The notes under the pieces: model-generated
Seen by the model: the letters and a program-made list of their open reading frames with translations, nothing else
What the model was told of the DNA's origin: nothing
Databases searched by the model: none
Shown here: positions 1 to 64,000 of the stretch, piece after piece
Layout of the letters: the number at the start of each line of letters is the position of its first letter
Numbering within the stretch: position 1 is the first letter of the stretch
Assembly: GCA_947503925.1 (NCBI GenBank)
Contig: CANNFQ010000001.1
Location: 434,001-498,000 of the forward strand
Length of the DNA stretch: 64,000 bases
Source of the DNA: an uncultured Paracoccaceae bacterium
Lineage (GTDB): Bacteria > Pseudomonadota > Alphaproteobacteria > Rhodobacterales > Rhodobacteraceae
Direction: 5' to 3'
Translations under genes and position numbers: made by a program

Positions 1-1619
1 TGCAAGTCGACGATGCGGTTAGTGTCAGGATTGATTACCGCACCTTCGCGGTCGAATTTCGACGGTTGGGTCAAATCAATCTGATAAGTCACCCCGTCGA
101 TTACGTCGAAATTATAGCTGGGGAATTCTGGGTTTAGCAGCACCACATCTGTGGCACCTGCCTCCACCTGATTGAACATGCCCGCGCTGCGTTCCAGCCA
201 ATCTTTGACTTGCGCGCCCGTGACCTTAACCGCCCGTACAGTGTTGGGGTATAGATACAGATCCGCGACATTCTTGATCGCGACATCACCCACCGGCACA
301 TCAGTGAAATATTCCGGCCCGCCACGACCACCCGCCTTGAACGGGGCCGCCGCCGACAAGATCGGCAGGCTTTCATAGGCTGTGCCTGTCAACTGTTCTT
401 TAATATACCAGCGCTGCGCGTTGGAAACGATCTGAACGGATGGATCATCAGCGACCAGCGCGAAATACGAATGCAGGGGGGCGGCGGTCTTGCCAACGGC
501 CGTGCGCACGTAAGTTAATGTTTCTTCATGGATATCCTGAATAGAGGCGAGCACCGGCTGATAATCATCGACCAAGGCAGTGATGCTGCGATCCTCCTCA
601 CGGCGCGAGATTGGACGCGCTTCAGACGTATGGGACAGGACGCGCCAGCTATTGCCGTCACGCTCCAACAGCAGATCGACCAGCCCCATATGCGAACCCC
701 AGAAACCGCCCATGACACCCGGCTTGCCGCCAATGGTGCCCGCGGCCACATCGACACCGGCCCAGTCATCATAGTTCGACGATGGGAAGACCAGATGGCT
801 GTGCCCGGTCATGATTGCATCAATCTCGTTAACAGCGGCCAGCGGGATGGCAGCGTTTTCCATCCCGTCCTCATGATCCGCGCCGCCGATACCCGAATGC
901 GCCAAAGCGACAATGATATCAGCACCTTGCTCTTTCATCTGGGGCACATAGGCGCGGGCGCTTTCCACGATATCGCGGGCCTGCACATTGCCTTCCAGAT
1001 GCTTGCGGTCCCAGTTCATGATCTGTGGTGGAACAAAACCGATCAACCCGATCTTGATCGGGTGGGCGTTGCCATCGCCGTCCGTAATCTCGCGATCAAT
1101 GATCGCATAAGGTGGCACAAGGGTTGTGTCGGCAGTGGGCGACGCCCCCATCTCCTTGACAACATTGGCAGAAACCACAGGGAAGGCGGCCCCGGCTACC
1201 GACTTCATCAGGAAAGAAACGCCATAGTTAAATTCGTGATTGCCAAGGGTTGAGGCATCAAAACCCAGCGCATTCATCGCGGTAATGACGGGGTGCATAT
1301 CGCCTTCCTTCATGCCGCGTTCATAGGCGATGTAGTCACCCATCGGGTTACCTTGCAGGAAGTCCCCATTGTCGAGCAGCATGGAATTCGTCGATTCAGC
1401 ACGGACACCCTCGATGATGCTGGCGGTCCGGCTGAGGCCAACCGTATCGACCTCACGGTCAGCATAATAATCATAAGGAAATACATGCACATGCAGGTCG
1501 GTCGTTTCCATCAGGCGCAAATGCGCCTGACCAGTAGCCGCGTTGACGGAAAACGGATGCATCGCAACAAGCCCGGCAGAGCCTGCGATAAAGTGACGAC
1601 GGTTCAGACGTAGTGACAT
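1..1619 (-). CDS. cpdB: 2',3'-cyclic-nucleotide 2'-phosphodiesterase/3'-nucleotidase, C-terminus outside window
   Basis: Secreted metallophosphatase of the 5'-nucleotidase/UshA family, expected to hydrolyse 2',3'-cyclic nucleotides and 3'-nucleotides in the periplasm for phosphate and nucleoside salvage. The start (ATG at 1619) gives MSLRLNRRHFIAGSAGL, a twin-arginine-like signal. Metallophosphoesterase motifs follow in order: TTDLHVHVFPYDY near residue 42, LDNGDFLQGNP, TLGNHEFNYG and IMTGHSHLVFP. These supply the Asp, His and Asn ligands of a dinuclear metal site. The family's C-terminal substrate-binding domain begins in the window, but its end lies beyond position 1. It is a single-gene unit on the minus strand, downstream of rplI and separated from it by a terminator. 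UshA-type 5'-nucleotidase is an alternative; the D-L-H-V-H-V-F-P-Y-D-Y motif favours CpdB. Confidence 0.9.
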   Translation of the reverse strand, partial: MSLRLNRRHFIAGSAGLVAMHPFSVNAATGQAHLRLMETTDLHVHVFPYDYYADREVDTVGLSRTASIIEGVRAESTNSMLLDNGDFLQGNPMGDYIAYERGMKEGDMHPVITAMNALGFDASTLGNHEFNYGVSFLMKSVAGAAFPVVSANVVKEMGASPTADTTLVPPYAIIDREITDGDGNAHPIKIGLIGFVPPQIMNWDRKHLEGNVQARDIVESARAYVPQMKEQGADIIVALAHSGIGGADHEDGMENAAIPLAAVNEIDAIMTGHSHLVFPSSNYDDWAGVDVAAGTIGGKPGVMGGFWGSHMGLVDLLLERDGNSWRVLSHTSEARPISRREEDRSITALVDDYQPVLASIQDIHEETLTYVRTAVGKTAAPLHSYFALVADDPSVQIVSNAQRWYIKEQLTGTAYESLPILSAAAPFKAGGRGGPEYFTDVPVGDVAIKNVADLYLYPNTVRAVKVTGAQVKDWLERSAGMFNQVEAGATDVVLLNPEFPSYNFDVIDGVTYQIDLTQPSKFDREGAVINPDTNRIVDL

Positions 1620-1760
1620 GATGACCCCCAAGGTTGAAAAATATCAGACCAGTAGACAACTGCTTGGCGCAGGTAACAAGGGCATGTCACGCCCCATCCG
1701 CAGAATTTGTGCGAGGTGTTTGGCAAAGCGATATTATCTGCCATGCAGGGGATACGAACG

Positions 1761-1790
1761 AAAAAGGCCACCCCAAGACGGGACGGCCTT
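1761..1790 (-). terminator. rho-independent terminator of rpsF-rpsR-rplI
   Basis: Read on the minus strand, AAGGCC and GTCCC pair with GGGGT and GGCCTT around a short loop, followed by a T run. It starts 25 bases beyond the rplI stop and so closes the ribosomal-protein operon. Confidence 0.8.
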
Positions 1791-1814
1791 CATTATCGCT
1801 TTGATAGCAGAGGT

Positions 1815-2453
1815 TTAGTCCTCTTCGCTATCCTCGGCTGGTGTGTCTTCTTCGGTCTGGACACCAGCAGATTCTGCCAGGTCTTCGTCCTCAGAAGCAG
1901 CGGCGCCAATATCGTCGAACAGTTCCTGAATTTCGAATTCAGCAGCGGCTTCTTCTTCAGCAGCCAGTTCCTGGATCGATTTGCCAGAGGCCTGCAATTC
2001 GGCCTCTTCAACAGAACGGGCAACGTTCAATGTAATCGTGGCCTGGACCTCTGGGTGCAGGTTGATCAGCACATTATGCAGGCCCAGCTCTTTGATCGGA
2101 CCGGTCAGCACAACCTGCTTTTTATCAACGCTGAAACCGTTCTCTGTGGCGGCTTCGGCGGCGTCACGCGTGGTGACCGAACCGTAAAGCGAACCCGCGT
2201 CAGAGGCAGAACGGATCACGACGAACTTCTGGCCGTCCAGCTTTTCAGCCAGTGATGCTGCTTCTTTCTTGGTTTCCAGGTTACGGGCTTCCATTTGGGC
2301 TTTTTCAGCCTCAAAACGGGCCATGTTGGCGTCATTCGCACGCAGGGCCTTGCCCTGTGGCAGCAAGAAGTTACGGGCGTAACCCTCCTTGACGTTTACG
2401 ACTTCACCCATCTGGCCCAGTTTGGCCACACGTTCGAGAAGGATGATTTCCAT
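1815..2453 (-). CDS. rplI: 50S ribosomal protein L9, with long acidic tail
   Basis: Large-subunit ribosomal protein that binds 23S rRNA near the L1 stalk base. The N-terminal domain is canonical ([19 protein letters not shown], then [16 protein letters not shown]), followed by the long connecting helix and the C-terminal domain up to about residue 160. At 212 residues it is much longer than the roughly 149 of E. coli L9. The extra length is a strongly acidic tail rich in Glu, Asp and Ala. Longer L9 proteins are common in alphaproteobacteria, so the extension is probably genuine. It is the last gene of rpsF-rpsR-rplI, 12 bases after rpsR, and is followed by a terminator. Confidence 0.95.
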
Positions 2454-2465
2454 TGCGGTTTCTCC

Positions 2466-2693
2466 TTACTTTACAGCGTATGGCAGCAGGGCAAGGAACC
2501 GTGCGCGCTTGATGGCTTGTGCCAATTTACGCTGGTTCTTTGCGCCGACGGCGGTGATACGGGCGGGGACGATCTTGCCACGCTCAGAGATATAGCGTTG
2601 CAGCAGTTTTGTATCTTTGTAGTCGATCTTTGGGGCGTTATCACCCTCAAACGGATCGGACTTACGACGGCGGAAAAATGGTTTAGTTGCCAT
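2466..2693 (-). CDS. rpsR: 30S ribosomal protein S18
   Basis: Small-subunit protein of 75 residues, the usual size, which binds 16S rRNA in the platform together with S6. The family signature is visible in [19 protein letters not shown] and the basic segment [18 protein letters not shown]. It lies between rpsF and rplI, with short gaps on both sides, in the conserved bacterial order. Confidence 0.97.
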
Positions 2694-2714
2694 GATTTAG
2701 GTCCTTTCCTTTGA

Positions 2715-3068
2715 TCAACGACGCTCGCGACGGCTGTCGCGGTCTTCACGCTTTTGCATTTGGATCGAGGGGCCTTCTTGGTGTGCGTCAACCTTGATGG
2801 TCAGCACGCGCATCACGTCCTCATGCAGGCGCATCAGGCGTTCCATTTCCTGCACGGCAGGGGCAGGGGCGTCTGTGCGCATAAAGGCGTAATGCCCCTT
2901 GCGGTTCTTGTTGATCTTGTAGGCCATCGTCTTGACGCCCCAGTATTCGTTTTCCAGCAACTTGCCGCCGTTGTCGGCAAGTACGGTTCCGAAATGTTCA
3001 ATGAGGCTTTCAGCTTGCGTGTTGGACAAATCCTGACGCGCAATCATGACATGCTCGTATAGCGGCAT
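2715..3068 (-). CDS. rpsF: 30S ribosomal protein S6
   Basis: Small-subunit protein of 117 residues, partner of S18. The start at 3068 (MPLYEHVMIARQDLS) matches the family N-terminus and has a GGAG sequence a few bases upstream. An in-frame upstream extension to 3155 has no S6-like sequence and is rejected. The body shows the conserved W-G-V-K-T-M-A-Y-K-I-N-K-N-R-K-G-H-Y strand and a basic C-terminal tail. It is the first gene of the operon with rpsR and rplI, driven by the promoter at 3178-3205. Confidence 0.96.
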   Translation of the reverse strand: MPLYEHVMIARQDLSNTQAESLIEHFGTVLADNGGKLLENEYWGVKTMAYKINKNRKGHYAFMRTDAPAPAVQEMERLMRLHEDVMRVLTIKVDAHQEGPSIQMQKREDRDSRRERR

Positions 3069-3177
3069 GCGTACTCCAGTTCGTTTCTCGGCGCATTTCA
3101 AAGGATGGGCTGTTTGACCTTCTGCGTCCCATCCACGAGAGGCTGCGCAGTTCATACAACTTGCAAAAGGATGGGGC

Positions 3178-3205
3178 CTTATACAGTGGCTTTGCGACGA
3201 TGCAA
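3178..3205 (-). promoter_or_regulatory. predicted promoter of rpsF-rpsR-rplI
   Basis: On the minus strand, TTGCAT (3205-3200) and TATAAG (3183-3178) are separated by 16 bases. This is a good match to housekeeping-sigma promoters of Rhodobacteraceae. It sits 110 bases before the rpsF start. Confidence 0.65.
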
Positions 3206-3328
3206 CCCTTGCAGGCGTGACCTTGCGGTAACAATCGCGAATTTCTTAACCAAGCCTTTAAGTTGCCCATTTATAGCCGTGTTTGAACAGCATCAAATGG
3301 GTGTCAAAAAAGGCAAGGAGCAGTTGGT

Positions 3329-3919
3329 ATGACCAATGCAAACGTGAATGTTCAGGCAAGCCAGAAACGATTGGCTCGCCCATCTTCGTTTGAGGTGGAA
3401 GATACCTATTGGGGCTATATCGTGCGTTCAGGCCGTGGCCCGTCATTGGGTGTGGTGGTGTCCCAGGTCATCGCATTCTTTTTCGGGGCCTGTTTCCTGA
3501 CTGCCGGTTTTGGCATCATGTTGGTGCCCGCGATGATGTTTGATGGGAATGTTGGCGCCGTGCGTATCGGCGCTGCGACCTTGTTTGCTGCTGTCGCGAT
3601 CTATCTTTTGTGGTTCGCCAGCCGGGGCACAAGAAGCGAAATTCACGTTGACAACAGTGTAGGCGAAATCCGCGAAGTGATCTGCAACCGGGCCGGTAAA
3701 CCGACGACGGTGGCTTGCTACGGATTTGATACGATTGGCGGCGTTTTCCTTGATTACAATGAAGAAACAGGCAAATCTAACCTTGTCCTGCGCTATAGGA
3801 ACACGGTGCAAACCGTGCCAGTGGCCGAAGGGACGGAGGCCCAGCTGATCGGCCTGCGCGACCGTTTGGGTCATGACCTGATGGTCGTACCTGAGACGTT
3901 AAGCAGTGCGGCTGCATAA
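3329..3919 (+). CDS. small membrane protein of unknown function
   Basis: Protein of 196 residues that I cannot place in a named family. After a polar N-terminus of about 45 residues it has two hydrophobic helices (about 48-75 and 83-101). These are followed by a soluble domain of about 95 residues with alternating beta-type sequence (SEIHVDNSVGEIREVICN, then SNLVLRYRNTVQTVPV). This layout resembles two-TM proteins with a PH-like cytoplasmic domain, but that is only inference. The ATG at 3329 follows AAGGAG with good spacing. It is monocistronic and divergent from rpsF. Confidence 0.7.
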   Translation: MTNANVNVQASQKRLARPSSFEVEDTYWGYIVRSGRGPSLGVVVSQVIAFFFGACFLTAGFGIMLVPAMMFDGNVGAVRIGAATLFAAVAIYLLWFASRGTRSEIHVDNSVGEIREVICNRAGKPTTVACYGFDTIGGVFLDYNEETGKSNLVLRYRNTVQTVPVAEGTEAQLIGLRDRLGHDLMVVPETLSSAAA

Positions 3920-4044
3920 GATTTCAACGCCCAAGCAGCGCTGAGCTGCCAACCGCCGAACACAAATTGTTTAATTTTGCGGAGTTGCTTTGGCGTGGCC
4001 GACACTGTTTCTAAGTATGACAATCGTCATCCTTGGAGAAATCA

Positions 4045-4632
4045 ATGAAACATCTTCTTTCTACGGCCTTGCTTGCAGCGACGTTATCAACATCTGTTGC
4101 GGCAGCCGAATCCTATGTTCTTGAGCCCGGCCACAGTCAGATCGTATTCACATATGATCACGCTGGTTTTTCGACGACTTACGGCATGTTCTCGGGCTTT
4201 ACCGGAGATATCGTGTTTAATGCAGAAAATCCTGCGGCCTCAGGCGTGTCAGTCACGTTCCCGGCCGAGAGTATGATCACAGGTTTTGACGCACGGACAG
4301 GGCACTTCCTTCAGTCTGGCGATTTCTTTAAACTCGGGGAGTTCCCGGACGTGACTTTTACGTCGACCAGTATCGAAGTGACCGGCGAGGATACCGCGAA
4401 CATCACTGGTGATCTGACGCTGAACGGTGTGACCCAGTCGGTTGTACTGGATACAAAGCTGAACCAGCAGACCGATGAATACCCGTTTCCACCGCATCAA
4501 GGCAAAAAGGCTATGGGGCTGGATGCGAGCGTGACGTTGAACCGCGCTGATTACAATCTGGGCATGTTCGCCCCGTTTATCCCCGAAGAAATTCCGGTGC
4601 AGATTTCAGTAGAAGCTGTCGCCGCCGAATAA
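4045..4632 (+). CDS. secreted YceI-family lipocalin-like protein
   Basis: Periplasmic beta-barrel protein of the YceI family, whose members bind isoprenoid-type lipids such as polyprenyl phosphates in a hydrophobic cavity. The ATG at 4045 has GGAG at 4035-4038; a TTG further upstream is in frame but lacks a ribosome site. The signal peptide MKHLLSTALLAATLSTS ends near AAA-ES. The mature protein begins YVLEPGHSQIVFTYDHAGFS and carries the typical ENPAASGVSVTFP and D(A/V)TFTSTSIE strands. Total length is 195 residues, normal for the family. It is convergent with a second YceI domain (4684-5883), and co-localisation of the two is common. Confidence 0.9.
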   Translation: MKHLLSTALLAATLSTSVAAAESYVLEPGHSQIVFTYDHAGFSTTYGMFSGFTGDIVFNAENPAASGVSVTFPAESMITGFDARTGHFLQSGDFFKLGEFPDVTFTSTSIEVTGEDTANITGDLTLNGVTQSVVLDTKLNQQTDEYPFPPHQGKKAMGLDASVTLNRADYNLGMFAPFIPEEIPVQISVEAVAAE

Positions 4633-4683
4633 TACCCGACCCTCACCAAGAGAAAGCCGCGTCGGATATTTGGCGCGGCTTCT

Positions 4684-5883
4684 TTATTGGGTGGCGCGGG
4701 TTGCCACCAAATTGACTGCCACATCAACGGTGAAGCCAAGATTGGTTTCATCGCCCATGCTTTGCCCGATGTTGAAATCGCGTCGATCCAGCGTGAGCTG
4801 CCCCACCATCTGCGCCGTATTATCGATGATCTCTAACGTGAAGGGGAGGCTGACCGGCACGGTGTTTCCCTTGATGGTCAGGCTGCCATCGGCGATGAAA
4901 GTTGCGTTGACTGCGGTGATATCGGCCATGAATTCTGCGGTTGGATGTGCCCCCGCGTCAAAGAAATCGCTGCCCATGGCCTGATCGGTGACAGAGCCAA
5001 GGGTCAGCGAGCTGATGGCAATTGTGGTGGTTACTGATCCCATGGTCCCCGTGGCGTCCGGATCGAAACTGATCGCGGCGGTCCAATCGGCAAATCGGCC
5101 AGTAACCGGACTGCCAAGCTGGGTTACGGTAATGTCAATCGCGCCGTCCTCGACCACCCAATCGGATACAACTTCGGCAAGGGCGGGTTCGGCAGGCTGC
5201 GCCTGATCGTGGCTGAACATTCCCGTCGCCGCGCCAGCGCCGGTTGCGGCCAGATAAATCGCGACGGCTGCCAGTGGTGCAATACGTTCCGGGCTGTGGG
5301 CTGGCACCTCTGGCATTGACCGATTGCCGAACCACATCCGCGCCAATGTGCTGTCTTTATCGACAAATAGGTGCTTCAGCGCGCCTGCGACATGCAAGAG
5401 GATCGCGCCAATCATGATCTTGCTCCAGATCCAGTGGAGGGAGGCAAACAGCTCTGAAACGCCTTCGTCCTTGGGAACCAAGGGCAAATCCTGCCCGATC
5501 GGCAGGAGTAAGGGGGCGAACCCAGTCGTCGCGGCATGATGAACCCAGCCTGTCAATGGAACTGCGATCAAAGAGATATAGAGCAGCCAGTGAACCAGCC
5601 CGGCCAGAAAAGCCTCTGCCTTGCGATCCGGGTGTAGGTTACCCGGTTTGGTCTGTGTCACCGCCCACAGGACACGTGCGCCCGCGACAAGGAAGATTAG
5701 CACTCCCAATGTCTTGTGATAGGAAAAGAGCTGGGCCTTGAACGCCAACTGTTCATTCGTTTCATAGGGCAGCCGGTTTGCAATGGCCCCAAGCGGTATT
5801 GCCGTCAGGATCAGCAGGGCTGTTAGCCAATGAAAGGTCTTTGTGACGGTCCCGTATCTGCTGGCTGTGTTGGTGATTGTCAT
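4684..5883 (-). CDS. cytochrome b561 domain fused to YceI domain
   Basis: Membrane protein of 399 residues made of two known modules. Residues 1-180 are a bacterial cytochrome b561: four hydrophobic helices with haem-ligand histidines in FHWLTALLIL, LFSYHKTLGV, AGLVHWLLYISL and ILLHVAGALKH. This module is a di-haem b-type electron carrier. After a linker and one more hydrophobic stretch (about 208-228), residues 240-399 form a YceI domain (VEDGAIDITVTQLG to RRDFNIG). The start at 5883 is set by GGAG and the b561 homology; an upstream extension is rejected. The fusion suggests electron transfer coupled to binding of a lipid or quinone-like ligand in the periplasm, which is inference. Confidence 0.88.
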   Translation of the reverse strand: MTITNTASRYGTVTKTFHWLTALLILTAIPLGAIANRLPYETNEQLAFKAQLFSYHKTLGVLIFLVAGARVLWAVTQTKPGNLHPDRKAEAFLAGLVHWLLYISLIAVPLTGWVHHAATTGFAPLLLPIGQDLPLVPKDEGVSELFASLHWIWSKIMIGAILLHVAGALKHLFVDKDSTLARMWFGNRSMPEVPAHSPERIAPLAAVAIYLAATGAGAATGMFSHDQAQPAEPALAEVVSDWVVEDGAIDITVTQLGSPVTGRFADWTAAISFDPDATGTMGSVTTTIAISSLTLGSVTDQAMGSDFFDAGAHPTAEFMADITAVNATFIADGSLTIKGNTVPVSLPFTLEIIDNTAQMVGQLTLDRRDFNIGQSMGDETNLGFTVDVAVNLVATRATQ

Positions 5884-6052
5884 CTGGCGCTCCGGCTTTG
5901 GTTTGGGGCAGGCTAGCATCGGGTCATCGCCCGTGACCATAGCGGGCGGCGCAGTGCAACTGTGCAAAAATCGCGGAGCCAACGGTTGCTTGTATGGCGC
6001 GCGTGGTCGGGTTAAGCCAAGAACAACAAAAGCAATTCGAAGGGAGCAGCCG

Positions 6053-6991
6053 ATGCGGGCATTCGTTTTTCCGGGCCAGGGGGCACAGGCAGTTGGGATG
6101 GGAAGGGCATTGGCGGAAGCTTATCCAGCCGCCAAAGCCGTGTTTGACGAGGTCGATGATGCCCTGGGTGAGAGCCTGTCTGGGGTGATCTGGGAGGGCA
6201 CGATTGAAAATTTGACCCTGACCCGCAATGCGCAGCCTGCGTTGATGGCGATGTCGATGGCCGCGTTGCGTGCGTTGGAGGCTGAGGGCGTCGATATCAC
6301 AGTGGCATCTTTTGTCGCTGGCCATTCGCTGGGGGAATATTCGGCGCTGGCCGCTGCTGGCGCGCTGACCGTGACGGATGCTGCGAAACTTTTGCGTGCG
6401 CGCGGCACGGCGATGCAGGATGCTGTGCCGATTGGCGTTGGTGCCATGGCAGCATTGCTAGGTCTGGATTTCGCAACGGTCCAGGACGTGGCCCAAGAGG
6501 CGGCCCAGGGCGAGATTTGTCAGGCCGCAAATGATAATGATCCGGCCCAGGTTGTCGTATCGGGTCACAAAGCCGCCGTTGAGCGTGCCGTTGAGATTGC
6601 AAAGAACAAAGGGGCCAAACGCGCTCTGTTGCTTCCTGTCAGTGCCCCATTTCATTGTGCATTGATGGCGCCGGCTGCCGATGTCATGGCAGAGGCGCTG
6701 GCCCACGTGCAGATTTCTTCACCTGTGGTCCCCTTGGTCGCTAATGTGCGTGCAGCGGCTGTTCAGGAGCCCGATGATATCCGATCGTTGTTGATCCAGC
6801 AGATCACAGGATCCGTCCGGTGGCGCGAAAGCGTGGCCTATATGGCGGCGCAAGGCGTGACCGAGATTTATGAGATTGGTGCAGGTAAGGCATTATCGGG
6901 CATGGTCAAACGGATTGATCGTGCGATTGCTACGCAGAATGTTGGAACACCTGATGATATCGTGGCCGCTGTTGCTGCGGTGAACGGTTAA
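6053..6991 (+). CDS. fabD: malonyl-CoA:ACP transacylase
   Basis: Transfers malonyl groups from coenzyme A to acyl carrier protein, supplying the extender unit for fatty-acid synthesis. The protein begins MRAFVFPGQGAQAVGMG, giving the P-G-Q-G loop. The nucleophile serine lies in AGHSLGEYSALAAAG, and the catalytic His in PVSAPFHCALM. At 312 residues it is the standard length. The ATG at 6053 follows AGGGAG; an upstream in-frame extension to 5843 runs into the divergent neighbour and is rejected. It is the first gene of fabD-fabG-acpP-fabF and is 15 bases before fabG. Confidence 0.97.
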   Translation: MRAFVFPGQGAQAVGMGRALAEAYPAAKAVFDEVDDALGESLSGVIWEGTIENLTLTRNAQPALMAMSMAALRALEAEGVDITVASFVAGHSLGEYSALAAAGALTVTDAAKLLRARGTAMQDAVPIGVGAMAALLGLDFATVQDVAQEAAQGEICQAANDNDPAQVVVSGHKAAVERAVEIAKNKGAKRALLLPVSAPFHCALMAPAADVMAEALAHVQISSPVVPLVANVRAAAVQEPDDIRSLLIQQITGSVRWRESVAYMAAQGVTEIYEIGAGKALSGMVKRIDRAIATQNVGTPDDIVAAVAAVNG

Positions 6992-7006
6992 GGAAAGGGT
7001 CGATAA

Positions 7007-7744
7007 ATGTTTGATTTAGCAGGCAAGAACGCTCTGGTGACTGGCGCATCTGGCGGTATTGGAGCCGCGATTGCCAAAGGTTTGCATGCGGCGGGTGCAA
7101 TTGTTGCTCTGTCTGGCACTCGGGTTGATCCGTTGCAGGCGTTGGCCGCTGAACTGGGCGACCGCGCCCATGTTGTGCCTTGCAATCTGAGTGATGCGGA
7201 GGCGGTGAATGCGCTGCCAAAGCAAGCTGCGGATGTGATGGGGTCGGTTGATATTCTGGTCAATAATGCCGGCATAACCCGCGACAACATCTTTATGCGC
7301 ATGTCGGATGAAGAATGGGCGTCGGTGCTGGAGGTCAACCTGACCTCGACGATGCGCCTGTGCAAAGGTGTTATTCGCGGCATGATGAAGGTGCGCTGGG
7401 GGCGTATCGTCAATATTTCTTCGGTCGTGGGTGCCACGGGCAATCCGGGGCAGGCGAATTATGCCGCGTCCAAGGCCGGTGTTGTGGGGATGTCAAAATC
7501 CATTGCCTATGAGGTGGCCAGCCGCGGCATCACGGTCAATTGCGTCGCGCCGGGCTTTATCACAACGGCGATGACCGACAAACTGACCGATGATCAGAAA
7601 TCCGGTATTTTGGCCCAAGTGCCAGCCGGTCGCATGGGCGATGTCGAAGAGATTGCGGCTGCGGTTTTGTATCTTTCCAGCCCGGAGGCAGCCTATGTTA
7701 CCGGTACCACCTTGCATGTGAATGGTGGCATGGCCATGTTCTGA
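7007..7744 (+). CDS. fabG: 3-oxoacyl-ACP reductase
   Basis: NADPH-dependent reductase of the short-chain dehydrogenase family that reduces 3-oxoacyl-ACP in fatty-acid elongation. The cofactor loop GASGGIGAAIAKGLH is near residue 15. NNAG, the catalytic Ser in VNISSVVGATG and the Tyr-Lys pair in ANYAASKAGV are all present. The C-terminus (TTLHVNGGMAMF) is typical of FabG. Length is 245 residues, start with AAGGAAAGG upstream. It lies between fabD and acpP. Confidence 0.97.
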   Translation: MFDLAGKNALVTGASGGIGAAIAKGLHAAGAIVALSGTRVDPLQALAAELGDRAHVVPCNLSDAEAVNALPKQAADVMGSVDILVNNAGITRDNIFMRMSDEEWASVLEVNLTSTMRLCKGVIRGMMKVRWGRIVNISSVVGATGNPGQANYAASKAGVVGMSKSIAYEVASRGITVNCVAPGFITTAMTDKLTDDQKSGILAQVPAGRMGDVEEIAAAVLYLSSPEAAYVTGTTLHVNGGMAMF

Positions 7745-7762
7745 GATGCGGTGCGAAACCGT

Positions 7763-7790
7763 TTGCCTGAGCGGAATTCTCTGCTATAGG
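7763..7790 (+). promoter_or_regulatory. predicted acpP promoter
   Basis: TTGCCT (7763-7768) and TATAGG (7785-7790) with a 16-base spacer, in the 195-base gap between fabG and acpP. acpP is usually far more strongly expressed than its neighbours, which fits a private promoter. Confidence 0.65.
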
Positions 7791-7939
7791 CCTCGCAGAT
7801 TTGCCGAAAGGTGCATGTGACGTCACGTCAGATGTTTGCTGCGCAGATTGGTAACGCCTCTGATCGGATGGGGCATGGATGACGGGTGAAACACCCACAG
7901 TAAAACGGGCGCAGGCCCAGAAAGACATGAGGAATTGAC

Positions 7940-8173
7940 ATGAGCGACGTTGCAGACCGGGTACGCAAGATCGTTGTAGAACATCTTGGTGTTGAAGAAG
8001 ACAAGGTGACGGAAGCTGCGTCTTTCATCGACGATCTGGGCGCCGACAGCTTGGACACAGTTGAGCTGGTTATGGCATTTGAAGAAGAATTCGGGATCGA
8101 AATCCCTGATGATGCGGCTGAAACAATCCAAACATTTGGTGATGCAGTCAAATTCATCAACGGCGCACAGTAA
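7940..8173 (+). CDS. acpP: acyl carrier protein
   Basis: Small acidic carrier of 77 residues that holds growing acyl chains on a phosphopantetheine arm. The attachment serine is in the invariant [16 protein letters not shown]. The ATG at 7940 has GAGGAA just upstream. It has its own predicted promoter (7763-7790) and is followed by a terminator (8194-8231), so it can be expressed apart from fabG and fabF. Confidence 0.98.
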
Positions 8174-8193
8174 AACCGTACCGACTTTTATGG

Positions 8194-8231
8194 CGGCGTC
8201 CCAGTGGTTTTGGGGCGCCGTTCCTTTTTTG
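8194..8231 (+). terminator. rho-independent terminator after acpP
   Basis: Ten-pair stem (CGGCGTCCCA with TGGGGCGCCG, one G-T pair) with a short loop, followed by TTCCTTTTTT. It begins 20 bases after the acpP stop. Confidence 0.8.
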
Positions 8232-8251
8232 GCGACAGGTGTCTCGCCGTT

Positions 8252-8848
8252 TCAGTCGACATCTTGAGAAGGCCAGTCGCGTGGTCGCGGGTATGATCGC
8301 ATGCGCCCCAATAAAATGGTCCCTGTAATCAGTGCAATCCCGATCAGCACAATCCGCCAGTCGAGTTTCTCGCGGATCGAATCGCGCAATCCTTGCCCAA
8401 AATCCTCGACCGACGGTTCTGGCAGTGGCGTGTTGGCGATTTCGGCCGCCGTGCAGCGCAGATCATCCAGATAACCGTCCATGCTTTCGATGTTTTGTAA
8501 CACGCTTGGGTCCTGATAGTGCCGCCGCGCTGTTTCGATATCATCAATGCTGGTCTGATTGAGCAAATCCCGGACATAGGCAGAATACCGCATCGTCGCC
8601 ATGCCTTGCCGTGAAAATCCAAATGCGTCCACTGCATCAAGAAGCATGTCATCATCCAACATCCCAGCGTAGCGACGTATCAAACGAATATCGGATTGGA
8701 ATGATGGCGTGTTGGGGCTGGCGATAAGCCGCAATTGCAATGTCTGAATCTGGTCGACGAGATGTAACACCCTGCAATTAGCCAAAGCCGGGTTTGCCCC
8801 AAACCAGAGCAGCACGATTAGGCAAAGGGTTGGAAGATTGGCGTGCAC
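8252..8848 (-). CDS. exported protein with C-terminal membrane anchor, unknown function
   Basis: Protein of 198 residues, not recognised. It has a signal peptide (MHANLPTLCLIVLLWFGANP, cleavage likely after PALA) and an alpha-helical periplasmic part with two cysteines (NCRVLHLV and LRCTAAE) that could form a disulphide. One transmembrane helix follows near residues 163-180 (WRIVLIGIALITGTILLG), with a short cytoplasmic basic tail. Its minus-strand position inside a plus-strand fatty-acid gene cluster, between acpP and fabF, is notable. No domain assignment is offered. Confidence 0.65.
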   Translation of the reverse strand: MHANLPTLCLIVLLWFGANPALANCRVLHLVDQIQTLQLRLIASPNTPSFQSDIRLIRRYAGMLDDDMLLDAVDAFGFSRQGMATMRYSAYVRDLLNQTSIDDIETARRHYQDPSVLQNIESMDGYLDDLRCTAAEIANTPLPEPSVEDFGQGLRDSIREKLDWRIVLIGIALITGTILLGRMRSYPRPRDWPSQDVD

Positions 8849-8927
8849 GTCGTCGACCGTTTCTGAAAGGACATTGATTTAGCAGGCCTGGGTTAAGCCG
8901 AGGTGAAAACACATAAATCGCGTCAAA

Positions 8928-9083
8928 ATGCCGACGCTTTGCCCTTTGTTGGCTGGGCTTGCAGGTATTGTCGCCTGCGGCGGTGGGAAGCTGCCGGGTG
9001 GACTTGCCCCTGTGGTCAGGACTGGGGTATCAGTGATCGGAAATACGCCAATAGGTGAGGGCAGAATATGCGTCGCGTTGTAG
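8928..9083 (+). CDS. possible small lipoprotein
   Basis: Open frame of 51 codons starting MPTLCPLLAGLAGIVACGGG. The I-V-A-C stretch is a good lipobox, so the mature product would be a peptide of about 35 residues attached to lipid at Cys17. No clear Shine-Dalgarno sequence precedes the ATG. The frame overlaps the fabF start by 16 bases. It could be a small envelope lipoprotein or a chance frame in the fabF leader. Confidence 0.3.
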   Translation: MPTLCPLLAGLAGIVACGGGKLPGGLAPVVRTGVSVIGNTPIGEGRICVAL

Positions 9084-10336
9084 TTACAGGCTTGGGTCTG
9101 GTGACCCCACTTGCAAACGGTGTCGAGCCGACTTGGGAGCGGCTGCTGGACGGTCAGTCCGGGGCTGGCCGTATCCAGACTTTTGACCCGGAGCGGGTCA
9201 CAACTCAATATGCCTGCGAAGTTCCGCTGGGCGATGGCACTAACGGCACGTTTAGTGCTGACGATTATCTGGAGCCGAAAGAACAGCGCAAGGTTGATAC
9301 CTTTATCCTGTTTGGGTTGGCCGCTGCTGAACAGGCGATCAAGGATGCCGATTGGGTGCCGGAGGATCGTGATGCGCAGGAGCGTACTGGCGTGATGATC
9401 GGATCAGGCATTGGTGGCCTAAACTCTATAGCCAATACAGCCACGATGATGGCTGAAAAGGGCCCGCGCCGTGTTTCCCCGTTTTTTGTCCCAGGTGCAT
9501 TGATCAATCTGATTTCCGGTCAAGTGTCGATCAAATACGGATTTCGCGGCCCGAACCATGCTGTTGTGACCGCTTGTTCAACGGGTGCGCATGCAATCGG
9601 TGACGCCTCTCGTTTGATCCAGCACGGTGATGCTGATGTCATGATTGCTGGCGGCGCCGAAGCTGCGATTTGTGAACTTGGTATTGCGGGGTTTAATGCC
9701 TGTAAGGCACTGAGTACAAAGTATAATGATGACCCGACCAAGGCCAGCCGCCCCTGGGATAACGACCGTGACGGCTTTGTCATGGGCGAAGGTGCCGGGG
9801 TGGTTGTTCTGGAAGAGTACGAACATGCAAAGGCCCGTGGTGCAAAGATTTATGCCGAGATACTGGGGTACGGACTAAGCGGTGATGCGCATCACATCAC
9901 GGCCCCACCGCCAGACCATGAGGGTGCCGAGCGCGCCATGCGCGCCGCCTGCCGCAACGCCAATATCGAACCCAACCAAATTGACTACGTCAACGCACAT
10001 GGCACATCAACCATGGCGGATACGATCGAACTGGGCGCTGTTGAGCGGCTGATGGGTGATGCGGCGGCCAATCTGACAATGTCTTCGACAAAATCCGCGA
10101 CCGGTCACCTGCTTGGCGCTGCCGGTGCGATTGAGGCCGTGTTTTCGATCCTGGCGATCCGTGATCAGGTTGCTCCGCCGACGATCAACCTTGATAACCC
10201 GGCCGAAGAGGCGGCTAATAGTGTTGTTCACCTATGTCCTAATGCCAAGCATGAGACGAAGATCGATGTTGCGCTGTCGAATTCCTTTGGCTTTGGGGGC
10301 ACGAATGCCAGTGTGATCTTTGGGAAAGTCAACTGA
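9068..10336 (+). CDS. fabF: beta-ketoacyl-ACP synthase II
   Basis: Condensing enzyme that elongates acyl-ACP with malonyl-ACP. It starts MRRVVVTGLGLVTPLANG, typical of FabF. The catalytic triad is visible: the nucleophile Cys in VVTACSTGAHAIGD, His in NAHGTSTMADTIE and His in KSATGHLLGAAGAIEA. The C-terminal NSFGFGGTNASVIF motif is also present. At 422 residues it is a normal length. Its stop overlaps the mltG start by one base (TGATG), showing translational coupling. Confidence 0.97.
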   Translation: MRRVVVTGLGLVTPLANGVEPTWERLLDGQSGAGRIQTFDPERVTTQYACEVPLGDGTNGTFSADDYLEPKEQRKVDTFILFGLAAAEQAIKDADWVPEDRDAQERTGVMIGSGIGGLNSIANTATMMAEKGPRRVSPFFVPGALINLISGQVSIKYGFRGPNHAVVTACSTGAHAIGDASRLIQHGDADVMIAGGAEAAICELGIAGFNACKALSTKYNDDPTKASRPWDNDRDGFVMGEGAGVVVLEEYEHAKARGAKIYAEILGYGLSGDAHHITAPPPDHEGAERAMRAACRNANIEPNQIDYVNAHGTSTMADTIELGAVERLMGDAAANLTMSSTKSATGHLLGAAGAIEAVFSILAIRDQVAPPTINLDNPAEEAANSVVHLCPNAKHETKIDVALSNSFGFGGTNASVIFGKVN

Positions 10337-11499
10337 TGTGGCGCCACATTGCCGCTAACGCATTGACGTTTCTGATTGTCGCCTTGTTTTTGCTTGTTGG
10401 TGTCGTCACGTGGGGCACCAATCAGTACCGGCAGGGTGGGCCGCTTGCGCAGGCAATATGCCTTCAGGTGCCAAGTGGTTCAAACATGCGCAGTGTTGCG
10501 GATCAATTGGTCGAGAAAGAGGCCGTTACTTCGCCGACGATTTTTCGTATGGGTGCCGATTACTCCAAGAAATCCAGCCAGCTGAAAGCGGGTAGCTTTC
10601 GCGTTCCCGAAGGTGCCTCCATGCAGGAGATCGTTGATATTGTTACCCGTGGTGGTCGCAACACCTGCGGGACAGAGGTGATTTACCGGGTTGGTATCAA
10701 TCGGACGTTGGTTGATGTGCGCGAGCTGGACCCGGCGTCCAATCGGTTTGTCGAGATTACCAGTTTCAACGCCGAAGAGGTTGACCTGCCTGCCGAATAT
10801 GTGGCAGTCCGCAATGCGTCGGACACAACCTATCAGGTTGTCGTGGCCGAAGGTGTCACCAGCTGGCAGATTGCATATTCACTGGGTGAGCTGGATTTAC
10901 TGCAATCTGATGTGACTGACGTGCCCGCAGAAGGCAGCCTTGCCCCGCAAAGCTATGAGCTGAGTGAGGGCGAGCCGGTTTCATCAGTATTGGCTCGGAT
11001 GGCCTCTGCTCAGTCGCAGATATTGGCCGAAGCCTGGGCCGGACGGGTTGAGGGCTTGCCGCTAGAGACGCCTGAGGAAGCGATGGTCCTGGCGAGCATC
11101 ATCGAGAAAGAGACCGGCGTTGCAGATGAACGCCGTCAGGTCGCAAGTGTTTTTGTCAACCGCCTGAATCGCGGTATGAAGCTGCAAACTGACCCGACTG
11201 TTATCTACGGCATTACACGCGGTGAGGGCGTTCTGGGCCGTGGCCTGCGCCAGAGTGAGCTGCGTGCCGAAACCCCCTGGAACACTTATGTGATTGATGG
11301 TTTGCCACCGACCCCAATTGCCAACCCGGGTCGCGCAAGTATTGAAGCTGCGCTCAACCCTGATAGCACGGAGTTCATCTTTTTTGTTGCTGACGGATCG
11401 GGTGGTCATGCCTTTGCCACCAATCTTGATGATCACAACCGCAATGTCGTCCGCTGGCGCGAGATTGAGGCAGAGCGTGCCAACGGGAGTGATGGGTAA
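10336..11499 (+). CDS. mltG: endolytic murein transglycosylase
   Basis: Inner-membrane lytic transglycosylase (YceG family) that cuts nascent glycan strands and limits their length. One N-terminal membrane helix (ALTFLIVALFLLVGVVTWG) anchors a periplasmic domain with LysM-like and catalytic parts. The catalytic Glu is in MVLASIIEKETGVADER, followed by family motifs VFVNRLNRGMKLQTDPTVIY and the C-terminal FIFFVADGSGGHAFA. It is 387 residues and translationally coupled to fabF. A 9-bp palindrome follows the stop (11506-11528) before the GTA cluster. Confidence 0.95.
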   Translation: MWRHIAANALTFLIVALFLLVGVVTWGTNQYRQGGPLAQAICLQVPSGSNMRSVADQLVEKEAVTSPTIFRMGADYSKKSSQLKAGSFRVPEGASMQEIVDIVTRGGRNTCGTEVIYRVGINRTLVDVRELDPASNRFVEITSFNAEEVDLPAEYVAVRNASDTTYQVVVAEGVTSWQIAYSLGELDLLQSDVTDVPAEGSLAPQSYELSEGEPVSSVLARMASAQSQILAEAWAGRVEGLPLETPEEAMVLASIIEKETGVADERRQVASVFVNRLNRGMKLQTDPTVIYGITRGEGVLGRGLRQSELRAETPWNTYVIDGLPPTPIANPGRASIEAALNPDSTEFIFFVADGSGGHAFATNLDDHNRNVVRWREIEAERANGSDG

Positions 11500-11505
11500 C
11501 GATCT

Positions 11506-11528
11506 GTTAAGATTAGTGAAATCTTAAC
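11506..11528. promoter_or_regulatory. palindrome between mltG and GTA cluster
   Basis: GTTAAGATT and AATCTTAAC are perfect 9-base inverted arms around a 5-base loop. No T run follows, so an operator is as likely as a terminator. It lies 31 bases before the predicted GTA promoter. Confidence 0.5.
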
Positions 11529-11531
11529 TGC

Positions 11532-11541
11532 ACCGTACGGT
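11532..11541. repeat. palindrome ACCGTACGGT, GTA promoter copy
   Basis: Perfect 10-base palindrome between the 9-bp inverted repeat and the predicted -35 element. The same palindrome, next to a GTTGCGTA sequence, occurs at 32040-32049. It may be a dimeric regulator site; the protein is unknown. Confidence 0.4.
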
Positions 11542-11558
11542 ACGCAACCCCAGATTGA

Positions 11559-11588
11559 TTGACTTGTAGACGCCCTGAAACCTATTCT
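11559..11588 (+). promoter_or_regulatory. predicted GTA cluster promoter
   Basis: TTGACT (11559-11564) and TATTCT (11583-11588) with an 18-base spacer, 89 bases before the orfg1 start. In Rhodobacter the GTA promoter is directly activated by GafA; whether that is so here cannot be read from the sequence. Confidence 0.5.
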
Positions 11589-11676
11589 GAGCGTGCTAGA
11601 AGGCGAGCTTGAACCAAGTTTCATTAGGCTTTGCCGCTCGACTGTAACGGAAGTTTCCTTACAGGTCCGATTAATC

Positions 11677-12057
11677 ATGACTGAATTGAACGAACGCAGA
11701 TTGCAGGACCAATGCGACGCGCAGGCGCGCATTGCTGAAATTACCCGACTCTTTGGCGTCGTCCGCCACAAGTTGGAACAGATGATTGACGACCTTGGTG
11801 CCGATGACCTTCGGTATCAGACCGCCATTATCGCCAAGTTGAATGAATTGCACACCGCCCACCTGAGTGTTTTGGCGGCAGAGGAGGCACATGATGCCCA
11901 ATCCGGAAAATCCATCGCGGGCCAAGAGATCGACCTCGACGCGCTGCGCGCTGAAATTGGGAGCCAACTTGATCGCCTCCGCGCAGCAATCGCGTCAGAC
12001 CCAGTTTCTGACAGGGCTGAGTGCTGCCCAGCTTGTGGCGCTGCCGCATCTGTTTGA
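11677..12057 (+). CDS. GTA orfg1, small terminase-like protein
   Basis: First gene of the GTA cluster, 126 residues. In RcGTA the product of orfg1 acts as the small terminase that presents DNA to TerL for headful packaging without sequence specificity. The sequence is helical and charged (ERRLQDQCDAQARIAEITRL to DLDALRAEIGSQLDRLR), consistent with a coiled-coil oligomer. The start at 11677 is chosen because MTELNERRL begins the conserved helical part; an upstream in-frame start at 11593 would fall just after the predicted -10 element. It overlaps TerL by 164 bases. Confidence 0.8.
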   Translation: MTELNERRLQDQCDAQARIAEITRLFGVVRHKLEQMIDDLGADDLRYQTAIIAKLNELHTAHLSVLAAEEAHDAQSGKSIAGQEIDLDALRAEIGSQLDRLRAAIASDPVSDRAECCPACGAAASV

Positions 12058-13297
12058 CTTTTGGGCCATGCCACATCAGTTGCCGCCGGAAGGGGACTGG
12101 CGCAACTGGGTTATTCTGGGCGGTCGTGGTGCCGGCAAAACTCGTGCGGGTGCAGAATGGATTCGCGCGATGGTTGAGGGATCGACGCCGGGCGCAAGAG
12201 GCGAGGCGCGCCGTGTCGGCTTTATTGCTGAAACGATTGAGCAAGCCCGCGAAGTCATGGTATTCGGCGAAAGTGGTATTATGGCCATCAGTCCGCCGGA
12301 TCGTCGTCCTGAATGGGTGTCGGGCCGTCGTTTGCTGATTTGGCCGAACGGTGCCACGGCTCAGCTGTTCTCAGCCCATGAGCCGGAGACCCTGCGTGGT
12401 CCGCAGTTTGATGCCGTCTGGGCCGATGAGTTGGCCAAGTGGCGCAATGGGCGCGATACGTGGGATATGGTACAGTTTTGCTTGCGGCTGGGTGCACATC
12501 CGCGCTCTTGCATTACAACCACGCCTCGGCGCGTTGCTGTACTGCGTGATCTGCTTGCCGCAGACACCACGGTGATGACTCACGCCCCAACGCAGGCGAA
12601 CCGGGCCAACCTAGCCCCGGGGTTTCTGGCAGAGATCGAAGCCCGCTATGGCGGTACATCACTCGGACGCCAGGAGATAGACGGTGCGATGCTGACAGAA
12701 GTCGATGGCGCGTTGTGGTCGCCTGCGCAGCTGGCCACCTGTCAAGCGGCCACGCACCCAGTGATGGGCCGTATCGTGGTTGCGATTGATCCGCCCGGGA
12801 CGGCCCATGCTGGATCCGACGAATGTGGTATCGTCGTGGTGGGTGCCCTGATGGATGGGCCGGTGCATACTTGGCGTGCATATGTGTTGGAAGATGCATC
12901 CATCCCCGCCGCGCGCCCGCTGGATTGGGCGACTGCGGCAATAGGTGCCATGCGCCGATATGGCGCGGATCGCCTTGTGGCGGAGGTTAATCAGGGTGGA
13001 GATATGGTTGAGGCCGTGATCCGACAGGTGGACCCGTTAGTACCTTATCGCTCGGTTCATGCATCAAAAGGTAAGTCGGCCCGCGCAGAGCCCGTGGCCG
13101 CCCTGTATGAGCAGGGCCGCATCAGGCACATGCGCGGTCTTGGCGCGCTTGAGGACCAGATGTGCCAGATGACAACCAAAGGATTCGCTGGATCGGGTTC
13201 ACCCGACCGGGTGGATGCGCTGGTCTGGGCCTTGCAGGATTTGATGATTGATCCTGCAAAAACGTGGCAAAACCCCCAGATACGTGGGCTGAGCTAG
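11894..13297 (+). CDS. GTA orfg2, large terminase (packaging ATPase and nuclease)
   Basis: Motor that drives host DNA into GTA capsids and cuts it when full. Walker A is GGRGAGKT at about residues 76-83, Walker B lies in FDAVWADELAKW, and the nuclease-domain aspartates begin at VVAIDPPGTAHAG. It is 467 residues from the start at 11894. That start is supported by AGGAGG six bases upstream; the adjacent ATG at 11891 would be too close. This start lies deep inside orfg1, so about 30 N-terminal residues precede the usual TerL homology. TTG starts near 11970 are an alternative. Confidence 0.92.
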   Translation: MPNPENPSRAKRSTSTRCALKLGANLIASAQQSRQTQFLTGLSAAQLVALPHLFDFWAMPHQLPPEGDWRNWVILGGRGAGKTRAGAEWIRAMVEGSTPGARGEARRVGFIAETIEQAREVMVFGESGIMAISPPDRRPEWVSGRRLLIWPNGATAQLFSAHEPETLRGPQFDAVWADELAKWRNGRDTWDMVQFCLRLGAHPRSCITTTPRRVAVLRDLLAADTTVMTHAPTQANRANLAPGFLAEIEARYGGTSLGRQEIDGAMLTEVDGALWSPAQLATCQAATHPVMGRIVVAIDPPGTAHAGSDECGIVVVGALMDGPVHTWRAYVLEDASIPAARPLDWATAAIGAMRRYGADRLVAEVNQGGDMVEAVIRQVDPLVPYRSVHASKGKSARAEPVAALYEQGRIRHMRGLGALEDQMCQMTTKGFAGSGSPDRVDALVWALQDLMIDPAKTWQNPQIRGLS

Positions 13298-13420
13298 TGT
13301 TGCGTGGGGCACCGCACGGTGGTGTCCCGGCTTCGTAATCAATTGGATGCAAATTGTTTTTCGTGGTTCGCAGACGGTCATGACCGACTGGCCCAAGCGA
13401 CTGGCACCAAGGAGTTTTGG

Positions 13421-14599
13421 ATGTTTGATTTTTTAAACCGTGCGAAGCCGGATGCGTCTGAAGTTGAGGTGAAAGCCTCGGCGACGGGACGTGTGATGGC
13501 GATGTCCGGTGCTGGTCGCGTGGCCTGGTCCCCGCGTGATGTTGTTTCGCTGACCCGGACAGGGTTCACCGGAAACCCGATCGGCTTTCGTGCGGTCAAG
13601 CTGATTGCCGAAGCCGCTGCTGCATTGCCGGTTGTCTTGCAGAATGCCGAACGTCGTTATGACACGCACCCGGTTTTGTCCTTGTTGGCCCGTCCCAACA
13701 CAGGGCAGGGCCGTGCCGAATTGTTGGAAGCCTTGTTTGGCCAAATCCTGCTGACCGGCAATGGTTATCTGGAAGCCGTTGCAGATGACGGCCTGCCTGT
13801 TGAAATGCATGTGTTACGGTCTGATCGGATGCAGGTTGTTCCCGGTGCTGACGGTTGGCCGGTGGGTTACGAGTATCATGTATCTGGTCGCAAGCATCAC
13901 TTTGCAGTCACCGAAGACCGCAGCCCGATTTGCCATATCAAAAGCTTCCACCCACAGGATGATCATTATGGGTTTTCGCCATTGCAGGCGGCTGCATCAG
14001 CTATTGATGTGCATAATGCCGCGTCCCGCTGGTCGAAGGCCCTGCTGGACAATGCGGCCCGTCCGTCGGGTGCCATTGTCTATCGTGGTGCGGATGGCCA
14101 ATCGTCGTTGAGCGCTGATCAATATGATCGCTTGCTGGGAGAAATGGAGACACAGCACCAGGGCGCGCGGAATGCGGGTCGCCCGATGTTGCTGGAGGGC
14201 GGTCTGGACTGGAAGCCGATGGGCTTTTCCCCGTCGGATATGGAATTCCAGAAAACCAAGGAGGCCGCCGCCCGTGAAATATCTGTGGCTTTTGGTGTGC
14301 CACCGATGTTGCTGGGTATTCCCGGTGATGCCACCTATGCCAATTACCAAGAGGCGAACCGCGCGTTTTATCGGCTGACCGTGCTGCCATTGGCAACCCG
14401 TGTTGTCACGTCCATTGCCAACTGGCTATCAGATTACGCCGATGAACGTGTCGTGTTGCATCCTGATCTGGATCAGATCCCGGCCCTGTCTGTTGAACGT
14501 GATGCCCAATGGCGTCGGATATCGGATGCCAGTTTTCTGACGGATGCTGAAAAACGGTCGATGCTTGGCCTGCCGGCGCTGGAGGTTGGAGATGGATAA
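13421..14599 (+). CDS. GTA orfg3, portal protein
   Basis: HK97-type portal of 392 residues, forming the dodecameric ring through which DNA enters the head. Typical blocks are FTGNPIGFRAVKLIAEAAA, LLARPNTGQGRAELLEALFG, GNGYLEAV and the C-terminal LGIPGDATYANYQEANRAFY. The ATG at 13421 follows AAGGAG; an upstream extension into the TerL-portal gap is rejected. It overlaps the next gene by 8 bases. Confidence 0.93.
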   Translation: MFDFLNRAKPDASEVEVKASATGRVMAMSGAGRVAWSPRDVVSLTRTGFTGNPIGFRAVKLIAEAAAALPVVLQNAERRYDTHPVLSLLARPNTGQGRAELLEALFGQILLTGNGYLEAVADDGLPVEMHVLRSDRMQVVPGADGWPVGYEYHVSGRKHHFAVTEDRSPICHIKSFHPQDDHYGFSPLQAAASAIDVHNAASRWSKALLDNAARPSGAIVYRGADGQSSLSADQYDRLLGEMETQHQGARNAGRPMLLEGGLDWKPMGFSPSDMEFQKTKEAAAREISVAFGVPPMLLGIPGDATYANYQEANRAFYRLTVLPLATRVVTSIANWLSDYADERVVLHPDLDQIPALSVERDAQWRRISDASFLTDAEKRSMLGLPALEVGDG

Positions 14600-14804
14600 T
14601 AAAGTTGTGGATATTCAGGGCAACCCACGGCAGCCCACCCAGCCACCGGTATCGGATTTCTGGTTCGCCCAGGTTGATGTTCGCTTGGGCCGCATCGAAT
14701 TCATGGTGTCGCGTCTGGAATGGCAAATCTGGCTGATTGTCTGTGGCTGCGCCGGGTTGCTGGTTTTCGAAATTGTCAAAGTGCTGAGCGGGAGACCCCT
14801 ATGA
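14592..14804 (+). CDS. GTA orfg3.5, small membrane protein
   Basis: Protein of 70 residues in the position of orfg3.5 of RcGTA. The N-terminal half is polar with Pro and Gln, and the C-terminal half carries one hydrophobic helix (WLIVCGCAGLLVFEIVKVL). The function of orfg3.5 is not known to me. The start overlaps the portal stop by 8 bases and the stop overlaps the protease start (ATGA). Confidence 0.8.
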   Translation: MDNKVVDIQGNPRQPTQPPVSDFWFAQVDVRLGRIEFMVSRLEWQIWLIVCGCAGLLVFEIVKVLSGRPL

Positions 14805-15331
14805 GTTTGGAACGCAAATTTTGTGCCCTTGGCGCTGAGGTGACCGTCACTGATGGCACGATCATCAGCGGCTATGCCTCTCTTTTTGGGAAATCGGACC
14901 AGGGTGGTGATACCGTGGAGAAGGGTGCCTATGCCGCGTCGTTGTCGCAGGACCGGTCCATCAAAATGTTATGGCAGCATGACCCGGCCCAACCGATTGG
15001 CGTTTGGGATGAGGTTCGCGAGGATGATCGCGGATTGTGGGTGAAGGGCCGCTTGCTGACTGATGTTGCAAAGGGTCGTGAGGCTGCATCGCTGATCGGT
15101 GCCGGGGCGATTGATGGCTTATCTATTGGCTATCGCACTGTGAAGGCCCAAAAGAATGGCAAGGGCGGACGCCTGTTGTCTGAGTTGGAACTGTGGGAGG
15201 TGTCTTTGGTCACGTTCCCCATGCTTCCTGATGCGCGTGTGGCTGCCAAGGGGGATGACCCAGCGGATACCACAATGCGCGACTTGGCTGCTGCATTTGA
15301 AGGTGCGCGCCGTTTGATGGCACGGGACTAG
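14801..15331 (+). CDS. GTA orfg4, HK97-type prohead protease
   Basis: Serine protease that removes the N-terminal scaffold segment of the capsid protein during head maturation. It is 176 residues. Family features are GYASLFGKSDQGGDTVEKGA, the His in MLWQHDPAQPIGVWDEV, and the catalytic Ser region GAIDGLSIGYRTV with WEVSLVTFPMLPDA. The start is fixed by an ATGA overlap with orfg3.5. It is immediately upstream of the capsid gene, its substrate. Confidence 0.93.
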   Translation: MSLERKFCALGAEVTVTDGTIISGYASLFGKSDQGGDTVEKGAYAASLSQDRSIKMLWQHDPAQPIGVWDEVREDDRGLWVKGRLLTDVAKGREAASLIGAGAIDGLSIGYRTVKAQKNGKGGRLLSELELWEVSLVTFPMLPDARVAAKGDDPADTTMRDLAAAFEGARRLMARD

Positions 15332-15358
15332 CCCCCGCCACGATCAAAGGACTGATTG

Positions 15359-16540
15359 ATGACGAAGACTGAGAGCGATTCTCGGGTCGGGGAAGATGTG
15401 TCTCCTGCCCAGGCTTTGAATGCGGCGATTGCCGGGTTCGTGAGCGATTTCAAAGACTTTTCCCACGGCGTGAATGCCAAACTTCAAAAACAGGATGACC
15501 GGATGAACAAGCTGGATCGAAAGACGATGATGAATGCCCGCCCCGCGCTGGCAACTGCTGCCGCAGAGGATGCGCCCCACCAGAAGGCATTTTCTGCCTA
15601 TCTACGGTCTGGTGATGATGATGGGCTGCGTGGCTTGGAATTAGAGGGCAAGGCGCTTGCCACGAATATCGCCGCAGATGGTGGTTATCTGGTGGATCCG
15701 CAGACGGCAGATACGATCCAGAGCACATTGAGTTCGACCGCTTCGATCCGGTCGGTTTCCAATGTGGTGAATGTTGATGCGACCTCTTACGACGTGTTGG
15801 TTGATCATTCGGAATTGGGTGCCGGCTGGGCAACAGAGACCAGCACAATCACGGAGACCGATACACCGCAGATCGAGCGTATTTCCATCCCTCTGCATGA
15901 ATTGTCGGCCTTGCCGAAAGCATCACAGCGTCTTTTGGATGACAGTGCGTTTGATATCGAAGGTTGGCTGGCCGGTCGGATTGCGGACAAGTTTGCGCGT
16001 TCGGAGGCTGACGCGTTTATCAATGGTGATGGCGTCGACAAACCAACTGGCCTTCTGACTTATCCGACTGTTGCAGAGGATAGCTGGGCCTGGGGTAGTT
16101 TGGGTTATGTCCCTTCTGGCACGGCTGGTGGTATCACGCGCGCGGATGCGGTTGTGGATCTTGTTTATGCACTGGGTGCTGAATATCGCGCCAACGGTAC
16201 GTTCGTGATGAATTCCCGGACAGCAGGTCATGTTCGCAAGCTGAAGGATGCCGATGGACGTTTCGTTTGGGTTGATGGTCTGGCTATGGGTGAGCCTGCG
16301 CGGTTGATGGGGTACCGTGTTCTGATCGCGGAAGACATGCCTGACATTGCTGATGATGCCATGGGTATTGCCTTTGGTGATTTCAGTGCCGGTTACACCG
16401 TGGCCGAACGCCCTGATCTGCGCGTGTTGCGCGACCCGTTCTCGGCCAAGCCGCATGTCCTGTTCTATGCCACCAAGCGTGTTGGCGGTGCCGTCAGCGA
16501 TTTTGCAGCGATCAAGCTGCTTCGGTTCTCAGCCAGCTAA
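15359..16540 (+). CDS. GTA orfg5, major capsid protein
   Basis: HK97-fold major capsid protein of 393 residues. The first 110 or so residues form a charged helical scaffold region that the protease is expected to remove. The mature part begins near KALATNIAADGGYLVDP and contains the capsid strands (TETDTPQIERISIPLHELSA and YRVLIAEDMPDIADDAMGI). The ATG at 15359 has AAAGGA upstream; the preceding TTG is not needed. A nested hairpin (16581-16663) follows it. Confidence 0.95.
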   Translation: MTKTESDSRVGEDVSPAQALNAAIAGFVSDFKDFSHGVNAKLQKQDDRMNKLDRKTMMNARPALATAAAEDAPHQKAFSAYLRSGDDDGLRGLELEGKALATNIAADGGYLVDPQTADTIQSTLSSTASIRSVSNVVNVDATSYDVLVDHSELGAGWATETSTITETDTPQIERISIPLHELSALPKASQRLLDDSAFDIEGWLAGRIADKFARSEADAFINGDGVDKPTGLLTYPTVAEDSWAWGSLGYVPSGTAGGITRADAVVDLVYALGAEYRANGTFVMNSRTAGHVRKLKDADGRFVWVDGLAMGEPARLMGYRVLIAEDMPDIADDAMGIAFGDFSAGYTVAERPDLRVLRDPFSAKPHVLFYATKRVGGAVSDFAAIKLLRFSAS

Positions 16541-16580
16541 ACCTGGTTGTGAAGGGGGCCGCCTTAACCGGCGGCTCAAC

Positions 16581-16663
16581 CCCGGACGCGCGCGAGGCAA
16601 TCCCCGCATTGTCTAGCTGCTCCCTTCCGTCCGAGCAATGCGGGGGGTGTGCGTGCGTCCGGG
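16581..16663. repeat. nested inverted repeats between capsid and orfg6
   Basis: The outer arms (CCCGGACGC at 16581-16589, GCGTCCGGG at 16655-16663) and inner arms (CCCCGCATTG at 16602-16611, CAATGCGGGG at 16636-16645) are perfect. As RNA this forms a long interrupted stem in the only long gap after the capsid gene. It could be an attenuator, an RNA-processing or stability element that lets capsid mRNA exceed the downstream tail genes. Confidence 0.7.
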
Positions 16664-16706
16664 TCCTGAACCCTGACGGACGATCAGTGATTTTCGGAGT
16701 AGTTCC

Positions 16707-17306
16707 ATGATGTTAATCGAAGAGACCACCGTGCCACAAGCGGCCCTGCCGGTCGCACAATTCAAAGACCATTTGCGCCTTGGTTCGGGTTTCGCCGATG
16801 ACGGACTGCAAGATACGGTTCTGGAAGGTTATTTGCGCGCCAGTTTGGCGGCGATTGAGGCCAGGACCGGTAAAATCCTGATTGAACGCGAGTTCAGTTG
16901 GACCTTGACGGCCTGGCGTAGTGAGCGGCGCCAACCGCTACCGATCGCGCCGGTCAATGCGATTACCGCCCTGATGCTGATTGATATGGGGGGCGACGAA
17001 ACCTATGCCGATGGCGATGCCTGGGCGTTGGAACCTGACAATCAGCGCCCCAGTCTGACGGCGACGGGCACCCATTTGCCCAGTGTTCCTGTGAATGGCT
17101 CTGTCCGGATTGGCATGCTGGCGGGATTTGGCCCCGAATGGGGTGATCTGCCTGCGGACCTTGCACAGGCTGTCATGATGTTGGCCGCACATTTTTACGA
17201 GTATCGCCATGACACAACACATGGGACAACGCCGATGCCTTTCGGCGTGTCATCCCTGATCGAACGTTATCGGACAGTCCGCCTGTTCATGGGAGGCAAG
17301 GTATGA
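16707..17306 (+). CDS. GTA orfg6, head-tail connector (adaptor) protein
   Basis: Protein of 199 residues in the gp6-like head-tail connector position. It has the family's N-terminal helical part (DHLRLGSGFADDGLQDTVLEGYLRAS is split over about residues 21-46) and the region around ARTGKILIEREFSWTL. In RcGTA this protein forms the adaptor ring beneath the portal. The start at 16707 has GGAG upstream. It overlaps orfg7 by 4 bases. Confidence 0.85.
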   Translation: MMLIEETTVPQAALPVAQFKDHLRLGSGFADDGLQDTVLEGYLRASLAAIEARTGKILIEREFSWTLTAWRSERRQPLPIAPVNAITALMLIDMGGDETYADGDAWALEPDNQRPSLTATGTHLPSVPVNGSVRIGMLAGFGPEWGDLPADLAQAVMMLAAHFYEYRHDTTHGTTPMPFGVSSLIERYRTVRLFMGGKV

Positions 17307-17641
17307 AGACGCCGTGTCTGACCCATTCACTGGTATTGGAAGCCCCCTTGCGCATTGCTGATGGTGCCGGTGGTTTTACAAATGACTGGCAATCCCTTGG
17401 CATATTATGGGCGGAGCTTAAGGCCGGTTCGGGCCGGGAAGTTGCAGCCTCTGCCGCGGTGGTGTCACGTATGCCTTATCGCATTACAGTGCGCGCGGCA
17501 CCTTACGGTGCGCCGTCGCGGCCAATGCCGGGTCAACGCTTTCGCGACGGTGACCGGGTATTTCAGATCAATGCGGTCGCTGAAAAAGATACCAATGCCC
17601 AGTTTCTGGTGTGTTTTGCGGAAGAGGAGGTTGCGTCATGA
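17303..17641 (+). CDS. GTA orfg7, head closure/stopper protein
   Basis: Small beta-rich protein of 112 residues, in the phage head-tail adaptor family (SPP1 gp16/HK97 gp10-like). The pattern is typical: an N-terminal strand with WAELKAGSGRE, then RITVRAAPYG and PGQRFRDGDRVFQINAVAEK. It closes the DNA exit channel and joins the head to the tail. Start and stop are both in ATGA overlaps with its neighbours. Confidence 0.85.
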   Translation: MKTPCLTHSLVLEAPLRIADGAGGFTNDWQSLGILWAELKAGSGREVAASAAVVSRMPYRITVRAAPYGAPSRPMPGQRFRDGDRVFQINAVAEKDTNAQFLVCFAEEEVAS

Positions 17642-18051
17642 GTTATGGTGTTTCAGCAGCCTTGCAGACGGCTGTTTATCAACACCTCGCCGCAGATACC
17701 GGTCTGGTAAACCTTGTCGGCGCGTCGATCTTTGATGCGCTGCCGTCAGGCACCTTGCCCCCACTTTATGTCGTGCTGGGGCCAGAGAATGTGCGCGATG
17801 CGTCTGACAAAACTGCCGGCGGGGCTCTGCATGAGTTCACAGTGACTGTGGTGACTGAAAGCGCCGGGTTCGCATCGGCAAAGGTTGTCGCTGCTGCGGT
17901 GTCAGATGCGCTGGTCGATGCGCCGCTTACGCTAAGCCGTGGCGCGTTGGTATCGCTGAATTTCTACAAGGCAAAGGCCGCCCGTGTTGGTACGGGCGAT
18001 GTCCGCCAGATCAACCTGATTTTTCGTGCCCGCGTGGCGGATGACACGTAA
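17638..18051 (+). CDS. GTA orfg8, tail terminator-like protein (DUF3168)
   Basis: Protein of 137 residues of the DUF3168 family, which by position and fold corresponds to phage tail terminators capping the tail tube at the head side. Recognisable parts are ALQTAVYQHLAADTGLVNLV, the strand TLPPLYVVLGPENVRDASDK and HEFTVTVVTES. The ATG at 17638 overlaps the orfg7 stop; an earlier in-frame start at 17611 lies inside orfg7 and is not needed. Confidence 0.87.
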   Translation: MSYGVSAALQTAVYQHLAADTGLVNLVGASIFDALPSGTLPPLYVVLGPENVRDASDKTAGGALHEFTVTVVTESAGFASAKVVAAAVSDALVDAPLTLSRGALVSLNFYKAKAARVGTGDVRQINLIFRARVADDT

Positions 18052-18077
18052 CCCCCGATAACTGAAGGAGTGCGCCA

Positions 18078-18494
18078 ATGGTGGCCCAGAACGGAAAAGA
18101 CCTGCTTGTTAAGATTGACATGACGGGCGACGGTTCATTTGAAACCGCAGCGGGATTGCGCGCGACGCGCATCAGTTTCAACGCCGAGAGTGTGGATGTC
18201 ACCAGCTTGGAAAGTGAAGGCGGCTGGCGCCAGTTGCTGGGTGGTGCCGGTGTAAAGACCGCCTCAATCTCGGGCTCTGGTGTATTTAAGGATGAGGCGA
18301 CGGATGAAAGGGCCCGCCAAATTTTCTTTGACGGTGAAACGCCGGATTTTCAGGTGGTTATCCCCGATTTTGGCACAGTTGAGGGTCCGTTCCAGATCAC
18401 CTCGATAGAATATGCAGGATCGCATAATGGTGAGGCGACTTACGAGCTGTCGCTGGCATCTGCCGGCGCGCTGACCTTTACGGCGTTGATCTGA
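18078..18494 (+). CDS. GTA orfg9, major tail protein
   Basis: Tail-tube subunit of 138 residues, of the TP901-1-like major tail protein family. The N-terminal NGKDLLVKIDMTGDGSF, the central SFNAESVDVTSLESEGGWRQ and the C-terminal TYELSLASAGALTFTALI match the family. AAGGAG precedes the ATG. It overlaps orfg10 by one base (TGATG). Confidence 0.92.
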   Translation: MVAQNGKDLLVKIDMTGDGSFETAAGLRATRISFNAESVDVTSLESEGGWRQLLGGAGVKTASISGSGVFKDEATDERARQIFFDGETPDFQVVIPDFGTVEGPFQITSIEYAGSHNGEATYELSLASAGALTFTALI

Positions 18495-18808
18495 TGCCAA
18501 ACCCCTGGGCGGGCGAAGTCGCGGTTGTGATCGATGGGGTGCCCTATAATTGCAAGCTGACGTTGGGCGCATTGGCCGAACTTGAACAGGCGCTGGATAC
18601 CGGATCACTGATTGATCTGATCCGCCGCTTTGAGGGGGGCGCATTTTCGGGACGTGACGTGATGGCCGTGATTGTCGCGGGCTTGCGCGGTGGCGGCTGG
18701 GTTGGTGCCGCGTCAGATTTGGTCACGGCAGAGATTGAGGGTGGTCCGGTGGGGGCGGCGAAGGCTGCTGCGACCATGCTGGCGCGCGCTTTCACCCCGC
18801 CCGCATGA
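18494..18808 (+). CDS. GTA orfg10, tail assembly chaperone-like protein
   Basis: Protein of 104 residues, of the gene transfer agent family that sits between the tail tube and tape-measure genes, where phages encode tail assembly chaperones. It opens WAGEVAVVIDGVPYNCKLTLGAL (about residues 4-26) and has a helical C-terminal half. It is coupled to orfg9 (TGATG) and to orfg10.1 (ATGA). No slippery sequence was obvious, so the two chaperone-like products appear to be made from separate starts. Confidence 0.85.
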   Translation: MPNPWAGEVAVVIDGVPYNCKLTLGALAELEQALDTGSLIDLIRRFEGGAFSGRDVMAVIVAGLRGGGWVGAASDLVTAEIEGGPVGAAKAAATMLARAFTPPA

Positions 18809-19014
18809 CCATGCTTGATTGGCCGGGGCTGATGCGTGCTGGTTTGCATGGCCTGCGGCTTACCCCACGTGAATTCTGGGCGATAACCCCGGCGGAACTG
18901 CAATTGATGCTGGGTACGACACAGGCTGCTGCACCAATGGACCGACAAAGGTTGGACGCGTTGCAGCGCGCCTTTCCTGACGATGCAAAGGACATGAATG
19001 ATGGACGAAATTGA
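18805..19014 (+). CDS. GTA orfg10.1, tail assembly chaperone-like protein
   Basis: Protein of 69 residues corresponding to orfg10.1 of RcGTA, a small phage tail assembly chaperone relative. The conserved segment is LRLTPREFWAITPAELQLML. The start overlaps the orfg10 stop (ATGA), and the 3' end overlaps the tape-measure start by 17 bases. Confidence 0.85.
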   Translation: MTMLDWPGLMRAGLHGLRLTPREFWAITPAELQLMLGTTQAAAPMDRQRLDALQRAFPDDAKDMNDGRN

Positions 19015-19660
19015 CAGGTTGGACGCGCTGGATAGCGATGTCAGCGCGTTGGAGCGCAGTTTTGGCGACACTGCTGCAATGACCGCCGCCTTTGATGATC
19101 AGTTGCGGGGCGTGCAGACGACCCTGGGCGATACAACGCGCGATCTGGGTAATCTGGAACGGGGCTTTGCAGGTGGCTTGCGTCGTGCCTTTGACGGTCT
19201 TGTGCTGGATGGCATGAAGCTGTCTGACGCATTGGGTACTGTGGCCAATGCGATGATCAACACGGTCCATTCGTCGGCGACCCGACCGATTACGGATCAC
19301 TTCGGTGGTGTGTTGGCGGATGGTTTGAATGCTGCTGTGTCCGGCTTGATGCCCTTTGCCGATGGTGCCCCGTTTTCTCAAGGTCGCGTTATGCCCTTTG
19401 CCAAGGGTGGTGTGGTCAGCGCCCCGGTCAGTTTTCCCATGCAGGGCGGCACCGGATTGATGGGCGAAGCGGGGCCTGAGGCTATTATGCCACTGAGCCG
19501 TGGCGCCGATGGCCGGTTGGGTGTGCGAACCCAGGGTGGCGGCTCGGTCACCGTCAACATGAACATCAGTACGCCGGATGCACAAAGCTTCCAGCGCAGC
19601 AAAGGACAGATCGCAACGCAGATGTCCCGCGCACTGGGCCGTAGTCAGCGTAATCGATAG
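18998..19660 (+). CDS. GTA orfg11, short tail tape-measure protein
   Basis: Tape-measure protein that sets tail length, only 220 residues, in keeping with the short GTA tail. It is alpha-helical in the first half (DRLDALDSDVSALERSFGDT to LERGFAGGLRRAFDGL). The second half has the repeated FAxGGxV-type motif (VMPFAKGGVVSAPVSFPM) and GLMGEAGPEAIMPLSRG, typical of tape-measure C-termini. Either of two adjacent ATGs (18998, 19001) may be used. Confidence 0.9.
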   Translation: MMDEIDRLDALDSDVSALERSFGDTAAMTAAFDDQLRGVQTTLGDTTRDLGNLERGFAGGLRRAFDGLVLDGMKLSDALGTVANAMINTVHSSATRPITDHFGGVLADGLNAAVSGLMPFADGAPFSQGRVMPFAKGGVVSAPVSFPMQGGTGLMGEAGPEAIMPLSRGADGRLGVRTQGGGSVTVNMNISTPDAQSFQRSKGQIATQMSRALGRSQRNR

Positions 19661-19671
19661 GGAGACAGCAG

Positions 19672-20304
19672 ATGGCATTTCATGAGGTCAGATTTCCCGC
19701 GTCGCTTAGCTTTGGTTCCGTTGGTGGGCCTGAACGCCGTACGGACATCATTACGCTAGCAAATGGGTTCGAGGAGCGAAACACACCCTGGGCACATTCC
19801 CGTCGTCGCTACGATGCTGGTTTTGGGCTGCGGTCGCTGGATGATGTGGAAGCCCTGATCGCCTTTTTTGAGGCGCGTCAGGGTCAGTTGATCGGGTTTC
19901 GTTGGAAAGACTGGAGCGACTACAAATCCTGCGCCCCATCAGATGAAATTGACGCGTTGGATCAATTGATCGCCATTGGTGATGAAACCACCGCCCGTTT
20001 CCAACTGATCAAGACTTATCGGTCTGGCCCAACAACCTATGCCCGTCCGATTTCAAAGCCTGTTGCTGGCACCGTGCGTGCGTCTATCGGCGGCGACACG
20101 ATGCAGGAGGGTATTGATTTTGAGGTTGATGTCGCAACTGGTGAAATCGTCTTTGCCCACCCGCCAGATCAGGGGGCAGAGATACGTGCCGGTTATGAGT
20201 TTGATGTGCCGGTTCGCTTTGACACCGATGCGATCATGACATCGCTATCCAGTTTTCAGGCCGGTGAGGCCCCGAACATCCCTGTCGTGGAGATCCGCGT
20301 ATGA
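19672..20304 (+). CDS. GTA orfg12, distal tail protein (DUF2460)
   Basis: Baseplate protein of 210 residues, of the DUF2460 family, which forms the ring at the end of the tail tube in RcGTA. Conserved blocks include MAFHEVRFPASLSFGS, the GGPERRTDIITLANGFEERN region, WAHSRRRYDAGFGLRSLDD and FRWKDWSDYKS. It overlaps orfg13 by 4 bases. Confidence 0.92.
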   Translation: MAFHEVRFPASLSFGSVGGPERRTDIITLANGFEERNTPWAHSRRRYDAGFGLRSLDDVEALIAFFEARQGQLIGFRWKDWSDYKSCAPSDEIDALDQLIAIGDETTARFQLIKTYRSGPTTYARPISKPVAGTVRASIGGDTMQEGIDFEVDVATGEIVFAHPPDQGAEIRAGYEFDVPVRFDTDAIMTSLSSFQAGEAPNIPVVEIRV

Positions 20305-21185
20305 GCGTTGCTGCATTACATGAGCATCTGGCAGATGGGGCGACACATACCTGCTATTGTTGGGCATTGATCCGCCGTGATGGCCTGACCCTTGGGTTTA
20401 CCGACCATGACCGTTTGCTGCGTTTTGACGGGATCAGCTTTTTCCCCGAATGCGGTTTGTCGGCGCGTGCGCTGGCCAGTACGACCGGTCTGTCTGTCAA
20501 CAACACCGAAGCGCTGGGCGTGTTGCAATCTGATGCGATCAGTGAGGCGGATATCGATGCTGGTCGTTATGATGGTGCACAAGTCACCATCTGGCTGGTG
20601 CAATGGAATGACCCGGATGCAAAGCAGGTTCGCTTTACCGGCACAATTGGTGAAATCACCCGGTCTTCAGGTGGGTTTCAGGCTGAACTGCGAGGACTCA
20701 CAGATGCGCTGAACCAACCGCAGGGTCGATCATATCTGCGCGATTGCAACGCGCTTCTGGGGGATGCGCGATGTAAATTTGATCTTTCTGACCTGGCTTT
20801 TTCGATCGCGGCGCCCGTGGTGGCTGTACAGGACGCTCATGTGTTTCGGTTTGATCCGGTTACCGGTTTTGATGATCATTGGTTTGATGCTGGCGCACTA
20901 GAGGTTGTTTCGGGTGATGCCGCCGGATTGCGCGAGGTGATCAAGCTGGATCAAACGGAAGCTGCGGGCAGGCTGATCACGCTATGGCAACCAATTCGCG
21001 CGTCCGTCCAGCCCGGCGATCTGGTTCGGTTGACCGCCGGATGTGATAAACGCGCGGTAACCTGCCGCGAGAAATTCGCCAACTTCGTGAATTTTCGGGG
21101 GTTTCCTGACATTCCCGGTGACGATTGGCTGGCCTCTGTTCCCAGAGCAAACGGCAACACATCCGGCGGGAGCCGAAGCAGATGA
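20301..21185 (+). CDS. GTA orfg13, tail hub protein (DUF2163)
   Basis: Baseplate hub of 294 residues, of the DUF2163 family with the phage BR0599-type C-terminus. Four cysteines (C-Y-C-W near residue 13, C in RDCNALLGDARCKFD, C in LTAGCDKRAVTCREKF) mark the region that in the RcGTA hub and in lambda gpL is reported to hold an iron-sulphur cluster. The C-terminal NFVNFRGFPDIPGDDWL signature is intact. It is coupled to orfg12 and orfg14 by ATGA overlaps. Confidence 0.92.
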   Translation: MSVAALHEHLADGATHTCYCWALIRRDGLTLGFTDHDRLLRFDGISFFPECGLSARALASTTGLSVNNTEALGVLQSDAISEADIDAGRYDGAQVTIWLVQWNDPDAKQVRFTGTIGEITRSSGGFQAELRGLTDALNQPQGRSYLRDCNALLGDARCKFDLSDLAFSIAAPVVAVQDAHVFRFDPVTGFDDHWFDAGALEVVSGDAAGLREVIKLDQTEAAGRLITLWQPIRASVQPGDLVRLTAGCDKRAVTCREKFANFVNFRGFPDIPGDDWLASVPRANGNTSGGSRSR

Positions 21186-21613
21186 GCGATGCAATGGTGC
21201 AGGCCGCCCGAGCGTGGATCGGAACCCCTTACATGCATCAGGCCACAGCAAAGGGTATTGGCTGTGATTGCCTTGGCCTAATCCGTGGTGTTTGGCGTGA
21301 CGTCTTTGGTGAGGAACCGGAGGCCGTACCCACCTACACAGCCGATTGGTCCGAACCGCAGGGCGAGGAACTGCTATTTGCCGCTGCTCGTCGTCACATG
21401 AGAACGGTAACGACGGGTCCATTCGCGCCGGGAGAAATCCTGCTGTTTCGCATGCGGGATGGTGGAGTGGCAAAGCATCTGGGACTATTCTCCCGTAGCT
21501 CTCCGCATCCGCTTTTCATTCATGCCTATACCGGCCACGGGGTGATCGAAAGCCCACTGTCGATGCCTTGGCGTCGTCGTATCGCCGCCCGTTTTTCAGT
21601 TTCACAAGGATAG
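21182..21613 (+). CDS. GTA orfg14, NlpC/P60-type cell wall peptidase
   Basis: Tail-tip peptidase of 143 residues that is expected to cut peptidoglycan cross-links to help DNA delivery. The nucleophile is the second Cys of GIGCDCLGLIRGVW (about residue 30), matching the DCxGL motif, with partner His in GVAKHLGLF. The start at 21182 is set by an ATGA overlap with orfg13; the longer in-frame version starting at 21125 lies inside orfg13. It ends 5 bases before orfg15. Confidence 0.92.
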   Translation: MSDAMVQAARAWIGTPYMHQATAKGIGCDCLGLIRGVWRDVFGEEPEAVPTYTADWSEPQGEELLFAAARRHMRTVTTGPFAPGEILLFRMRDGGVAKHLGLFSRSSPHPLFIHAYTGHGVIESPLSMPWRRRIAARFSVSQG

Positions 21614-21618
21614 CTCTT

Positions 21619-24600
21619 ATGGCGACAATCGCACTTTCTGTTGCAGGCATGGCCGTTGGCGGATCCATCGGTGGATCGGTGCTGGGCCTGTCGATGGCAA
21701 CCATCGGGCGCGCAGCCGGGGCCGCCATTGGTCGGAGGATTGATCAGCAATTATTGGGTGGCGGTAGCGACGCCGTTGAAACAGGTCGGGTCGATCGGTT
21801 TCGGCTGACGGGTGCCAGTGAAGGGACAGACATCCAGCAGATCTATGGCCGGATGCGCATTGCCGGGCAGGTGATCTGGGCCAGCCATTTCAAGGAAAGG
21901 AAGAAGACGACCGGTGGTGGAGGTGGCAAAGGATCCCGGCCGTCGGAACCAGAAATCACAACCTACTCGTACACGGTCAGCATGGCCATCGGCCTGTGCG
22001 ACGGTGAAATTTCTCGCATCGGACGCATCTGGGCAGATGGTGTCGAATTGGCCCGCAATGATCTGAATATGCGAGTCTATCATGGGACCGAAAATCAGTT
22101 GCCTGACCCCAAGATTTCGGCTGTCGAAGGCGCCGATAACGCCCCGGCGTATCGCGGTACGGCCTACGTCGTTTTTGAGGATTTGCCACTGGGCCAATTC
22201 GGCAATCGCATTCCGCAATTCAGTTTCGAGGTAAGCCGTCCAGCGGCCCCTGATGCGCCCGCCGATCAGCAGGATTTACATGATGCGATACGTGGCGTTG
22301 CCCTGATCCCTGGCACGGGTGAATATGCACTGGCGACGACGCCAGTCTATCTGTCTGCCGCCTTTGGCGAGCAATTGGCAATCAATACGAATTCTCCTAT
22401 GGGCCGCACAGATTTCCAAGTATCGATGGATACACTGGAAGAAGAGTTGCCATCCTGCAAGTCGGTGGTCTTGGTTGTGTCTTGGTTCGGCGATGACTTG
22501 CGCTGCGGCGCATGTTCTGTTCGCCCCAAAGTGGAACAGCGCGACACGGATGCAGGTGCCATGCCATGGCGCGTGTCTGGCCAGACCCGCGCCGCCGCCG
22601 TGCGCGTCCCTTCTGCCGACAATGCGCCGGTCTATGGCGGAACGCCGACCGATACGTCCGTGGTCGAAGCAATCCAGAACATGCGGGCCCGTGGTTTGGA
22701 ACCTGTGTTTTACCCGTTCATCCTGATGGATCAACTGGCGGACAACACATTGCCCGATCCGTGGAGCGGCGATGTGGGGCAGGCGGCATTGCCTTGGAGG
22801 GGCCGGATTACGACCTCGCTCGCGCCGACAGTGTCCGGCACCCCAGATGGCACGCAAGCGGTGATCGATGAGGTTGCCGCATTCATGGGGACGGCGTCGG
22901 TTGCTGATTTTTCGATTGACGGTGACAGGGTTGATTATAACGGCCCGGACGCTTGGGGTTATCGCCGGTTCATTCTGCACTACGCGCATCTTTGCGCGGC
23001 GGCAGGCGGTGTCTCGGCCTTTTGTATCGGATCGGAGATGCGCGGCCTGACGCAAATCAGAGGGCCGGGAAACACGTTTCCGGCGGTTGATGCCTTGCGG
23101 GTGTTGGCGGCGGAAGTGCGCGGTGTTTTAGGGCCGGACTGTAAAATCAGCTATGCGGCGGATTGGTCAGAGTATCATGGATATCAACCGGTAGGGACGG
23201 ATGATAAGCTGTTCCACCTTGATCCTCTGTGGGCTGATCCGAACATCGATTTCATTGGTGTTGACAATTACATGCCTTTGTCCGATTGGCGCGACGGAGA
23301 CGGCCATGCCGATCAATCCGCCGGATCAATCTATAATCTGGACTATCTAAAGGCGAATATCGCCGGCGGAGAGGGGTATGATTGGTATTACACAACGACT
23401 GAAGCCCGCGATGCGCAGCGTCGCACAGCGATCACCGATAGCGCAGGCGAGCCATGGGTTTGGCGGTACAAGGATTTCGAAGGTTGGTGGGGCAACGCCC
23501 ATCACAATCGGATCAACGGCATTCGTCAGGCGACACCAACGGCCTGGCAGGCACAGAGCAAGCCGATCTGGTTTACCGAATTTGGCTGTTCAGCCTTGGA
23601 CAAGGGGACTAATCAGCCCAATAAATTCATTGATCCAAAATCGTCGGAATCGCAGGTGCCGTACTATTCAAACGGCAATCGCGACGATTTCATCCAAATG
23701 CAGTACGTCCGCGCGATGTCAGAGCATTTTGCGGATGCAGCGAACAACCCCGCCTCAACAGAATATGAAGGGCAAATGGTGGCAGCGGATCGTATGCATG
23801 TCTGGGCATGGGACGCTCGGCCCTATCCGTTCTTTCCCGGAAATCGCAGTCTTTGGTCGGATGGTGGAAACTATGCACGCGGTCATTGGGTTAACGGACG
23901 GGCAACAAATCGATCGCTTGCCTCCGTTGTCGCAGAGATTTGTACCAGATCGGGTGTGACCCAATTTGACGTCTCGCGCCTTTACGGTGCTGTGCGCGGT
24001 TACGTCGTTCCAGATGCTGGTTCGGCGCGTGCGGCGCTGCAGCCTTTGATGACGACCTATGGTTTCGAAGCGGCAGAACGGGATGGGTTGCTGGTTTTCA
24101 AAAACCGGGTAGGGGCGGTTGATCACGTGATTGCGGAAGACAGCCTTGCGCTTGACAGCGAACAAGACCGTTCCATCGCGTTGACCCGCGCGCCCGCGGC
24201 TGAAATTGCAGGTCGGGTACAGCTTGCTTATCTGACCGCCGATGGCGATTTCGCGCCTGCGGCGTCCGAAATTGTTCATCCCGATGAGACCAGCTTTGGC
24301 ATCGCCCGGTCTGAAGTGCCGCTCGCGCTGACCCGCAATGAGGGGCGTCATACCGTGTCACGCTGGATTGAGGAGGCGCGCGTTGCCCGTGATACGGCCA
24401 GTTTCGCGTTGCCACCATCGCGGCTAGATGTCGGACCGGGTGATGTCGTTTCCATTGAAACGGACGATCATGATGGGCTCTACCGTATCGACCGGATCGA
24501 GGAGGCCGGGCTACGCCTTGCTGAGGCGACCCGGATCAATGGGAAGGCCTATCTGCAACAAAACACATTGGATGAGGATGCGGTTTTGCAGCCCTATACT

Positions 24601-25548
24601 GGTCCGGTGCCGGTTGAAATGCTGTTCATGGACCTGCCGGTTTTGACCGGGGATGAGAACGAAACCGCCCCGCATCTGGCCGCCAGCAGCGTGCCTTGGC
24701 CAGGGTCGGTCGCGCTATATAGCGCAGCGCAGGATAGCGACTATCAATTGCGGGAATTGATCAACGATGCGTCTGCCATTGGATTGACCCATACCGCGTT
24801 ACAAGCCGGACCAAGTGGTATCTGGGACAGGCAGGCCGGATTTGAAATTGCCCTAATCAACGGTGAGCTAAGCTCGACATCAGTGCAAGCGTTGCTGGGT
24901 GGTGCCAACGTATTAGCGATCGGTGATGGCACTCCCGACCAGTGGGAGATTGTGCAGTTTCGAGAGGCCACGCCTGTGGCACCCAACCGATTTGCACTAC
25001 GCGGGTTGCTGCGTGGTCAGTTGGGGACGCGGGGGCTAATGCCTGACGTTTGGCCGGTTGGATCGCGGGTCGTCGTGCTGGATGGCACGCCATCGCAGAT
25101 CGCGCTTGCAAGTTCTGCCCGCGGTGTCACCCGCCATTTCCGCTATGGTCCGGCATCTGCTGCAATGGATGCCCCTAGTTACAAATACGAGACGCATGCA
25201 TTTCAGGGCAATGGCCTACGTCCTTATCCGGTTGCACATCTGCGTGGGCAGAATGGTCCATCCGGCGTGACAGTGTCCTGGATCAGATCCAGTCGCATTG
25301 ACGGTGATCTGTGGTCCGGAACCGAGATCCCGCTGGGTGAAGAGACCGAGGCCTATCAACTCCGTGTAGTGCAGAATGATGAGATACGCCGCGAAGAGAC
25401 GGTGACCCAGCCTAATTGGACCTACGCCGCAGCAGAAGCGGTGGCGGAAGTGGGCACATCACCCTATCAAATTGAGGTGGCACAACTGTCCGCCCGATAC
25501 GGCCCCGGCCTATCGCGCAACGTGCAGATTGACCCGTCGGCTTCCTGA
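21619..25548 (+). CDS. GTA orfg15, tail fibre/host-contact 'megatron' protein
   Basis: Largest GTA protein, 1309 residues, forming the central tail spike that contacts and probably pierces the recipient. The N-terminus (SVAGMAVGGSIGGSVLGLSM) is Gly-rich and hydrophobic. The middle (about 420-760) is a glycoside-hydrolase-like TIM-barrel domain (HLDPLWADPNIDFIGVDNYM, then SKPIWFTEFGCSALDKGTNQ). After it comes a phage-tail_3 type domain and immunoglobulin-like C-terminal strands. AAGGA precedes the ATG at 21619. The last base of its stop overlaps the next gene (TGATG). Confidence 0.95.
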   Translation: MATIALSVAGMAVGGSIGGSVLGLSMATIGRAAGAAIGRRIDQQLLGGGSDAVETGRVDRFRLTGASEGTDIQQIYGRMRIAGQVIWASHFKERKKTTGGGGGKGSRPSEPEITTYSYTVSMAIGLCDGEISRIGRIWADGVELARNDLNMRVYHGTENQLPDPKISAVEGADNAPAYRGTAYVVFEDLPLGQFGNRIPQFSFEVSRPAAPDAPADQQDLHDAIRGVALIPGTGEYALATTPVYLSAAFGEQLAINTNSPMGRTDFQVSMDTLEEELPSCKSVVLVVSWFGDDLRCGACSVRPKVEQRDTDAGAMPWRVSGQTRAAAVRVPSADNAPVYGGTPTDTSVVEAIQNMRARGLEPVFYPFILMDQLADNTLPDPWSGDVGQAALPWRGRITTSLAPTVSGTPDGTQAVIDEVAAFMGTASVADFSIDGDRVDYNGPDAWGYRRFILHYAHLCAAAGGVSAFCIGSEMRGLTQIRGPGNTFPAVDALRVLAAEVRGVLGPDCKISYAADWSEYHGYQPVGTDDKLFHLDPLWADPNIDFIGVDNYMPLSDWRDGDGHADQSAGSIYNLDYLKANIAGGEGYDWYYTTTEARDAQRRTAITDSAGEPWVWRYKDFEGWWGNAHHNRINGIRQATPTAWQAQSKPIWFTEFGCSALDKGTNQPNKFIDPKSSESQVPYYSNGNRDDFIQMQYVRAMSEHFADAANNPASTEYEGQMVAADRMHVWAWDARPYPFFPGNRSLWSDGGNYARGHWVNGRATNRSLASVVAEICTRSGVTQFDVSRLYGAVRGYVVPDAGSARAALQPLMTTYGFEAAERDGLLVFKNRVGAVDHVIAEDSLALDSEQDRSIALTRAPAAEIAGRVQLAYLTADGDFAPAASEIVHPDETSFGIARSEVPLALTRNEGRHTVSRWIEEARVARDTASFALPPSRLDVGPGDVVSIETDDHDGLYRIDRIEEAGLRLAEATRINGKAYLQQNTLDEDAVLQPYTGPVPVEMLFMDLPVLTGDENETAPHLAASSVPWPGSVALYSAAQDSDYQLRELINDASAIGLTHTALQAGPSGIWDRQAGFEIALINGELSSTSVQALLGGANVLAIGDGTPDQWEIVQFREATPVAPNRFALRGLLRGQLGTRGLMPDVWPVGSRVVVLDGTPSQIALASSARGVTRHFRYGPASAAMDAPSYKYETHAFQGNGLRPYPVAHLRGQNGPSGVTVSWIRSSRIDGDLWSGTEIPLGEETEAYQLRVVQNDEIRREETVTQPNWTYAAAEAVAEVGTSPYQIEVAQLSARYGPGLSRNVQIDPSAS

Positions 25549-25841
25549 TGCGTCCGGTTCAACTTGCCGATCTTGATGGCGCGGCACGGGCGCTGCTGCG
25601 GGCCGAACCAAGCCAAAGGGTGTCCGCCGCTCATGCCCTTTGCAACGAGGCACGTGTTGCAGACAAATATCGCAAGCGCATCGGGCGACCCCATCCAATG
25701 TTTGGGACAGGTACGTTGATGGCGGCGGCGGCACGGTATGAGAAGTACCCGCGTCATGACCAATGCGATAGTGCCTATCTGGAATGCCTGCGGATCATTA
25801 TTGATCAGGTGATCACGACAAGACGAGATCACGCCGCTTGA
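25548..25841 (+). CDS. small protein coupled to GTA orfg15, unknown function
   Basis: Protein of 97 residues that I do not recognise from a named domain. It is soluble, basic and probably helical (AARALLRAEPSQRVSAAHAL, then ARVADKYRKRIGRPHPMFG, with Cys in HDQCDSAYLECL). The start overlaps the orfg15 stop by one base, so it is translationally coupled to the GTA operon and probably made only with it. It is not among the canonical orfg1-15 set. A GTA accessory or adaptor role is inference. Confidence 0.7.
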   Translation: MRPVQLADLDGAARALLRAEPSQRVSAAHALCNEARVADKYRKRIGRPHPMFGTGTLMAAAARYEKYPRHDQCDSAYLECLRIIIDQVITTRRDHAA

Positions 25842-25921
25842 TATCAACCATCACATGTTTGTTGTTGGCGAATAGCACCTGTCTGGATTACATAACAAGT
25901 TCCAGATGAAGGATGAGCGCC

Positions 25922-26731
25922 ATGGCACATGCAAAACCGTCCCTAACAGAGATTGATCCGGTTTGGCATCGGATTTGTGAAGAAGCAGAGAGCGCGATTG
26001 CCGCCGAACCATTGATGGGTGGTTTGATCCATGCGGGCGTGCTGCATCACGCGACTTTCGAAGGTGCCCTAGCTTATAGGATGTCGATGAAACTTGCCTC
26101 GCCCGAGATGTCTGAACAGATATTGCGTGAAATCGCTGATGCGGCCTATCAGGCGTCACCGGAACTGTCAGCAGCGGCCCGCGCTGATCTTGTTGCGATC
26201 TTTGACCGTGACCCGGCCTGCCACCGCCTGATGCAACCGCTCTTGTTTTTCAAGGGTTTCCAGGCTGTACAATCCTATCGGCTTGGTCACTGGCTTTGGA
26301 AAAACGATCGTCGCGATCTGGCCTATTTTGTACAGATGCGCGCCAGTGAAATTTTTGGTGTCGATATCCACCCCGCAGCGAAGATCGGGCAGGGGATCAT
26401 GATTGACCACGCCCATTCAATCGTTGTCGGCGAAACGGCTGTGGTGGGCGACAACGTCTCTATGTTGCATTCCGTCACGCTGGGCGGCACCGGTAAGGAA
26501 GACGACGACCGGCACCCAAAGATTGGCAATGGTGTGTTGATCGGTGCGGGGGCAAAGGTTTTGGGGAACATCACCGTCGGTCATTGCAGCCGGATTGCCG
26601 CTGGCTCTGTGGTGCTTGAAGAAGTCCCGCCAATGAAAACGGTGGCGGGTGTGCCCGCGAAGATCGTCGGAGAGGCGGGGTGTTCGCAACCATCCGTCAG
26701 CATGGATCAGCTGCTGAAACCATCGCAATAG
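25922..26731 (+). CDS. cysE: serine O-acetyltransferase
   Basis: Acetylates L-serine with acetyl-CoA to O-acetylserine, the first committed step of cysteine synthesis. The protein has 269 residues: an N-terminal helical domain (EIDPVWHRICEEAESAIAAE) and a C-terminal left-handed beta helix with hexapeptide repeats (VDIHPAAKIGQGIMIDHAHS, then IGNGVLIGAGAKVLGNITVG). Catalytic Asp-His residues lie in MIDHAHS, with HSVTLGGTGK following. The ATG at 25922 is 9 bases after AAGG; an ATG at 25913 abuts it. A shared terminator separates it from pdhC. Confidence 0.96.
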   Translation: MAHAKPSLTEIDPVWHRICEEAESAIAAEPLMGGLIHAGVLHHATFEGALAYRMSMKLASPEMSEQILREIADAAYQASPELSAAARADLVAIFDRDPACHRLMQPLLFFKGFQAVQSYRLGHWLWKNDRRDLAYFVQMRASEIFGVDIHPAAKIGQGIMIDHAHSIVVGETAVVGDNVSMLHSVTLGGTGKEDDDRHPKIGNGVLIGAGAKVLGNITVGHCSRIAAGSVVLEEVPPMKTVAGVPAKIVGEAGCSQPSVSMDQLLKPSQ

Positions 26732-26733
26732 AA

Positions 26734-26763
26734 AAACGCCGGCATCCCGTGGGGCCGGCGTTT
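26734..26763. terminator. bidirectional terminator between cysE and pdhC
   Basis: AAACGCCGGC and GCCGGCGTTT are perfect 10-base arms around a 10-base loop. The A/T ends allow termination in both directions, for cysE (+) and the PDH operon (-). Confidence 0.8.
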
Positions 26764-26770
26764 GGTTCAC

Positions 26771-28084
26771 TTAGGCAAGCATTGTCATCGGGTTCTCAAG
26801 ATTATTCTTGATCGCTTGCAACAGGTTCGCGCCAAGCGCACCGTCGATGACCCGGTGATCGACAGACAATGTGACTGACATCACCGTACCCACCGCCAAT
26901 TCGCCATCTGCGCCGACAATCGGCTTTTTCACACCGGCGCCCACGGCAAGGATCGCTGCATGGGGCGGATTGATGATCGCGTCGAAGTTATCGATTCCAA
27001 ACATGCCCAGATTTGAGATGGCAAAACTGCCGCCCTGGTATTCATGCGGGGCAAGTTTGCGTTCGCGGGCGCGGCTGGCGAGGTCCTTCATCTCGGCCGA
27101 AAGGGTGGAAAGCGACTTCATGTCTGCGTCTTTCAGGACCGGTGTGAACAGCCCACCTTCAATGGCGACAGCTACAGCCACATCGGACTTTTCAAAGTTC
27201 AGCGTCCGGTCGCCAGCCCAGACGGCGTTCGCCTCTGGCACTTCTTGAAGGGCCAAGGCGCAGGCTTTGATGATGAAATCATTGACCGATAGCTTGATTT
27301 GGCGCGCTTCCAACTGTTTGTTCAACTGACTGCGGAACTTCAACAGCGCATCAAGATTGATGTCACGTCGCAGGTAGAAATGCGGGACCGATTGCTTGGC
27401 TTCGGTCAGGCGGGCAGCGATGGTTTTGCGCATACCGTCAAGCTTGACCTCTTGGAATGGTCGGTCGGCGTAGGTTTTGAGCACCACATCGGTCGCGGGT
27501 CCGGCGGCCATTGCAGCGGAGGCGGCATCTGCTTTGGCGACTGGTCCGTCAGCCTTGGCTGGCACGGCACTGGGCTGCGCGTTTTCAACATCCGCCTTGA
27601 TGATCCGACCATGCGGGCCGGAGCCAGTGATTGCAGCAAGGTCCAGGCCTTTGTCAGCCGCCATGCGCCGTGCCAGTGGTGTGGCAAAGACACGGTTACC
27701 GTCGTTGACCGGGGCCGCCGGGGCAGGGGTGGCAGCGGGCGCGGCCTTGTTGGAGCTCCCTTCGGAGGCCGCCTCCGCAGCCGCCGTCGGCTGCGCCGCC
27801 GCGGTGGGCGCAGATGTTGCGCCGATATCATCCGCGCTTTCACCCTCTTCCAGCAAGACGGCGATCACATCATTGACTTTTACCCCTTCGGTGCCTTCGG
27901 GCACGATGATCTTGCCAATGGTGCCTTCATCGACGGCTTCAAACTCCATTGTAGCTTTATCCGTTTCAATCTCAGCCATAACGTCGCCAGAGGACACGGT
28001 ATCGCCTTCCTTGACCAACCACTTGGCGAGCGTGCCCTCTTCCATGGTGGGTGACAGGGCGGGCATCAGAATTTCTGTTGGCAT
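26771..28084 (-). CDS. pdhC: pyruvate dehydrogenase E2, dihydrolipoamide acetyltransferase
   Basis: Core of the pyruvate dehydrogenase complex, moving the acetyl group from lipoyl-lysine to CoA. It has 437 residues. A single lipoyl domain (lipoyl Lys in [14 protein letters not shown], about residue 43) is followed by an Ala/Pro-rich linker. Then come a peripheral-subunit binding domain ([20 protein letters not shown]) and the catalytic domain ending in [16 protein letters not shown], with the active His. It is the last gene of pdhA-pdhB-pdhC, 12 bases after pdhB. Confidence 0.97.
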
Positions 28085-28096
28085 CGCGTTGTTTCC

Positions 28097-29470
28097 TTAC
28101 CGGTAGGTCACTTGTTTGCAGGCATCGACCACTTCATCGGTCGTCACCAGCGCATGCTTTTCAAGATTGGCGGCATAGGGCATCGGCACATCCTTGCCCG
28201 TGCAGTTGATCACCGGGGCATCCAGATAGTCAAATGCCTGCTGCATGATCATCGAGCTGATATAGTTGCCGACGCTGCCCTGCGGCCAGCCTTCTTCGAC
28301 GGTGACGCAGCGGTTGGTTTTACGCACCGATACAAGGATCGTTTCGGTATCCATCGGACGCAGGGTCCGCAGGTTGATGACCTCAGCATTGATGCCGTCC
28401 TCGGCCAGCTTTTCAGCCGCAGCGAGCGCGTAAGTCATGCCGATCCCGAAGCTGACGATGGTCACGTCATCGCCAGCCCGTTCGATCTTGGCCTTTCCAA
28501 ACGGAATGGTGAAATCATCCACCACTGGCACGTCAAAGGATTTGCCATAAAGGATTTCATTTTCAAGGAAGATCACCGGGTTGGGGTCGCGGATCGCGGT
28601 TTTCATCAAACCTTTTGCATCAGCCGCCGAATAGGGCATGACAACTTTCAGGCCGGGGATCTGCATATACCAGGCGGCATAGTCCTGGCTGTGCTGGGCG
28701 CCGACACGGGCAGCCGCACCGTTGGGGCCACGGAATACCATGGGTGCACCCATTTGGCCACCAGACATATAAAGCGTCTTTGCGGCAGAGTTGATAATAT
28801 GGTCAATGGCTTGCATGGCGAAGTTGAACGTCATGAACTCCACAATCGGCTTTAGCCCGCCAAAGGCAGCGCCGGTGCCGATCCCGGCAAATCCATGTTC
28901 GGTAATGGGCGTGTCAATCACCCGCTTGGCACCGAATTCGTCCAGGAGGCCCTGGCTGATCTTATAGGCGCCCTGATATTCGGCGACTTCCTCGCCCATC
29001 AGGAACACATCTTCGTCGCGGCGCATTTCTTCGGCCATGGCATCGCGCAAGGCTTCACGCACGGTGGTGGGTTTCAGTTCCACGTCCGCGTCCCAATCTG
29101 GCGTCGCGTCGGCGGCGGGAGCAGCGGGCGCAGCAGCTGCGGTGGCCGGAGCCGATGTTGGTGCTGCGGTTCCCCCGGTGGATGCAGCAGCGGGCGCTGA
29201 AGAAGCGCCTTCGGCAGGAACATCTTCGCCTTCTTCGACCAGAATGGCGATCACGTTGTTGACCTTCACGCCTTCAGTGCCTTCGGCGACCACGATTTTA
29301 CCGACAATGCCTTCGTCGACCGCTTCAAATTCCATCGTAGCCTTATCGGTTTCAATCTCGGCCATTATATCGCCCGAGGAGACGGTATCGCCTTCTTTCA
29401 CCAGCCATCTGGCTAATGTGCCTTCTTCCATGGTTGGCGATAAGGCGGGCATCAGGATTTCAGTTGCCAT
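28097..29470 (-). CDS. pdhB: pyruvate dehydrogenase E1 beta, with lipoyl domain
   Basis: Beta subunit of the thiamine-dependent E1 component. It is 457 residues because it carries an extra N-terminal lipoyl domain ([20 protein letters not shown]) and an Ala-rich linker before the transketolase-like domain (about 135-457; [20 protein letters not shown] and [13 protein letters not shown]). The lipoyl-E1 beta fusion is known in alphaproteobacteria. The lipoyl domain is nearly identical to that of pdhC. The gap to pdhA is 3 bases. Confidence 0.97.
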
Positions 29471-29473
29471 GGT

Positions 29474-30478
29474 TTACGCCTCCACTTCTGCATAGATATC
29501 TGTCCAGAGTTCTTCCAATGCGGGTTCCGGGCTTTCTTTGGAGAACTCTGCTGCCTCGTTCACGATGGCCTTGATTTCCTTGTCGATGGCTTTCAAATCA
29601 TCCTCTGACGCATGTTTGCCGGTCAGCAGCATCTCGCGGACCTGTTCGATCGGGTCGCGTTCGTCGCGCATTTTCTGCACTTCCTCGCGGGTCCGGTATT
29701 TCGCCGGGTCCGACATGGAGTGGCCACGATAGCGGTAGGTTTTGACCTCCAGAATATAGGGGCCTTTGCCAGCACGGCAGTGCGCGACGGCGCGTTCGCC
29801 GGCCTCTTTTACGGCCAAGACATTCATGCCGTCCACTTCCTCACCCGGGATGCCGTAAGCCGCACCGCGTTCCCAGAGCGAAGGCGACTTGGTCGAGCGT
29901 TTGACCGAGGTGCCCATGGCGTACTGGTTGTTTTCAATGACAAAAACGACGGGCAGGTCCCAAAGTTCTGCCATGTTATAGGTCTCGTAAACCTGGCCCT
30001 GATTGGCGGCGCCGTCACCGAAATAGGTGAATGTCACGCGATCATTGCCCTTATATTTGTCGGCGAAGGCGAGGCCAGCACCCAGTGGGACCTGTGCGGC
30101 GACGATGCCGTGGCCACCGTAGAAATGCTTCTCTTTCGAGAACATATGCATGGAGCCGCCTTTGCCCTTGGAAAAGCCACCTTCACGCCCGGTCAGTTCG
30201 GCCATGATCCCCTTGGGATCCATGCCACAGGCCAGCATATGGCCGTGGTCGCGATAGGATGTGACGCGCTTGTCGCCTTCCTCTGCCGCGGCTTCAAGCC
30301 CGACGACAACAGCCTCTTGCCCGATATAGAGGTGGCAGAAGCCGCCGATCAAGCCCATGCCGTAAAGCTGGCCCGCCTTTTCCTCAAAACGCCGGATCAG
30401 CAGCATTTCTCGGTAGTGGCCTAGTAGTTCTTCGGCAGAAACATTGGGTTTCGCGGCGGCCTTCTTTTTAGGCGGCAT
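29474..30478 (-). CDS. pdhA: pyruvate dehydrogenase E1 alpha
   Basis: Thiamine-diphosphate-binding alpha subunit of E1, which decarboxylates pyruvate. The TPP motif is visible as YFGDGAANQGQVYETYNMAE followed by ENNQYAMGT, and the phosphorylation-loop-like YRYRGHSMSDPAKYR is present. It is 334 residues with a Lys/Ala-rich N-terminus (MPPKKKAAAKPN). First gene of the operon; an FtsB-type gene lies 124 bases upstream on the same strand. Confidence 0.97.
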   Translation of the reverse strand: MPPKKKAAAKPNVSAEELLGHYREMLLIRRFEEKAGQLYGMGLIGGFCHLYIGQEAVVVGLEAAAEEGDKRVTSYRDHGHMLACGMDPKGIMAELTGREGGFSKGKGGSMHMFSKEKHFYGGHGIVAAQVPLGAGLAFADKYKGNDRVTFTYFGDGAANQGQVYETYNMAELWDLPVVFVIENNQYAMGTSVKRSTKSPSLWERGAAYGIPGEEVDGMNVLAVKEAGERAVAHCRAGKGPYILEVKTYRYRGHSMSDPAKYRTREEVQKMRDERDPIEQVREMLLTGKHASEDDLKAIDKEIKAIVNEAAEFSKESPEPALEELWTDIYAEVEA

Positions 30479-30602
30479 GTGCTATCCTCCGGCGCTTGGA
30501 CAAAATAGTTTAGCATTAAACTATTCCATAAAGCATGTACCGATGAATTGCGAGAGTCAAAGTGACGTGCCGTCACCCGGTGCCGACATAGCCGGGTTGC
30601 GT

Positions 30603-30902
30603 CTAGCGGATGACGATTTCGTCGGCGCGGATCAGGCCCAGCACATCGCGCGCCTGTTCATCCAGCAGATCAAGGTCGAGAAAATTGTCAGAGAGGCGGC
30701 TGGTGAGGTTTTCCATCCGCACCACTTCGGTCTCCAACGCCGCCAGTTCCGTGGTCAGTGCACGTCCTTCGGCCTCAATCTCGATCCGTTTGAACAGCCC
30801 GTAATCCCCTTGCACGGCGGCAAAGGTAAAATAGAGTCCCAGCATCAGCGCGCCGAAAAAATAGAACACTGCGCCAAGGGGTGGGCGGTTACGTTTTAAC
30901 AT
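30603..30902 (-). CDS. ftsB: FtsB/DivIC-type septum formation initiator
   Basis: Small bitopic divisome protein of 99 residues. It has a basic N-terminus (MLKRNRPPLG), one transmembrane helix (AVFYFFGALMLGLYFTFAAV) and a periplasmic coiled coil (FKRIEIEAEGRALTTELAAL to MENLTSRLS), ending with the LDEQARDVLGLI motif of the family. FtsB bridges FtsL and FtsQ at the septum. The gene commonly sits beside pdhA in alphaproteobacteria, as here. Confidence 0.88.
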   Translation of the reverse strand: MLKRNRPPLGAVFYFFGALMLGLYFTFAAVQGDYGLFKRIEIEAEGRALTTELAALETEVVRMENLTSRLSDNFLDLDLLDEQARDVLGLIRADEIVIR

Positions 30903-30999
30903 TTGTTTGCCTCGAACGCCGCATCTGATGTGCGGCTTTCAAGGAGAATCGCATAAACGATTCGGTTTGTGAATCCCTAAAATGCGTTCGTTTGCGGGC

Positions 31000-31893
31000 T
31001 TATCCCGCGACAGAGGCCGCGAAAACGTCGTCGATCGTTGTGCCAAGTGTTGCGTTGAAATCCGCATCGCTTTGCTTCGCAGACAGACCTTCCGTCAATG
31101 CGCGGGAGAAACTGGCGATGATCCCCCTGTTTCGTGCCAGACGCGCATTCGCTTCCTCGCGTGTGTAACCACCGGACAAGGCGACGATGCGCATGACGTT
31201 TGGGTGGTCGATCAATGGCTGATAGATATTCTCCTGCTCGGGCAATGTGAGTTTCAGCATGATGACTTCGTTTTGGCCGAGTTTGTTCAACTCGGCCAAA
31301 ATGGCGTCGCGCAGCATTTCTTCGGCCTGGGCCTTGTCTGCCATGTGAATGTTAATTTCCGGTTCCAGGATCGGGACGAGCCCGTGGCGGATCACCTGCT
31401 TCCCGGCGTCAAATTGCTGGGCGACATTGGTAGCTATACCGGTCGCGGAGGCTGCATTGATCACCGAGCGCATTTTTGTGCCAAAGATGCCTTTCTCAAC
31501 CGCGCGGGGCAGCAGCCGGTTGAGATGGTCCATCGGCTTCATCAGCTGCACGCCGTCCGCTTCGTCCATCAGACCCTTATCGATCTTGAGGAAGGGGACA
31601 ACCCGTCGATCTTCCCATAGATACAGGGGGCTAGGCTTGCCATTGATGTCGCGATCCATCGTCATTTCAAAGAGGATCGCGCCGACGATCTTGTCCCCGG
31701 TGAAAGAAGGGGCGTTGACGATCCGGCTACGCATGTCGTGGATCAGATCGAACATTTCGTCGTCGTTGTTATAGGCATCCGAGGAGACGCCATAAGCCGC
31801 GAGCGCCTTGGGGGTTGAGCCGCCACTTTGATCGAGCGCTGCAATAAAGCCGTCGCCGTTGCGCACTTGCGCTGCTTGTTCCTGATTTGACAT
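31000..31893 (-). CDS. fructose-bisphosphate aldolase, class I
   Basis: Schiff-base aldolase that splits fructose 1,6-bisphosphate, 297 residues, in the bacterial class I family (MSNQEQAAQVRNGDGFIAAL, DQSGGSTPKALAAYGV). The lysine in LKIDKGLMDEADGVQLM and the conserved PILEPEINIHM block fit the (beta/alpha)8 active site. The start at 31893 has AAGGTGG upstream; an upstream TTG extension is unlikely. A promoter lies at 31951-31978. Together with pgk nearby it serves glycolysis or gluconeogenesis. Confidence 0.95.
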   Translation of the reverse strand: MSNQEQAAQVRNGDGFIAALDQSGGSTPKALAAYGVSSDAYNNDDEMFDLIHDMRSRIVNAPSFTGDKIVGAILFEMTMDRDINGKPSPLYLWEDRRVVPFLKIDKGLMDEADGVQLMKPMDHLNRLLPRAVEKGIFGTKMRSVINAASATGIATNVAQQFDAGKQVIRHGLVPILEPEINIHMADKAQAEEMLRDAILAELNKLGQNEVIMLKLTLPEQENIYQPLIDHPNVMRIVALSGGYTREEANARLARNRGIIASFSRALTEGLSAKQSDADFNATLGTTIDDVFAASVAG

Positions 31894-31950
31894 GAAATCC
31901 ACCTTAACCAAAATGACTGCGTTTTCGGACCTTTGCCCGCATGGTGGTGG

Positions 31951-31978
31951 TTCTAAGCGACGGGTCTGGCTGTTGCAA
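31951..31978 (-). promoter_or_regulatory. predicted aldolase promoter
   Basis: On the minus strand TTGCAA (31978-31973) and TTAGAA (31956-31951) with a 16-base spacer, 58 bases before the aldolase start. Confidence 0.55.
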
Positions 31979-32039
31979 TTATGGTGGCGCTAACAGGCTT
32001 GCCAGAAATTTTCAGCGGTTCTGGGTGTTGCGTAACCCT

Positions 32040-32049
32040 ACCGTACGGT
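32040..32049. repeat. palindrome ACCGTACGGT, second copy
   Basis: Same perfect palindrome as at 11532-11541. GTTGCGTA (from 32027) lies just before it. In the first copy, read on the minus strand, GTTGCGTA runs directly into the palindrome; here about six extra bases intervene. It lies upstream of the aldolase promoter. Confidence 0.4.
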
Positions 32050-32053
32050 GGTG

Positions 32054-32137
32054 ATCGCCGGTCGGCGGCGAATCGATGGTTAACACCCGCATTTGTTGAA
32101 AAATCGCCGGTCGGCAAAGCGTCGGCGATGTGTCGGC
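32054..32137. repeat. ATCGCCGGTCGGC direct repeat and 11-nt-phased GTCGGC units
   Basis: The 13-mer ATCGCCGGTCGGC occurs at 32054-32066 and 32103-32115. From the second copy, GTCGGC recurs at 32110, 32121 and 32132, exactly 11 bases apart, with GTATGG at 32143 as a decayed fourth. The 310-base gap 31894-32203 otherwise holds the aldolase promoter, the ACCGTACGGT palindrome and a terminator. Confidence 0.7.
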
Positions 32138-32156
32138 AAAGTGTATGGCACCTATT

Positions 32157-32193
32157 TGGCCCCGGGCGGTGTTTAAGGCACCGCCCGGGGCCA
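32157..32193 (-). terminator. strong hairpin terminator
   Basis: Perfect 15-base arms (TGGCCCCGGGCGGTG and its complement) around a 7-base loop, 10 bases beyond the stop of the secreted-protein gene at 32204. The T run is short, but the stem is very stable. Confidence 0.75.
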
Positions 32194-32203
32194 ACACCAT
32201 TGA

Positions 32204-33814
32204 TCAATCACTGGTTGCATATCGTGCTGGCAGATCGGTTTCGATCCAATCGGTGATCGCGAGGGCCTGCATTTCGGCTGCGACGTTTTGCCAGACCTCG
32301 GCGACCACTGGCCCGCGTGCGCCGAAGCGTGCCTCGATCTCTTCCCGCAGGGATGTGGCCGCGATATCGCCTGCCGCCTCTGCCAGTAGTGCGAAGTAAT
32401 AGGCGCGGGCATAGGACCGAACCGCGCCGGAGCCGCTGAAATGTGCCAGTGCCAATCGTCGCAGATCACGCGGGTCGTTGCCCGTGACCTGATCAATCGG
32501 GGCAGGGGCGCCATTGGACACCAGATAGGATTCTTGCGCGGCCAGTGCGGCTTGCGTGGTCATTCGCGCCTCCAGCCGGTCCAGCTGTGCCACCGCGCCG
32601 GACATATCATTGGCGGCGGCGATCAGGGCATAGCCGTAAGCCGTGAACACATCTGTATCCTGTGTGGCCTGTGCCAAAAGGGCTGCAGCCGGGCCAGCGT
32701 TCGCGGCATCATCCAGAAGCGGCACGAGCAGATCGGGGACCAGTGCTGCGCTGCGCGGCACACCGGCCCCGCCAAGAAGTGCGGTCGCAAAGGCGATCCG
32801 TTCACCGGCGGAAAGGTCGTCCGGGGTCTGCAACGCGGCCAGATCGGCAACGCCAAGGATTTGCGTGCGCGCAATTGGCGTGCTGCGTGCCTGCAACCCC
32901 AGCGCCGCGATCAGGTTTTGTGGTGCGGCATACATTTCCGGTTCGATCACGATGCCACCGGGGGGTAGGTTGGCCTGCACCGTGATTTCACCCGGATCGG
33001 CGACGAATTCCTCAACCTCTGTCATCAGATCGCCGACAAACTGCCGTTCCACCGCGCCGAGGGGGCGCAGGCCGCCTTCGGACAGGGCCTGCGAGACGAA
33101 TTCGGTGCCAAGCTCGCGGATTGTCACCGGATCACGCAGGTTTTCCGGCAGGACCTGCGAAATCGCATTCCAGCCGCCATCATCCTTGAGCGTGACAACC
33201 GCCCGTGTCACCCGGATCGCCGGGTCATCAGGATATCCGAATTCGCCCAGACGGGGCAGGATCGTGCCGCTGGCGGAATAATCCAGCACGCCGAACCCGT
33301 TGATTGCAACCGTGCTGTCCACCGCGGTTTCGCCGGTTGTATAGGCATAGCTGGCGCGCATCTTGAATTGGTCAAGCGGCAGGTCCTTATATCCGGCGGT
33401 GCGCAGCGCCAAGGCGATTTCACGGTCCACACAGGCCAGATTGGCCCGCGCCCCGATCAGGTTCAGGTTCAGCTCTGCCGCGGTCTGGAACGGGTGGGCC
33501 AGATCGCTGCTGAGCGTTGCACGTTCGATCGTGATTTCGCATTGCCGCGCCTGATCATAGGGCAGGAGCGGGCGGGCCACGATGCCCGAGATGGACACGA
33601 CCCCGCGCATTGGATCGGCGGACAGATGGTCATATTGCAGTTCCATCCGGGTGCGAATGCCGGAAATAGCCGTATTGGCCAGCGCCATGGCGATCCGGTC
33701 AGGGGTGAAGAATTCGCCCAAGGTTGCCTGGGGGTCGCGGTCTTGCGCGAATGCAGGTGAAAGGGAGGTCAGCGCGATGGCTGAGCAGGCAGAAATGGTA
33801 GCAAGATGTTTCAT
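32204..33814 (-). CDS. secreted protein of unknown function
   Basis: Protein of 536 residues, not recognised. A clear signal peptide (MKHLATISACSAIALTSL, cleavage after AFA) sends it to the periplasm. The first half is beta-rich with a Cys pair (RQCEITIERA, LACVDREIAL). The second half is Ala-rich and helical, with Sel1-like elements (SYARAYYFALLAEAAGD) near the C-terminus. The start at 33814 has AAGGAGA; an extension to 33853 would run through the operator. The paired palindromes at 33827-33860 lie directly before it, so it is probably under tight repression. It is followed by a terminator and is therefore monocistronic. Confidence 0.75.
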   Translation of the reverse strand: MKHLATISACSAIALTSLSPAFAQDRDPQATLGEFFTPDRIAMALANTAISGIRTRMELQYDHLSADPMRGVVSISGIVARPLLPYDQARQCEITIERATLSSDLAHPFQTAAELNLNLIGARANLACVDREIALALRTAGYKDLPLDQFKMRASYAYTTGETAVDSTVAINGFGVLDYSASGTILPRLGEFGYPDDPAIRVTRAVVTLKDDGGWNAISQVLPENLRDPVTIRELGTEFVSQALSEGGLRPLGAVERQFVGDLMTEVEEFVADPGEITVQANLPPGGIVIEPEMYAAPQNLIAALGLQARSTPIARTQILGVADLAALQTPDDLSAGERIAFATALLGGAGVPRSAALVPDLLVPLLDDAANAGPAAALLAQATQDTDVFTAYGYALIAAANDMSGAVAQLDRLEARMTTQAALAAQESYLVSNGAPAPIDQVTGNDPRDLRRLALAHFSGSGAVRSYARAYYFALLAEAAGDIAATSLREEIEARFGARGPVVAEVWQNVAAEMQALAITDWIETDLPARYATSD

Positions 33815-33826
33815 GGCATTCTCCTT

Positions 33827-33860
33827 GTGAACATCGTTCATGTATTTGAACAATGTTCAC
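33827..33860. promoter_or_regulatory. double TetR-like operator
   Basis: GTGAACATCGTTCA (33827-33840) and TGAACAATGTTCAC (33847-33860) are each imperfect palindromes built on GAAC/GTTC half-sites. Their starts are 20 bases apart (about two helical turns), and together they form a larger inverted repeat. Position directly before the secreted-protein start suggests dimer-of-dimers repression. No regulator gene is adjacent. Confidence 0.65.
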
Positions 33861-33896
33861 AAATCAAGTGCCTTTTGTGATTTCTTGGCTCGTCGG

Positions 33897-35072
33897 TCAG
33901 CGCAAGGCTGCAACTCCGGGCAGTGTCTTGCCTTCCATCCACTCAAGGAAAGCCCCGCCAGCGGTTGAAATATAAGTGAAATCATCGGCTGCGTTTGCTT
34001 GGTTGAGCGCTGCAACCGTATCACCGCCGCCAGCGACTGAAATCAGTTTGCCTGCCTTTGACAGGTTGGCGGCTTTCGCCGCCGCCGCGTTGGTGGCCGC
34101 GTCAAATGGCGCCATTTCGAAGGCGCCCAACGGCCCGTTCCAGACGAGGGTTTTGGCATTGTCCAACACGTCACTGATATAGACGACAGTGGCGGGCCCG
34201 GCATCAAGGATCATCGCATCGGCAGGGCAGGCGTTGGGTGCGACGGTTTCATTTTCTGCCCCGGCCGCAAACTCGCGTGCCACGACAATGTCGCGAGGCA
34301 GGATGATTTCGCAGCCTGCCTTTTCGGCCTTGCCCAGAATGTCGCGCGCGGTGTCGGCCAGATCATGTTCGCAAAGCGACTTGCCCACATTGATCCCTTG
34401 CGCGGCGAGGAAGGTGTTGGCCATGCCGCCGCCGATCACAAGGTGATCGACCTTGCCGACCAGATTGCCCAAGAGGTCCAGTTTGGTAGATACTTTCGCC
34501 CCCCCGACCACGGCGACGACGGGCCGTTCAGGCGTGCCAAGCGCCTTTTCCAATGCGCTCAGCTCCTCCGCCATCAGCCGCCCGGCGCAAGCGGGTAGGA
34601 GATGCGCCAGCGCCTCGGTACTGGCATGTGCGCGGTGGGCGGCGGAGAAGGCGTCATTGACATAGATATCGCCGAGCGAGGCAAGCCGTTTGGCGAAACC
34701 TTCGTCATTCTTTTCTTCGCCCGGGTTGAAGCGCAGGTTTTCGAGCAAGAGAACCTCATCATCTTCCATTTCTGATACCGCGTCCGCATAATCGCTATTG
34801 GCCCAGGTCACTGGCAGGCCCAGCACGTCCGCCACGGCAGGGGCGACGATTTCCAGCGACATCTCTGGCACGACCTTGCCCTTGGGCCGCCCGAAATGCG
34901 CCATCAGGATGACCTTGCCGCCCTTGTCCTGAATATCATGAACGGTTGGCACGATCCGTTCGATCCTTGTGGTGTCAGTCACGGTGCCGTTTTCGACAGG
35001 CACGTTGATATCGACCCGCACCAGCGCCCGCTTGCCTGCAAAATCCATGTCATCCAGTGTTTTCCAAGCCAT
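33897..35072 (-). CDS. pgk: phosphoglycerate kinase
   Basis: Glycolytic kinase that exchanges phosphate between 1,3-bisphosphoglycerate and ADP. It is 391 residues. The substrate loop [38 protein letters not shown] and the ATP-site [11 protein letters not shown] are all present. The start at 35072 ([15 protein letters not shown]) matches family N-termini; upstream in-frame extension is rejected. It is divergent from the cyclophilin genes. Confidence 0.97.
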
Positions 35073-35203
35073 CTGCCATTCCTTTGAGGTTTTGATCGCT
35101 GCTTCATTGCGGCAAGGGAACGCTGCCGTCAACCGGAGCGGCTTGGCTTTCGCGCCCATGGGCCCTATGTCAGGGGGCAAATCAAAGCCTGAAGGAACCG
35201 AAA

Positions 35204-35710
35204 ATGGCCGATATCAAAGACCCGGAAAACACGATCATCATGACCCTGAAGGGTGGCGATGTGACCATTGAACTGCTGCCTGACGTGGCTCCCGCGCATT
35301 GCGCGCGCATGAAGGAACTGGCCCGCGCCGGTGCCTATGACAATGTGTGTTTTCACCGGGTGATTGATGGTTTCATGGCTCAGACGGGCGATGTGGCCAA
35401 TGGCAATATGGAGAAAGATTTCAACATCGGTCGTGCGGGTACGGGCGGTTCTGATCTGCCTGATCTGCCTGCCGAGTTTTCCAAGATCCCCCACGCCCGT
35501 GGGTCGTTGGGTGCTGCCCGGTCGCAGAACCCCAATTCCGCCAACAGCCAGTTTTTCATCAATTTCAGCGATAATGATTTCCTGAATGGTCAGTACACTG
35601 TCTATGGTCAGGTCACATCCGGGATGGAACATGTTGATGCGATCATGCGTGGCGAACCCCCGATGAACCCTGACCGGATGATCAGCGTCAAGGTGGCCGC
35701 CGATGTATAA
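35204..35710 (+). CDS. ppiB: cytoplasmic peptidyl-prolyl isomerase (cyclophilin)
   Basis: Cyclophilin of 168 residues catalysing cis-trans isomerisation of Xaa-Pro bonds. Active-site blocks are [37 protein letters not shown] and YTVYGQV. There is no signal peptide, so it should be cytoplasmic. Its 3' end overlaps the start of a second, exported cyclophilin by 8 bases, indicating an operon. Confidence 0.95.
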
Positions 35711-36248
35711 GATCGCCGCTGTTCTGGCCGTGATGGCCGCCCCGGCCTATAGCGCCGGGTTGGAGATTGATATCGCAGGCGAGGCCAATGGCACGATTGT
35801 CATTGACCTGTTTGAGGAGGTCGCCCCCAAGCATGTGGAACAGATCACGGCCATTGCTGCCGCTGGCAGCTATGATGGTGTTGTTTTTCACCGGGTGATT
35901 GATGGATTCATGGCCCAGACGGGTGATGTTGAAAACGGCATTCTGGGCAATGACCTGTCCCGCGCGGGTACGGGTGGCTCTGAATTCCCCGATATCCCGG
36001 CGGAGTTTTCGGACAAGCCGTTTGAACGTGGTGTGATCGGCATGGCCCGCGCGCAGAACCCCAATTCGGCCAATAGCCAGTTCTTCATTATGTTCGAACC
36101 CGGCTATTTCCTGAACGGTCAGTATACTGTTGTCGGCGAAGTGACCGAGGGCATGGAGATCGTTGACGCGATCAAGCGCGGTACCGGCGCCAATGGTGCC
36201 GTGATTGGCCAACCTGACGTGATGCAAGCGGTGCGCGTTACTGAATAA
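35703..36248 (+). CDS. exported peptidyl-prolyl isomerase (cyclophilin)
   Basis: Second cyclophilin, 181 residues, with a signal peptide ([19 protein letters not shown]) placing it in the periplasm. The same active-site blocks occur ([40 protein letters not shown]). It is a tandem paralogue of the upstream gene with altered location, and the two are translationally coupled. A terminator follows at 36260-36287. Confidence 0.93.
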   Translation: MYKIAAVLAVMAAPAYSAGLEIDIAGEANGTIVIDLFEEVAPKHVEQITAIAAAGSYDGVVFHRVIDGFMAQTGDVENGILGNDLSRAGTGGSEFPDIPAEFSDKPFERGVIGMARAQNPNSANSQFFIMFEPGYFLNGQYTVVGEVTEGMEIVDAIKRGTGANGAVIGQPDVMQAVRVTE

Positions 36249-36259
36249 CTATCTGATCA

Positions 36260-36287
36260 AGCCCCCTCACTTTGTTGCGAGGGGGCT
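36260..36287 (+). terminator. terminator after cyclophilin operon
   Basis: AGCCCCCTC and GAGGGGGCT form a 9-pair stem with a 10-base loop, 12 bases after the stop. The following T tract is weak. Confidence 0.65.
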
Positions 36288-36338
36288 GGTCGTATTTCTG
36301 GGCATCGGCCACTCTGACGCAAATTGTCGGAGAGACCC

Positions 36339-37304
36339 ATGCGCTTGATCCCCCTTATTGCCGCCCTTTGCTTTGCTGCCAGCACGGCCGCCGCCAGCCC
36401 GGAATTCTGGCGGTCTGAATGGCCCAATACTGATTTTGAACAGACCAGTGTTGAAAGCTGGGTTGAAATCATGTCTGGCGGGCCGCCCAAAGATGGCATT
36501 CCCGCACTTGATAACCCCACATTTGTGCCAGTCGCTGGCCTGGTTGGATTTTCACAGCGCGAACCTGTGATTACCCTGGAGATTGCGGGCGAAACACCCC
36601 GTGCCTATCCGATCCGTTATCTGACCTGGCATGAGATTGTGAATGATGAGGTGGGCGGCATTCCGGTGGCCGTGACCTTCTGCCCGTTGTGCAATTCAGG
36701 CATCACCTTTGACCGGCGCACTGATGCCGGCGTTCTGTCCTTTGGTGCTTCGGGCAAGCTGCGCAAATCCGACATGGTCATGTATGACCGCGAAACACAA
36801 AGCTGGTGGCAGCAGGCGATTGGTGAGGCGATTGTTGGCGATCTGACCGGCATCCAACTGGCCACGCTGCCCACATGGATGGAAAGCTGGGAGAGTTTTG
36901 TTGCCCGCAACCCTGATGGACTCGTCATGGCAGAGCCGAACTTTCCCCGCAGCTATGGCAGCAACCCTTATGTCAGCTATGACAGTTCGGCGCGCCCGTT
37001 CCTTTATTCCGGTGAAATGCCACCCCATGACATCCCGCCATTGGTCCGTGTCATCCGCGTTGGCGACATGGCGTGGCCGCTGACCCGACTGGCCGAAAAG
37101 GGTGCGATCACCGAGGATGGCGTAACGCTGACATGGGGCGAGGGGCAGGCATCTGCCCTTGATACCCGACAGATTGGTGCAGGCAAGGAAGTCGGCAATG
37201 TCCGGGTCAGGGACGCGGCGGGTGCCGACCTTGCGCATGACATCATGTTTGCCTTTGCCTTCCACGCGTTCTGGCCGGATGGAAAGTGGATGTTGGGCGG
37301 TTGA
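36339..37304 (+). CDS. exported DUF3179-domain protein
   Basis: Periplasmic protein of 321 residues with a signal peptide (MRLIPLIAALCFAASTAAAS). It belongs to the DUF3179 family, whose function is not established. Visible family parts are IRYLTWHEIVND, the Cys-containing VAVTFCPLCNSGITFDR, and FGASGKLRKSDMVMYDR followed by WWQQ. The CPLC pair could bind metal or be redox-active, which is inference. The start at 36339 has GGAGAG upstream. Confidence 0.85.
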   Translation: MRLIPLIAALCFAASTAAASPEFWRSEWPNTDFEQTSVESWVEIMSGGPPKDGIPALDNPTFVPVAGLVGFSQREPVITLEIAGETPRAYPIRYLTWHEIVNDEVGGIPVAVTFCPLCNSGITFDRRTDAGVLSFGASGKLRKSDMVMYDRETQSWWQQAIGEAIVGDLTGIQLATLPTWMESWESFVARNPDGLVMAEPNFPRSYGSNPYVSYDSSARPFLYSGEMPPHDIPPLVRVIRVGDMAWPLTRLAEKGAITEDGVTLTWGEGQASALDTRQIGAGKEVGNVRVRDAAGADLAHDIMFAFAFHAFWPDGKWMLGG

Positions 37305-37346
37305 TCACCGCTTGACAGCACCGCCGCGCGCTCATCTTGTGCGCGG

Positions 37347-38246
37347 ATGGAAAGCAAGACGCAGATCGATCTTTTTGGTGCCACGGCCCTGACGGGCTTT
37401 GCGCTGTTGCTGGCCTTTAATCAGATTGTGATCAAGGTCACGAATGAAGGGTTACAGCCGGTCTTTTTTGCTGGTGCCCGGTCTGCCGGGGCGGTGATTT
37501 GTATCTGGTTATGGATGCGCTGGCGTGGCATTCCGCTGCGCTTTGAAAAGGGTACCCGATCGGCCGGGTGGGCCGTTGGCCTGACATTTGCCTTCGAATT
37601 CTTGTGCATGTTTGTTGCCCTTGATCTGACGACCGTTGGTCGGTCGGCTGTGATCTTTTATTCGATGCCTGTCTGGCTGGCACTGATGTCGCATTTCGTG
37701 ATCCATGACGATCGGATGACGGGGGTGAAAGCGCTGGGTCTGGCGCTGGCCTTTGCCGGTGTCTGTCTGGCCATTCTTTTGCGGGACGAGGGGGCAGGGA
37801 ACCTTTGGGGTGATCTGGCGGCATTGGCAGCGGCCTGGGGGTGGGCCATCACCGCGCTGCTGGCGAAGGCATCCCCCTTGGCGCGGGTTCGACCGGAGAT
37901 ACAGCTGTTCTGGCAGGTAGCCGTTTCAGCCCCGATCCTGTTGCTGGCCGCCTTGTTTTTCGGGCCGCTGATCCGCGATCTGGCCCCGATCCATATTGCT
38001 GGCCTGATTTTTCAGATCGTGGTGGTCGTCAGTGCCGGATTCATCTTTTGGCTATGGCTTTTGTCGATCTATCCCGCCTCTGGCGTGGCATCGTTCAGCT
38101 TTCTGACGCCGGTGCTGGCGGTGGGGATGGGCTGGCTGTTGTTGGGTGAAGAGGTGGGGCCCGACCTGATTGGCGCGCTGGGTTTGGTGGCGGTGGGGCT
38201 GATTCTGATCAACCGGCCTGTCAGGTCCCGCAAAAGGTCCGCGTGA
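37347..38246 (+). CDS. EamA/DMT-family transporter
   Basis: Inner-membrane protein of 299 residues with ten predicted helices, arranged as two EamA repeats (about 12-145 and 158-290) of the drug/metabolite transporter superfamily. Such proteins usually export amino acids, nucleosides or small metabolites; the substrate cannot be told here. Its 3' end overlaps the convergent selO gene by 26 bases. Confidence 0.88.
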   Translation: MESKTQIDLFGATALTGFALLLAFNQIVIKVTNEGLQPVFFAGARSAGAVICIWLWMRWRGIPLRFEKGTRSAGWAVGLTFAFEFLCMFVALDLTTVGRSAVIFYSMPVWLALMSHFVIHDDRMTGVKALGLALAFAGVCLAILLRDEGAGNLWGDLAALAAAWGWAITALLAKASPLARVRPEIQLFWQVAVSAPILLLAALFFGPLIRDLAPIHIAGLIFQIVVVVSAGFIFWLWLLSIYPASGVASFSFLTPVLAVGMGWLLLGEEVGPDLIGALGLVAVGLILINRPVRSRKRSA

Positions 38247-39624
38247 CTTTTTCGTCCTCGGCCGGGGCGCGGGCATAGGCCGCTGTCGCCTCCGTTAGCG
38301 GGGCGTAGGGTTGCGTGACCGCCGCCAGCAGGTCGTGAAACCGGGTCAGATCGCCATTGCGACCGGCGCTGATTGCTTCTTCCACCCGGTGATTGCGGGG
38401 GATGATTTTGGGGTTGGTTGCGGCCATCAGTGCGGCATCGGGGCTGCGTTTTTGCCAACGGATCTGCCATTTGTCGAACGCATCCCTGTCGATGAACTGG
38501 TCGCATGCATTTTGCTGGCCAAGGGCAGCGAAACTGTTGGTGAAATCCGCCCCGTCCTTTGTCATCAGATCAAGCAGATCGGTGATCAACTGCCGGTCGT
38601 CATCAGTCGGCGTGTCAAGCCCGAGTTTCGCGCCGAAACTCATCAGCCACGCTTGTTCGTAAAGTGGCGGGAAGCGATGCACGGCGGCGGTGAAATCGTC
38701 GATTGCGGCATCCCGGTCAGGCATCAGGGGGATCAGCGCTGTGGCGAACTGCGCCATATTCCACGCCCCGATCCCGGGCTGGTTGGAATAGGCGTAGCGA
38801 CCATATTGGTCGATGGCGCTGAACACGGTGTCGGGGTGGAATGCGTCGATAAAAGCGCATGGCCCATAATCGATTGTTTCACCGGCGATGGAGACATTAT
38901 CGGTGTTCATCACCCCGTGTATGAATCCCAGTGACATCCATTTCGCGATGAGTTTGGCATAGTTTGCGATGACCGCGTCCAGCAGATCGGCGGGGCCTGT
39001 CGCATCCGGGTAATGCCGGGCGATCACGTGCTCGGTGAGTGCCTGTAACGCCTGCATATCGCCACGCGCGGCAAAGAATTGGAAGGTGCCAACCCGGATG
39101 TGACTTTGTGCTGTGCGGGTGATGATAGCACCGGGCAGGATTTCTTCGCGATAGACATTTTCGCCGGTTGTGACGGCGGCCAGGGCACGGGTCGTTGGGA
39201 CGCCAAGCGCGTGCATCGCCTCGCTCACCAAATATTCGCGCATGACCGGGCCAAGCCAGGCGCGCCCGTCGCCACCCCGTGAATAGGGGGTCGGGCCGGA
39301 GCCTTTCAACTGGATATCGCGGCGGGTGCCGTCGGTTCCGATCACCTCACCCAGCAGGATCGCGCGCCCGTCACCCAGCTGCGGATTCCAGTTGCCGAAC
39401 TGGTGGCCTGCATAAACCTGCGCGAGGGGGGTGGCCCCGTCGGGCAGGTGGTTTCCGGCGAAGATCTGGACGGCCTCTGGCGTGCTTATCGTGTCGATGC
39501 CGAGTGCAGCGGCTAATGCATCGTTTGTGGCGACGATCTGTGGCTGGGCCACCGGCGTGGGAGCCATCGCGGTGAACATCTGCGGGGGTAGGGTGGCGTA
39601 GCTGTTATCAAAAGGGATTTTCAT
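38221..39624 (-). CDS. selO: SelO-family protein adenylyltransferase (YdiU)
   Basis: Pseudokinase-fold enzyme that transfers AMP from ATP to protein side chains, linked to redox stress in other organisms. It has 467 residues. Key blocks are VYAGHQFGNWNPQLGDGRAI, the KGSGPTPYSRGGDGRAWLGP loop, and MNTDNVSIAGETIDYGPCAF with the metal-binding Asn and Asp. It starts 4 bases inside the stop of the upstream nucleoside hydrolase (ATGA), so the two are co-translated. Confidence 0.93.
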   Translation of the reverse strand: MKIPFDNSYATLPPQMFTAMAPTPVAQPQIVATNDALAAALGIDTISTPEAVQIFAGNHLPDGATPLAQVYAGHQFGNWNPQLGDGRAILLGEVIGTDGTRRDIQLKGSGPTPYSRGGDGRAWLGPVMREYLVSEAMHALGVPTTRALAAVTTGENVYREEILPGAIITRTAQSHIRVGTFQFFAARGDMQALQALTEHVIARHYPDATGPADLLDAVIANYAKLIAKWMSLGFIHGVMNTDNVSIAGETIDYGPCAFIDAFHPDTVFSAIDQYGRYAYSNQPGIGAWNMAQFATALIPLMPDRDAAIDDFTAAVHRFPPLYEQAWLMSFGAKLGLDTPTDDDRQLITDLLDLMTKDGADFTNSFAALGQQNACDQFIDRDAFDKWQIRWQKRSPDAALMAATNPKIIPRNHRVEEAISAGRNGDLTRFHDLLAAVTQPYAPLTEATAAYARAPAEDEKVTRTFCGT

Positions 39625-40562
39625 AACCGGGCGAGCCGGGCGGCCAGAAGCGCATAAAATCCTGAGGCATCGATGTCTTTCATGAACATCGCGTTCTTGG
39701 GCCGGTCAGTGACCCGCCACCAATCGGCGACCGTCATGCCGAGGGTCAGCTCAGATTCTGTTTCGATCTCTACATTGATTTGCCGCCCCTGAAACAGCTG
39801 CGGTTCGATGAGATAGGCGATGGTGCATGGGTCATGCAGCGGCGCGCCTTCGGAGCCGTATTTTTCCATGTCGAACCGTTCGAAGAAATCGGTCCAAGCG
39901 GCGACCATGTCGCCGACCTTGCTATTCATCGACCGGAATGCATCGATCCGTGGCTTTGTGGTCAGCGCCTTGTGGGTCACGTCCAGCGGCATGACCGTCA
40001 GGGGCACACCCGCACCAAAGACGATTTTCGCCGCTTCGGGATCGACAAAGATGTTGAATTCGGCGGTGGGGGTGATGTTGCCCACCTCGAAATAGGCACC
40101 GCCCATCAAAACAATTTCCTGAATGCGCGGGATGATGTCAGGCGCGCGCTGGAACGCGGTGGCAATATTGGTCAGCGGGCCGATGGGGCAGAGGGTGACT
40201 GTACCCGCAGGTTCGCGGCGCAGGGTGTCGATGATGAAGTCAACGCCGTGTTGGTCCTGTAACTGCATTTTGGGGTCATCAAGCTGTGGACCGTCCAACC
40301 CGGTTTTGCCATGCACATGTTCTGCGGTGACCAGTTTGCGGGTCAGGGGCGCGTCGCAGCCTGCGAAGACTTTGACATCGGGCCGCCCGGCCAGTTCACA
40401 GACGATGCGCGCATTCTTGGCTGTCAATTCAAGAGGCACATTTCCGGCGACTGCCGTAATACCCAAAAGATCGATATCTTCGGGGGATGCCAGAGCCAGC
40501 AAGATCGCGACGGCGTCGTCCTGCCCTGGATCGGTATCGATGATGATTTTCCGTACTGCCAT
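39621..40562 (-). CDS. nucleoside hydrolase, IunH family
   Basis: Calcium-dependent hydrolase that splits ribonucleosides to base and ribose, 313 residues. The metal-binding motif is IIIDTDPGQDDAVAILLAL at the N-terminus. VLMGGAYFEVGNITPTAEFN and DPEAAKIVFGAGVPLTVMPL are family blocks, and a C-terminal Asp lies in GAPLHDPCTIAYL. The start at 40562 is chosen by homology; upstream frame to 40655 is not conserved-looking. It forms a two-gene operon with selO. Confidence 0.92.
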   Translation of the reverse strand: MAVRKIIIDTDPGQDDAVAILLALASPEDIDLLGITAVAGNVPLELTAKNARIVCELAGRPDVKVFAGCDAPLTRKLVTAEHVHGKTGLDGPQLDDPKMQLQDQHGVDFIIDTLRREPAGTVTLCPIGPLTNIATAFQRAPDIIPRIQEIVLMGGAYFEVGNITPTAEFNIFVDPEAAKIVFGAGVPLTVMPLDVTHKALTTKPRIDAFRSMNSKVGDMVAAWTDFFERFDMEKYGSEGAPLHDPCTIAYLIEPQLFQGRQINVEIETESELTLGMTVADWWRVTDRPKNAMFMKDIDASGFYALLAARLARL

Positions 40563-40909
40563 TGATATGCCTCTGCGCTTGTTGTGACTACATTGTCCTG
40601 CGCTTGGGGCCGGGGCAAGGGGCTGGTGTTGCTGCCCTGGCATTTCAAGGCGCAATCGACCCGTTTGATGCCATCTGGCCGCGAAGGCCGCAGTTCGCCG
40701 GAAACATGTTGTTACATCGGTAAATCCTTGCTTGTTGTTACAAAATCAGAAACGTCGGCGCTGTTTTGCGCATGATTGTTTCAGTTTTTGGCAGCGCTGC
40801 GCCGTCTTTGGGGGTTTTTGATCGCACCCATGGTAAACCGGGCCGCGCGACGCCATTTCTATTTGTGAAGGCGCAAGACCTTCTTACATGTCCCAAAAGG
40901 AGAACCAAA
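40563..40909. other. intergenic region without a recognised gene
   Basis: This 347-base gap separates the divergent nucleoside hydrolase and EF-hand genes. TGTTGTTACA occurs twice in direct orientation at 40707-40716 and 40733-40742. A GC-rich palindromic stretch near 40790-40810 is followed by a T-rich sequence. No coding frame here looks real. Confidence 0.4.
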
Positions 40910-41161
40910 ATGACCCGTATTATGAAGCTGCTGACACCCCTTGCTGTTGTTACTGCGCTGGCTGCACCAGCTTTTGCACAGGACGCCGCAATCGATGTGA
41001 ACGGCGATGGGATGTACAGCTTTCCTGAGTTGCAGGCCGTGATGCCTGACATGACCGAAGATGATTTTACAGCGCTCGACAGCACCGGCGACGGCCTTCT
41101 GGATGTTGACGAGATCTCTGTCGCAACAGAAGCTGGCTTGCTGCCGGCAACTGATGGCTAA
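40910..41161 (+). CDS. small secreted EF-hand protein
   Basis: Protein of 83 residues with a signal peptide (MTRIMKLLTPLAVVTALAAP, cleavage after AFA). The mature part has two EF-hand calcium loops, DVNGDGMYSFPE and DSTGDGLLDVDE, both with the acidic residues needed at positions 1, 3, 5 and 12. AAGGAG precedes the ATG at 40910. It may act as a calcium buffer or sensor in the periplasm. A strong terminator follows. Confidence 0.85.
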   Translation: MTRIMKLLTPLAVVTALAAPAFAQDAAIDVNGDGMYSFPELQAVMPDMTEDDFTALDSTGDGLLDVDEISVATEAGLLPATDG

Positions 41162-41235
41162 CTGACAGCCTCTGTCAGATAGGCCAAGGCCCCTCGCGTC
41201 GCGCCCCAATCGGACGCGGGGGGCTGCAACCCTAG

Positions 41236-41271
41236 CGCCCGCCCGGAACCTCCCCCCGGGCGGGCGTTTTT
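41236..41271 (+). terminator. terminator between EF-hand gene and ilvN
   Basis: CGCCCGCCCGG and CCGGGCGGGCG form an 11-pair stem followed by TTTTT. It serves the EF-hand gene (+). The convergent ilvN stop falls within the T run, so the same stem could also stop ilvN transcription. Confidence 0.8.
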
Positions 41272-41836
41272 ATGTGTCAGAGCCGCGAGACAGAGCCGCC
41301 ACGCCGGTCCGCGCGATTTCTTCAAGTCCAAGTGGCTGCATCAGTTCTGCGAAAGCGTCGATCTTTTCGGATGTGCCGGTGATTTCAAACACAAACGATT
41401 CCAAGGTGCTATCGACCACATTTGCCCTGAAAATATCGGCAAGACGGATGGCCTCGATCCTATGATCGCCAGTGCCAACGACCTTGAACAGGGCCAGTTC
41501 GCGCTCTACCGACGGCCCTTCGACGGTCAGATCATTGACATTATGGACATCGACGATCCGACCCAGCTGCGCCTTGATCTGGTTGATGATCTGCGGTGTG
41601 CCGGTGGTCACAATGGTGATACGCGACCGGTGGCCCAGATGATCAACCTCTGCCACGGTCAGGCTGTCGATATTGTAGCCCCGACCCGAGAAAAGTCCAA
41701 TGACGCGGGCCAGGACGCCGGGTTCGTTTTCGACCAGAACGGCCAGCGTGTGCTGTTCTTCCTTATCGGAAAACGTGGGCCGGAGTTCGTAGGCCGAATG
41801 GCTGGTGGCGCCTTTTTTGATTTTAAGCGGTGACAT
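41270..41836 (-). CDS. ilvN: acetohydroxyacid synthase small subunit
   Basis: Regulatory subunit (188 residues) of the enzyme that starts valine, leucine and isoleucine synthesis; its ACT domain binds valine. HTLAVLVENEPGVLARVIGL and FSGRGYNIDSLTVAEV mark the ACT domain, followed by the ALS_ss C-terminal domain. The start at 41836 follows the family N-terminus. It lies 13 bases after a membrane glycosyltransferase-like gene rather than next to ilvI, which is unusual. IlvH is an equivalent name. Confidence 0.95.
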   Translation of the reverse strand: MSPLKIKKGATSHSAYELRPTFSDKEEQHTLAVLVENEPGVLARVIGLFSGRGYNIDSLTVAEVDHLGHRSRITIVTTGTPQIINQIKAQLGRIVDVHNVNDLTVEGPSVERELALFKVVGTGDHRIEAIRLADIFRANVVDSTLESFVFEITGTSEKIDAFAELMQPLGLEEIARTGVAALSRGSDT

Positions 41837-41849
41837 GGTCGGCGTCCTT

Positions 41850-43046
41850 TCAGGTTTCTTGTTTCGGTGTTCCGCGGGCAGCCTGCGCAAGACATAGACC
41901 AAGGGTCAGAAGCAGCACAGGGGGGATGAAGAAAACGGGGGGCAGAAGTGTACCATTGCCGATTGTTGCGGCGTACCAGACGGAAAGTCCGGGTCCGCAC
42001 CAGGCGAGAAATACAGCGATGCCGAACATTGGTCCAATCGCACATTTTCTGGCCTTCAGCAGAAACATCGCGGCGATCCCGAGGAATGCGGCATCATAGT
42101 ACCAAAGATAGGGAGTTGCGACGGGGATGGCCGCAAACAGAACGCCTGCAGCGATATCGGAGTGAACCGTATATTTACGCCAGACAACAAACACCATCGC
42201 TGCCAGCAGCAAGGCAAGGCCAAGATTTGCGACAACGGCAGTTTGCGGCGCAATCCCGAGACGCACCAGAGCAGCGGAAATACTTGTCATCTTATCGAGG
42301 TTGCCCAGTTCATTCATGTTGCCGATTGCGTGATATGCAGAGACATCCCGCCAAGTAGACCAGTACTCCGCCCCATAGTGTAGAATTGCGCCTGCGTGGA
42401 TCGTTACGGTTGTCAGGGCTGCGGCGATGATGGTCCGGAATGCCCAAATTGCAACCAATGCCGCGGGGATCAGCAAACCAAGTGTCGGCTTGATCGTCAG
42501 GCAACCGATCAATACGCCCGCGAGTATTGGTCGATCTGCTCGCATGGCTGCGATTGCGCCAAGTAGGCCGGCAATCCACAGCAAGCTAAATTGCCCAGCC
42601 ATAAGCGCGGGCAGCATTGCGGGGGCAAGCAGGGTCGCGACGAAGGTGCCGTTGCGGTGCCGGGTGAAGTTACGCAGCGCTACCGCAAGTGCGGTGAGTG
42701 AGAGGACGTTGAACAGCCCCCATGCCGGGAGAAATGGCAACATAGCAAACGGCGCGAGAAGGAGCATGGCGGGTGCAGGATGTACCCAAGGCAACCATTT
42801 CGTCGAACAGGTGCCGTAGGCCGCGCGCAGCGCATCCTGATCAAAGGCGAGCAATGGCGTGCCCTGAACCCCGAAACCTCCGGCGGCCCAGAAGACATGG
42901 AAATCAATAACTTTTTCCGTACAATCGCCGGTTCCTGGGCGATCAATACCGTTGGTCGCGAATGCTGCCAAAAGTAAAAGGCCAGCCACCACATTCAGCC
43001 AGGCCAATTGTCGGCCGAGGCGGCGGCCGTCGCCTACTTTAATCAT
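41850..43046 (-). CDS. GT87/DUF2029-type membrane glycosyltransferase
   Basis: Polytopic membrane protein of 398 residues with about ten helices and the DUF2029 (GT87) pattern. This includes an early acidic loop, IDFHVFWAAGGFGVQGTPLL, followed by the WVHPAPAMLLLAPFAMLP region. Related proteins use polyprenyl-phosphate sugars to build cell-surface glycans. AGGAGG lies just before the ATG at 43046. It sits between ilvI and ilvN and may be co-transcribed with ilvN; no functional link to amino-acid synthesis is apparent. Confidence 0.8.
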   Translation of the reverse strand: MIKVGDGRRLGRQLAWLNVVAGLLLLAAFATNGIDRPGTGDCTEKVIDFHVFWAAGGFGVQGTPLLAFDQDALRAAYGTCSTKWLPWVHPAPAMLLLAPFAMLPFLPAWGLFNVLSLTALAVALRNFTRHRNGTFVATLLAPAMLPALMAGQFSLLWIAGLLGAIAAMRADRPILAGVLIGCLTIKPTLGLLIPAALVAIWAFRTIIAAALTTVTIHAGAILHYGAEYWSTWRDVSAYHAIGNMNELGNLDKMTSISAALVRLGIAPQTAVVANLGLALLLAAMVFVVWRKYTVHSDIAAGVLFAAIPVATPYLWYYDAAFLGIAAMFLLKARKCAIGPMFGIAVFLAWCGPGLSVWYAATIGNGTLLPPVFFIPPVLLLTLGLCLAQAARGTPKQET

Positions 43047-43180
43047 TGCGCCTCCTGACTTTGCGTCGGGGCGCAATTTCCCCTGCAACACCGAGCAGGA
43101 TGGTGGTGCAAGGTATGGCCGGACCAATATTCAGTGCGCGGGATAGCATGACATTTCCATAAGTCTGAGGTCAGATTTGT

Positions 43181-43215
43181 GTCGGCAAGACGTCGGACCC
43201 TGCTGGACTGTCGGC
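43181..43215. repeat. GTCGGC repeat cluster, second site
   Basis: GTCGGC at 43181 and GTCGGA at 43192 are again 11 bases apart, with another GTCGGC at 43210. This resembles the array at 32110-32137 and also lies upstream of a minus-strand gene. Confidence 0.55.
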
Positions 43216-43222
43216 GAAGTTA

Positions 43223-43627
43223 TTATCCATCTTCTAGCTGTATTTTGCTTACGGTTTCATCAGATGTCAGGATGCTCATGATTTGATCTCTGAGTTGGCT
43301 GACGCCTGGTTCAGCATGATGCTTCCTGAACCAATTTCGGACGTAAGGTTTTTTCGGAATGAACTGCACGAGGTGATCTTCGCCCTCGTTGCTGTGGCAC
43401 CCGAACCCCAGTCGGTAGGAGGCATCATGTTGGATTTCATGATACCACCCCCAGTCCTCTGCGCAGCGAAAGGTCACCTTGACGCCGATCTTGTCCAGTT
43501 CGGCGGTAAGGTAGTCGCTTAGCTGTCTCCCGAAGATACCCGGATTAATGTAGTCGTCACTTTCTTCATCGCGTTCCGCCGGTGTTGGGTGGAACTTCGA
43601 TGACGAGAAGGTAATGATCTTATCCAT
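43223..43627 (-). CDS. hypothetical soluble protein within ilv region
   Basis: Protein of 134 residues, not recognised. It is soluble and aromatic-rich, with a central W-G-W-Y-H-E motif (CAEDWGWYHEIQHDASYRLG) and a C-terminal helix. It starts 3 bases after the ilvI stop, with only a weak ribosome site, so translation may depend on ilvI. Its presence between ilvI and ilvN is unexplained. Confidence 0.65.
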   Translation of the reverse strand: MDKIITFSSSKFHPTPAERDEESDDYINPGIFGRQLSDYLTAELDKIGVKVTFRCAEDWGWYHEIQHDASYRLGFGCHSNEGEDHLVQFIPKKPYVRNWFRKHHAEPGVSQLRDQIMSILTSDETVSKIQLEDG

Positions 43628-43630
43628 GAC

Positions 43631-45385
43631 CTAGACCATCACCGCCCCGTCGGATTTGATCGCATTGGCCACGTCCGCATTTTCCCCCAGCAGCATCTCA
43701 TTATGCGGCTTGCCCGACGGGATCATGGGGAAGCAGTTTTCGTGCTTTTCCACCAGACAGTCGAACAGGACCGGGCCATCGTGATTGATCATTTCCATGA
43801 TCGCATCGTCCAGATCATCAGGGTTGTCGCAGATGATACCCTTGGCCCCGAACGCCTCGGCCAGTTTGACGAAATCAGGCAGGGATTCTGACCAGCTGGA
43901 GGAATAGCGTTCCCCATGCAGCAATTCCTGCCATTGCCGCACCATGCCCAGCCGTTCGTTGTTCAGGATGAATTGTTTCACGGGCAGGCGGTATTGCATG
44001 GCGGTGCCCAGTTCCTGCATATTCATCAGCCATGAGGCTTCGCCCGCGACGTTGATCACAAGCGCGTCGGGATGACCCATTTGCACACCGATCGAGGCGG
44101 GGAAGCCATAGCCCATGGTACCCAAGCCCCCGGAGGTCATCCAGCGGTTGGGATCCTCGAACCCCAGATATTGCGCGGCCCACATCTGGTGTTGCCCAAC
44201 CTCGGTACAGATATAGCGGTCGTGCTTTTTGGTCAGTTCCTCAAGCCGCGACAGTGCGTATTGCGGTTTGATGACTTTGCCTTCCTGTTTGAAGGACAGG
44301 CAGTCGATTTTCTTCCATTCATTGATCTGGTGCCACCATTTGGTGACATTCTCCTTGTCCGTCTTGCGGCCACGGGATTTCCAGACGTTCAACAGGTCTT
44401 CCAACACATGGGCGCAGTCACCAAGGATTGGGATGTCGACCTTGATCACCTTGTTGATGGAGGATGCGTCGATATCGATATGCGCTTTGGTCGAGCCCGG
44501 GCTGAACGCATCCAGCCGCCCGGTGATCCGGTCGTCGAACCGCGCACCGATATTGATCATCAGGTCGCAGTCATGCATGGCCATATTGGCCTCGTACAGC
44601 CCATGCATGCCCAGCATGCCGATCCAGTTGTCACCAGATGCCGGATAGCTGCCCAGCCCCATCAGAGTGGAAGTGATCGGGAAGCCGGTGGCAGCCACCA
44701 GTTCACGCAGCAGCTGGCTGGCGGCGGGGCCAGAGTTGATCACGCCGCCGCCGGTGTAGAAGACGGGCCGTTTCGCTGTTTCCATGGCCTTGGCCAGTTC
44801 GGTGATCATCTCCATATCGCCTTTGACCTGTGGGGCGTAATGGGTTTCGACCTGCCGTGCCTCGGTATATTTGCCGGTGGCGAATTGCACATCCTTGGGG
44901 ATGTCGATGACAACAGGGCCGGGGCGGCCGGATGTGGCGATATGGAACGCCTCATGCATCACGGAGGCCAGTTTATCCGTCTCTTTCACCAGCCAGTTAT
45001 GTTTGGTGCAGGGTCGGGTGATTCCGACGGTATCGGCCTCTTGAAACGCATCTGATCCGATCATGAAGGTCGGGACCTGCCCGGTCAGCACGATGATCGG
45101 GATGCTGTCCATCAGCGCATCGGTCAGACCGGTCACCGCGTTCGTGGCGCCGGGTCCAGATGTGACCAGTGCAACGCCGGGTTTGCCGGTGGCCCGCGCG
45201 TATCCTTCGGCGGCGTGAACGGCGCCTTGTTCATGGCGCACCAAAACATGCTGGATGTGGTTTTGCTGAAAAATCTCGTCATAGATCGGTAGGACGGCGC
45301 CACCGGGGTAACCAAATACGACGTCCACGCCCTGATCTATCAGAGCTTGTACGACCATTTTTGCGCCCGTCATGGCTTTTGTCAT
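43631..45385 (-). CDS. ilvI: acetohydroxyacid synthase large subunit
   Basis: Catalytic thiamine- and FAD-dependent subunit, 584 residues, condensing pyruvate to acetolactate or acetohydroxybutyrate. It has the thiamine-activating Glu in LVRHEQGAVHAAEGYAR, the GRPGPVVIDIPKDVQ segment, and the TPP motif in GMVRQWQELLHGERYSSSW. The preceding leader holds an attenuation peptide (45478-45525) and terminator, so it is probably controlled by supply of charged branched-chain tRNAs. IlvB and IlvI are equivalent names here. Confidence 0.96.
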   Translation of the reverse strand: MTKAMTGAKMVVQALIDQGVDVVFGYPGGAVLPIYDEIFQQNHIQHVLVRHEQGAVHAAEGYARATGKPGVALVTSGPGATNAVTGLTDALMDSIPIIVLTGQVPTFMIGSDAFQEADTVGITRPCTKHNWLVKETDKLASVMHEAFHIATSGRPGPVVIDIPKDVQFATGKYTEARQVETHYAPQVKGDMEMITELAKAMETAKRPVFYTGGGVINSGPAASQLLRELVAATGFPITSTLMGLGSYPASGDNWIGMLGMHGLYEANMAMHDCDLMINIGARFDDRITGRLDAFSPGSTKAHIDIDASSINKVIKVDIPILGDCAHVLEDLLNVWKSRGRKTDKENVTKWWHQINEWKKIDCLSFKQEGKVIKPQYALSRLEELTKKHDRYICTEVGQHQMWAAQYLGFEDPNRWMTSGGLGTMGYGFPASIGVQMGHPDALVINVAGEASWLMNMQELGTAMQYRLPVKQFILNNERLGMVRQWQELLHGERYSSSWSESLPDFVKLAEAFGAKGIICDNPDDLDDAIMEMINHDGPVLFDCLVEKHENCFPMIPSGKPHNEMLLGENADVANAIKSDGAVMV

Positions 45386-45424
45386 TTTTCTCGCGTCCTT
45401 CGCGTCAGTGTTTTCGTTCAGTCA

Positions 45425-45451
45425 CAAAAAAACCCCCGAGGATGTCGGGGG
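45425..45451 (-). terminator. ilvI attenuator terminator
   Basis: On the minus strand CCCCCGA and TCGGGGG pair around a 5-base loop and are followed by a run of eight T. It lies between the leader peptide and the ilvI start, so it must be bypassed for ilvI expression. CCCATGCGC (minus strand, 45459-45451) abuts its 5' arm and is complementary to GCGCATGGG within the leader peptide gene. Confidence 0.8.
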
Positions 45452-45477
45452 CGCATGGGATCGTTATGGTTTTACCG

Positions 45478-45525
45478 TTACCGGCCCATGCGCTGTTTTC
45501 CTACGATTAGTACGACGTTATTCAT
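45478..45525 (-). CDS. ilv operon leader peptide
   Basis: Fifteen-codon frame encoding MNNVVLIVGKQRMGR, with five consecutive branched-chain codons (Val-Val-Leu-Ile-Val). AAGGAAC stands six bases before the ATG. It is 17-odd bases from the predicted start of transcription and is followed by a terminator hairpin. This is the arrangement of a classic attenuation leader: ribosome stalling at the V-V-L-I-V codons would favour the antiterminator. Confidence 0.8.
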   Translation of the reverse strand: MNNVVLIVGKQRMGR

Positions 45526-45548
45526 CGGTGTTCCTTTGCGTAGCGCGA

Positions 45549-45576
45549 ACTTAATCTGCGTCTGCAGGGGGGTCAA
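45549..45576 (-). promoter_or_regulatory. predicted ilvI promoter
   Basis: On the minus strand TTGACC (45576-45571) and TTAAGT (45554-45549) with a 16-base spacer. The leader peptide begins about 24 bases downstream of the -10 element. Confidence 0.6.
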
Positions 45577-45724
45577 CACCACAAGGTGGAGAAAATGTCG
45601 CTATACGGCAGAAAATCGCAACTTTATTTCGGGTGATGCTTGTTTGGTGAAACTTGGCCAAGGCTGCTTTGCGTCAATCTGGCGGTGGAATGACGGATGT
45701 ATGCCGCCATTCCACATGATGTTG

Positions 45725-46363
45725 TTAGTTTATCTGATAGGCCCCCTGGCCACGCTTTGCCTGATTTGCGGATGTGTGCAGCACCAGATGCACCACCGTA
45801 AACACCGTCGCTAAAACCAGCGCATAAACCCCGAGGATTTGCAGCATCGGTACGTCGAAATTCAACTGCGGCATGTTGGCAATGAAGAGTGGCCCGAACC
45901 ATGACACGCAGGAGATGATCCCCGCGCTGACCAGCAGGTGCTGTTGCTTGCGCGTTGTCCCCTGCAACATCGTTTTACCCATCTGACCCTTAAGAAAGGG
46001 CAGGACGGTTCGGTGGATAAAGTAGCCATTGGTCGTCAGGATCACAACGATTGCCATCTTCGCCCAAACCTTGTCATTGGTCAGATTGATCGGCTCATAC
46101 GCCCAGTAGAACAGCAGAAACCCAAGCCCGGTGATCCATAGCAGCCGTAATCCTGCCGCCACGATGTCAGAGCAGAAGCTGATGAAATCGAAATTCTGTT
46201 TGGTAATGACTCGTCCCGGCAGATATTGCAGGATCATCAGGTCCAGCAACATGGCCGCGCCCAACCCAAGCGCCAAGCCGATGAAGTGAACAATCCGCAA
46301 GATGTTGCGCGTCATTTGTTCTGGATCGCTTGTCAGTGCAAGCATCAGTTCTGAGAGATTCAT
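45725..46363 (-). CDS. integral membrane protein of unknown function
   Basis: Protein of 212 residues with about five hydrophobic helices (approximately 18-45, 58-84, 90-108, 128-152, 160-186). Histidines sit in or near the helices (RIVHFIGLALGLG, TNGYFIHRTVL, VVHLVLH), which might bind haem or metal, but no family is recognised. The start at 46363 (MNLSELM) is preferred over a TTG twelve bases upstream. Single gene. Confidence 0.7.
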   Translation of the reverse strand: MNLSELMLALTSDPEQMTRNILRIVHFIGLALGLGAAMLLDLMILQYLPGRVITKQNFDFISFCSDIVAAGLRLLWITGLGFLLFYWAYEPINLTNDKVWAKMAIVVILTTNGYFIHRTVLPFLKGQMGKTMLQGTTRKQQHLLVSAGIISCVSWFGPLFIANMPQLNFDVPMLQILGVYALVLATVFTVVHLVLHTSANQAKRGQGAYQIN

Positions 46364-46780
46364 ATTCGTCCCCAAGTCCTGTCAGAAGGGCCCCATCTTC
46401 TGACAATTGAGTGGTGTGGGTACCGTATTGGGACACACGTGAACTCGCTAACGTGGAACAGACCCCTATCTAGGAGCGACAGATATTAACCGATCAAGCG
46501 TCTTGACTTGCGCCCCTTGGAATAAGCGGATTTTCGCCGATCACGTGCCTGTTACCCTGCCAAATATGGCAAAGTGCTTGGTGCCAATTTGTTACTTTAA
46601 CGCTACGTCAATCATTTTTCAGGAAAAAATCGGATCGAATCGTTTTGCTAGGTGTTCTGAAAAAGGTCTAATTTCCGACAAATTTTATGCGAAAAACCGC
46701 CTATCGCTTGCGATCCATGACGTTTGGGTCAAGCAGATCAGCGCAACTACCTGTGGTTGAAACGCGTCCAAATCGCGTGA
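46364..46780. other. AT-rich intergenic region
   Basis: This 417-base stretch between the membrane protein and the desaturase is more AT-rich than its surroundings. TGCCAAATATGGCA at 46558-46571 is an imperfect palindrome. An open frame at 46503-46760 has no ribosome site and non-native codon use; I do not call it. No RNA gene was recognised. Confidence 0.4.
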
Positions 46781-47707
46781 TTAGTTGCTATCTTGAGGCG
46801 GCGTTTCCGACTGCCCGATGAACGGATGCTGTACGGGTTGTTTGACCGCAAAGGCGAACCGTTTGGCGATATCGCGATAGCCCAGAAACAACGTGTTTTC
46901 ATTCGCCGATAGGAATTGCTGCCGCCGCTCTGCATAAAGTGCGGGCAGGTCGTACCACGGGGTGCGTGGGTTGGCGTGGTGGACGATATGCAGGTTGTTG
47001 TTGAGGTAGAGCAGGGCGAGTACCGGGTGCGCCTCAACAATGGCAGAACGCGCGCCGACATTCTCAGCCGCCTGATGTTCGGCATAGGCGCGCATCGCGG
47101 TCAGCGAAAGGGCGGGGTAGACCACGCAAAGGAAATAGACCCAAAGCGGCATCTGAAAGACCATTGTCAGGACGTAAACCATCGGCACAAGCCCAATCGC
47201 GTGCAGCGCCCAGGCGGTGCGCACGCCGGGCTCTCCCGCGCGCAGGCGTTGCTGTTCAGTCCGTGCAAAGCCAATGATCGTTAACGTTGGCCCGATCAGC
47301 AACCGCCCAACAAATGTGTTATTCAGCGCAAATATATGCCGCTGAAAATCATTCATCCGACACACGTCATTTTCGCACCAAAAATAGCTTTCGGGGTCTT
47401 CAAACGGGTCGGTCAGGTGTTCGTCATGGTGGTGTTGCAGATGCAGGTCGCGGTAGCGCCGGAATGGAAAGATGACAGCCAAGGGCAGGCTGACCAACGC
47501 CTCGTTCAGATATGGCCACGGGGTCGGGTGGTCATGGATCGCCTCATGCTGGAGGGATGTATGAAACGCCGCGAGGAGGGGCAGGGCAAGCAGAGCCGGA
47601 AGCCAGAATACTGTTGTCCAGAGAAGCCCAGCAGCGATCCAGAGCCCGTAACATCCAATGATCAGGGCAAATGTCGCCCACTCGCCACGCAGAAAATCGG
47701 TCTTCAA
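46781..47707 (-). CDS. membrane fatty-acid desaturase-type protein
   Basis: Di-iron membrane desaturase or hydroxylase of 308 residues. The three histidine boxes are in HEAIHDHP, HLQHHHDEH and HIVHHANP, set between hydrophobic helices. The substrate may be a phospholipid acyl chain or another lipid; related roseobacter proteins include beta-carotene-type and acyl enzymes, so I do not name it further. The only sensible start is TTG at 47707, with AAGGA seven bases upstream. Confidence 0.85.
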   Translation of the reverse strand: MKTDFLRGEWATFALIIGCYGLWIAAGLLWTTVFWLPALLALPLLAAFHTSLQHEAIHDHPTPWPYLNEALVSLPLAVIFPFRRYRDLHLQHHHDEHLTDPFEDPESYFWCENDVCRMNDFQRHIFALNNTFVGRLLIGPTLTIIGFARTEQQRLRAGEPGVRTAWALHAIGLVPMVYVLTMVFQMPLWVYFLCVVYPALSLTAMRAYAEHQAAENVGARSAIVEAHPVLALLYLNNNLHIVHHANPRTPWYDLPALYAERRQQFLSANENTLFLGYRDIAKRFAFAVKQPVQHPFIGQSETPPQDSN

Positions 47708-47797
47708 ACCCGGTCCTTTTCACTATTTCAGGGAATCGCACGGGCAACCCGCTCACGACTGCGTGATCGTGAGCGGAGAATGGATTTCGGTCAAGTT

Positions 47798-48667
47798 TTA
47801 TTCCTCTGCTGGTTTGATCTTGTCCCATGTCTGCGTGTCAAAATCGGATGCAGCATGCCGTTCGCGCAGCTGTTTGCTGTCATCCCCCCACGCCCGGTTC
47901 ACCATCTTGCCGCGCTGGAATGCAGGGCGGGCATAGATTGCATCTGCCCAGCGGTTCACATGTTCATAGGAGGCCACATCAAGGAACTCTGCCGCTTCAT
48001 AGACCAGCCCTTTGACCAACGCCCCATACCACGGCGCTGTTGCCATATCGGCGATGGTGTAGTCTTCGCCCGCCAAAAATTCCCTGTCCGCAAGGTTCCG
48101 GTCCAATACGTCCAGCTGGCGCTTCGCCTCCATCGTGAAACGGTTGATCGGGTATTCGAATTTTTCGGGGGCATAGGCGTAGAAATGGCCAAATCCGCCA
48201 CCCAGATAGGGGGCTGATCCTTGTAACCAGAACAGCCAGTTCAGTGCCTCTGTCCGGCTTTTGGCATCTGTCGGCAGGAAGGCCCTGAATTTTTCCGCAA
48301 GATAAAGCAGGATTGCCCCGCTTTCGAAAACACGGTTCCCGGCACTATGATCCATCAGGGCAGGGATCTTGGAATTGGGATTGATGTCAACAAAGCCGCT
48401 GCCGAACTGGTCGCCTTCCTGAACATTGATCAGCCAGGCGTCATATTCGGCGTCATGCCCGGCGGCGAGCAGCTCCTCCAACATGACTGTGACCTTGACC
48501 CCGTTGGGGGTTGCGAGCGAGTAGAGCTGCAAAGGGTGTTCGCCCCTTTGCAAGGCTTTGTCATGGGTGGCCCCGGCGATAGGGCGGTTGATGCTGGCAA
48601 ACTGGCCCCCATTTTCGGCGTCCCAGGTCCAGATTTTCGGCGGGGTGTAGGCGGGGATATCAGTCAT
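47798..48667 (-). CDS. yghU: glutathione S-transferase family protein, YghU type
   Basis: Disulphide-bond oxidoreductase of the glutathione transferase superfamily, 289 residues, close to E. coli YghU. The Nu-class pattern is visible: GEHPLQLYSLATPNGVKVTV, the thioredoxin-like domain with NPNSKIPALMDH and FESGAILLYLAEKF, then the helical domain (LNWLFWLQGSAPYLGGGFGH). Such enzymes reduce organic hydroperoxides and bind two glutathiones. The start at 48667 follows the family N-terminus (MTDIPAYTPPKIW). Confidence 0.92.
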   Translation of the reverse strand: MTDIPAYTPPKIWTWDAENGGQFASINRPIAGATHDKALQRGEHPLQLYSLATPNGVKVTVMLEELLAAGHDAEYDAWLINVQEGDQFGSGFVDINPNSKIPALMDHSAGNRVFESGAILLYLAEKFRAFLPTDAKSRTEALNWLFWLQGSAPYLGGGFGHFYAYAPEKFEYPINRFTMEAKRQLDVLDRNLADREFLAGEDYTIADMATAPWYGALVKGLVYEAAEFLDVASYEHVNRWADAIYARPAFQRGKMVNRAWGDDSKQLRERHAASDFDTQTWDKIKPAEE

Positions 48668-49010
48668 TTTCGTTCCTTGTTTCTGTCTGATTGATCGCAA
48701 ACAAGCCTGCCTTCACCGCCGAACACAATGCACAATTGCGATAGATCGTTTGTGCGTTGCTTGAGACCAGGAGCCCCTGTTCACGCGGTGGACCGGCGGC
48801 CAGGCGGTATTTTGCGGATGATAGGTGGTGTATTTAACTTAATATGTATGGGAAAATCAGATTGGACGGGTTTCTTATTCAACTATCTGATTTCGTGCAT
48901 AAAAATAGCTTGAACGGTTTGTCTTATTTTGGGCAATTCGTCAACATTTTGCCTTTTTCGTCATGGATAGTATCGCTATCGGAAACCAAAAAAGAATGAG
49001 GATTTATGCA
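48668..49010. other. divergent regulatory region with inverted repeats
   Basis: This 343-base gap lies between yghU (-) and the LysM gene (+). AAATCAGAT (48854-48862) and ATCTGATTT (48885-48893) are perfect 9-base inverted arms separated by 22 bases. GCACAA and TTGTGC also face each other near 48731-48757. These look like regulator sites rather than terminators. Confidence 0.45.
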
Positions 49011-50132
49011 ATGACAACACGGATCACGACGCGCCCCGGCACTCGGCCCGTGGCACAGTTGGTTCCAGGTATTGCCGGCGTGGTCGCCAGTCTGGCGCTA
49101 GGCGTTGGTTTGCTTCCCATGTTCACGACCGCTGCCGCGGCACAGCAGCTGTGCACCGAATATAAGATTGTCTCTGGCGATACGCTGAGCGGGGTTGCAA
49201 AAAAAGCTGGGGTCCGTGGTGGTTTTCAGGTTCTGTATAACGCCAATACTGGGGTTTTGAGCGATCCTAACATTGTCGAGGTCGGGCAAGTCTTGCAAAT
49301 CCCGTGCGCCGATGGATCACTGCCACAGAACGCGACGACTGAAACTGCGGCTGCCGTCCGTCCGTCCACACCTGCACCTGCGGTCAGCCGTCCGCTGCGG
49401 ATTGTGACTTCGACCGGTTATGCCCCTTTCACAGATGAGGATCTGCCGGGGGGCGGATTGATCACGCGGATGGTCAACCGCTCAATGGAGCTCGGCAATG
49501 CCGATCAGGAATATACGCTGCTATTTATCAACGATTGGGGGGCACATTTGGACGTCCTCTTGCCAACGGGCGCAGCTGACATGGTTTTCCCCTGGTTCCG
49601 GCCGGATTGCAGCAAAGTTGAAAACCTGTCACCCGCCAGTGCCTACCGCTGTACAGATTTCAATCACTCAGAGCCATTCTACGAAGCATTGGTCGGCTAC
49701 TACACGATCAAGGGCGGCGCCTTTGAAGGTGCAACAAGCTACAGCGACCTGATTGGCGCACGCCTGTGTCGACCAGAATCCTGGTTTACTTTCGACCTTG
49801 AGGCAGAAGAACTCATGCCACCGAATGTTGAATTGGTTCGCCCCGTTCCAGTGGACGGATGTTGGCAGTTGCTGATGGATGGTGAGGTTGACATCATCAG
49901 CCTTGAGGCTTTGCCTGCCGAAGAGGGTGCGCGCGAATTGGGGTTCTCTGATCGGGTTGCCAAACTAGAAAGTTTGACATCCGCACAGACGCTGCACGTA
50001 TTTGTGTCCAAGGATAACCAACTTGCCAATGACGCCCTGCCAATCATCAATGCCGGTTTACAGCAGCTACGGACATCTGGTGAATGGTTCAATATCGTGC
50101 GTGAAGGAATCAAGGAAACGATCGAGAACTGA
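49011..50132 (+). CDS. LysM domain fused to solute-binding (SBP_bac_3-like) domain
   Basis: Exported protein of 373 residues combining two modules. A long signal or anchor segment (VPGIAGVVASLALGVGLLPM) precedes a LysM domain at about 51-98 (YKIVSGDTLSGVAKKAGV to VGQVLQIP), which binds peptidoglycan. Residues about 125-373 resemble periplasmic amino-acid-type binding proteins (RIVTSTGYAPFTDEDLPGG, NDWGAHLDVLL, MDGEVDIISLEALPA). The second part has cysteines that could pair. ATGs at 48963 and 48996 are alternatives; 49011 has AGGA upstream. No permease is adjacent, so it may be a wall-tethered sensor or scavenger. Confidence 0.82.
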   Translation: MTTRITTRPGTRPVAQLVPGIAGVVASLALGVGLLPMFTTAAAAQQLCTEYKIVSGDTLSGVAKKAGVRGGFQVLYNANTGVLSDPNIVEVGQVLQIPCADGSLPQNATTETAAAVRPSTPAPAVSRPLRIVTSTGYAPFTDEDLPGGGLITRMVNRSMELGNADQEYTLLFINDWGAHLDVLLPTGAADMVFPWFRPDCSKVENLSPASAYRCTDFNHSEPFYEALVGYYTIKGGAFEGATSYSDLIGARLCRPESWFTFDLEAEELMPPNVELVRPVPVDGCWQLLMDGEVDIISLEALPAEEGARELGFSDRVAKLESLTSAQTLHVFVSKDNQLANDALPIINAGLQQLRTSGEWFNIVREGIKETIEN

Positions 50133-50154
50133 TCGACACGGGTTGTTGAATGCG

Positions 50155-50188
50155 AAGGCCCTTGGTCACCCAGACCGAGGGCCTTTTC
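50155..50188 (+). terminator. terminator after LysM fusion gene
   Basis: AAGGCCCTTGGTC and GACCGAGGGCCTT form a 13-position stem (one mismatch) with a 5-base loop and a TTTT tail, 22 bases after the stop. Confidence 0.85.
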
Positions 50189-50235
50189 TATAGAGCGAAA
50201 GTCAGAAAGATCTGCAGCACGAATTCTAACGTCCT

Positions 50236-50868
50236 TTAGATGCCTGTCCCCTGCAGGACGCCGTGTTCCAGCGCATAGCGCGTCAGGCCCGCCGTAGAAC
50301 TGATGCCCAACTTGCGTTTAATGTTGTTACGATGCGTCTCGACGGTCCGCACCGATATATTCAGCCTGTTGGCCACATCCTTGTTGGAATGCCCCTGTGC
50401 CAATTCCAGCAAGATCATCTGTTCGCGGTTGGTCAATGTTTCGCGACCGTCGCTGATCTTTGGTTGCAGTGATCCTTTTGCGCCGGTGCAAAGATATTCG
50501 CCTCCCTGCATCACAGTATCGATGGCCGTTCGTATTTCATCAGTCGGCACATCCTTGAGGATATAGCCCTTTGCTCCATGACTGAGCGCGGTTGAAATAT
50601 ATTCGGGGCTGTCATGCATCGAAAGGATAACGATTCGGGTTTCGGGCCGTGTCTCTAGTATCATTTCGGTGGCGATCAGGCCTGACAGACCCGGCATGTT
50701 CAGGTCGAGCAGAATGATATCGGGGGCCAGTTCGTTGACCCGGTCCACCGCCTCTTGCCCGTTATTGAGCGTGCCGACCACATCGATATCGTCATAGGTT
50801 TCAAGGATGGCTTCGATCCCATCCGTCACCATGGGATGATCGTCAACGATCAGGACGCGGATTGTCAT
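50236..50868 (-). CDS. NarL/LuxR-type response regulator
   Basis: Two-component regulator of 210 residues. The receiver domain has the acidic pair VLIVDDHPMV (D9, D10), the phosphorylated Asp in IILLDLNMPG (D55) and Lys in GYILKDVPTDE. The C-terminal LuxR helix-turn-helix is LTNREQMILLELAQGHSNKD with VRTVETHRNNIKRKLGI. It overlaps the upstream kinase gene by 4 bases and is surely its partner. The likely target is the divergent TRAP operon. Confidence 0.94.
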   Translation of the reverse strand: MTIRVLIVDDHPMVTDGIEAILETYDDIDVVGTLNNGQEAVDRVNELAPDIILLDLNMPGLSGLIATEMILETRPETRIVILSMHDSPEYISTALSHGAKGYILKDVPTDEIRTAIDTVMQGGEYLCTGAKGSLQPKISDGRETLTNREQMILLELAQGHSNKDVANRLNISVRTVETHRNNIKRKLGISSTAGLTRYALEHGVLQGTGI

Positions 50869-52286
50869 GCGCTTTCCTTTTTGGGTTGGGCCGTTGTTTT
50901 TTGCGGGCTGAGCATATGCGTGAGCGGGACCTGCGCCTCGATCACTGTGCCAGTGTCGGAGGACAGGATCCGCAATGCGCCGCCCAGTTGTTCGATACGC
51001 TCCTGCATGTTGCGCAGCCCCAGCCCGCTGGACCGCTTTGCCGGTTGCGGCCAGATCATGCCCTTGCCGTTGTCGACCACTTTCAGCATCGCCCCTTTGC
51101 GATGCCCTTTGAGAGAGATTCCAACATTGCTGGCTTCGGCATGTCGTTCGACATTTGTCAGCGCCTCTTGCGCGATCCGGTAAAGTGCGATGCGCGCTTC
51201 TTCGTCCAATCGGTTACGAAACACAACCGTTTCAAATTCGCAATTGATGCCGGTGCGTTTGCTGAAATCATCAGTCAGCGCTTGCAGGGCAGGGCCCAGC
51301 CCCAGATCATCCAGCACGCCGGGGCGCAGATCGCGGCTGATCCGCCGAACCTCCTGAATGGCAGAGCCAAGCCCGTCGATGCCTTTGTTCAGGCTGTCGC
51401 TTGGCCCCATTTTGCGTCGCGCCACCTCTAGCGCGTAGCGCACCCCAACAAGCATCTGGCTGATCCCGTCATGCAGTTCGCGCGCCACCCGGCCGCGTTC
51501 TTCCTCTTGGGTGTCGATGATCCGTTGTGTCAGATCTTTTAGCTTGGCATCCGCCAGCCGCCTTTCGCGGATGTTCAGAAACATACCGGTGGTAAAGACC
51601 CCGATCAGCGCGGCGATGGCGATGGCGACGATGTAGACAGATGTCCGCCTGATCCGCGTCTCCACATCTGCGCGCGCCACGGCGACATTTTCCAGCACGT
51701 CGTCGATAAAGACCCCAGTGCCGATGACCCAGCGCCAATCCTGAAGCCCGTTGACATAGACGATGATCCGTTCATTGGCCCCGGTCGATGGTTTGGGCCA
51801 ATCAAAGCTGTGATACCCACCGCCGGTGCGGGCGATGCGGATCAGTTCATCTGTAATTGACGCGCCGTTGACGTCCTTTAACCCGGTCCAGTTTTTACCG
51901 ATCAGGAAGGTTTGGCGCGGGGCGACGAGGTTATTGCCATCGTAATCGAAGACAAAGAAATAACCGTCCTGCCCGTAAAGCATAGCTGACAGTTCCCGGG
52001 TTACGGCCAGTTTTGCCCGTTCATCATCGGGGGCCGCCCGTCCATAGGTGTTCACAAAGGCTGTCCGGGCGATAGACAGGTAGTTCTTGAGCTCTGCCCG
52101 TTTGGTTTCGATCAGCTGTGTCTCAAGCGCCTGAATTTCGCGTTCGGCCAATTGCCGCGATTCAGCCGTCACGACTAGAAAAATAAGGAACACGGCCATG
52201 ATCAATGGCAGTGTGGCCAAAAGAAAAACCTTTTGGCCATAGGTTATGCTGATGTTGTCGCGCAATCGCGAGAGGAACCCGAACAT
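50865..52286 (-). CDS. sensor histidine kinase with Cache domain
   Basis: Membrane kinase of 473 residues. Two helices (about 20-40 and 215-238) flank a periplasmic single-Cache domain (about 45-205; GQDGYFFVFDYDGNNLVAPR and WRWVIGTGVFIDD), a type that senses small carboxylates in other kinases. The HisKA_3 phosphorylation site is His272 in VARELHDGISQMLVGVRYAL. The ATPase domain shows RIAQEALTNVERHAEA, VVDNGKGM and SSGLGLRNMQERI. It forms a kinase-regulator operon divergent from the TRAP genes. Confidence 0.94.
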   Translation of the reverse strand: MFGFLSRLRDNISITYGQKVFLLATLPLIMAVFLIFLVVTAESRQLAEREIQALETQLIETKRAELKNYLSIARTAFVNTYGRAAPDDERAKLAVTRELSAMLYGQDGYFFVFDYDGNNLVAPRQTFLIGKNWTGLKDVNGASITDELIRIARTGGGYHSFDWPKPSTGANERIIVYVNGLQDWRWVIGTGVFIDDVLENVAVARADVETRIRRTSVYIVAIAIAALIGVFTTGMFLNIRERRLADAKLKDLTQRIIDTQEEERGRVARELHDGISQMLVGVRYALEVARRKMGPSDSLNKGIDGLGSAIQEVRRISRDLRPGVLDDLGLGPALQALTDDFSKRTGINCEFETVVFRNRLDEEARIALYRIAQEALTNVERHAEASNVGISLKGHRKGAMLKVVDNGKGMIWPQPAKRSSGLGLRNMQERIEQLGGALRILSSDTGTVIEAQVPLTHMLSPQKTTAQPKKESA

Positions 52287-52380
52287 GGGCCAAGCGATAC
52301 GCGGGAATCACTTGCGAATCAAATATCAACCGGGTGTTGTGATGCAGGGTGGAGATGTGTGTTAGCGTATAAACCATGGC

Positions 52381-52401
52381 CACAATTGGTAATAAATTGT
52401 G
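52381..52401. repeat. short inverted repeat upstream of TRAP operon
   Basis: CACAATT and AATTGTG are perfect 7-base arms around a 7-base centre, 17 bases before the 16-bp palindrome. Possible second regulator site. Confidence 0.4.
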
Positions 52402-52417
52402 ACAAAACCGTGTTTTC

Positions 52418-52433
52418 TACGCAGTACTACGTA
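52418..52433. promoter_or_regulatory. palindromic site TACGCAGTACTACGTA
   Basis: Sixteen-base palindrome with a single mismatched pair, in the 245-base gap between the divergent kinase and TRAP operons. Its centre is about 107 bases before the TRAP substrate-binding-protein start. A site for the adjacent LuxR-type regulator is the simplest reading. Confidence 0.55.
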
Positions 52434-52531
52434 TTTTCCAACAGAAATGCGCAGGCTAGTCTGCGCCTACGAAATCGATCTGTTCTTGCCTGAAACCTTG
52501 GGCGGGGGACAAAACTTTGGGAGGTTACTCT

Positions 52532-53614
52532 ATGGATCGTCGTTCTTTTCTTAAAAACTCAGCACTTGGTGGCGGTGCCGCAGCTGCGACAGCATTGGCT
52601 GCACCTGCCTATGCGCAGGGCAACCGAACGCTGACGCTGGTCACGACCTGGGGCCGCGGCCTTGCCGGTGTGCATGACGCGGCACAGCGCGCTGCTGATA
52701 TGATCACGGCGCTGTCAGGCGGTTCACTGACCATCGATCTGAAAGCCGCCGGCGAACTTGTTGGCGCGTTTGAAGTGTTTGACGCGGTGACATCCGGTCA
52801 GGCCGATATGTATCACGGTGCGGATTACTACTTTGTCGGCCAGCATCCGGGCTACGCATTCTTTACCTCCGTGCCGTTTGGCATGACACCGCAGGAAATC
52901 AGTAACTGGTATTATCAGGGTGAAGGCCAGGCCTTCCATGATGAGCTGGGCAGCATCTTTGGCCTGAAATCATTCCTGGCCGGGAATACGGGCCCGCAGG
53001 CTGGTGGCTGGTTCAGCAAAGAAATCGCAGGTCCAGAAGATTTCCAGGGTCTGAAGTTCCGCATGCCCGGACTGGGTGGTGAAGCCCTGGGTAAGATGGG
53101 TGCATCTGTGCAGAACCTTCCCGGTGCGGAAGTGTATCAGGCGCTGGCCTCTGGTGCCATCGACGGTACAGAATGGATCGGCCCATGGGCGGATGAAAAG
53201 GCTGGTTTCCAGGAAATCACCAAGTTCTACTATACTGCCGGTATGCATGAGCCGGGTGCGGCCCTGTCGCTGGCCACGAACCTTGACGTGTTCGAAAGCC
53301 TGAGCCCTGAGCATCAGAAGATCATCGAGATCGCATCAGGCGAAGCCCATCAGTGGAACCTGGCACAGTTCATGAACAATAACGGTTCAGCCTTGCAGCG
53401 CCTGCAGGCCGGTGGCGTAAAAGTTCTGGAATTCCCAGACAGCGTTTGGGACGCCATGGGTGCTGCGGCCCGCGAAACGCTCGACCAGTATAACGGCGAC
53501 GACATCTATGATCGTCTGCGCGCGTCTTACAATGCGTCAATGGCGGCCTCATCTGGCTGGATCCAGCAGTCCGAAGGTGCGTATCGCGCCCAGCGTGACC
53601 GCGTGATGGGCTAA
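52532..53614 (+). CDS. TRAP transporter substrate-binding protein (DctP family)
   Basis: Periplasmic ligand receptor of a TRAP transporter, 360 residues. It has a twin-arginine signal (MDRRSFLKNSALGGGAAAAT) cleaved near AYA-QG, as in the TakP/DctP subgroup for 2-oxo acids and related carboxylates. Conserved parts are FRMPGLGGEALGKMGASVQN, the ligand-carboxylate Arg in LKFRMP, and ALASGAIDGTEWIGPW. GGGAGG precedes the start at 52532. First gene of the operon with the two membrane subunits; a pair of hairpins follows its stop. Confidence 0.94.
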   Translation: MDRRSFLKNSALGGGAAAATALAAPAYAQGNRTLTLVTTWGRGLAGVHDAAQRAADMITALSGGSLTIDLKAAGELVGAFEVFDAVTSGQADMYHGADYYFVGQHPGYAFFTSVPFGMTPQEISNWYYQGEGQAFHDELGSIFGLKSFLAGNTGPQAGGWFSKEIAGPEDFQGLKFRMPGLGGEALGKMGASVQNLPGAEVYQALASGAIDGTEWIGPWADEKAGFQEITKFYYTAGMHEPGAALSLATNLDVFESLSPEHQKIIEIASGEAHQWNLAQFMNNNGSALQRLQAGGVKVLEFPDSVWDAMGAAARETLDQYNGDDIYDRLRASYNASMAASSGWIQQSEGAYRAQRDRVMG

Positions 53615-53622
53615 AGCCCTTC

Positions 53623-53692
53623 GGATCACCAGATTTGCGGTGATCCCAATGAACGTGAGGGCCCGGTGCTGTGCATTGGGCCCATCATAACA
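53623..53692 (+). repeat. intercistronic hairpins after TRAP binding-protein gene
   Basis: GGATCACC and GGTGATCC (53623-53646) form a perfect 8-pair stem. A second potential stem pairs GGGCCC with GGGCCC downstream (about 53659-53683) and is nested with CCAATG/CATTGG. There is no T run, so RNA stabilisation of the binding-protein message is more likely than full termination. Confidence 0.55.
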
Positions 53693-53745
53693 AGGGCGGC
53701 GGGGGGCTGCCCAAATCAAGCAAAATCACAATGGGGGGTTTCCAC

Positions 53746-54693
53746 ATGGGCTTGGTCGAAGCATGGGGCGGGAACGCATTTGGATGGTTCTTTGCCCATC
53801 TGATCGAGGCGTTTTATAACCTTGGTTACGCGCTGTTGCACCCAAGTGACTGGTTGGCATGGCTTCCTTATATCAACGGCAACATGCCAGAGGTGGAAAT
53901 CAAAGAATCCTTGATGCGCTTTATTTATTATGGCGCGTCGGTTGAATTCTTCTTTGTTGTCTTCGTCACTTTCCTGATCGTCACTATCATCGGCTTTGTC
54001 TCGAACCGCTTTATGTGGGGCTGCGTCCGGGTGCTGGAAGGCTTTGCCAATGGCATGGGCCGTCTGTTTGCATGGGCCGGTCTTTTGATGGTGTTGCAGC
54101 AGATCGTGATCATCTTCATGCAACGTGTTTTCGCCGTGTCAGAAATTGGCGTCGGCCTTGGGGTCACATTCACCAAGGATGTCAGCTGGTGGTCGGAAGA
54201 ACTGAAATTCTACAACGCGATGATCGTCTGCCTTTGTGTGACCTACACATTCGTGCAGGGCGGCCATGTACGGGTTGATCTGGTTTATTCTGCTGTCAGC
54301 CATCGCGCCAAACGACTGATCGACATGGTTGGGTCGCTGTTGTTCATGGTGCCAGCCGCCATTCTGACATGGCTATATGGGTGGTTTTTCCTGTGGCGGC
54401 ATTTGGTTGTGCCGAACCCGTCAGCCTCTGACACGTTAGAGCGGTTGATCACCAAGGCCCGCGCGCTGCGCTGGAACGTCGAAACCATCGGGTTTTCGCC
54501 GAATGGGTTTAACGCCTATTTCCTGTTCAAGGTTCTGCTGGTGACCTTCACCGCGCTGGTTCTGTTACAAGCGGTTGCGTTTTTCTACCGCTCCTTTCTT
54601 GAGTTCAAGGAAGGTCCCGAAAGCGAGGGCAAATTCCTCGATAAAGACCCGATCGGCGATCCAACTGCCGAACTTGTCGCAAAAATTCACTAG
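53746..54693 (+). CDS. TRAP transporter small permease, enlarged (DctQ family)
   Basis: Small membrane subunit of the TRAP system. At 315 residues it is well above the usual 160-200. An N-terminal amphipathic or membrane segment precedes helices at about 58-82, 100-122, 150-180 (VSWWSEELKFYNAMIVCLCV) and the DctQ motif VTYTFVQGGHVRVDLVYSAV. A large loop and a final helix (FLFKVLLVTFTALVLLQAVA) follow. The start at 53746 has a GGGGGG ribosome site; 53731 is an alternative. It lies 18 bases before the large permease gene. Confidence 0.85.
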   Translation: MGLVEAWGGNAFGWFFAHLIEAFYNLGYALLHPSDWLAWLPYINGNMPEVEIKESLMRFIYYGASVEFFFVVFVTFLIVTIIGFVSNRFMWGCVRVLEGFANGMGRLFAWAGLLMVLQQIVIIFMQRVFAVSEIGVGLGVTFTKDVSWWSEELKFYNAMIVCLCVTYTFVQGGHVRVDLVYSAVSHRAKRLIDMVGSLLFMVPAAILTWLYGWFFLWRHLVVPNPSASDTLERLITKARALRWNVETIGFSPNGFNAYFLFKVLLVTFTALVLLQAVAFFYRSFLEFKEGPESEGKFLDKDPIGDPTAELVAKIH

Positions 54694-54711
54694 ATCAGAG
54701 GCGAAACTCCC

Positions 54712-57066
54712 ATGCTTTTTGGACTTGATGGCATCGAGATCGGCATCATTATCGTCTTTTTGACGTTGTTCGCCGGTATCCTTTCAGGCTTTCCCGTCGC
54801 CTTTGCGATCAGTGGCTCTGCCGTGATTTCATTTGCGATCATCGCGGCTTTGGACAGTGCTGGATTGCTGATCCATGCCGCCGTTGACACCAATTCGACG
54901 GAATATGCAGCCCTTATAGCCGAAGGTGTCAGGCCGGATTCGATATCGGTGTTCCGCTTCCCCGACCTGCCCCGATACGAGGATGCATTGTTCCCGGCAG
55001 GCTGGGAACAGGCGTTGGATCGAAATGTTGGCTTTTTGGTCAACCGGATGAATGAACGTGTGCTGGCGGGGCAGTCGATTGAAACCCTGCTTGCCGTTCT
55101 TATGTTCGTGATGATGGGAATCGTGCTGGAAAGGTCGCGCATTGCAGATGAATTGTTGACTACAATGGCAAAGGTGTTTGGCCCGCTTCCTGGTGGCTTG
55201 GCGGTATCCATCGTGCTGGTGGGGGCGTTTCTGGCCGCATCCACCGGGATTGTTGGTGCGACGGTTGTGACCATGGGGTTGCTGGCGCTGCCGACCATGT
55301 TGAAGAATGGCTATTCGCCGGAATTGTCGACGGGTGTGATCGCGGCATCCGGCACTTTGGGCCAGATCATCCCGCCATCGATTGTGATCGTCCTTTTGGG
55401 CACGCTGGCCGGTGACCTTTATTCCGCCGCACAAGAAGATCGCGCAAGGCTTGCGGGTTGTTCGGATGCGCTGACCTATCTGGGGGAGCCTGCGGTTGTA
55501 TCGGTTGGCACGCTGTTTCAGGCGGCGTTGTTGCCCGGTATTCTGCTGGCCGTGCTTTATGCTGCCTATGCGTTCGGTTTTGCGATGTTCAACCCGTCCA
55601 AGGCACCTGCGGTCCAGTTGGGCGATACGGAGTCCGGCGAAAAAGCACCGGCGCGCAATGGTTTCACCTGGTTTCTGGCTGTTCCCGTTGGCCTGATCGC
55701 CCTGACGATTGGTATGGGGCAGGCCGGGCTTGTTGGAAGCCAGTCTGTGATTGTCGACAGCTTCACTGATGCCGGGCAAACCGCGTCGCTGCGGACGCGC
55801 GTCAGTGATGACTGTGCGACCTCCATGATCGAATTGCACGGGCAGGTAGCCTGGGAGGCCGCATTGGCCGAACAGGCCGCGATTGATGAGGCGGGCGGTG
55901 TCGAACAGGCCCGCGCCCTGTCGGATGAAGAACGCGCCGCATTGGTCGAGGCCCGTGTCGCGCAGGCCCCGCCGATTGGCACCGGCATTGCCGTCACGGT
56001 ACTGCTGCTCGCGCTGATGCTGGTTATTGCGCGCGGCATTGCCCCCTATGCGAACAAGGGGCCGCTGATGATCGGCGCGTTTGGGCTTTTCATGCTGCTT
56101 GTCGTGGATGTGTTGATCATCGGGCCGCTGACGACGCCAGGTGCGACCACATTGATGATCGCTATTCCGCTTTTGATTGCCTTTGTCGGGTTGCGCACGG
56201 CGGCTGGTTACCTTGCTGGCAATGAAATCCTGCGCGTCGTGTTCCCGCCGCTTGTTTTGATTGTGGCCGTGCTGGGTTCGATCCTGGGTGGGATTACAAA
56301 CCCGACCCCGGCGGCGGCACTTGGTGCCGGTGGCGCGATCCTGCTTGCCACATATCGTAAGCTGCAGGATCAAGGCCGGTCTGGTCGCCTAGTTCTGCTG
56401 ACGGCGGGTGCCATCGTGCTGATGCTGATCATCGGTGTGAATTTCGATATGCGGTTGGGCCAAGAGGTCGTGCTGCTGGAAAATCGGATTGCCTATATCG
56501 TTGCATTCGGGTGTTTCCTTTTTGCGATGTTCGGTCTGATCTGGTCTTGCGGTGTATTGCTGAGCGGCGGTGTTCTGACCCCGGTTGTACGCGAAACGGC
56601 CAAGGTGACATCGATGGTGTTTACCATTTTGATCGGGTCGCAATTGCTAAATCTTGTACTGATCTCATTCGGGGGCGAGCATTACATCCAGCAATTCCTT
56701 CGCTCGTTTGACAGCGAATTGCAGGTGTTCCTGCTGGTCATGCTGGTCCTTTTTGTGCTGGGCTTCGTGCTGGACTTTTTGGAAATCATCTACATCGTGA
56801 TCCCGATTGTAGGGCCGGTGATCTATGGTGGTACATTTGATCCCAAATGGGTGACGATCATGATCGCGGTGAATTTGCAGACCTCGTTCCTGACCCCGCC
56901 ATTTGGCTTTGCCTTGTTTTATCTGCGGGGGGTGGCGCCAAAATCGATCACCACCGGTCAGATCTATAGAGGGGTGATGCCGTTCATTGGGATCCAGGTT
57001 GCCGGGCTGTTGCTGCTTTGGATGTTCCCGGGTGTGGTGACCATTGTCCCGAACCTGCTGAATTAG
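54712..57066 (+). CDS. TRAP transporter large permease, enlarged (DctM family)
   Basis: Main transport subunit, 784 residues against about 430 for standard DctM. The conserved DctM core appears in two pieces. The N-terminal part (FLTLFAGILSGFPVAFAISG, then LAVLMFVMMGIVLERSRIAD and ATVVTMGLLALPTMLKNGYS) and the C-terminal part (IGSQLLNLVLISFGGEHYI, FVLDFLEIIYIVIPIVGPVI, LQTSFLTPPFGFALFYLRGV) are both intact. Between them are extra helices and a soluble, acidic loop at about 365-425. A further polar insert sits at about 55-110. It is the last gene of the operon. Confidence 0.9.
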   Translation: MLFGLDGIEIGIIIVFLTLFAGILSGFPVAFAISGSAVISFAIIAALDSAGLLIHAAVDTNSTEYAALIAEGVRPDSISVFRFPDLPRYEDALFPAGWEQALDRNVGFLVNRMNERVLAGQSIETLLAVLMFVMMGIVLERSRIADELLTTMAKVFGPLPGGLAVSIVLVGAFLAASTGIVGATVVTMGLLALPTMLKNGYSPELSTGVIAASGTLGQIIPPSIVIVLLGTLAGDLYSAAQEDRARLAGCSDALTYLGEPAVVSVGTLFQAALLPGILLAVLYAAYAFGFAMFNPSKAPAVQLGDTESGEKAPARNGFTWFLAVPVGLIALTIGMGQAGLVGSQSVIVDSFTDAGQTASLRTRVSDDCATSMIELHGQVAWEAALAEQAAIDEAGGVEQARALSDEERAALVEARVAQAPPIGTGIAVTVLLLALMLVIARGIAPYANKGPLMIGAFGLFMLLVVDVLIIGPLTTPGATTLMIAIPLLIAFVGLRTAAGYLAGNEILRVVFPPLVLIVAVLGSILGGITNPTPAAALGAGGAILLATYRKLQDQGRSGRLVLLTAGAIVLMLIIGVNFDMRLGQEVVLLENRIAYIVAFGCFLFAMFGLIWSCGVLLSGGVLTPVVRETAKVTSMVFTILIGSQLLNLVLISFGGEHYIQQFLRSFDSELQVFLLVMLVLFVLGFVLDFLEIIYIVIPIVGPVIYGGTFDPKWVTIMIAVNLQTSFLTPPFGFALFYLRGVAPKSITTGQIYRGVMPFIGIQVAGLLLLWMFPGVVTIVPNLLN

Positions 57067-57135
57067 CAACTGTAAATCGCGGCAGCAATGGGCGCCGATC
57101 GCCGCCTGAGAAATACATCTGTTGTGTCTTTTATT

Positions 57136-59184
57136 TTATGATGCCATGCGCGGTTTTGCCGTGCTTGGCATCGCTATCTTACGCATCTGGTCGCGGTTCA
57201 TCGGTTTACCAAAATAGTAACCTTGCACCTCTGCGCAATTCTCGGACAGTAGGAATGCCAGCTCGTCTTCGTCTTCGACACCTTCTGCAAGTACCGGGAT
57301 CTGCATTGCCTTTGCCATCATGATCGTTGCCCGAATGATTGCCGCCCGTTTGCTGTCCTGATGCACGCCAGAAACGAAACTGCGATCGATCTTGATCTTG
57401 TCAAAAGGGAAAGCCTGCAAGGTGGCCAGTGATGAATAACCGGTTCCGAAATCGTCCATGGCCACCCGGACCCCCATTGCCTTGATCCGGTCGATGACAG
57501 AGCGGGTGATGGCATGGTCGCGGATGACGCTGGCCTCTGTGATTTCAAGCTCAAGCCGATCACTGTCCAGCTCGCTTCGGTCCAATGCGTCGGCTACTTG
57601 TTCAACGAAACCGGTTTGCAGCATCTGTTGTGGGGCGACATTGACGGCGATCCGATAGGGGTGTTCCCAACGCGCTGCTTCCTCGCAGGCGGTACGGAGC
57701 ACCCAGCTACCAATTTCGCAGATCAGGCCGGTTTCTTCGGCAATGGGAATGAAGAAATCCGGACTAACCCGTCCCCTAATAGGGTGGTTCCATCTGATCA
57801 ATGCCTCGAATCCGACAGGTGCGTGGCTGGTGATGTCGTTCTGCAATTGGTAATGGAGCTCGAACTGCTTTTCTTCGACCGCGATCAGCAGATCGGCATT
57901 CAAAGCGGTGCGCGCCCGATCATCTGCATACATTTCCGGCTTGAAAGCGACGATGGCGCTGTTACCCGTCTTTTTGGCGCGATACATCGCGATGTCGGAA
58001 TAGTCCTTGATCAAGGCCAGATCGGTGCCATCCTGCGGTGCGCAGGACAATCCAATGCTTACCCCAAGGTGCAAGCTCAGGTCATGATGCGCGATGGGGC
58101 GCAGAACCTGCGTGCGCAAGCGCTGCGCAAATTCCTGGACGTCATCTTCGCAATTGATATCTGTTTTGAGCGCTACAAATTCATCCCCACCGGTGCGGGC
58201 GATAAATTCATCATCTTTAAGTACATTTGACATCCGTTCGGTCACGGCGATCAAGACCGAATCACCGGCATTATGCCCATGCAGATCATTGATTTGCTTG
58301 AACATATCCAGATCAAGCGTCAGTACCGCCACACTGCAATTTTCCAGATTTGTCAGGGCTGCGATGTCGTTGATCTTTGCCTGAAGCGCCTGCCGGTTGG
58401 GCAGGTGGGTCAGCGGATCGGTTAGCGCCATCTGCTGCAATCTGCGTTTGGAATCCTGGGCCAGATGCGCCTCTATCATGAAGGCGGTCATGCCCATCAT
58501 CAGTATGAAAATGATCAGGCCCAATACGACCATCGCCAAGGAAGTATCTGACAATGGGCTGTCCGGGACCACAATGGTCGGGTTCAGCTCCAACGTAATC
58601 GCGGCCATTCCGGTGAAATGCATCGAGCCGATCGACAGCACCATGGCCACTGCACCGCCTAGCCAGCAATATCTTGTGATCGGACGCTTGATCCGGTGAA
58701 ATGACAACGCACCAAGGCCCGCACCGAGGATAATGGAGGCCAATAGCAGATCGATCTGCCAACTGATTTCACCAGGGATCAAAAACGCGGACATCCCCAG
58801 ATAATGCATTGCCGCGATCGACAGCCCAAAGAGTAACCCGCCCATTTCGGCGCAGCGGTCATGGAATTTTGCAACCGAAACGATGAGAGACAGGACCACC
58901 CCCGCAATGGCAACTATCAGTGAGGCCCCAGTCAACACCGGTTCATACCCGTGTTCGATCCCCGGTTCATAGGCCAGCATTGCGATGAAATGGGTTGACC
59001 AGATCATGCCGCCGCCGACGATTCCGGTCAGGACGATCTGTATGGACCGCGCTCCGACCGCCATCTGATGCAAACGCAGCGTAAGTCGCACTGTCAGAAT
59101 TGATCCCGCCAGACACACTGCGGCTGCAACGACAACAAGCCACAAAACATGCTCGTCCGTGAAACAGCCCGCGATTCTTAGCAT
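57136..59184 (-). CDS. MHYT-GGDEF-EAL cyclic-di-GMP enzyme
   Basis: Membrane-bound protein of 682 residues for cyclic-di-GMP turnover. Residues 1-235 form the seven-helix MHYT sensor with repeated motifs THFIAMLAYEP, MHYLGMSAFLI and MHFTGMAAITL, thought to bind metal and gas ligands. The GGDEF domain (about 265-420) has an intact RTGGDEFVALK active site. The EAL domain (about 435-680) has GFEALIRWNHP, DDFGTGYSS and IKIDRSFVSG, so both synthesis and hydrolysis are possible. The ATG at 59184 has GGAGGAG upstream. Confidence 0.94.
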   Translation of the reverse strand: MLRIAGCFTDEHVLWLVVVAAAVCLAGSILTVRLTLRLHQMAVGARSIQIVLTGIVGGGMIWSTHFIAMLAYEPGIEHGYEPVLTGASLIVAIAGVVLSLIVSVAKFHDRCAEMGGLLFGLSIAAMHYLGMSAFLIPGEISWQIDLLLASIILGAGLGALSFHRIKRPITRYCWLGGAVAMVLSIGSMHFTGMAAITLELNPTIVVPDSPLSDTSLAMVVLGLIIFILMMGMTAFMIEAHLAQDSKRRLQQMALTDPLTHLPNRQALQAKINDIAALTNLENCSVAVLTLDLDMFKQINDLHGHNAGDSVLIAVTERMSNVLKDDEFIARTGGDEFVALKTDINCEDDVQEFAQRLRTQVLRPIAHHDLSLHLGVSIGLSCAPQDGTDLALIKDYSDIAMYRAKKTGNSAIVAFKPEMYADDRARTALNADLLIAVEEKQFELHYQLQNDITSHAPVGFEALIRWNHPIRGRVSPDFFIPIAEETGLICEIGSWVLRTACEEAARWEHPYRIAVNVAPQQMLQTGFVEQVADALDRSELDSDRLELEITEASVIRDHAITRSVIDRIKAMGVRVAMDDFGTGYSSLATLQAFPFDKIKIDRSFVSGVHQDSKRAAIIRATIMMAKAMQIPVLAEGVEDEDELAFLLSENCAEVQGYYFGKPMNRDQMRKIAMPSTAKPRMAS

Positions 59185-59278
59185 CAACTCCTCCGACTCA
59201 TCCGGATAGGAGCTAAAGTGATCTACCTAAGAACTGGTTATTATCAGCTATATTTTCGGGGCGGCCTCCGACGGCGCG

Positions 59279-60085
59279 TCATCTACGACCGTCCGGCAGG
59301 CTTATCCGCGCGACCTGTTCGGCGATTGGATCATTTGACAGCGGATGCTCATCGGCGTCGTAGTCGTTTGGGTCACCCAAGGGGCGCCAGTCGCCATTGC
59401 CGTAGACTTCCAACCCTTTGAAATTCGCCTTGTACCCCATCTTTGGGCTGCCCGGCACCCAATAGCCCAAATAGACATAAGGTAAGCCCAAATCGCTGGC
59501 GATGGCGATATGATCGAGGATAATATACGTCCCGAGCGAGAGCTTCTCGAGCCTGGGATCAAAGAAGGAATAGACCATCGATAACCCGTCATCGAGGATA
59601 TCCGTCAGGCAGACCGCGCGCAGCTGGCCATCATCTTCGTATTCGATCAACCGTGATCGGATTGGTGTTTCTTCGACCATAGCCGCAAATTCGAACATAT
59701 CCATATCCGCCATGCCCCCGGCTGCATGTCGCCCATCAAGGTATTTGCGGAAAAGTGTGTATTGTTCTTCGGTCGCCCAAGGTGATGTCGCTCGCCGTTT
59801 GAGATGCTCTGCCCGCCGTTGCACCCGCCGCTGGCTGCGGTTGGGCGCATAAAGTGAAACATCGATCCGCGCTGACATGCAGGCTGAACATTCCGCGCAG
59901 GAAGGCCGATAAAGCACGTTTTGGGACCGTCGAAACCCCTGTTTTGAAAGGGAATCGTTCAGTTTCGCTGCCGTGTCACCCTGCAATGCTGTGAACAGCT
60001 TACGTTCCATCCGCCCTTCAAGATAGGGACATGGCTGTGGTGCCGTCACGTAGAATTGTGGAGCGATTGGTAGCGTATGGCGCAT
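59279..60085 (-). CDS. bpt: aspartate/glutamate leucyltransferase
   Basis: Transfers Leu from leucyl-tRNA to proteins with N-terminal Asp or Glu, marking them for ClpAP degradation by the N-degron pathway. It has 268 residues. The N-terminal zinc-like cysteines are in [15 protein letters not shown] and [17 protein letters not shown]. The C-terminal GNAT-fold part has [22 protein letters not shown] and [18 protein letters not shown]. It is convergent-neutral with neighbours and appears to be a single gene. Confidence 0.93.
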
Positions 60086-60142
60086 GAGTGGTTCCGCATT
60101 GGTTCATCAAAGATTAACAATGCTTCCCGCCTGCGCCAAGCC

Positions 60143-60170
60143 CCTCACTTAACAACAGGTTAATGTGAGG
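60143..60170. repeat. hairpin upstream of bpt
   Basis: CCTCAC-TTAAC and GTTAA-T-GTGAGG pair with one bulge, in the gap between bpt and the downstream end of the next gene. It may be the terminator for the minus-strand gene ending at 60214. Confidence 0.45.
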
Positions 60171-60213
60171 AGTAGGGGTGGGGTTTGCGCATTTCATCCG
60201 ACTGTTGCGGACC

Positions 60214-60696
60214 TTATCGTTGGGCGGATTCTGTCAGCGCTTCGGCCGGGGTTTTGTCCAGATTAGTCACCCGGCGCGCCCGTTCTTCCAGAAAGTCATC
60301 GAATTCAGACTTGTCCTTTGCCGCCCGCAGGCGTCCAAGGAAGTTGTCAAAACGTTCCTGTTCGTCCTCAAGCCGCTTCAACGTATCGGAGCGGTAGGCG
60401 TCAAAGCTTGCATTGCCGCTGCCGCGCTTGCCAGCCTCGGGTGCCAGTGACATCAGTGTTTGAAGCGAAGGCGTGGCAGCACCAGCGGCCCAGCCGCCAG
60501 GTGCAAAGCCGCCCCGCCAGCCAAGAACCAGCGCCACGATGATCCCGCCAACGAGCGAGGCGCTAAAAGCCAGAATCACGGCCAGGATGCCAAAGATTCC
60601 AAAGAAGATGGTGGACAGGACCTGAACGGGCACGGGCATGGCGTACGCTTGGGGTGGTGGTGACGGGTTTTCTGTTGTCATATCTATGCTTGTCAT
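60214..60696 (-). CDS. membrane protein with DUF2852-like C-terminal helix
   Basis: Protein of 160 residues. A polar N-terminus precedes one or two hydrophobic helices (VLSTIFFGIFGILAVILAF, then LVGGIIVALVLGW). The C-terminal half is a charged coiled coil (FDAYRSDTLKRLEDEQERFD and LRAAKDKSEFDDFLEERAR) that is closely similar to the same region of the neighbour at 60751-61188, so the two are paralogues. DUF2852 proteins have no known function. Confidence 0.75.
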   Translation of the reverse strand: MTSIDMTTENPSPPPQAYAMPVPVQVLSTIFFGIFGILAVILAFSASLVGGIIVALVLGWRGGFAPGGWAAGAATPSLQTLMSLAPEAGKRGSGNASFDAYRSDTLKRLEDEQERFDNFLGRLRAAKDKSEFDDFLEERARRVTNLDKTPAEALTESAQR

Positions 60697-60712
60697 GATG
60701 GTTTTCCTGAAT

Positions 60713-60746
60713 AAAAAATGGGCCCCCGGATCGGGAGCCCATTTTT
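60713..60746. terminator. terminator between the two DUF2852-type genes
   Basis: AAAAATGGGC and GCCCATTTTT flank a GC-rich stem centre. On the minus strand it follows the 60751 stop by a few bases and ends in TTTTT, so the two paralogous genes are probably separate transcripts or attenuated. Confidence 0.75.
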
Positions 60747-60750
60747 GGTT

Positions 60751-61188
60751 TTAGGCCGCTGAGTTGTCGTCTTGAGGCGCGTCATTGTCTTTTGAGGCCC
60801 GGGCACGATCATTCATGAATTCATCGAACTCGGCTTTGTCCTTGGCTTCGCGCAGCCGCTTGAGGAAATCCTCGAACCGGTCTTGTTCTTCTTCCAGCCG
60901 GCGCAGGGTTTCGTTCTTGTACGCGTCGAATGCGCTGTTGCCGGAAGATTTGCCCATGTGGCGGGCGCGGGTCCGGGTCATGCCGGTGCAGGATTTGTTA
61001 AACATGCGTTTGCTCCAGATCATGTAGGCAAGAAGGGCGAGGCCGATGGGCCAGAAGAAGATGAAGCCCAGGACCATGGCGGCGATCCAGGCGCCTTTGC
61101 CCCGCTCGTCCAGCCAGGCTTCGGCCCGGGCAAAAAACCCAGGGCGGGTGTTATATGCCATCGGGGAATGGGTGGTTGCGGTGTTCAT
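60751..61188 (-). CDS. DUF2852 family membrane protein
   Basis: Protein of 145 residues of the DUF2852 family, common in Rhodobacteraceae. An N-terminal amphipathic region (FFARAEAWLDERGKGAWIAA) leads into a membrane helix (VLGFIFFWPIGLALLAYMIW). The C-terminal helix (NSAFDAYKNETLRRLEEEQD, FEDFLKRLREAKDKAEFDEF) ends in an acidic tail. It may be an envelope scaffold, but no function is known. Confidence 0.82.
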   Translation of the reverse strand: MNTATTHSPMAYNTRPGFFARAEAWLDERGKGAWIAAMVLGFIFFWPIGLALLAYMIWSKRMFNKSCTGMTRTRARHMGKSSGNSAFDAYKNETLRRLEEEQDRFEDFLKRLREAKDKAEFDEFMNDRARASKDNDAPQDDNSAA

Positions 61189-61296
61189 GGTCGGCTCCTT
61201 ATCAGTCCGTTTGCGTTAATGTGAATGCCTTTCACATGATTAGATATCGGGAGGGTGAGCCTGATCTTCAAGGGTTAATGTGAAGGTTTTTTACAT

Positions 61297-61776
61297 TTAT
61301 ACGTAAATCGTAATGAAATCAGATGGTTGCGCTGCGGAAATATCGATAAGCGTTGTTGGGGAGATCGGAAAGATATGCCGTGGTGTGCCCGCTGCGGCGA
61401 AAATTTCATCAAATTCCAGCAAGCGCGGATCGATAAAAGCCCGTATCGGGTTCAGATGCCCCACGGGTGCCACCCCACCGATGGCGAAGCCGGTTTGCGC
61501 CCGGATCAGCGCGGCATCGGCCTTGCCCAAAGGTTCGCCCGCGACCTGTGCCGCCTTGTCGCTATCGACCTGATTGCCACCAGCGGTGACGAACAAGATT
61601 GCCTGACCGGATGTTTGCCCGGCAAAGATCACCGACTTGGCGATCTGGTCCAGATGGCAGCCCGCCGCATCCGCAGCCTGTTGCGCTGTCCGCGTCTCGG
61701 CCCCCATTTCAATAGGGGTGATGTCCAGCCCAGCATCACGCAGCGCCTTGGTCACGCGTTTGAGGCTTTTGCTCAT
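61297..61776 (-). CDS. YbaK/EbsC-family aminoacyl-tRNA deacylase-like protein
   Basis: Protein of 159 residues, of the YbaK/ProX superfamily that hydrolyses mischarged aminoacyl-tRNA such as Cys- or Ala-tRNA(Pro). The catalytic-type Lys is in LDQIAKSVIFAGQ, and the conserved GGVAPVGHLNPIRAFIDPRL loop is intact. The start at 61776 (MSKSLKRVTKAL) is nine bases after AAGGA; several nearby ATGs are alternatives. Divergent from glnE. Confidence 0.88.
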   Translation of the reverse strand: MSKSLKRVTKALRDAGLDITPIEMGAETRTAQQAADAAGCHLDQIAKSVIFAGQTSGQAILFVTAGGNQVDSDKAAQVAGEPLGKADAALIRAQTGFAIGGVAPVGHLNPIRAFIDPRLLEFDEIFAAAGTPRHIFPISPTTLIDISAAQPSDFITIYV

Positions 61777-61854
61777 GATCATCATTCCTTTTTTGCGCAT
61801 CTTAACCGGACGGATCTGATTGACCATACTGTCCGGGGACAGCAAGGTTGGCCC

Positions 61855-64000
61855 ATGTCGATTGCAGCCCGCCAGACCCGTTGTCCTGACCCATACGAAC
61901 CTGAAAGGGGCAATGATGCCGTGGCGGTGTTGCCGGGTCTTGATGCTGATTTGCGTCCGCTCATCCGGGGTACGGCAGGGTGCAGCCCCTATCTGGCGGG
62001 GTTGATTGCGTCAGAGGCGGAATGGCTGCCAGACGCGCTGGCTGATCCTGAAAGCGCTGTGTCGGGCATATTGGGCGGCATCCCCAATATTGCGTTGGAT
62101 CAGTTACCTGCTGAATTGCGGCAGGCCAAGCGGCGCATCGCATTGATCGCCGCCTTGGCCGATCTTGGCGGTGTCTGGCCGCTGGAAAAGGTCACGCAGG
62201 TACTAACCGATTTTGCGGATGCGTCAGTCAATGGATGCCTAGTGGCGCTTGTCGGGGCGGAGATTGCACGCGGCAAGCTGCCCGGTGATCAGGACGCGGA
62301 CACCGCAGGGGGGATGACCGCCCTGGCCATGGGTAAGATGGGCGCGGGCGAGCTGAACTATTCCTCAGACATTGACCTGATTTGCCTGTTCGATGAAACC
62401 CGATTTGACCCGGATGATTACCATGATGCGCGCGCGTCATTCATCCGCGTCACCCGCCGGATGACAGCGATCCTGTCGGATGTAGCGGCGGGCGGCTATG
62501 TGTTCCGCACCGATCTGCGTTTGCGCCCGGATGCGTCCGTTACCCCGGTTTGCCTGTCGATGGAAGCCGCTGAGCGTTATTATGAAAGCGTTGGCCGCAC
62601 TTGGGAACGCGCCGCCTATATCAAGGCGCGCGCTTGCGCGGGGGATATTGCGGCAGGCGAGGGGTTTTTGAAAACCCTGCGTCCCTTTGTCTGGCGCAAG
62701 CATCTGGATTTTGCCGCCATTCAGGACGCCCATGACATGCGCCTGCGCATTCGTGATCATAAGGGGTTGCGCGGCGCGCTGGTGCTTGAAGGCCATAATA
62801 TGAAGCTGGGTCGCGGTGGCATTCGCGAGATCGAGTTTTTCACCCAGACCCGTCAGTTGATCGCTGGTGGTCGCGATCCGTCGTTGCGGGTGCGCGGTAC
62901 GGATGATGGTTTGCAGTGCTTGGCAAAGGCCGATTGGGTGCCGCAGGATACGGCGAATACTCTTTATGATCACTACAAGTTTCATCGCGAGGTGGAGCAT
63001 CGCTTGCAAATGATCAATGACGCCCAGACCCATCATTTGCCCAATGATGCAGAAGGGTTTGGCCGATTGGCAGCCTTTATGGGGCGTGATCTGGCGGCGC
63101 TACGCCGTGATCTGACGGATCGGTTGGAAGACGTTCACGCGCTGACCGAAGGTTTCTTTGCACCCGAACCGGCGGCCCCGGTGACGTCAGACTGGGGGCG
63201 TGATGTCGTGGCCCGCTGGCACAGCTATCCCGCGTTGCGGTCGCAGCGTGCGACGGAAATATTTGACCGCCTGACGCCGCAAATCATGGCCAGCCTGCAA
63301 GATGCCGCCCGCCCGGACGAAGCCTTGACCCAGTTTGATGGTTTTCTGGCGGGCCTGCCTGCGGGGGTGCAATTATTTTCCCTGTTCGAGGCGAACCCAC
63401 AACTGACCCAGCTGATCGTTGATATCGCAGCGACAGCCCCGGCACTTGCGCAATACCTGTCGCGGAATGCAGGCGTGCTGGATGCCGTGATCGGTGGTGC
63501 GTTTTTTGATCCATGGCCCGGCAAGGACGGGTTGGTTGCTGATTTACAGGCGATTTTGGTCGCTGCACCGGATTACGAGTCGCAGCTGATCGCCGCTCGC
63601 CGCTGGGCCAAGGAATGGCATTTTCGTATCGGTGTGCATCACTTGCGCGGCTTGATTGATGCCGCAGCCAGCGGTCAGCAATATGCCGATCTGGCAGAGG
63701 CGGTATTGGCCGGGTTATGGCCCGTCATTGTCGCTGAATTTGCGCGCAAGCATGGGGATATGCCCGGACGTGGGGCAGTGGTGCTGGGCATGGGGTCGCT
63801 GGGGGCCGCCCGTTTGAACGCCGAATCCGATCTGGACTTGATCGTGATCTATGATGCGTCTGGCGTTGATGCGTCTGACGGGCGGCGCCCATTGGCCACG
63901 CGCGCTTATTACGCCCGGTTGACCCAAGCCTTGGTAACCGCGCTGAGCGTGCAGATGGCCGAGGGCCGGTTATATGAGGTGGATATGCGATTGCGCCCAT
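61855..64000 (+). CDS. glnE: bifunctional glutamine synthetase adenylyltransferase/deadenylylase, C-terminus outside window
   Basis: Controls glutamine synthetase by adding or removing AMP in response to PII proteins and glutamine. The first 715 codons are present. The N-terminal nucleotidyltransferase core (the deadenylylase half) is intact: MTALAMGKMGAGELNYSSDI followed by DLICLFDE. It continues with FRTDLRLRPDASVTP and HNMKLGRGGIREIEFFTQTR. The start of the second (adenylylase) core is VVLGMGSLGAARLNAESDLD followed by LIVIYD. AAGG precedes the ATG at 61855. Sequence runs open to the window edge. Confidence 0.95.
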   Translation, partial: MSIAARQTRCPDPYEPERGNDAVAVLPGLDADLRPLIRGTAGCSPYLAGLIASEAEWLPDALADPESAVSGILGGIPNIALDQLPAELRQAKRRIALIAALADLGGVWPLEKVTQVLTDFADASVNGCLVALVGAEIARGKLPGDQDADTAGGMTALAMGKMGAGELNYSSDIDLICLFDETRFDPDDYHDARASFIRVTRRMTAILSDVAAGGYVFRTDLRLRPDASVTPVCLSMEAAERYYESVGRTWERAAYIKARACAGDIAAGEGFLKTLRPFVWRKHLDFAAIQDAHDMRLRIRDHKGLRGALVLEGHNMKLGRGGIREIEFFTQTRQLIAGGRDPSLRVRGTDDGLQCLAKADWVPQDTANTLYDHYKFHREVEHRLQMINDAQTHHLPNDAEGFGRLAAFMGRDLAALRRDLTDRLEDVHALTEGFFAPEPAAPVTSDWGRDVVARWHSYPALRSQRATEIFDRLTPQIMASLQDAARPDEALTQFDGFLAGLPAGVQLFSLFEANPQLTQLIVDIAATAPALAQYLSRNAGVLDAVIGGAFFDPWPGKDGLVADLQAILVAAPDYESQLIAARRWAKEWHFRIGVHHLRGLIDAAASGQQYADLAEAVLAGLWPVIVAEFARKHGDMPGRGAVVLGMGSLGAARLNAESDLDLIVIYDASGVDASDGRRPLATRAYYARLTQALVTALSVQMAEGRLYEVDMRLRP

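Follow-up and report, generated by a model that had tools for sequence, protein, structure and literature searches.

Attenuators for alphaproteobacterial ilvIH were reportedly predicted by Vitreschak et al. in 2004. In Caulobacter, an ilv leader with branched-chain codons precedes the acetolactate synthase operon and acts by transcription attenuation, as described in the covered parts of the source (PMC4117421). Within Rhodobacterales itself, the covered parts of a survey identify uORFC-8-2 as the cysS attenuator (PMC8632094), and in Sinorhizobium meliloti the trp leader peptide, peTrpL, is described as working in trans (PMC7298713; PMC10117765, parts covered). Since ilv attenuation by branched-chain leaders is already known in alphaproteobacteria, the element before ilvI considered here belongs to a known kind. 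The literature searched gave no account of an ilvI attenuator in Rhodobacterales. Such an element is not described in the parts covered of PMC4117421, PMC8632094 and PMC10117765; those of PMC3738593, PMC2873474 and PMC2965389 make no mention of ilvI or ilv, and the part covered of PMC4833913 has no match for ilv. The supplement of the PMC8632094 survey may include an ilvI motif.

The window, that is the whole stretch of 64,000 nucleotides analysed, carries the element before ilvI on the minus strand at 45426-45576, where it can be read directly from the sequence. The order is TTGACC, 17 nt, TAAGTT, AGGA, a 15-codon frame with TAA, a spacer, CCCATGCGC, a GC stem-loop and seven T; these parts and ilvI all lie on that strand. 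Sequence and comparison with relatives place the -35 box TTGACC at 45571..45576. The initial annotation gave the promoter as TTGACC-N16-TTAAGT, a string that is literally there, but a 17-nt spacer followed by the -10 box TAAGTT (45548..45553) reads better because the -10 of the relatives compared (TAATGT, TATTGT, TAGGGT) sits one base later. As raw counts without a shuffled control, 95/95 relatives have TTGAC or TTGAT no more than 110 nt before the start of the leader, and 92 of them additionally satisfy a loose -10 criterion. Transcription would start near 45541. The ribosome site reported upstream of the small frame is confirmed as AGGA (45532..45535), 6 nt before the ATG. ilvI (43631..45385) starts 40 nt after the last T of the T run and encodes the large subunit of acetolactate synthase (584 aa; TPP enzyme N, M and C domains), whose relatives include a 66% identical protein annotated as acetolactate synthase in an S. 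meliloti record (L307). In the window, ilvI and ilvH are separated. Between ilvI and a frame at 41270-41902, presumably IlvH-like from its motifs, lie frames of 134 aa (43223-43627) and 425 aa (41850-43127), the latter a membrane protein by its look. In the S. meliloti record, by contrast, ilvI and ilvH are only 22 nt apart.

The leader peptide gene, MNNVVLIVGKQRMGR (45478..45525, stop TAA included), was delimited from the sequence and a comparison of 95 leaders. Its codons 4-8 are GTC GTA CTA ATC GTA (45502..45516), for Val Val Leu Ile Val. The 15-residue frame with five adjacent branched-chain codons is thus present as first reported and is kept in relatives, and it has the form seen in attenuators: a short, translated-looking frame with clustered codons for amino acids of the regulated pathway. 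Exactly 15 codons are found in 85 of the 95 aligned leaders; of these 85, between 79 and 84 have a V, L or I at any given position from 4 to 8. Residues 2-3 vary widely while the V/L/I class of positions 4-8 is retained. All 20 same-genus leaders read have a 15-aa frame ending RMGR together with the V/L/I codons, so the loss of either in close relatives, named by the initial annotation as evidence against its claim, was not seen among them. The control codons also tend to be rare. Of the 262 Val codons in the leaders, 124 (47%) are GTA, compared with 4.2% in the ilvI genes that these leaders precede, and 52 of the 126 leader Leu codons (41%) are CTA, compared with 1.7%. The leaders therefore prefer codons that are rare in the downstream gene; the Fisher values for this excess ignore the relatedness of the leaders. 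At the other end of the frame, the codons of the RMGR tail are nearly invariant (CGC in 85 of 95 leaders, ATG in 90, GGC in 75 plus GGT in 11, CGG in 87), as expected if the RNA is conserved besides the peptide.

These comparisons began with 110 loci, comprising the window's own, 80 named and 29 more of the family. A leader rule succeeded at 101. The nine exceptions were L015, truncated where its contig stops, L066 and L073, which were included manually, and L075, L077, L079, L081, L083 and L088, where no leader was seen. After removal of L072 (spurious), L074, L080, L085 and L086 (other architecture) and L098, L107 and L110 (identical copies), 95 distinct leaders remained as alignment A1, from which the covariance model R1 was built. 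Searched against the window's whole genome, R1 has a single match at E <= 1, at the ilvI leader (E 1e-20). Across the order, R1 finds the element at E <= 1e-4 in 352 of 390 genomes, representing 133 of 139 genera. Of 56 same-genus genomes 51 are matched, and the five misses are also without a match to the IlvI start (E <= 1e-40). Among 20 misses listed of the 38, 12 belong to one genus. The single genome read from that genus has no leader and a Paracoccus-like ilvI start, and Paracoccus ilvI genes (L072, L075, L077) show none on visual inspection. Seven missed genomes were inspected in this way, and the one without a leader is the genome just mentioned. In the other six, spread over five genera, there is a V/L/I-rich frame together with a terminator whose sequence differs; at L292 no ATG, GTG or TTG start is in view. 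The same plan carried by different sequences in genera missed by R1 suggests fast turnover of the element. Leaders of this sort, with other sequences on the same plan of V/L/I codons, helix and terminator, stand before ilvI at L288, L289, L291, L293 and L294. Outside the family, a crude leader scan (sensitivity 92/95; mononucleotide-shuffle null 0.4%) passed 5 of 80 ilvI upstream regions, most of the five doubtful; the regions were drawn, with strands known, from 210 out-of-family genomes with a match. Class-wide R1 matches at L129-L133 (E 0.004-0.009) look unrelated by eye and were left unused.

What could connect this leader to termination? The perfect 9-bp complement reported inside the leader gene is real. 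Strand A, GCGCATGGG (45485..45493), whose first base is the third of codon 11, is the exact complement of strand B, CCCATGCGC (45451..45459). The alignment places a hairpin, h1 (CCG-GTAA-CGG, 45475..45484), between them, with the stop codon inside its GNRA-type loop. The terminator stem-loop, including foot pairs common to B, covers 45432..45452 and, as in an attenuator, it is an intrinsic terminator standing between leader and structural gene. Its stem, CCCCCGA/TCGGGGG, has the 7 bp first described, plus one G.U pair beneath, and the T run that had been counted as eight is of seven (45426..45432). Strand B was said to abut the 5' arm; there is contact, but it goes further, with the last C of B (45451) inside the 7-bp stem and its G (45452) able to pair below that stem with the first T of the T run. 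The final 2 nt of B are thus common to the terminator foot. These assignments rest on sequence and alignment together, apart from the T run, read from the sequence.

The region folds with z = -4.2 and none of 200 shuffles folds equally well; in the minimum free energy structure of the window's own element, A:B and a 6-bp terminator coexist and h1 is absent. The covariation check proposed for the 9-bp pairing was made on A1. Across the 95 leaders, A:B plus h1 is paired in 96.5% of 1140 cells, with both-side changes in 8 of 12 pairs, among them all 3 pairs of h1. Compensatory cells number 15 against 1.2 in shuffles, and slid versions of the pairing reach 17-51% paired. In Sulfitobacter (L014) both strands of A:B are altered, and in Nereida (L028) CCG/CGG is replaced by GATC/GATC. 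The V/L/I codons and the pairing are therefore both conserved in the alignment that had been suggested. The two foot pairs of the terminator are kept in 94/95 and 95/95 leaders, and both foot positions can pair either way in 94/95. Overlap between A:B and the terminator is 2 nt in 51 leaders, 3 nt in 41 and 4 nt in 3; L041, from Palleronia salina, has an A:B that captures 5 nt of the arm. RNAalifold, given the 95 sequences, chose two h1 pairs and the terminator with its foot and left out A:B, which is consistent with competition yet counts against a dominant A:B. A second complement of strand A, ATGCGC, follows the T run in L012, L020, L042, L091 and others, and L014 has ATGTG there, matching its altered A strand. 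As a second partner of A, ATGCGC was rejected: it reaches at least 5 nt in 33 of the 92 sequences with A found, is absent in the window and lies past the terminator.

The persistence of V/L/I codons, frame length and pairing across relatives strongly supports reading the element as an attenuator of ilvI that responds to branched-chain amino acids. Judged from sequence comparison, ribosome-mediated transcription attenuation of ilvI by charged tRNA-Val/Leu/Ile has a probability of roughly 0.83, and the switch most likely permits reading of ilvI only when Val, Leu and Ile run short. With the cognate tRNAs plentiful, the ribosome would reach the stop codon and cover strand A and h1, B would be free, the terminator would form with its full foot and transcription would end after about 115 nt. 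In shortage, the ribosome would stall at the rare GTA/CTA-type control codons. From the size of the ribosome footprint, a ribosome with the last control codon in its A site would have its leading edge about at the first base of A, so the edge of the stalled ribosome would lie at or before that base. A:B could then form and take the terminator foot beside the T run, and with the foot lost RNA polymerase would continue into ilvI.

The initial annotation called A:B the expected antiterminator, and this is borne out in part. A:B competes for the 2-4 foot nt that it has in common with the terminator, but most of the terminator can form alongside it. No helix of at least 5 bp taking at least 4 nt of the terminator arm is found in the window, and, as noted, RNAalifold drops A:B. 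Foot-pair probabilities were obtained from partition functions in which a masked 5' part is a crude stand-in for the ribosome. Over the 95 leaders they average 0.96/0.98 when A is masked, fall to 0.75/0.84 once A is free and reach 0.41/0.44 if the ribosome is left out altogether; the corresponding values of the window element are 0.9/1.0, 0.15/0.51 and 0/0.01. The change has the right direction for antitermination on stalling because A:B removes the foot beside the T run. The mean equilibrium effect on the foot is modest, so the last step is one that we infer: A:B probably works by taking the foot pairs. As the inner terminator pairs average 0.97 with A masked, still 0.96 with A free and 0.73 with no ribosome, any blockage through loss of the foot must be kinetic or steric.

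A rhizobial RNA family bears on this step. At the gathering threshold, a Rfam scan of the whole window gave no match. In permissive E-value mode, RF02502 (Atu_C8) gives a full-length covariance model match of 32.3 bits (E 6e-5); the element falls short of the family's gathering score of 50, while the order of its elements and its core strands agree with the family. Weak matches to AgvB (E 0.09) and ffh (E 0.4) were disregarded. The rhizobial and related ilvI leaders L080, L085 and L086 score 36-38 bits, also below 50. In the S. meliloti record L307, RF02502 scores 121.1 bits (1979-2099) immediately upstream of acetolactate synthase, and in a Shinella record (L309) 113.8 bits (1479-1599) upstream of an ilvI homologue. 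Seven plasmid-record loci (L302-L304, L308, L310-L312; six Rhizobium and one Phyllobacterium) score 94.8-112.7 bits, and there the match precedes a homologue 43-46% identical to a Bcr/CflA-type transporter. One further genome led to a survey of its order, where six genomes out of 36 exceed the RF02502 cut-off, each of them before the transporter. Leader frames could be read in eight of the nine RF02502 loci and are V-rich (MKNFAVILVVGRRMGRMV, MVLVVVIGRMGRMV and similar); in L303 the script rule gave no frame and a second look none ending in h1, and the RNA match stands. These nine loci and L176 have in common GCGCATGGG...CCCATGCGC enclosing a hairpin, with the terminator following after a further 6-8 nt. 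Nine of the ten have a leader frame, and in all nine the stop codon lies in the hairpin loop. The rhizobial relatives invoked by the initial annotation thus prove apt in a stronger sense, the rhizobial RNA being Rfam RF02502. That Atu_C8 may be a branched-chain attenuator is a reading of the present analysis.

R1 also finds like leaders before a Bcr/CflA-type transporter, in 3 of 56 same-genus genomes and, among 289 class-wide genomes, in six outside the window's family. Such leaders also stand on plasmids of Roseobacter denitrificans (pTB1), Phaeobacter piscinae and Leisingera caerulea. A family test of one transporter, that of L157, was passed for NCBIfam TIGR00710 (Bcr/CflA family efflux). 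At E <= 1e-110 the transporter occurs in 44 of 292 genomes of the order. Among 30 transporter loci fetched, a loose rule found a leader in eight of the eight closest and in 5 of 22 others, two of these five being spurious. Overall that rule gave a transporter leader at 26 of 43 loci; L282 and L287 were judged spurious and omitted from the codon count, in which Val accounts for 72 of 90 branched-chain codons of 22 distinct leaders. At L155 and L156 the transporter was placed by tblastn, the longest frame there not being the transporter, and in the L156 genome the transporter match crosses one TGA. The homologue in the window's genome (43% identity) has no such leader in the stretch examined. 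Val-rich leaders stand before a Bcr/CflA-type MFS transporter or homologue at L152-L160, L163-L165, L176, L258-L265, L268 and L274 and at L302-L304, L308 and L310-L312, L303 being counted by its RNA match. At the transporter homologues L166 and L305, in Agrobacterium and Mesorhizobium plasmids, TPP riboswitches of about 75 bits (1324-1440 and 824-940, respectively) replace the attenuator.

How would termination be prevented where A:B and the terminator do not overlap? They lie 2 to 8 nt apart in L080, L085, L086, L176, L291, L293 and the ten Atu_C8 loci, so overlap is not a general rule and foot-sharing cannot fully explain the wider family. The same switch might have another last step, with A:B parking the stalled ribosome at the terminator base or beside RNA polymerase, so that the terminator would be unable to fold or ribosome and polymerase would re-couple. 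This fits the ability of A:B and terminator to coexist, the core GCGCATGGG/CCCATGCGC that recurs letter for letter in the ten Atu_C8 loci at 6 to 8 nt from the terminator, the gaps of 2 to 6 nt in L080, L085, L086, L291 and L293, and the last control codon, which ends 8 nt before A, about where the edge of a stalled ribosome falls. It is nevertheless rather unlikely: in the Rhodobacterales alignment the overlap is nearly fixed, a feature that parking does not require. A tentative and doubtful synthesis would make Atu_C8 and the Rhodobacterales ilvI leaders one old family of branched-chain attenuators, without a classic antiterminator and co-opted by the Bcr/CflA-type transporter. Its fixed core would be the A:B helix closed over a hairpin holding the leader's stop codon, and A:B would let a stalled ribosome block termination at the hairpin foot, through foot-sharing in Rhodobacterales and, in the rest of the family, through the placement of the ribosome.

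Classic trp and ilv leaders possess a 1:2 protector or pause stem, and A:B could be its counterpart, another pairing being the antiterminator. A candidate for that other pairing, a helix of at least 5 bp taking at least 4 nt of the terminator arm, exists in 11 of the 21 other leaders examined for it, but several of these helices (L041, L074, L157, L294) are A:B itself; the remaining 10, like the window, have none. The control codons moreover precede A, which a ribosome stalled on them would not cover, and a protector role is on this evidence quite improbable. More improbable still is that the leader, once terminated, serves chiefly as a small RNA acting in trans or as the source of an acting peptide. 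RF02502 is classed as an sRNA and peTrpL acts in trans in S. meliloti (PMC7298713; PMC10117765, parts covered), but in the loci read the element stays with ilvI or with one type of transporter, and peptide residues 2-3 vary widely while the V/L/I class of residues 4-8 persists. Attenuation of ilvI with A:B acting on the terminator foot is thus preferred.

On that reading, about 90% of the genomes sampled from one order have retained the same switch, and an RNA family classed as rhizobial sRNA gains a testable function as a branched-chain attenuator. The variable spacing between A:B and terminator offers a way to test how termination can be avoided by a leader that has no classic antiterminator. 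The transporter leaders predict an efflux-type transporter under valine or translation-stall control; were the single-family synthesis true, this transporter, partly plasmid-borne, would respond to valine starvation or stalled translation.

As far as the literature searched extends, the order-wide Rhodobacterales element with its foot-sharing pairing and stop-codon hairpin is new, and so is a second target, the transporter. By description, the Caulobacter ilv leader has the same plan of branched-chain leader and attenuation (PMC4117421, parts covered). uORFC-8-2 comes from the same order and is likewise a ribosome-mediated attenuator with tandem control codons and a terminator, but its codons are for cysteine and its gene is cysS (PMC8632094, parts covered). 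Atu_C8 has the same core, GCGCAUGGG...CCCAUGCGC, as the window element, and its loci above threshold also have a V-rich leader frame, a terminator and a stop codon held in the hairpin within A:B; its copies in Sinorhizobium and Shinella likewise precede ilvI. It differs in a longer h1 and in the gap of 6-8 nt between B and the terminator in the ten loci, where the 95 Rhodobacterales leaders have an overlap of 2-4 nt.
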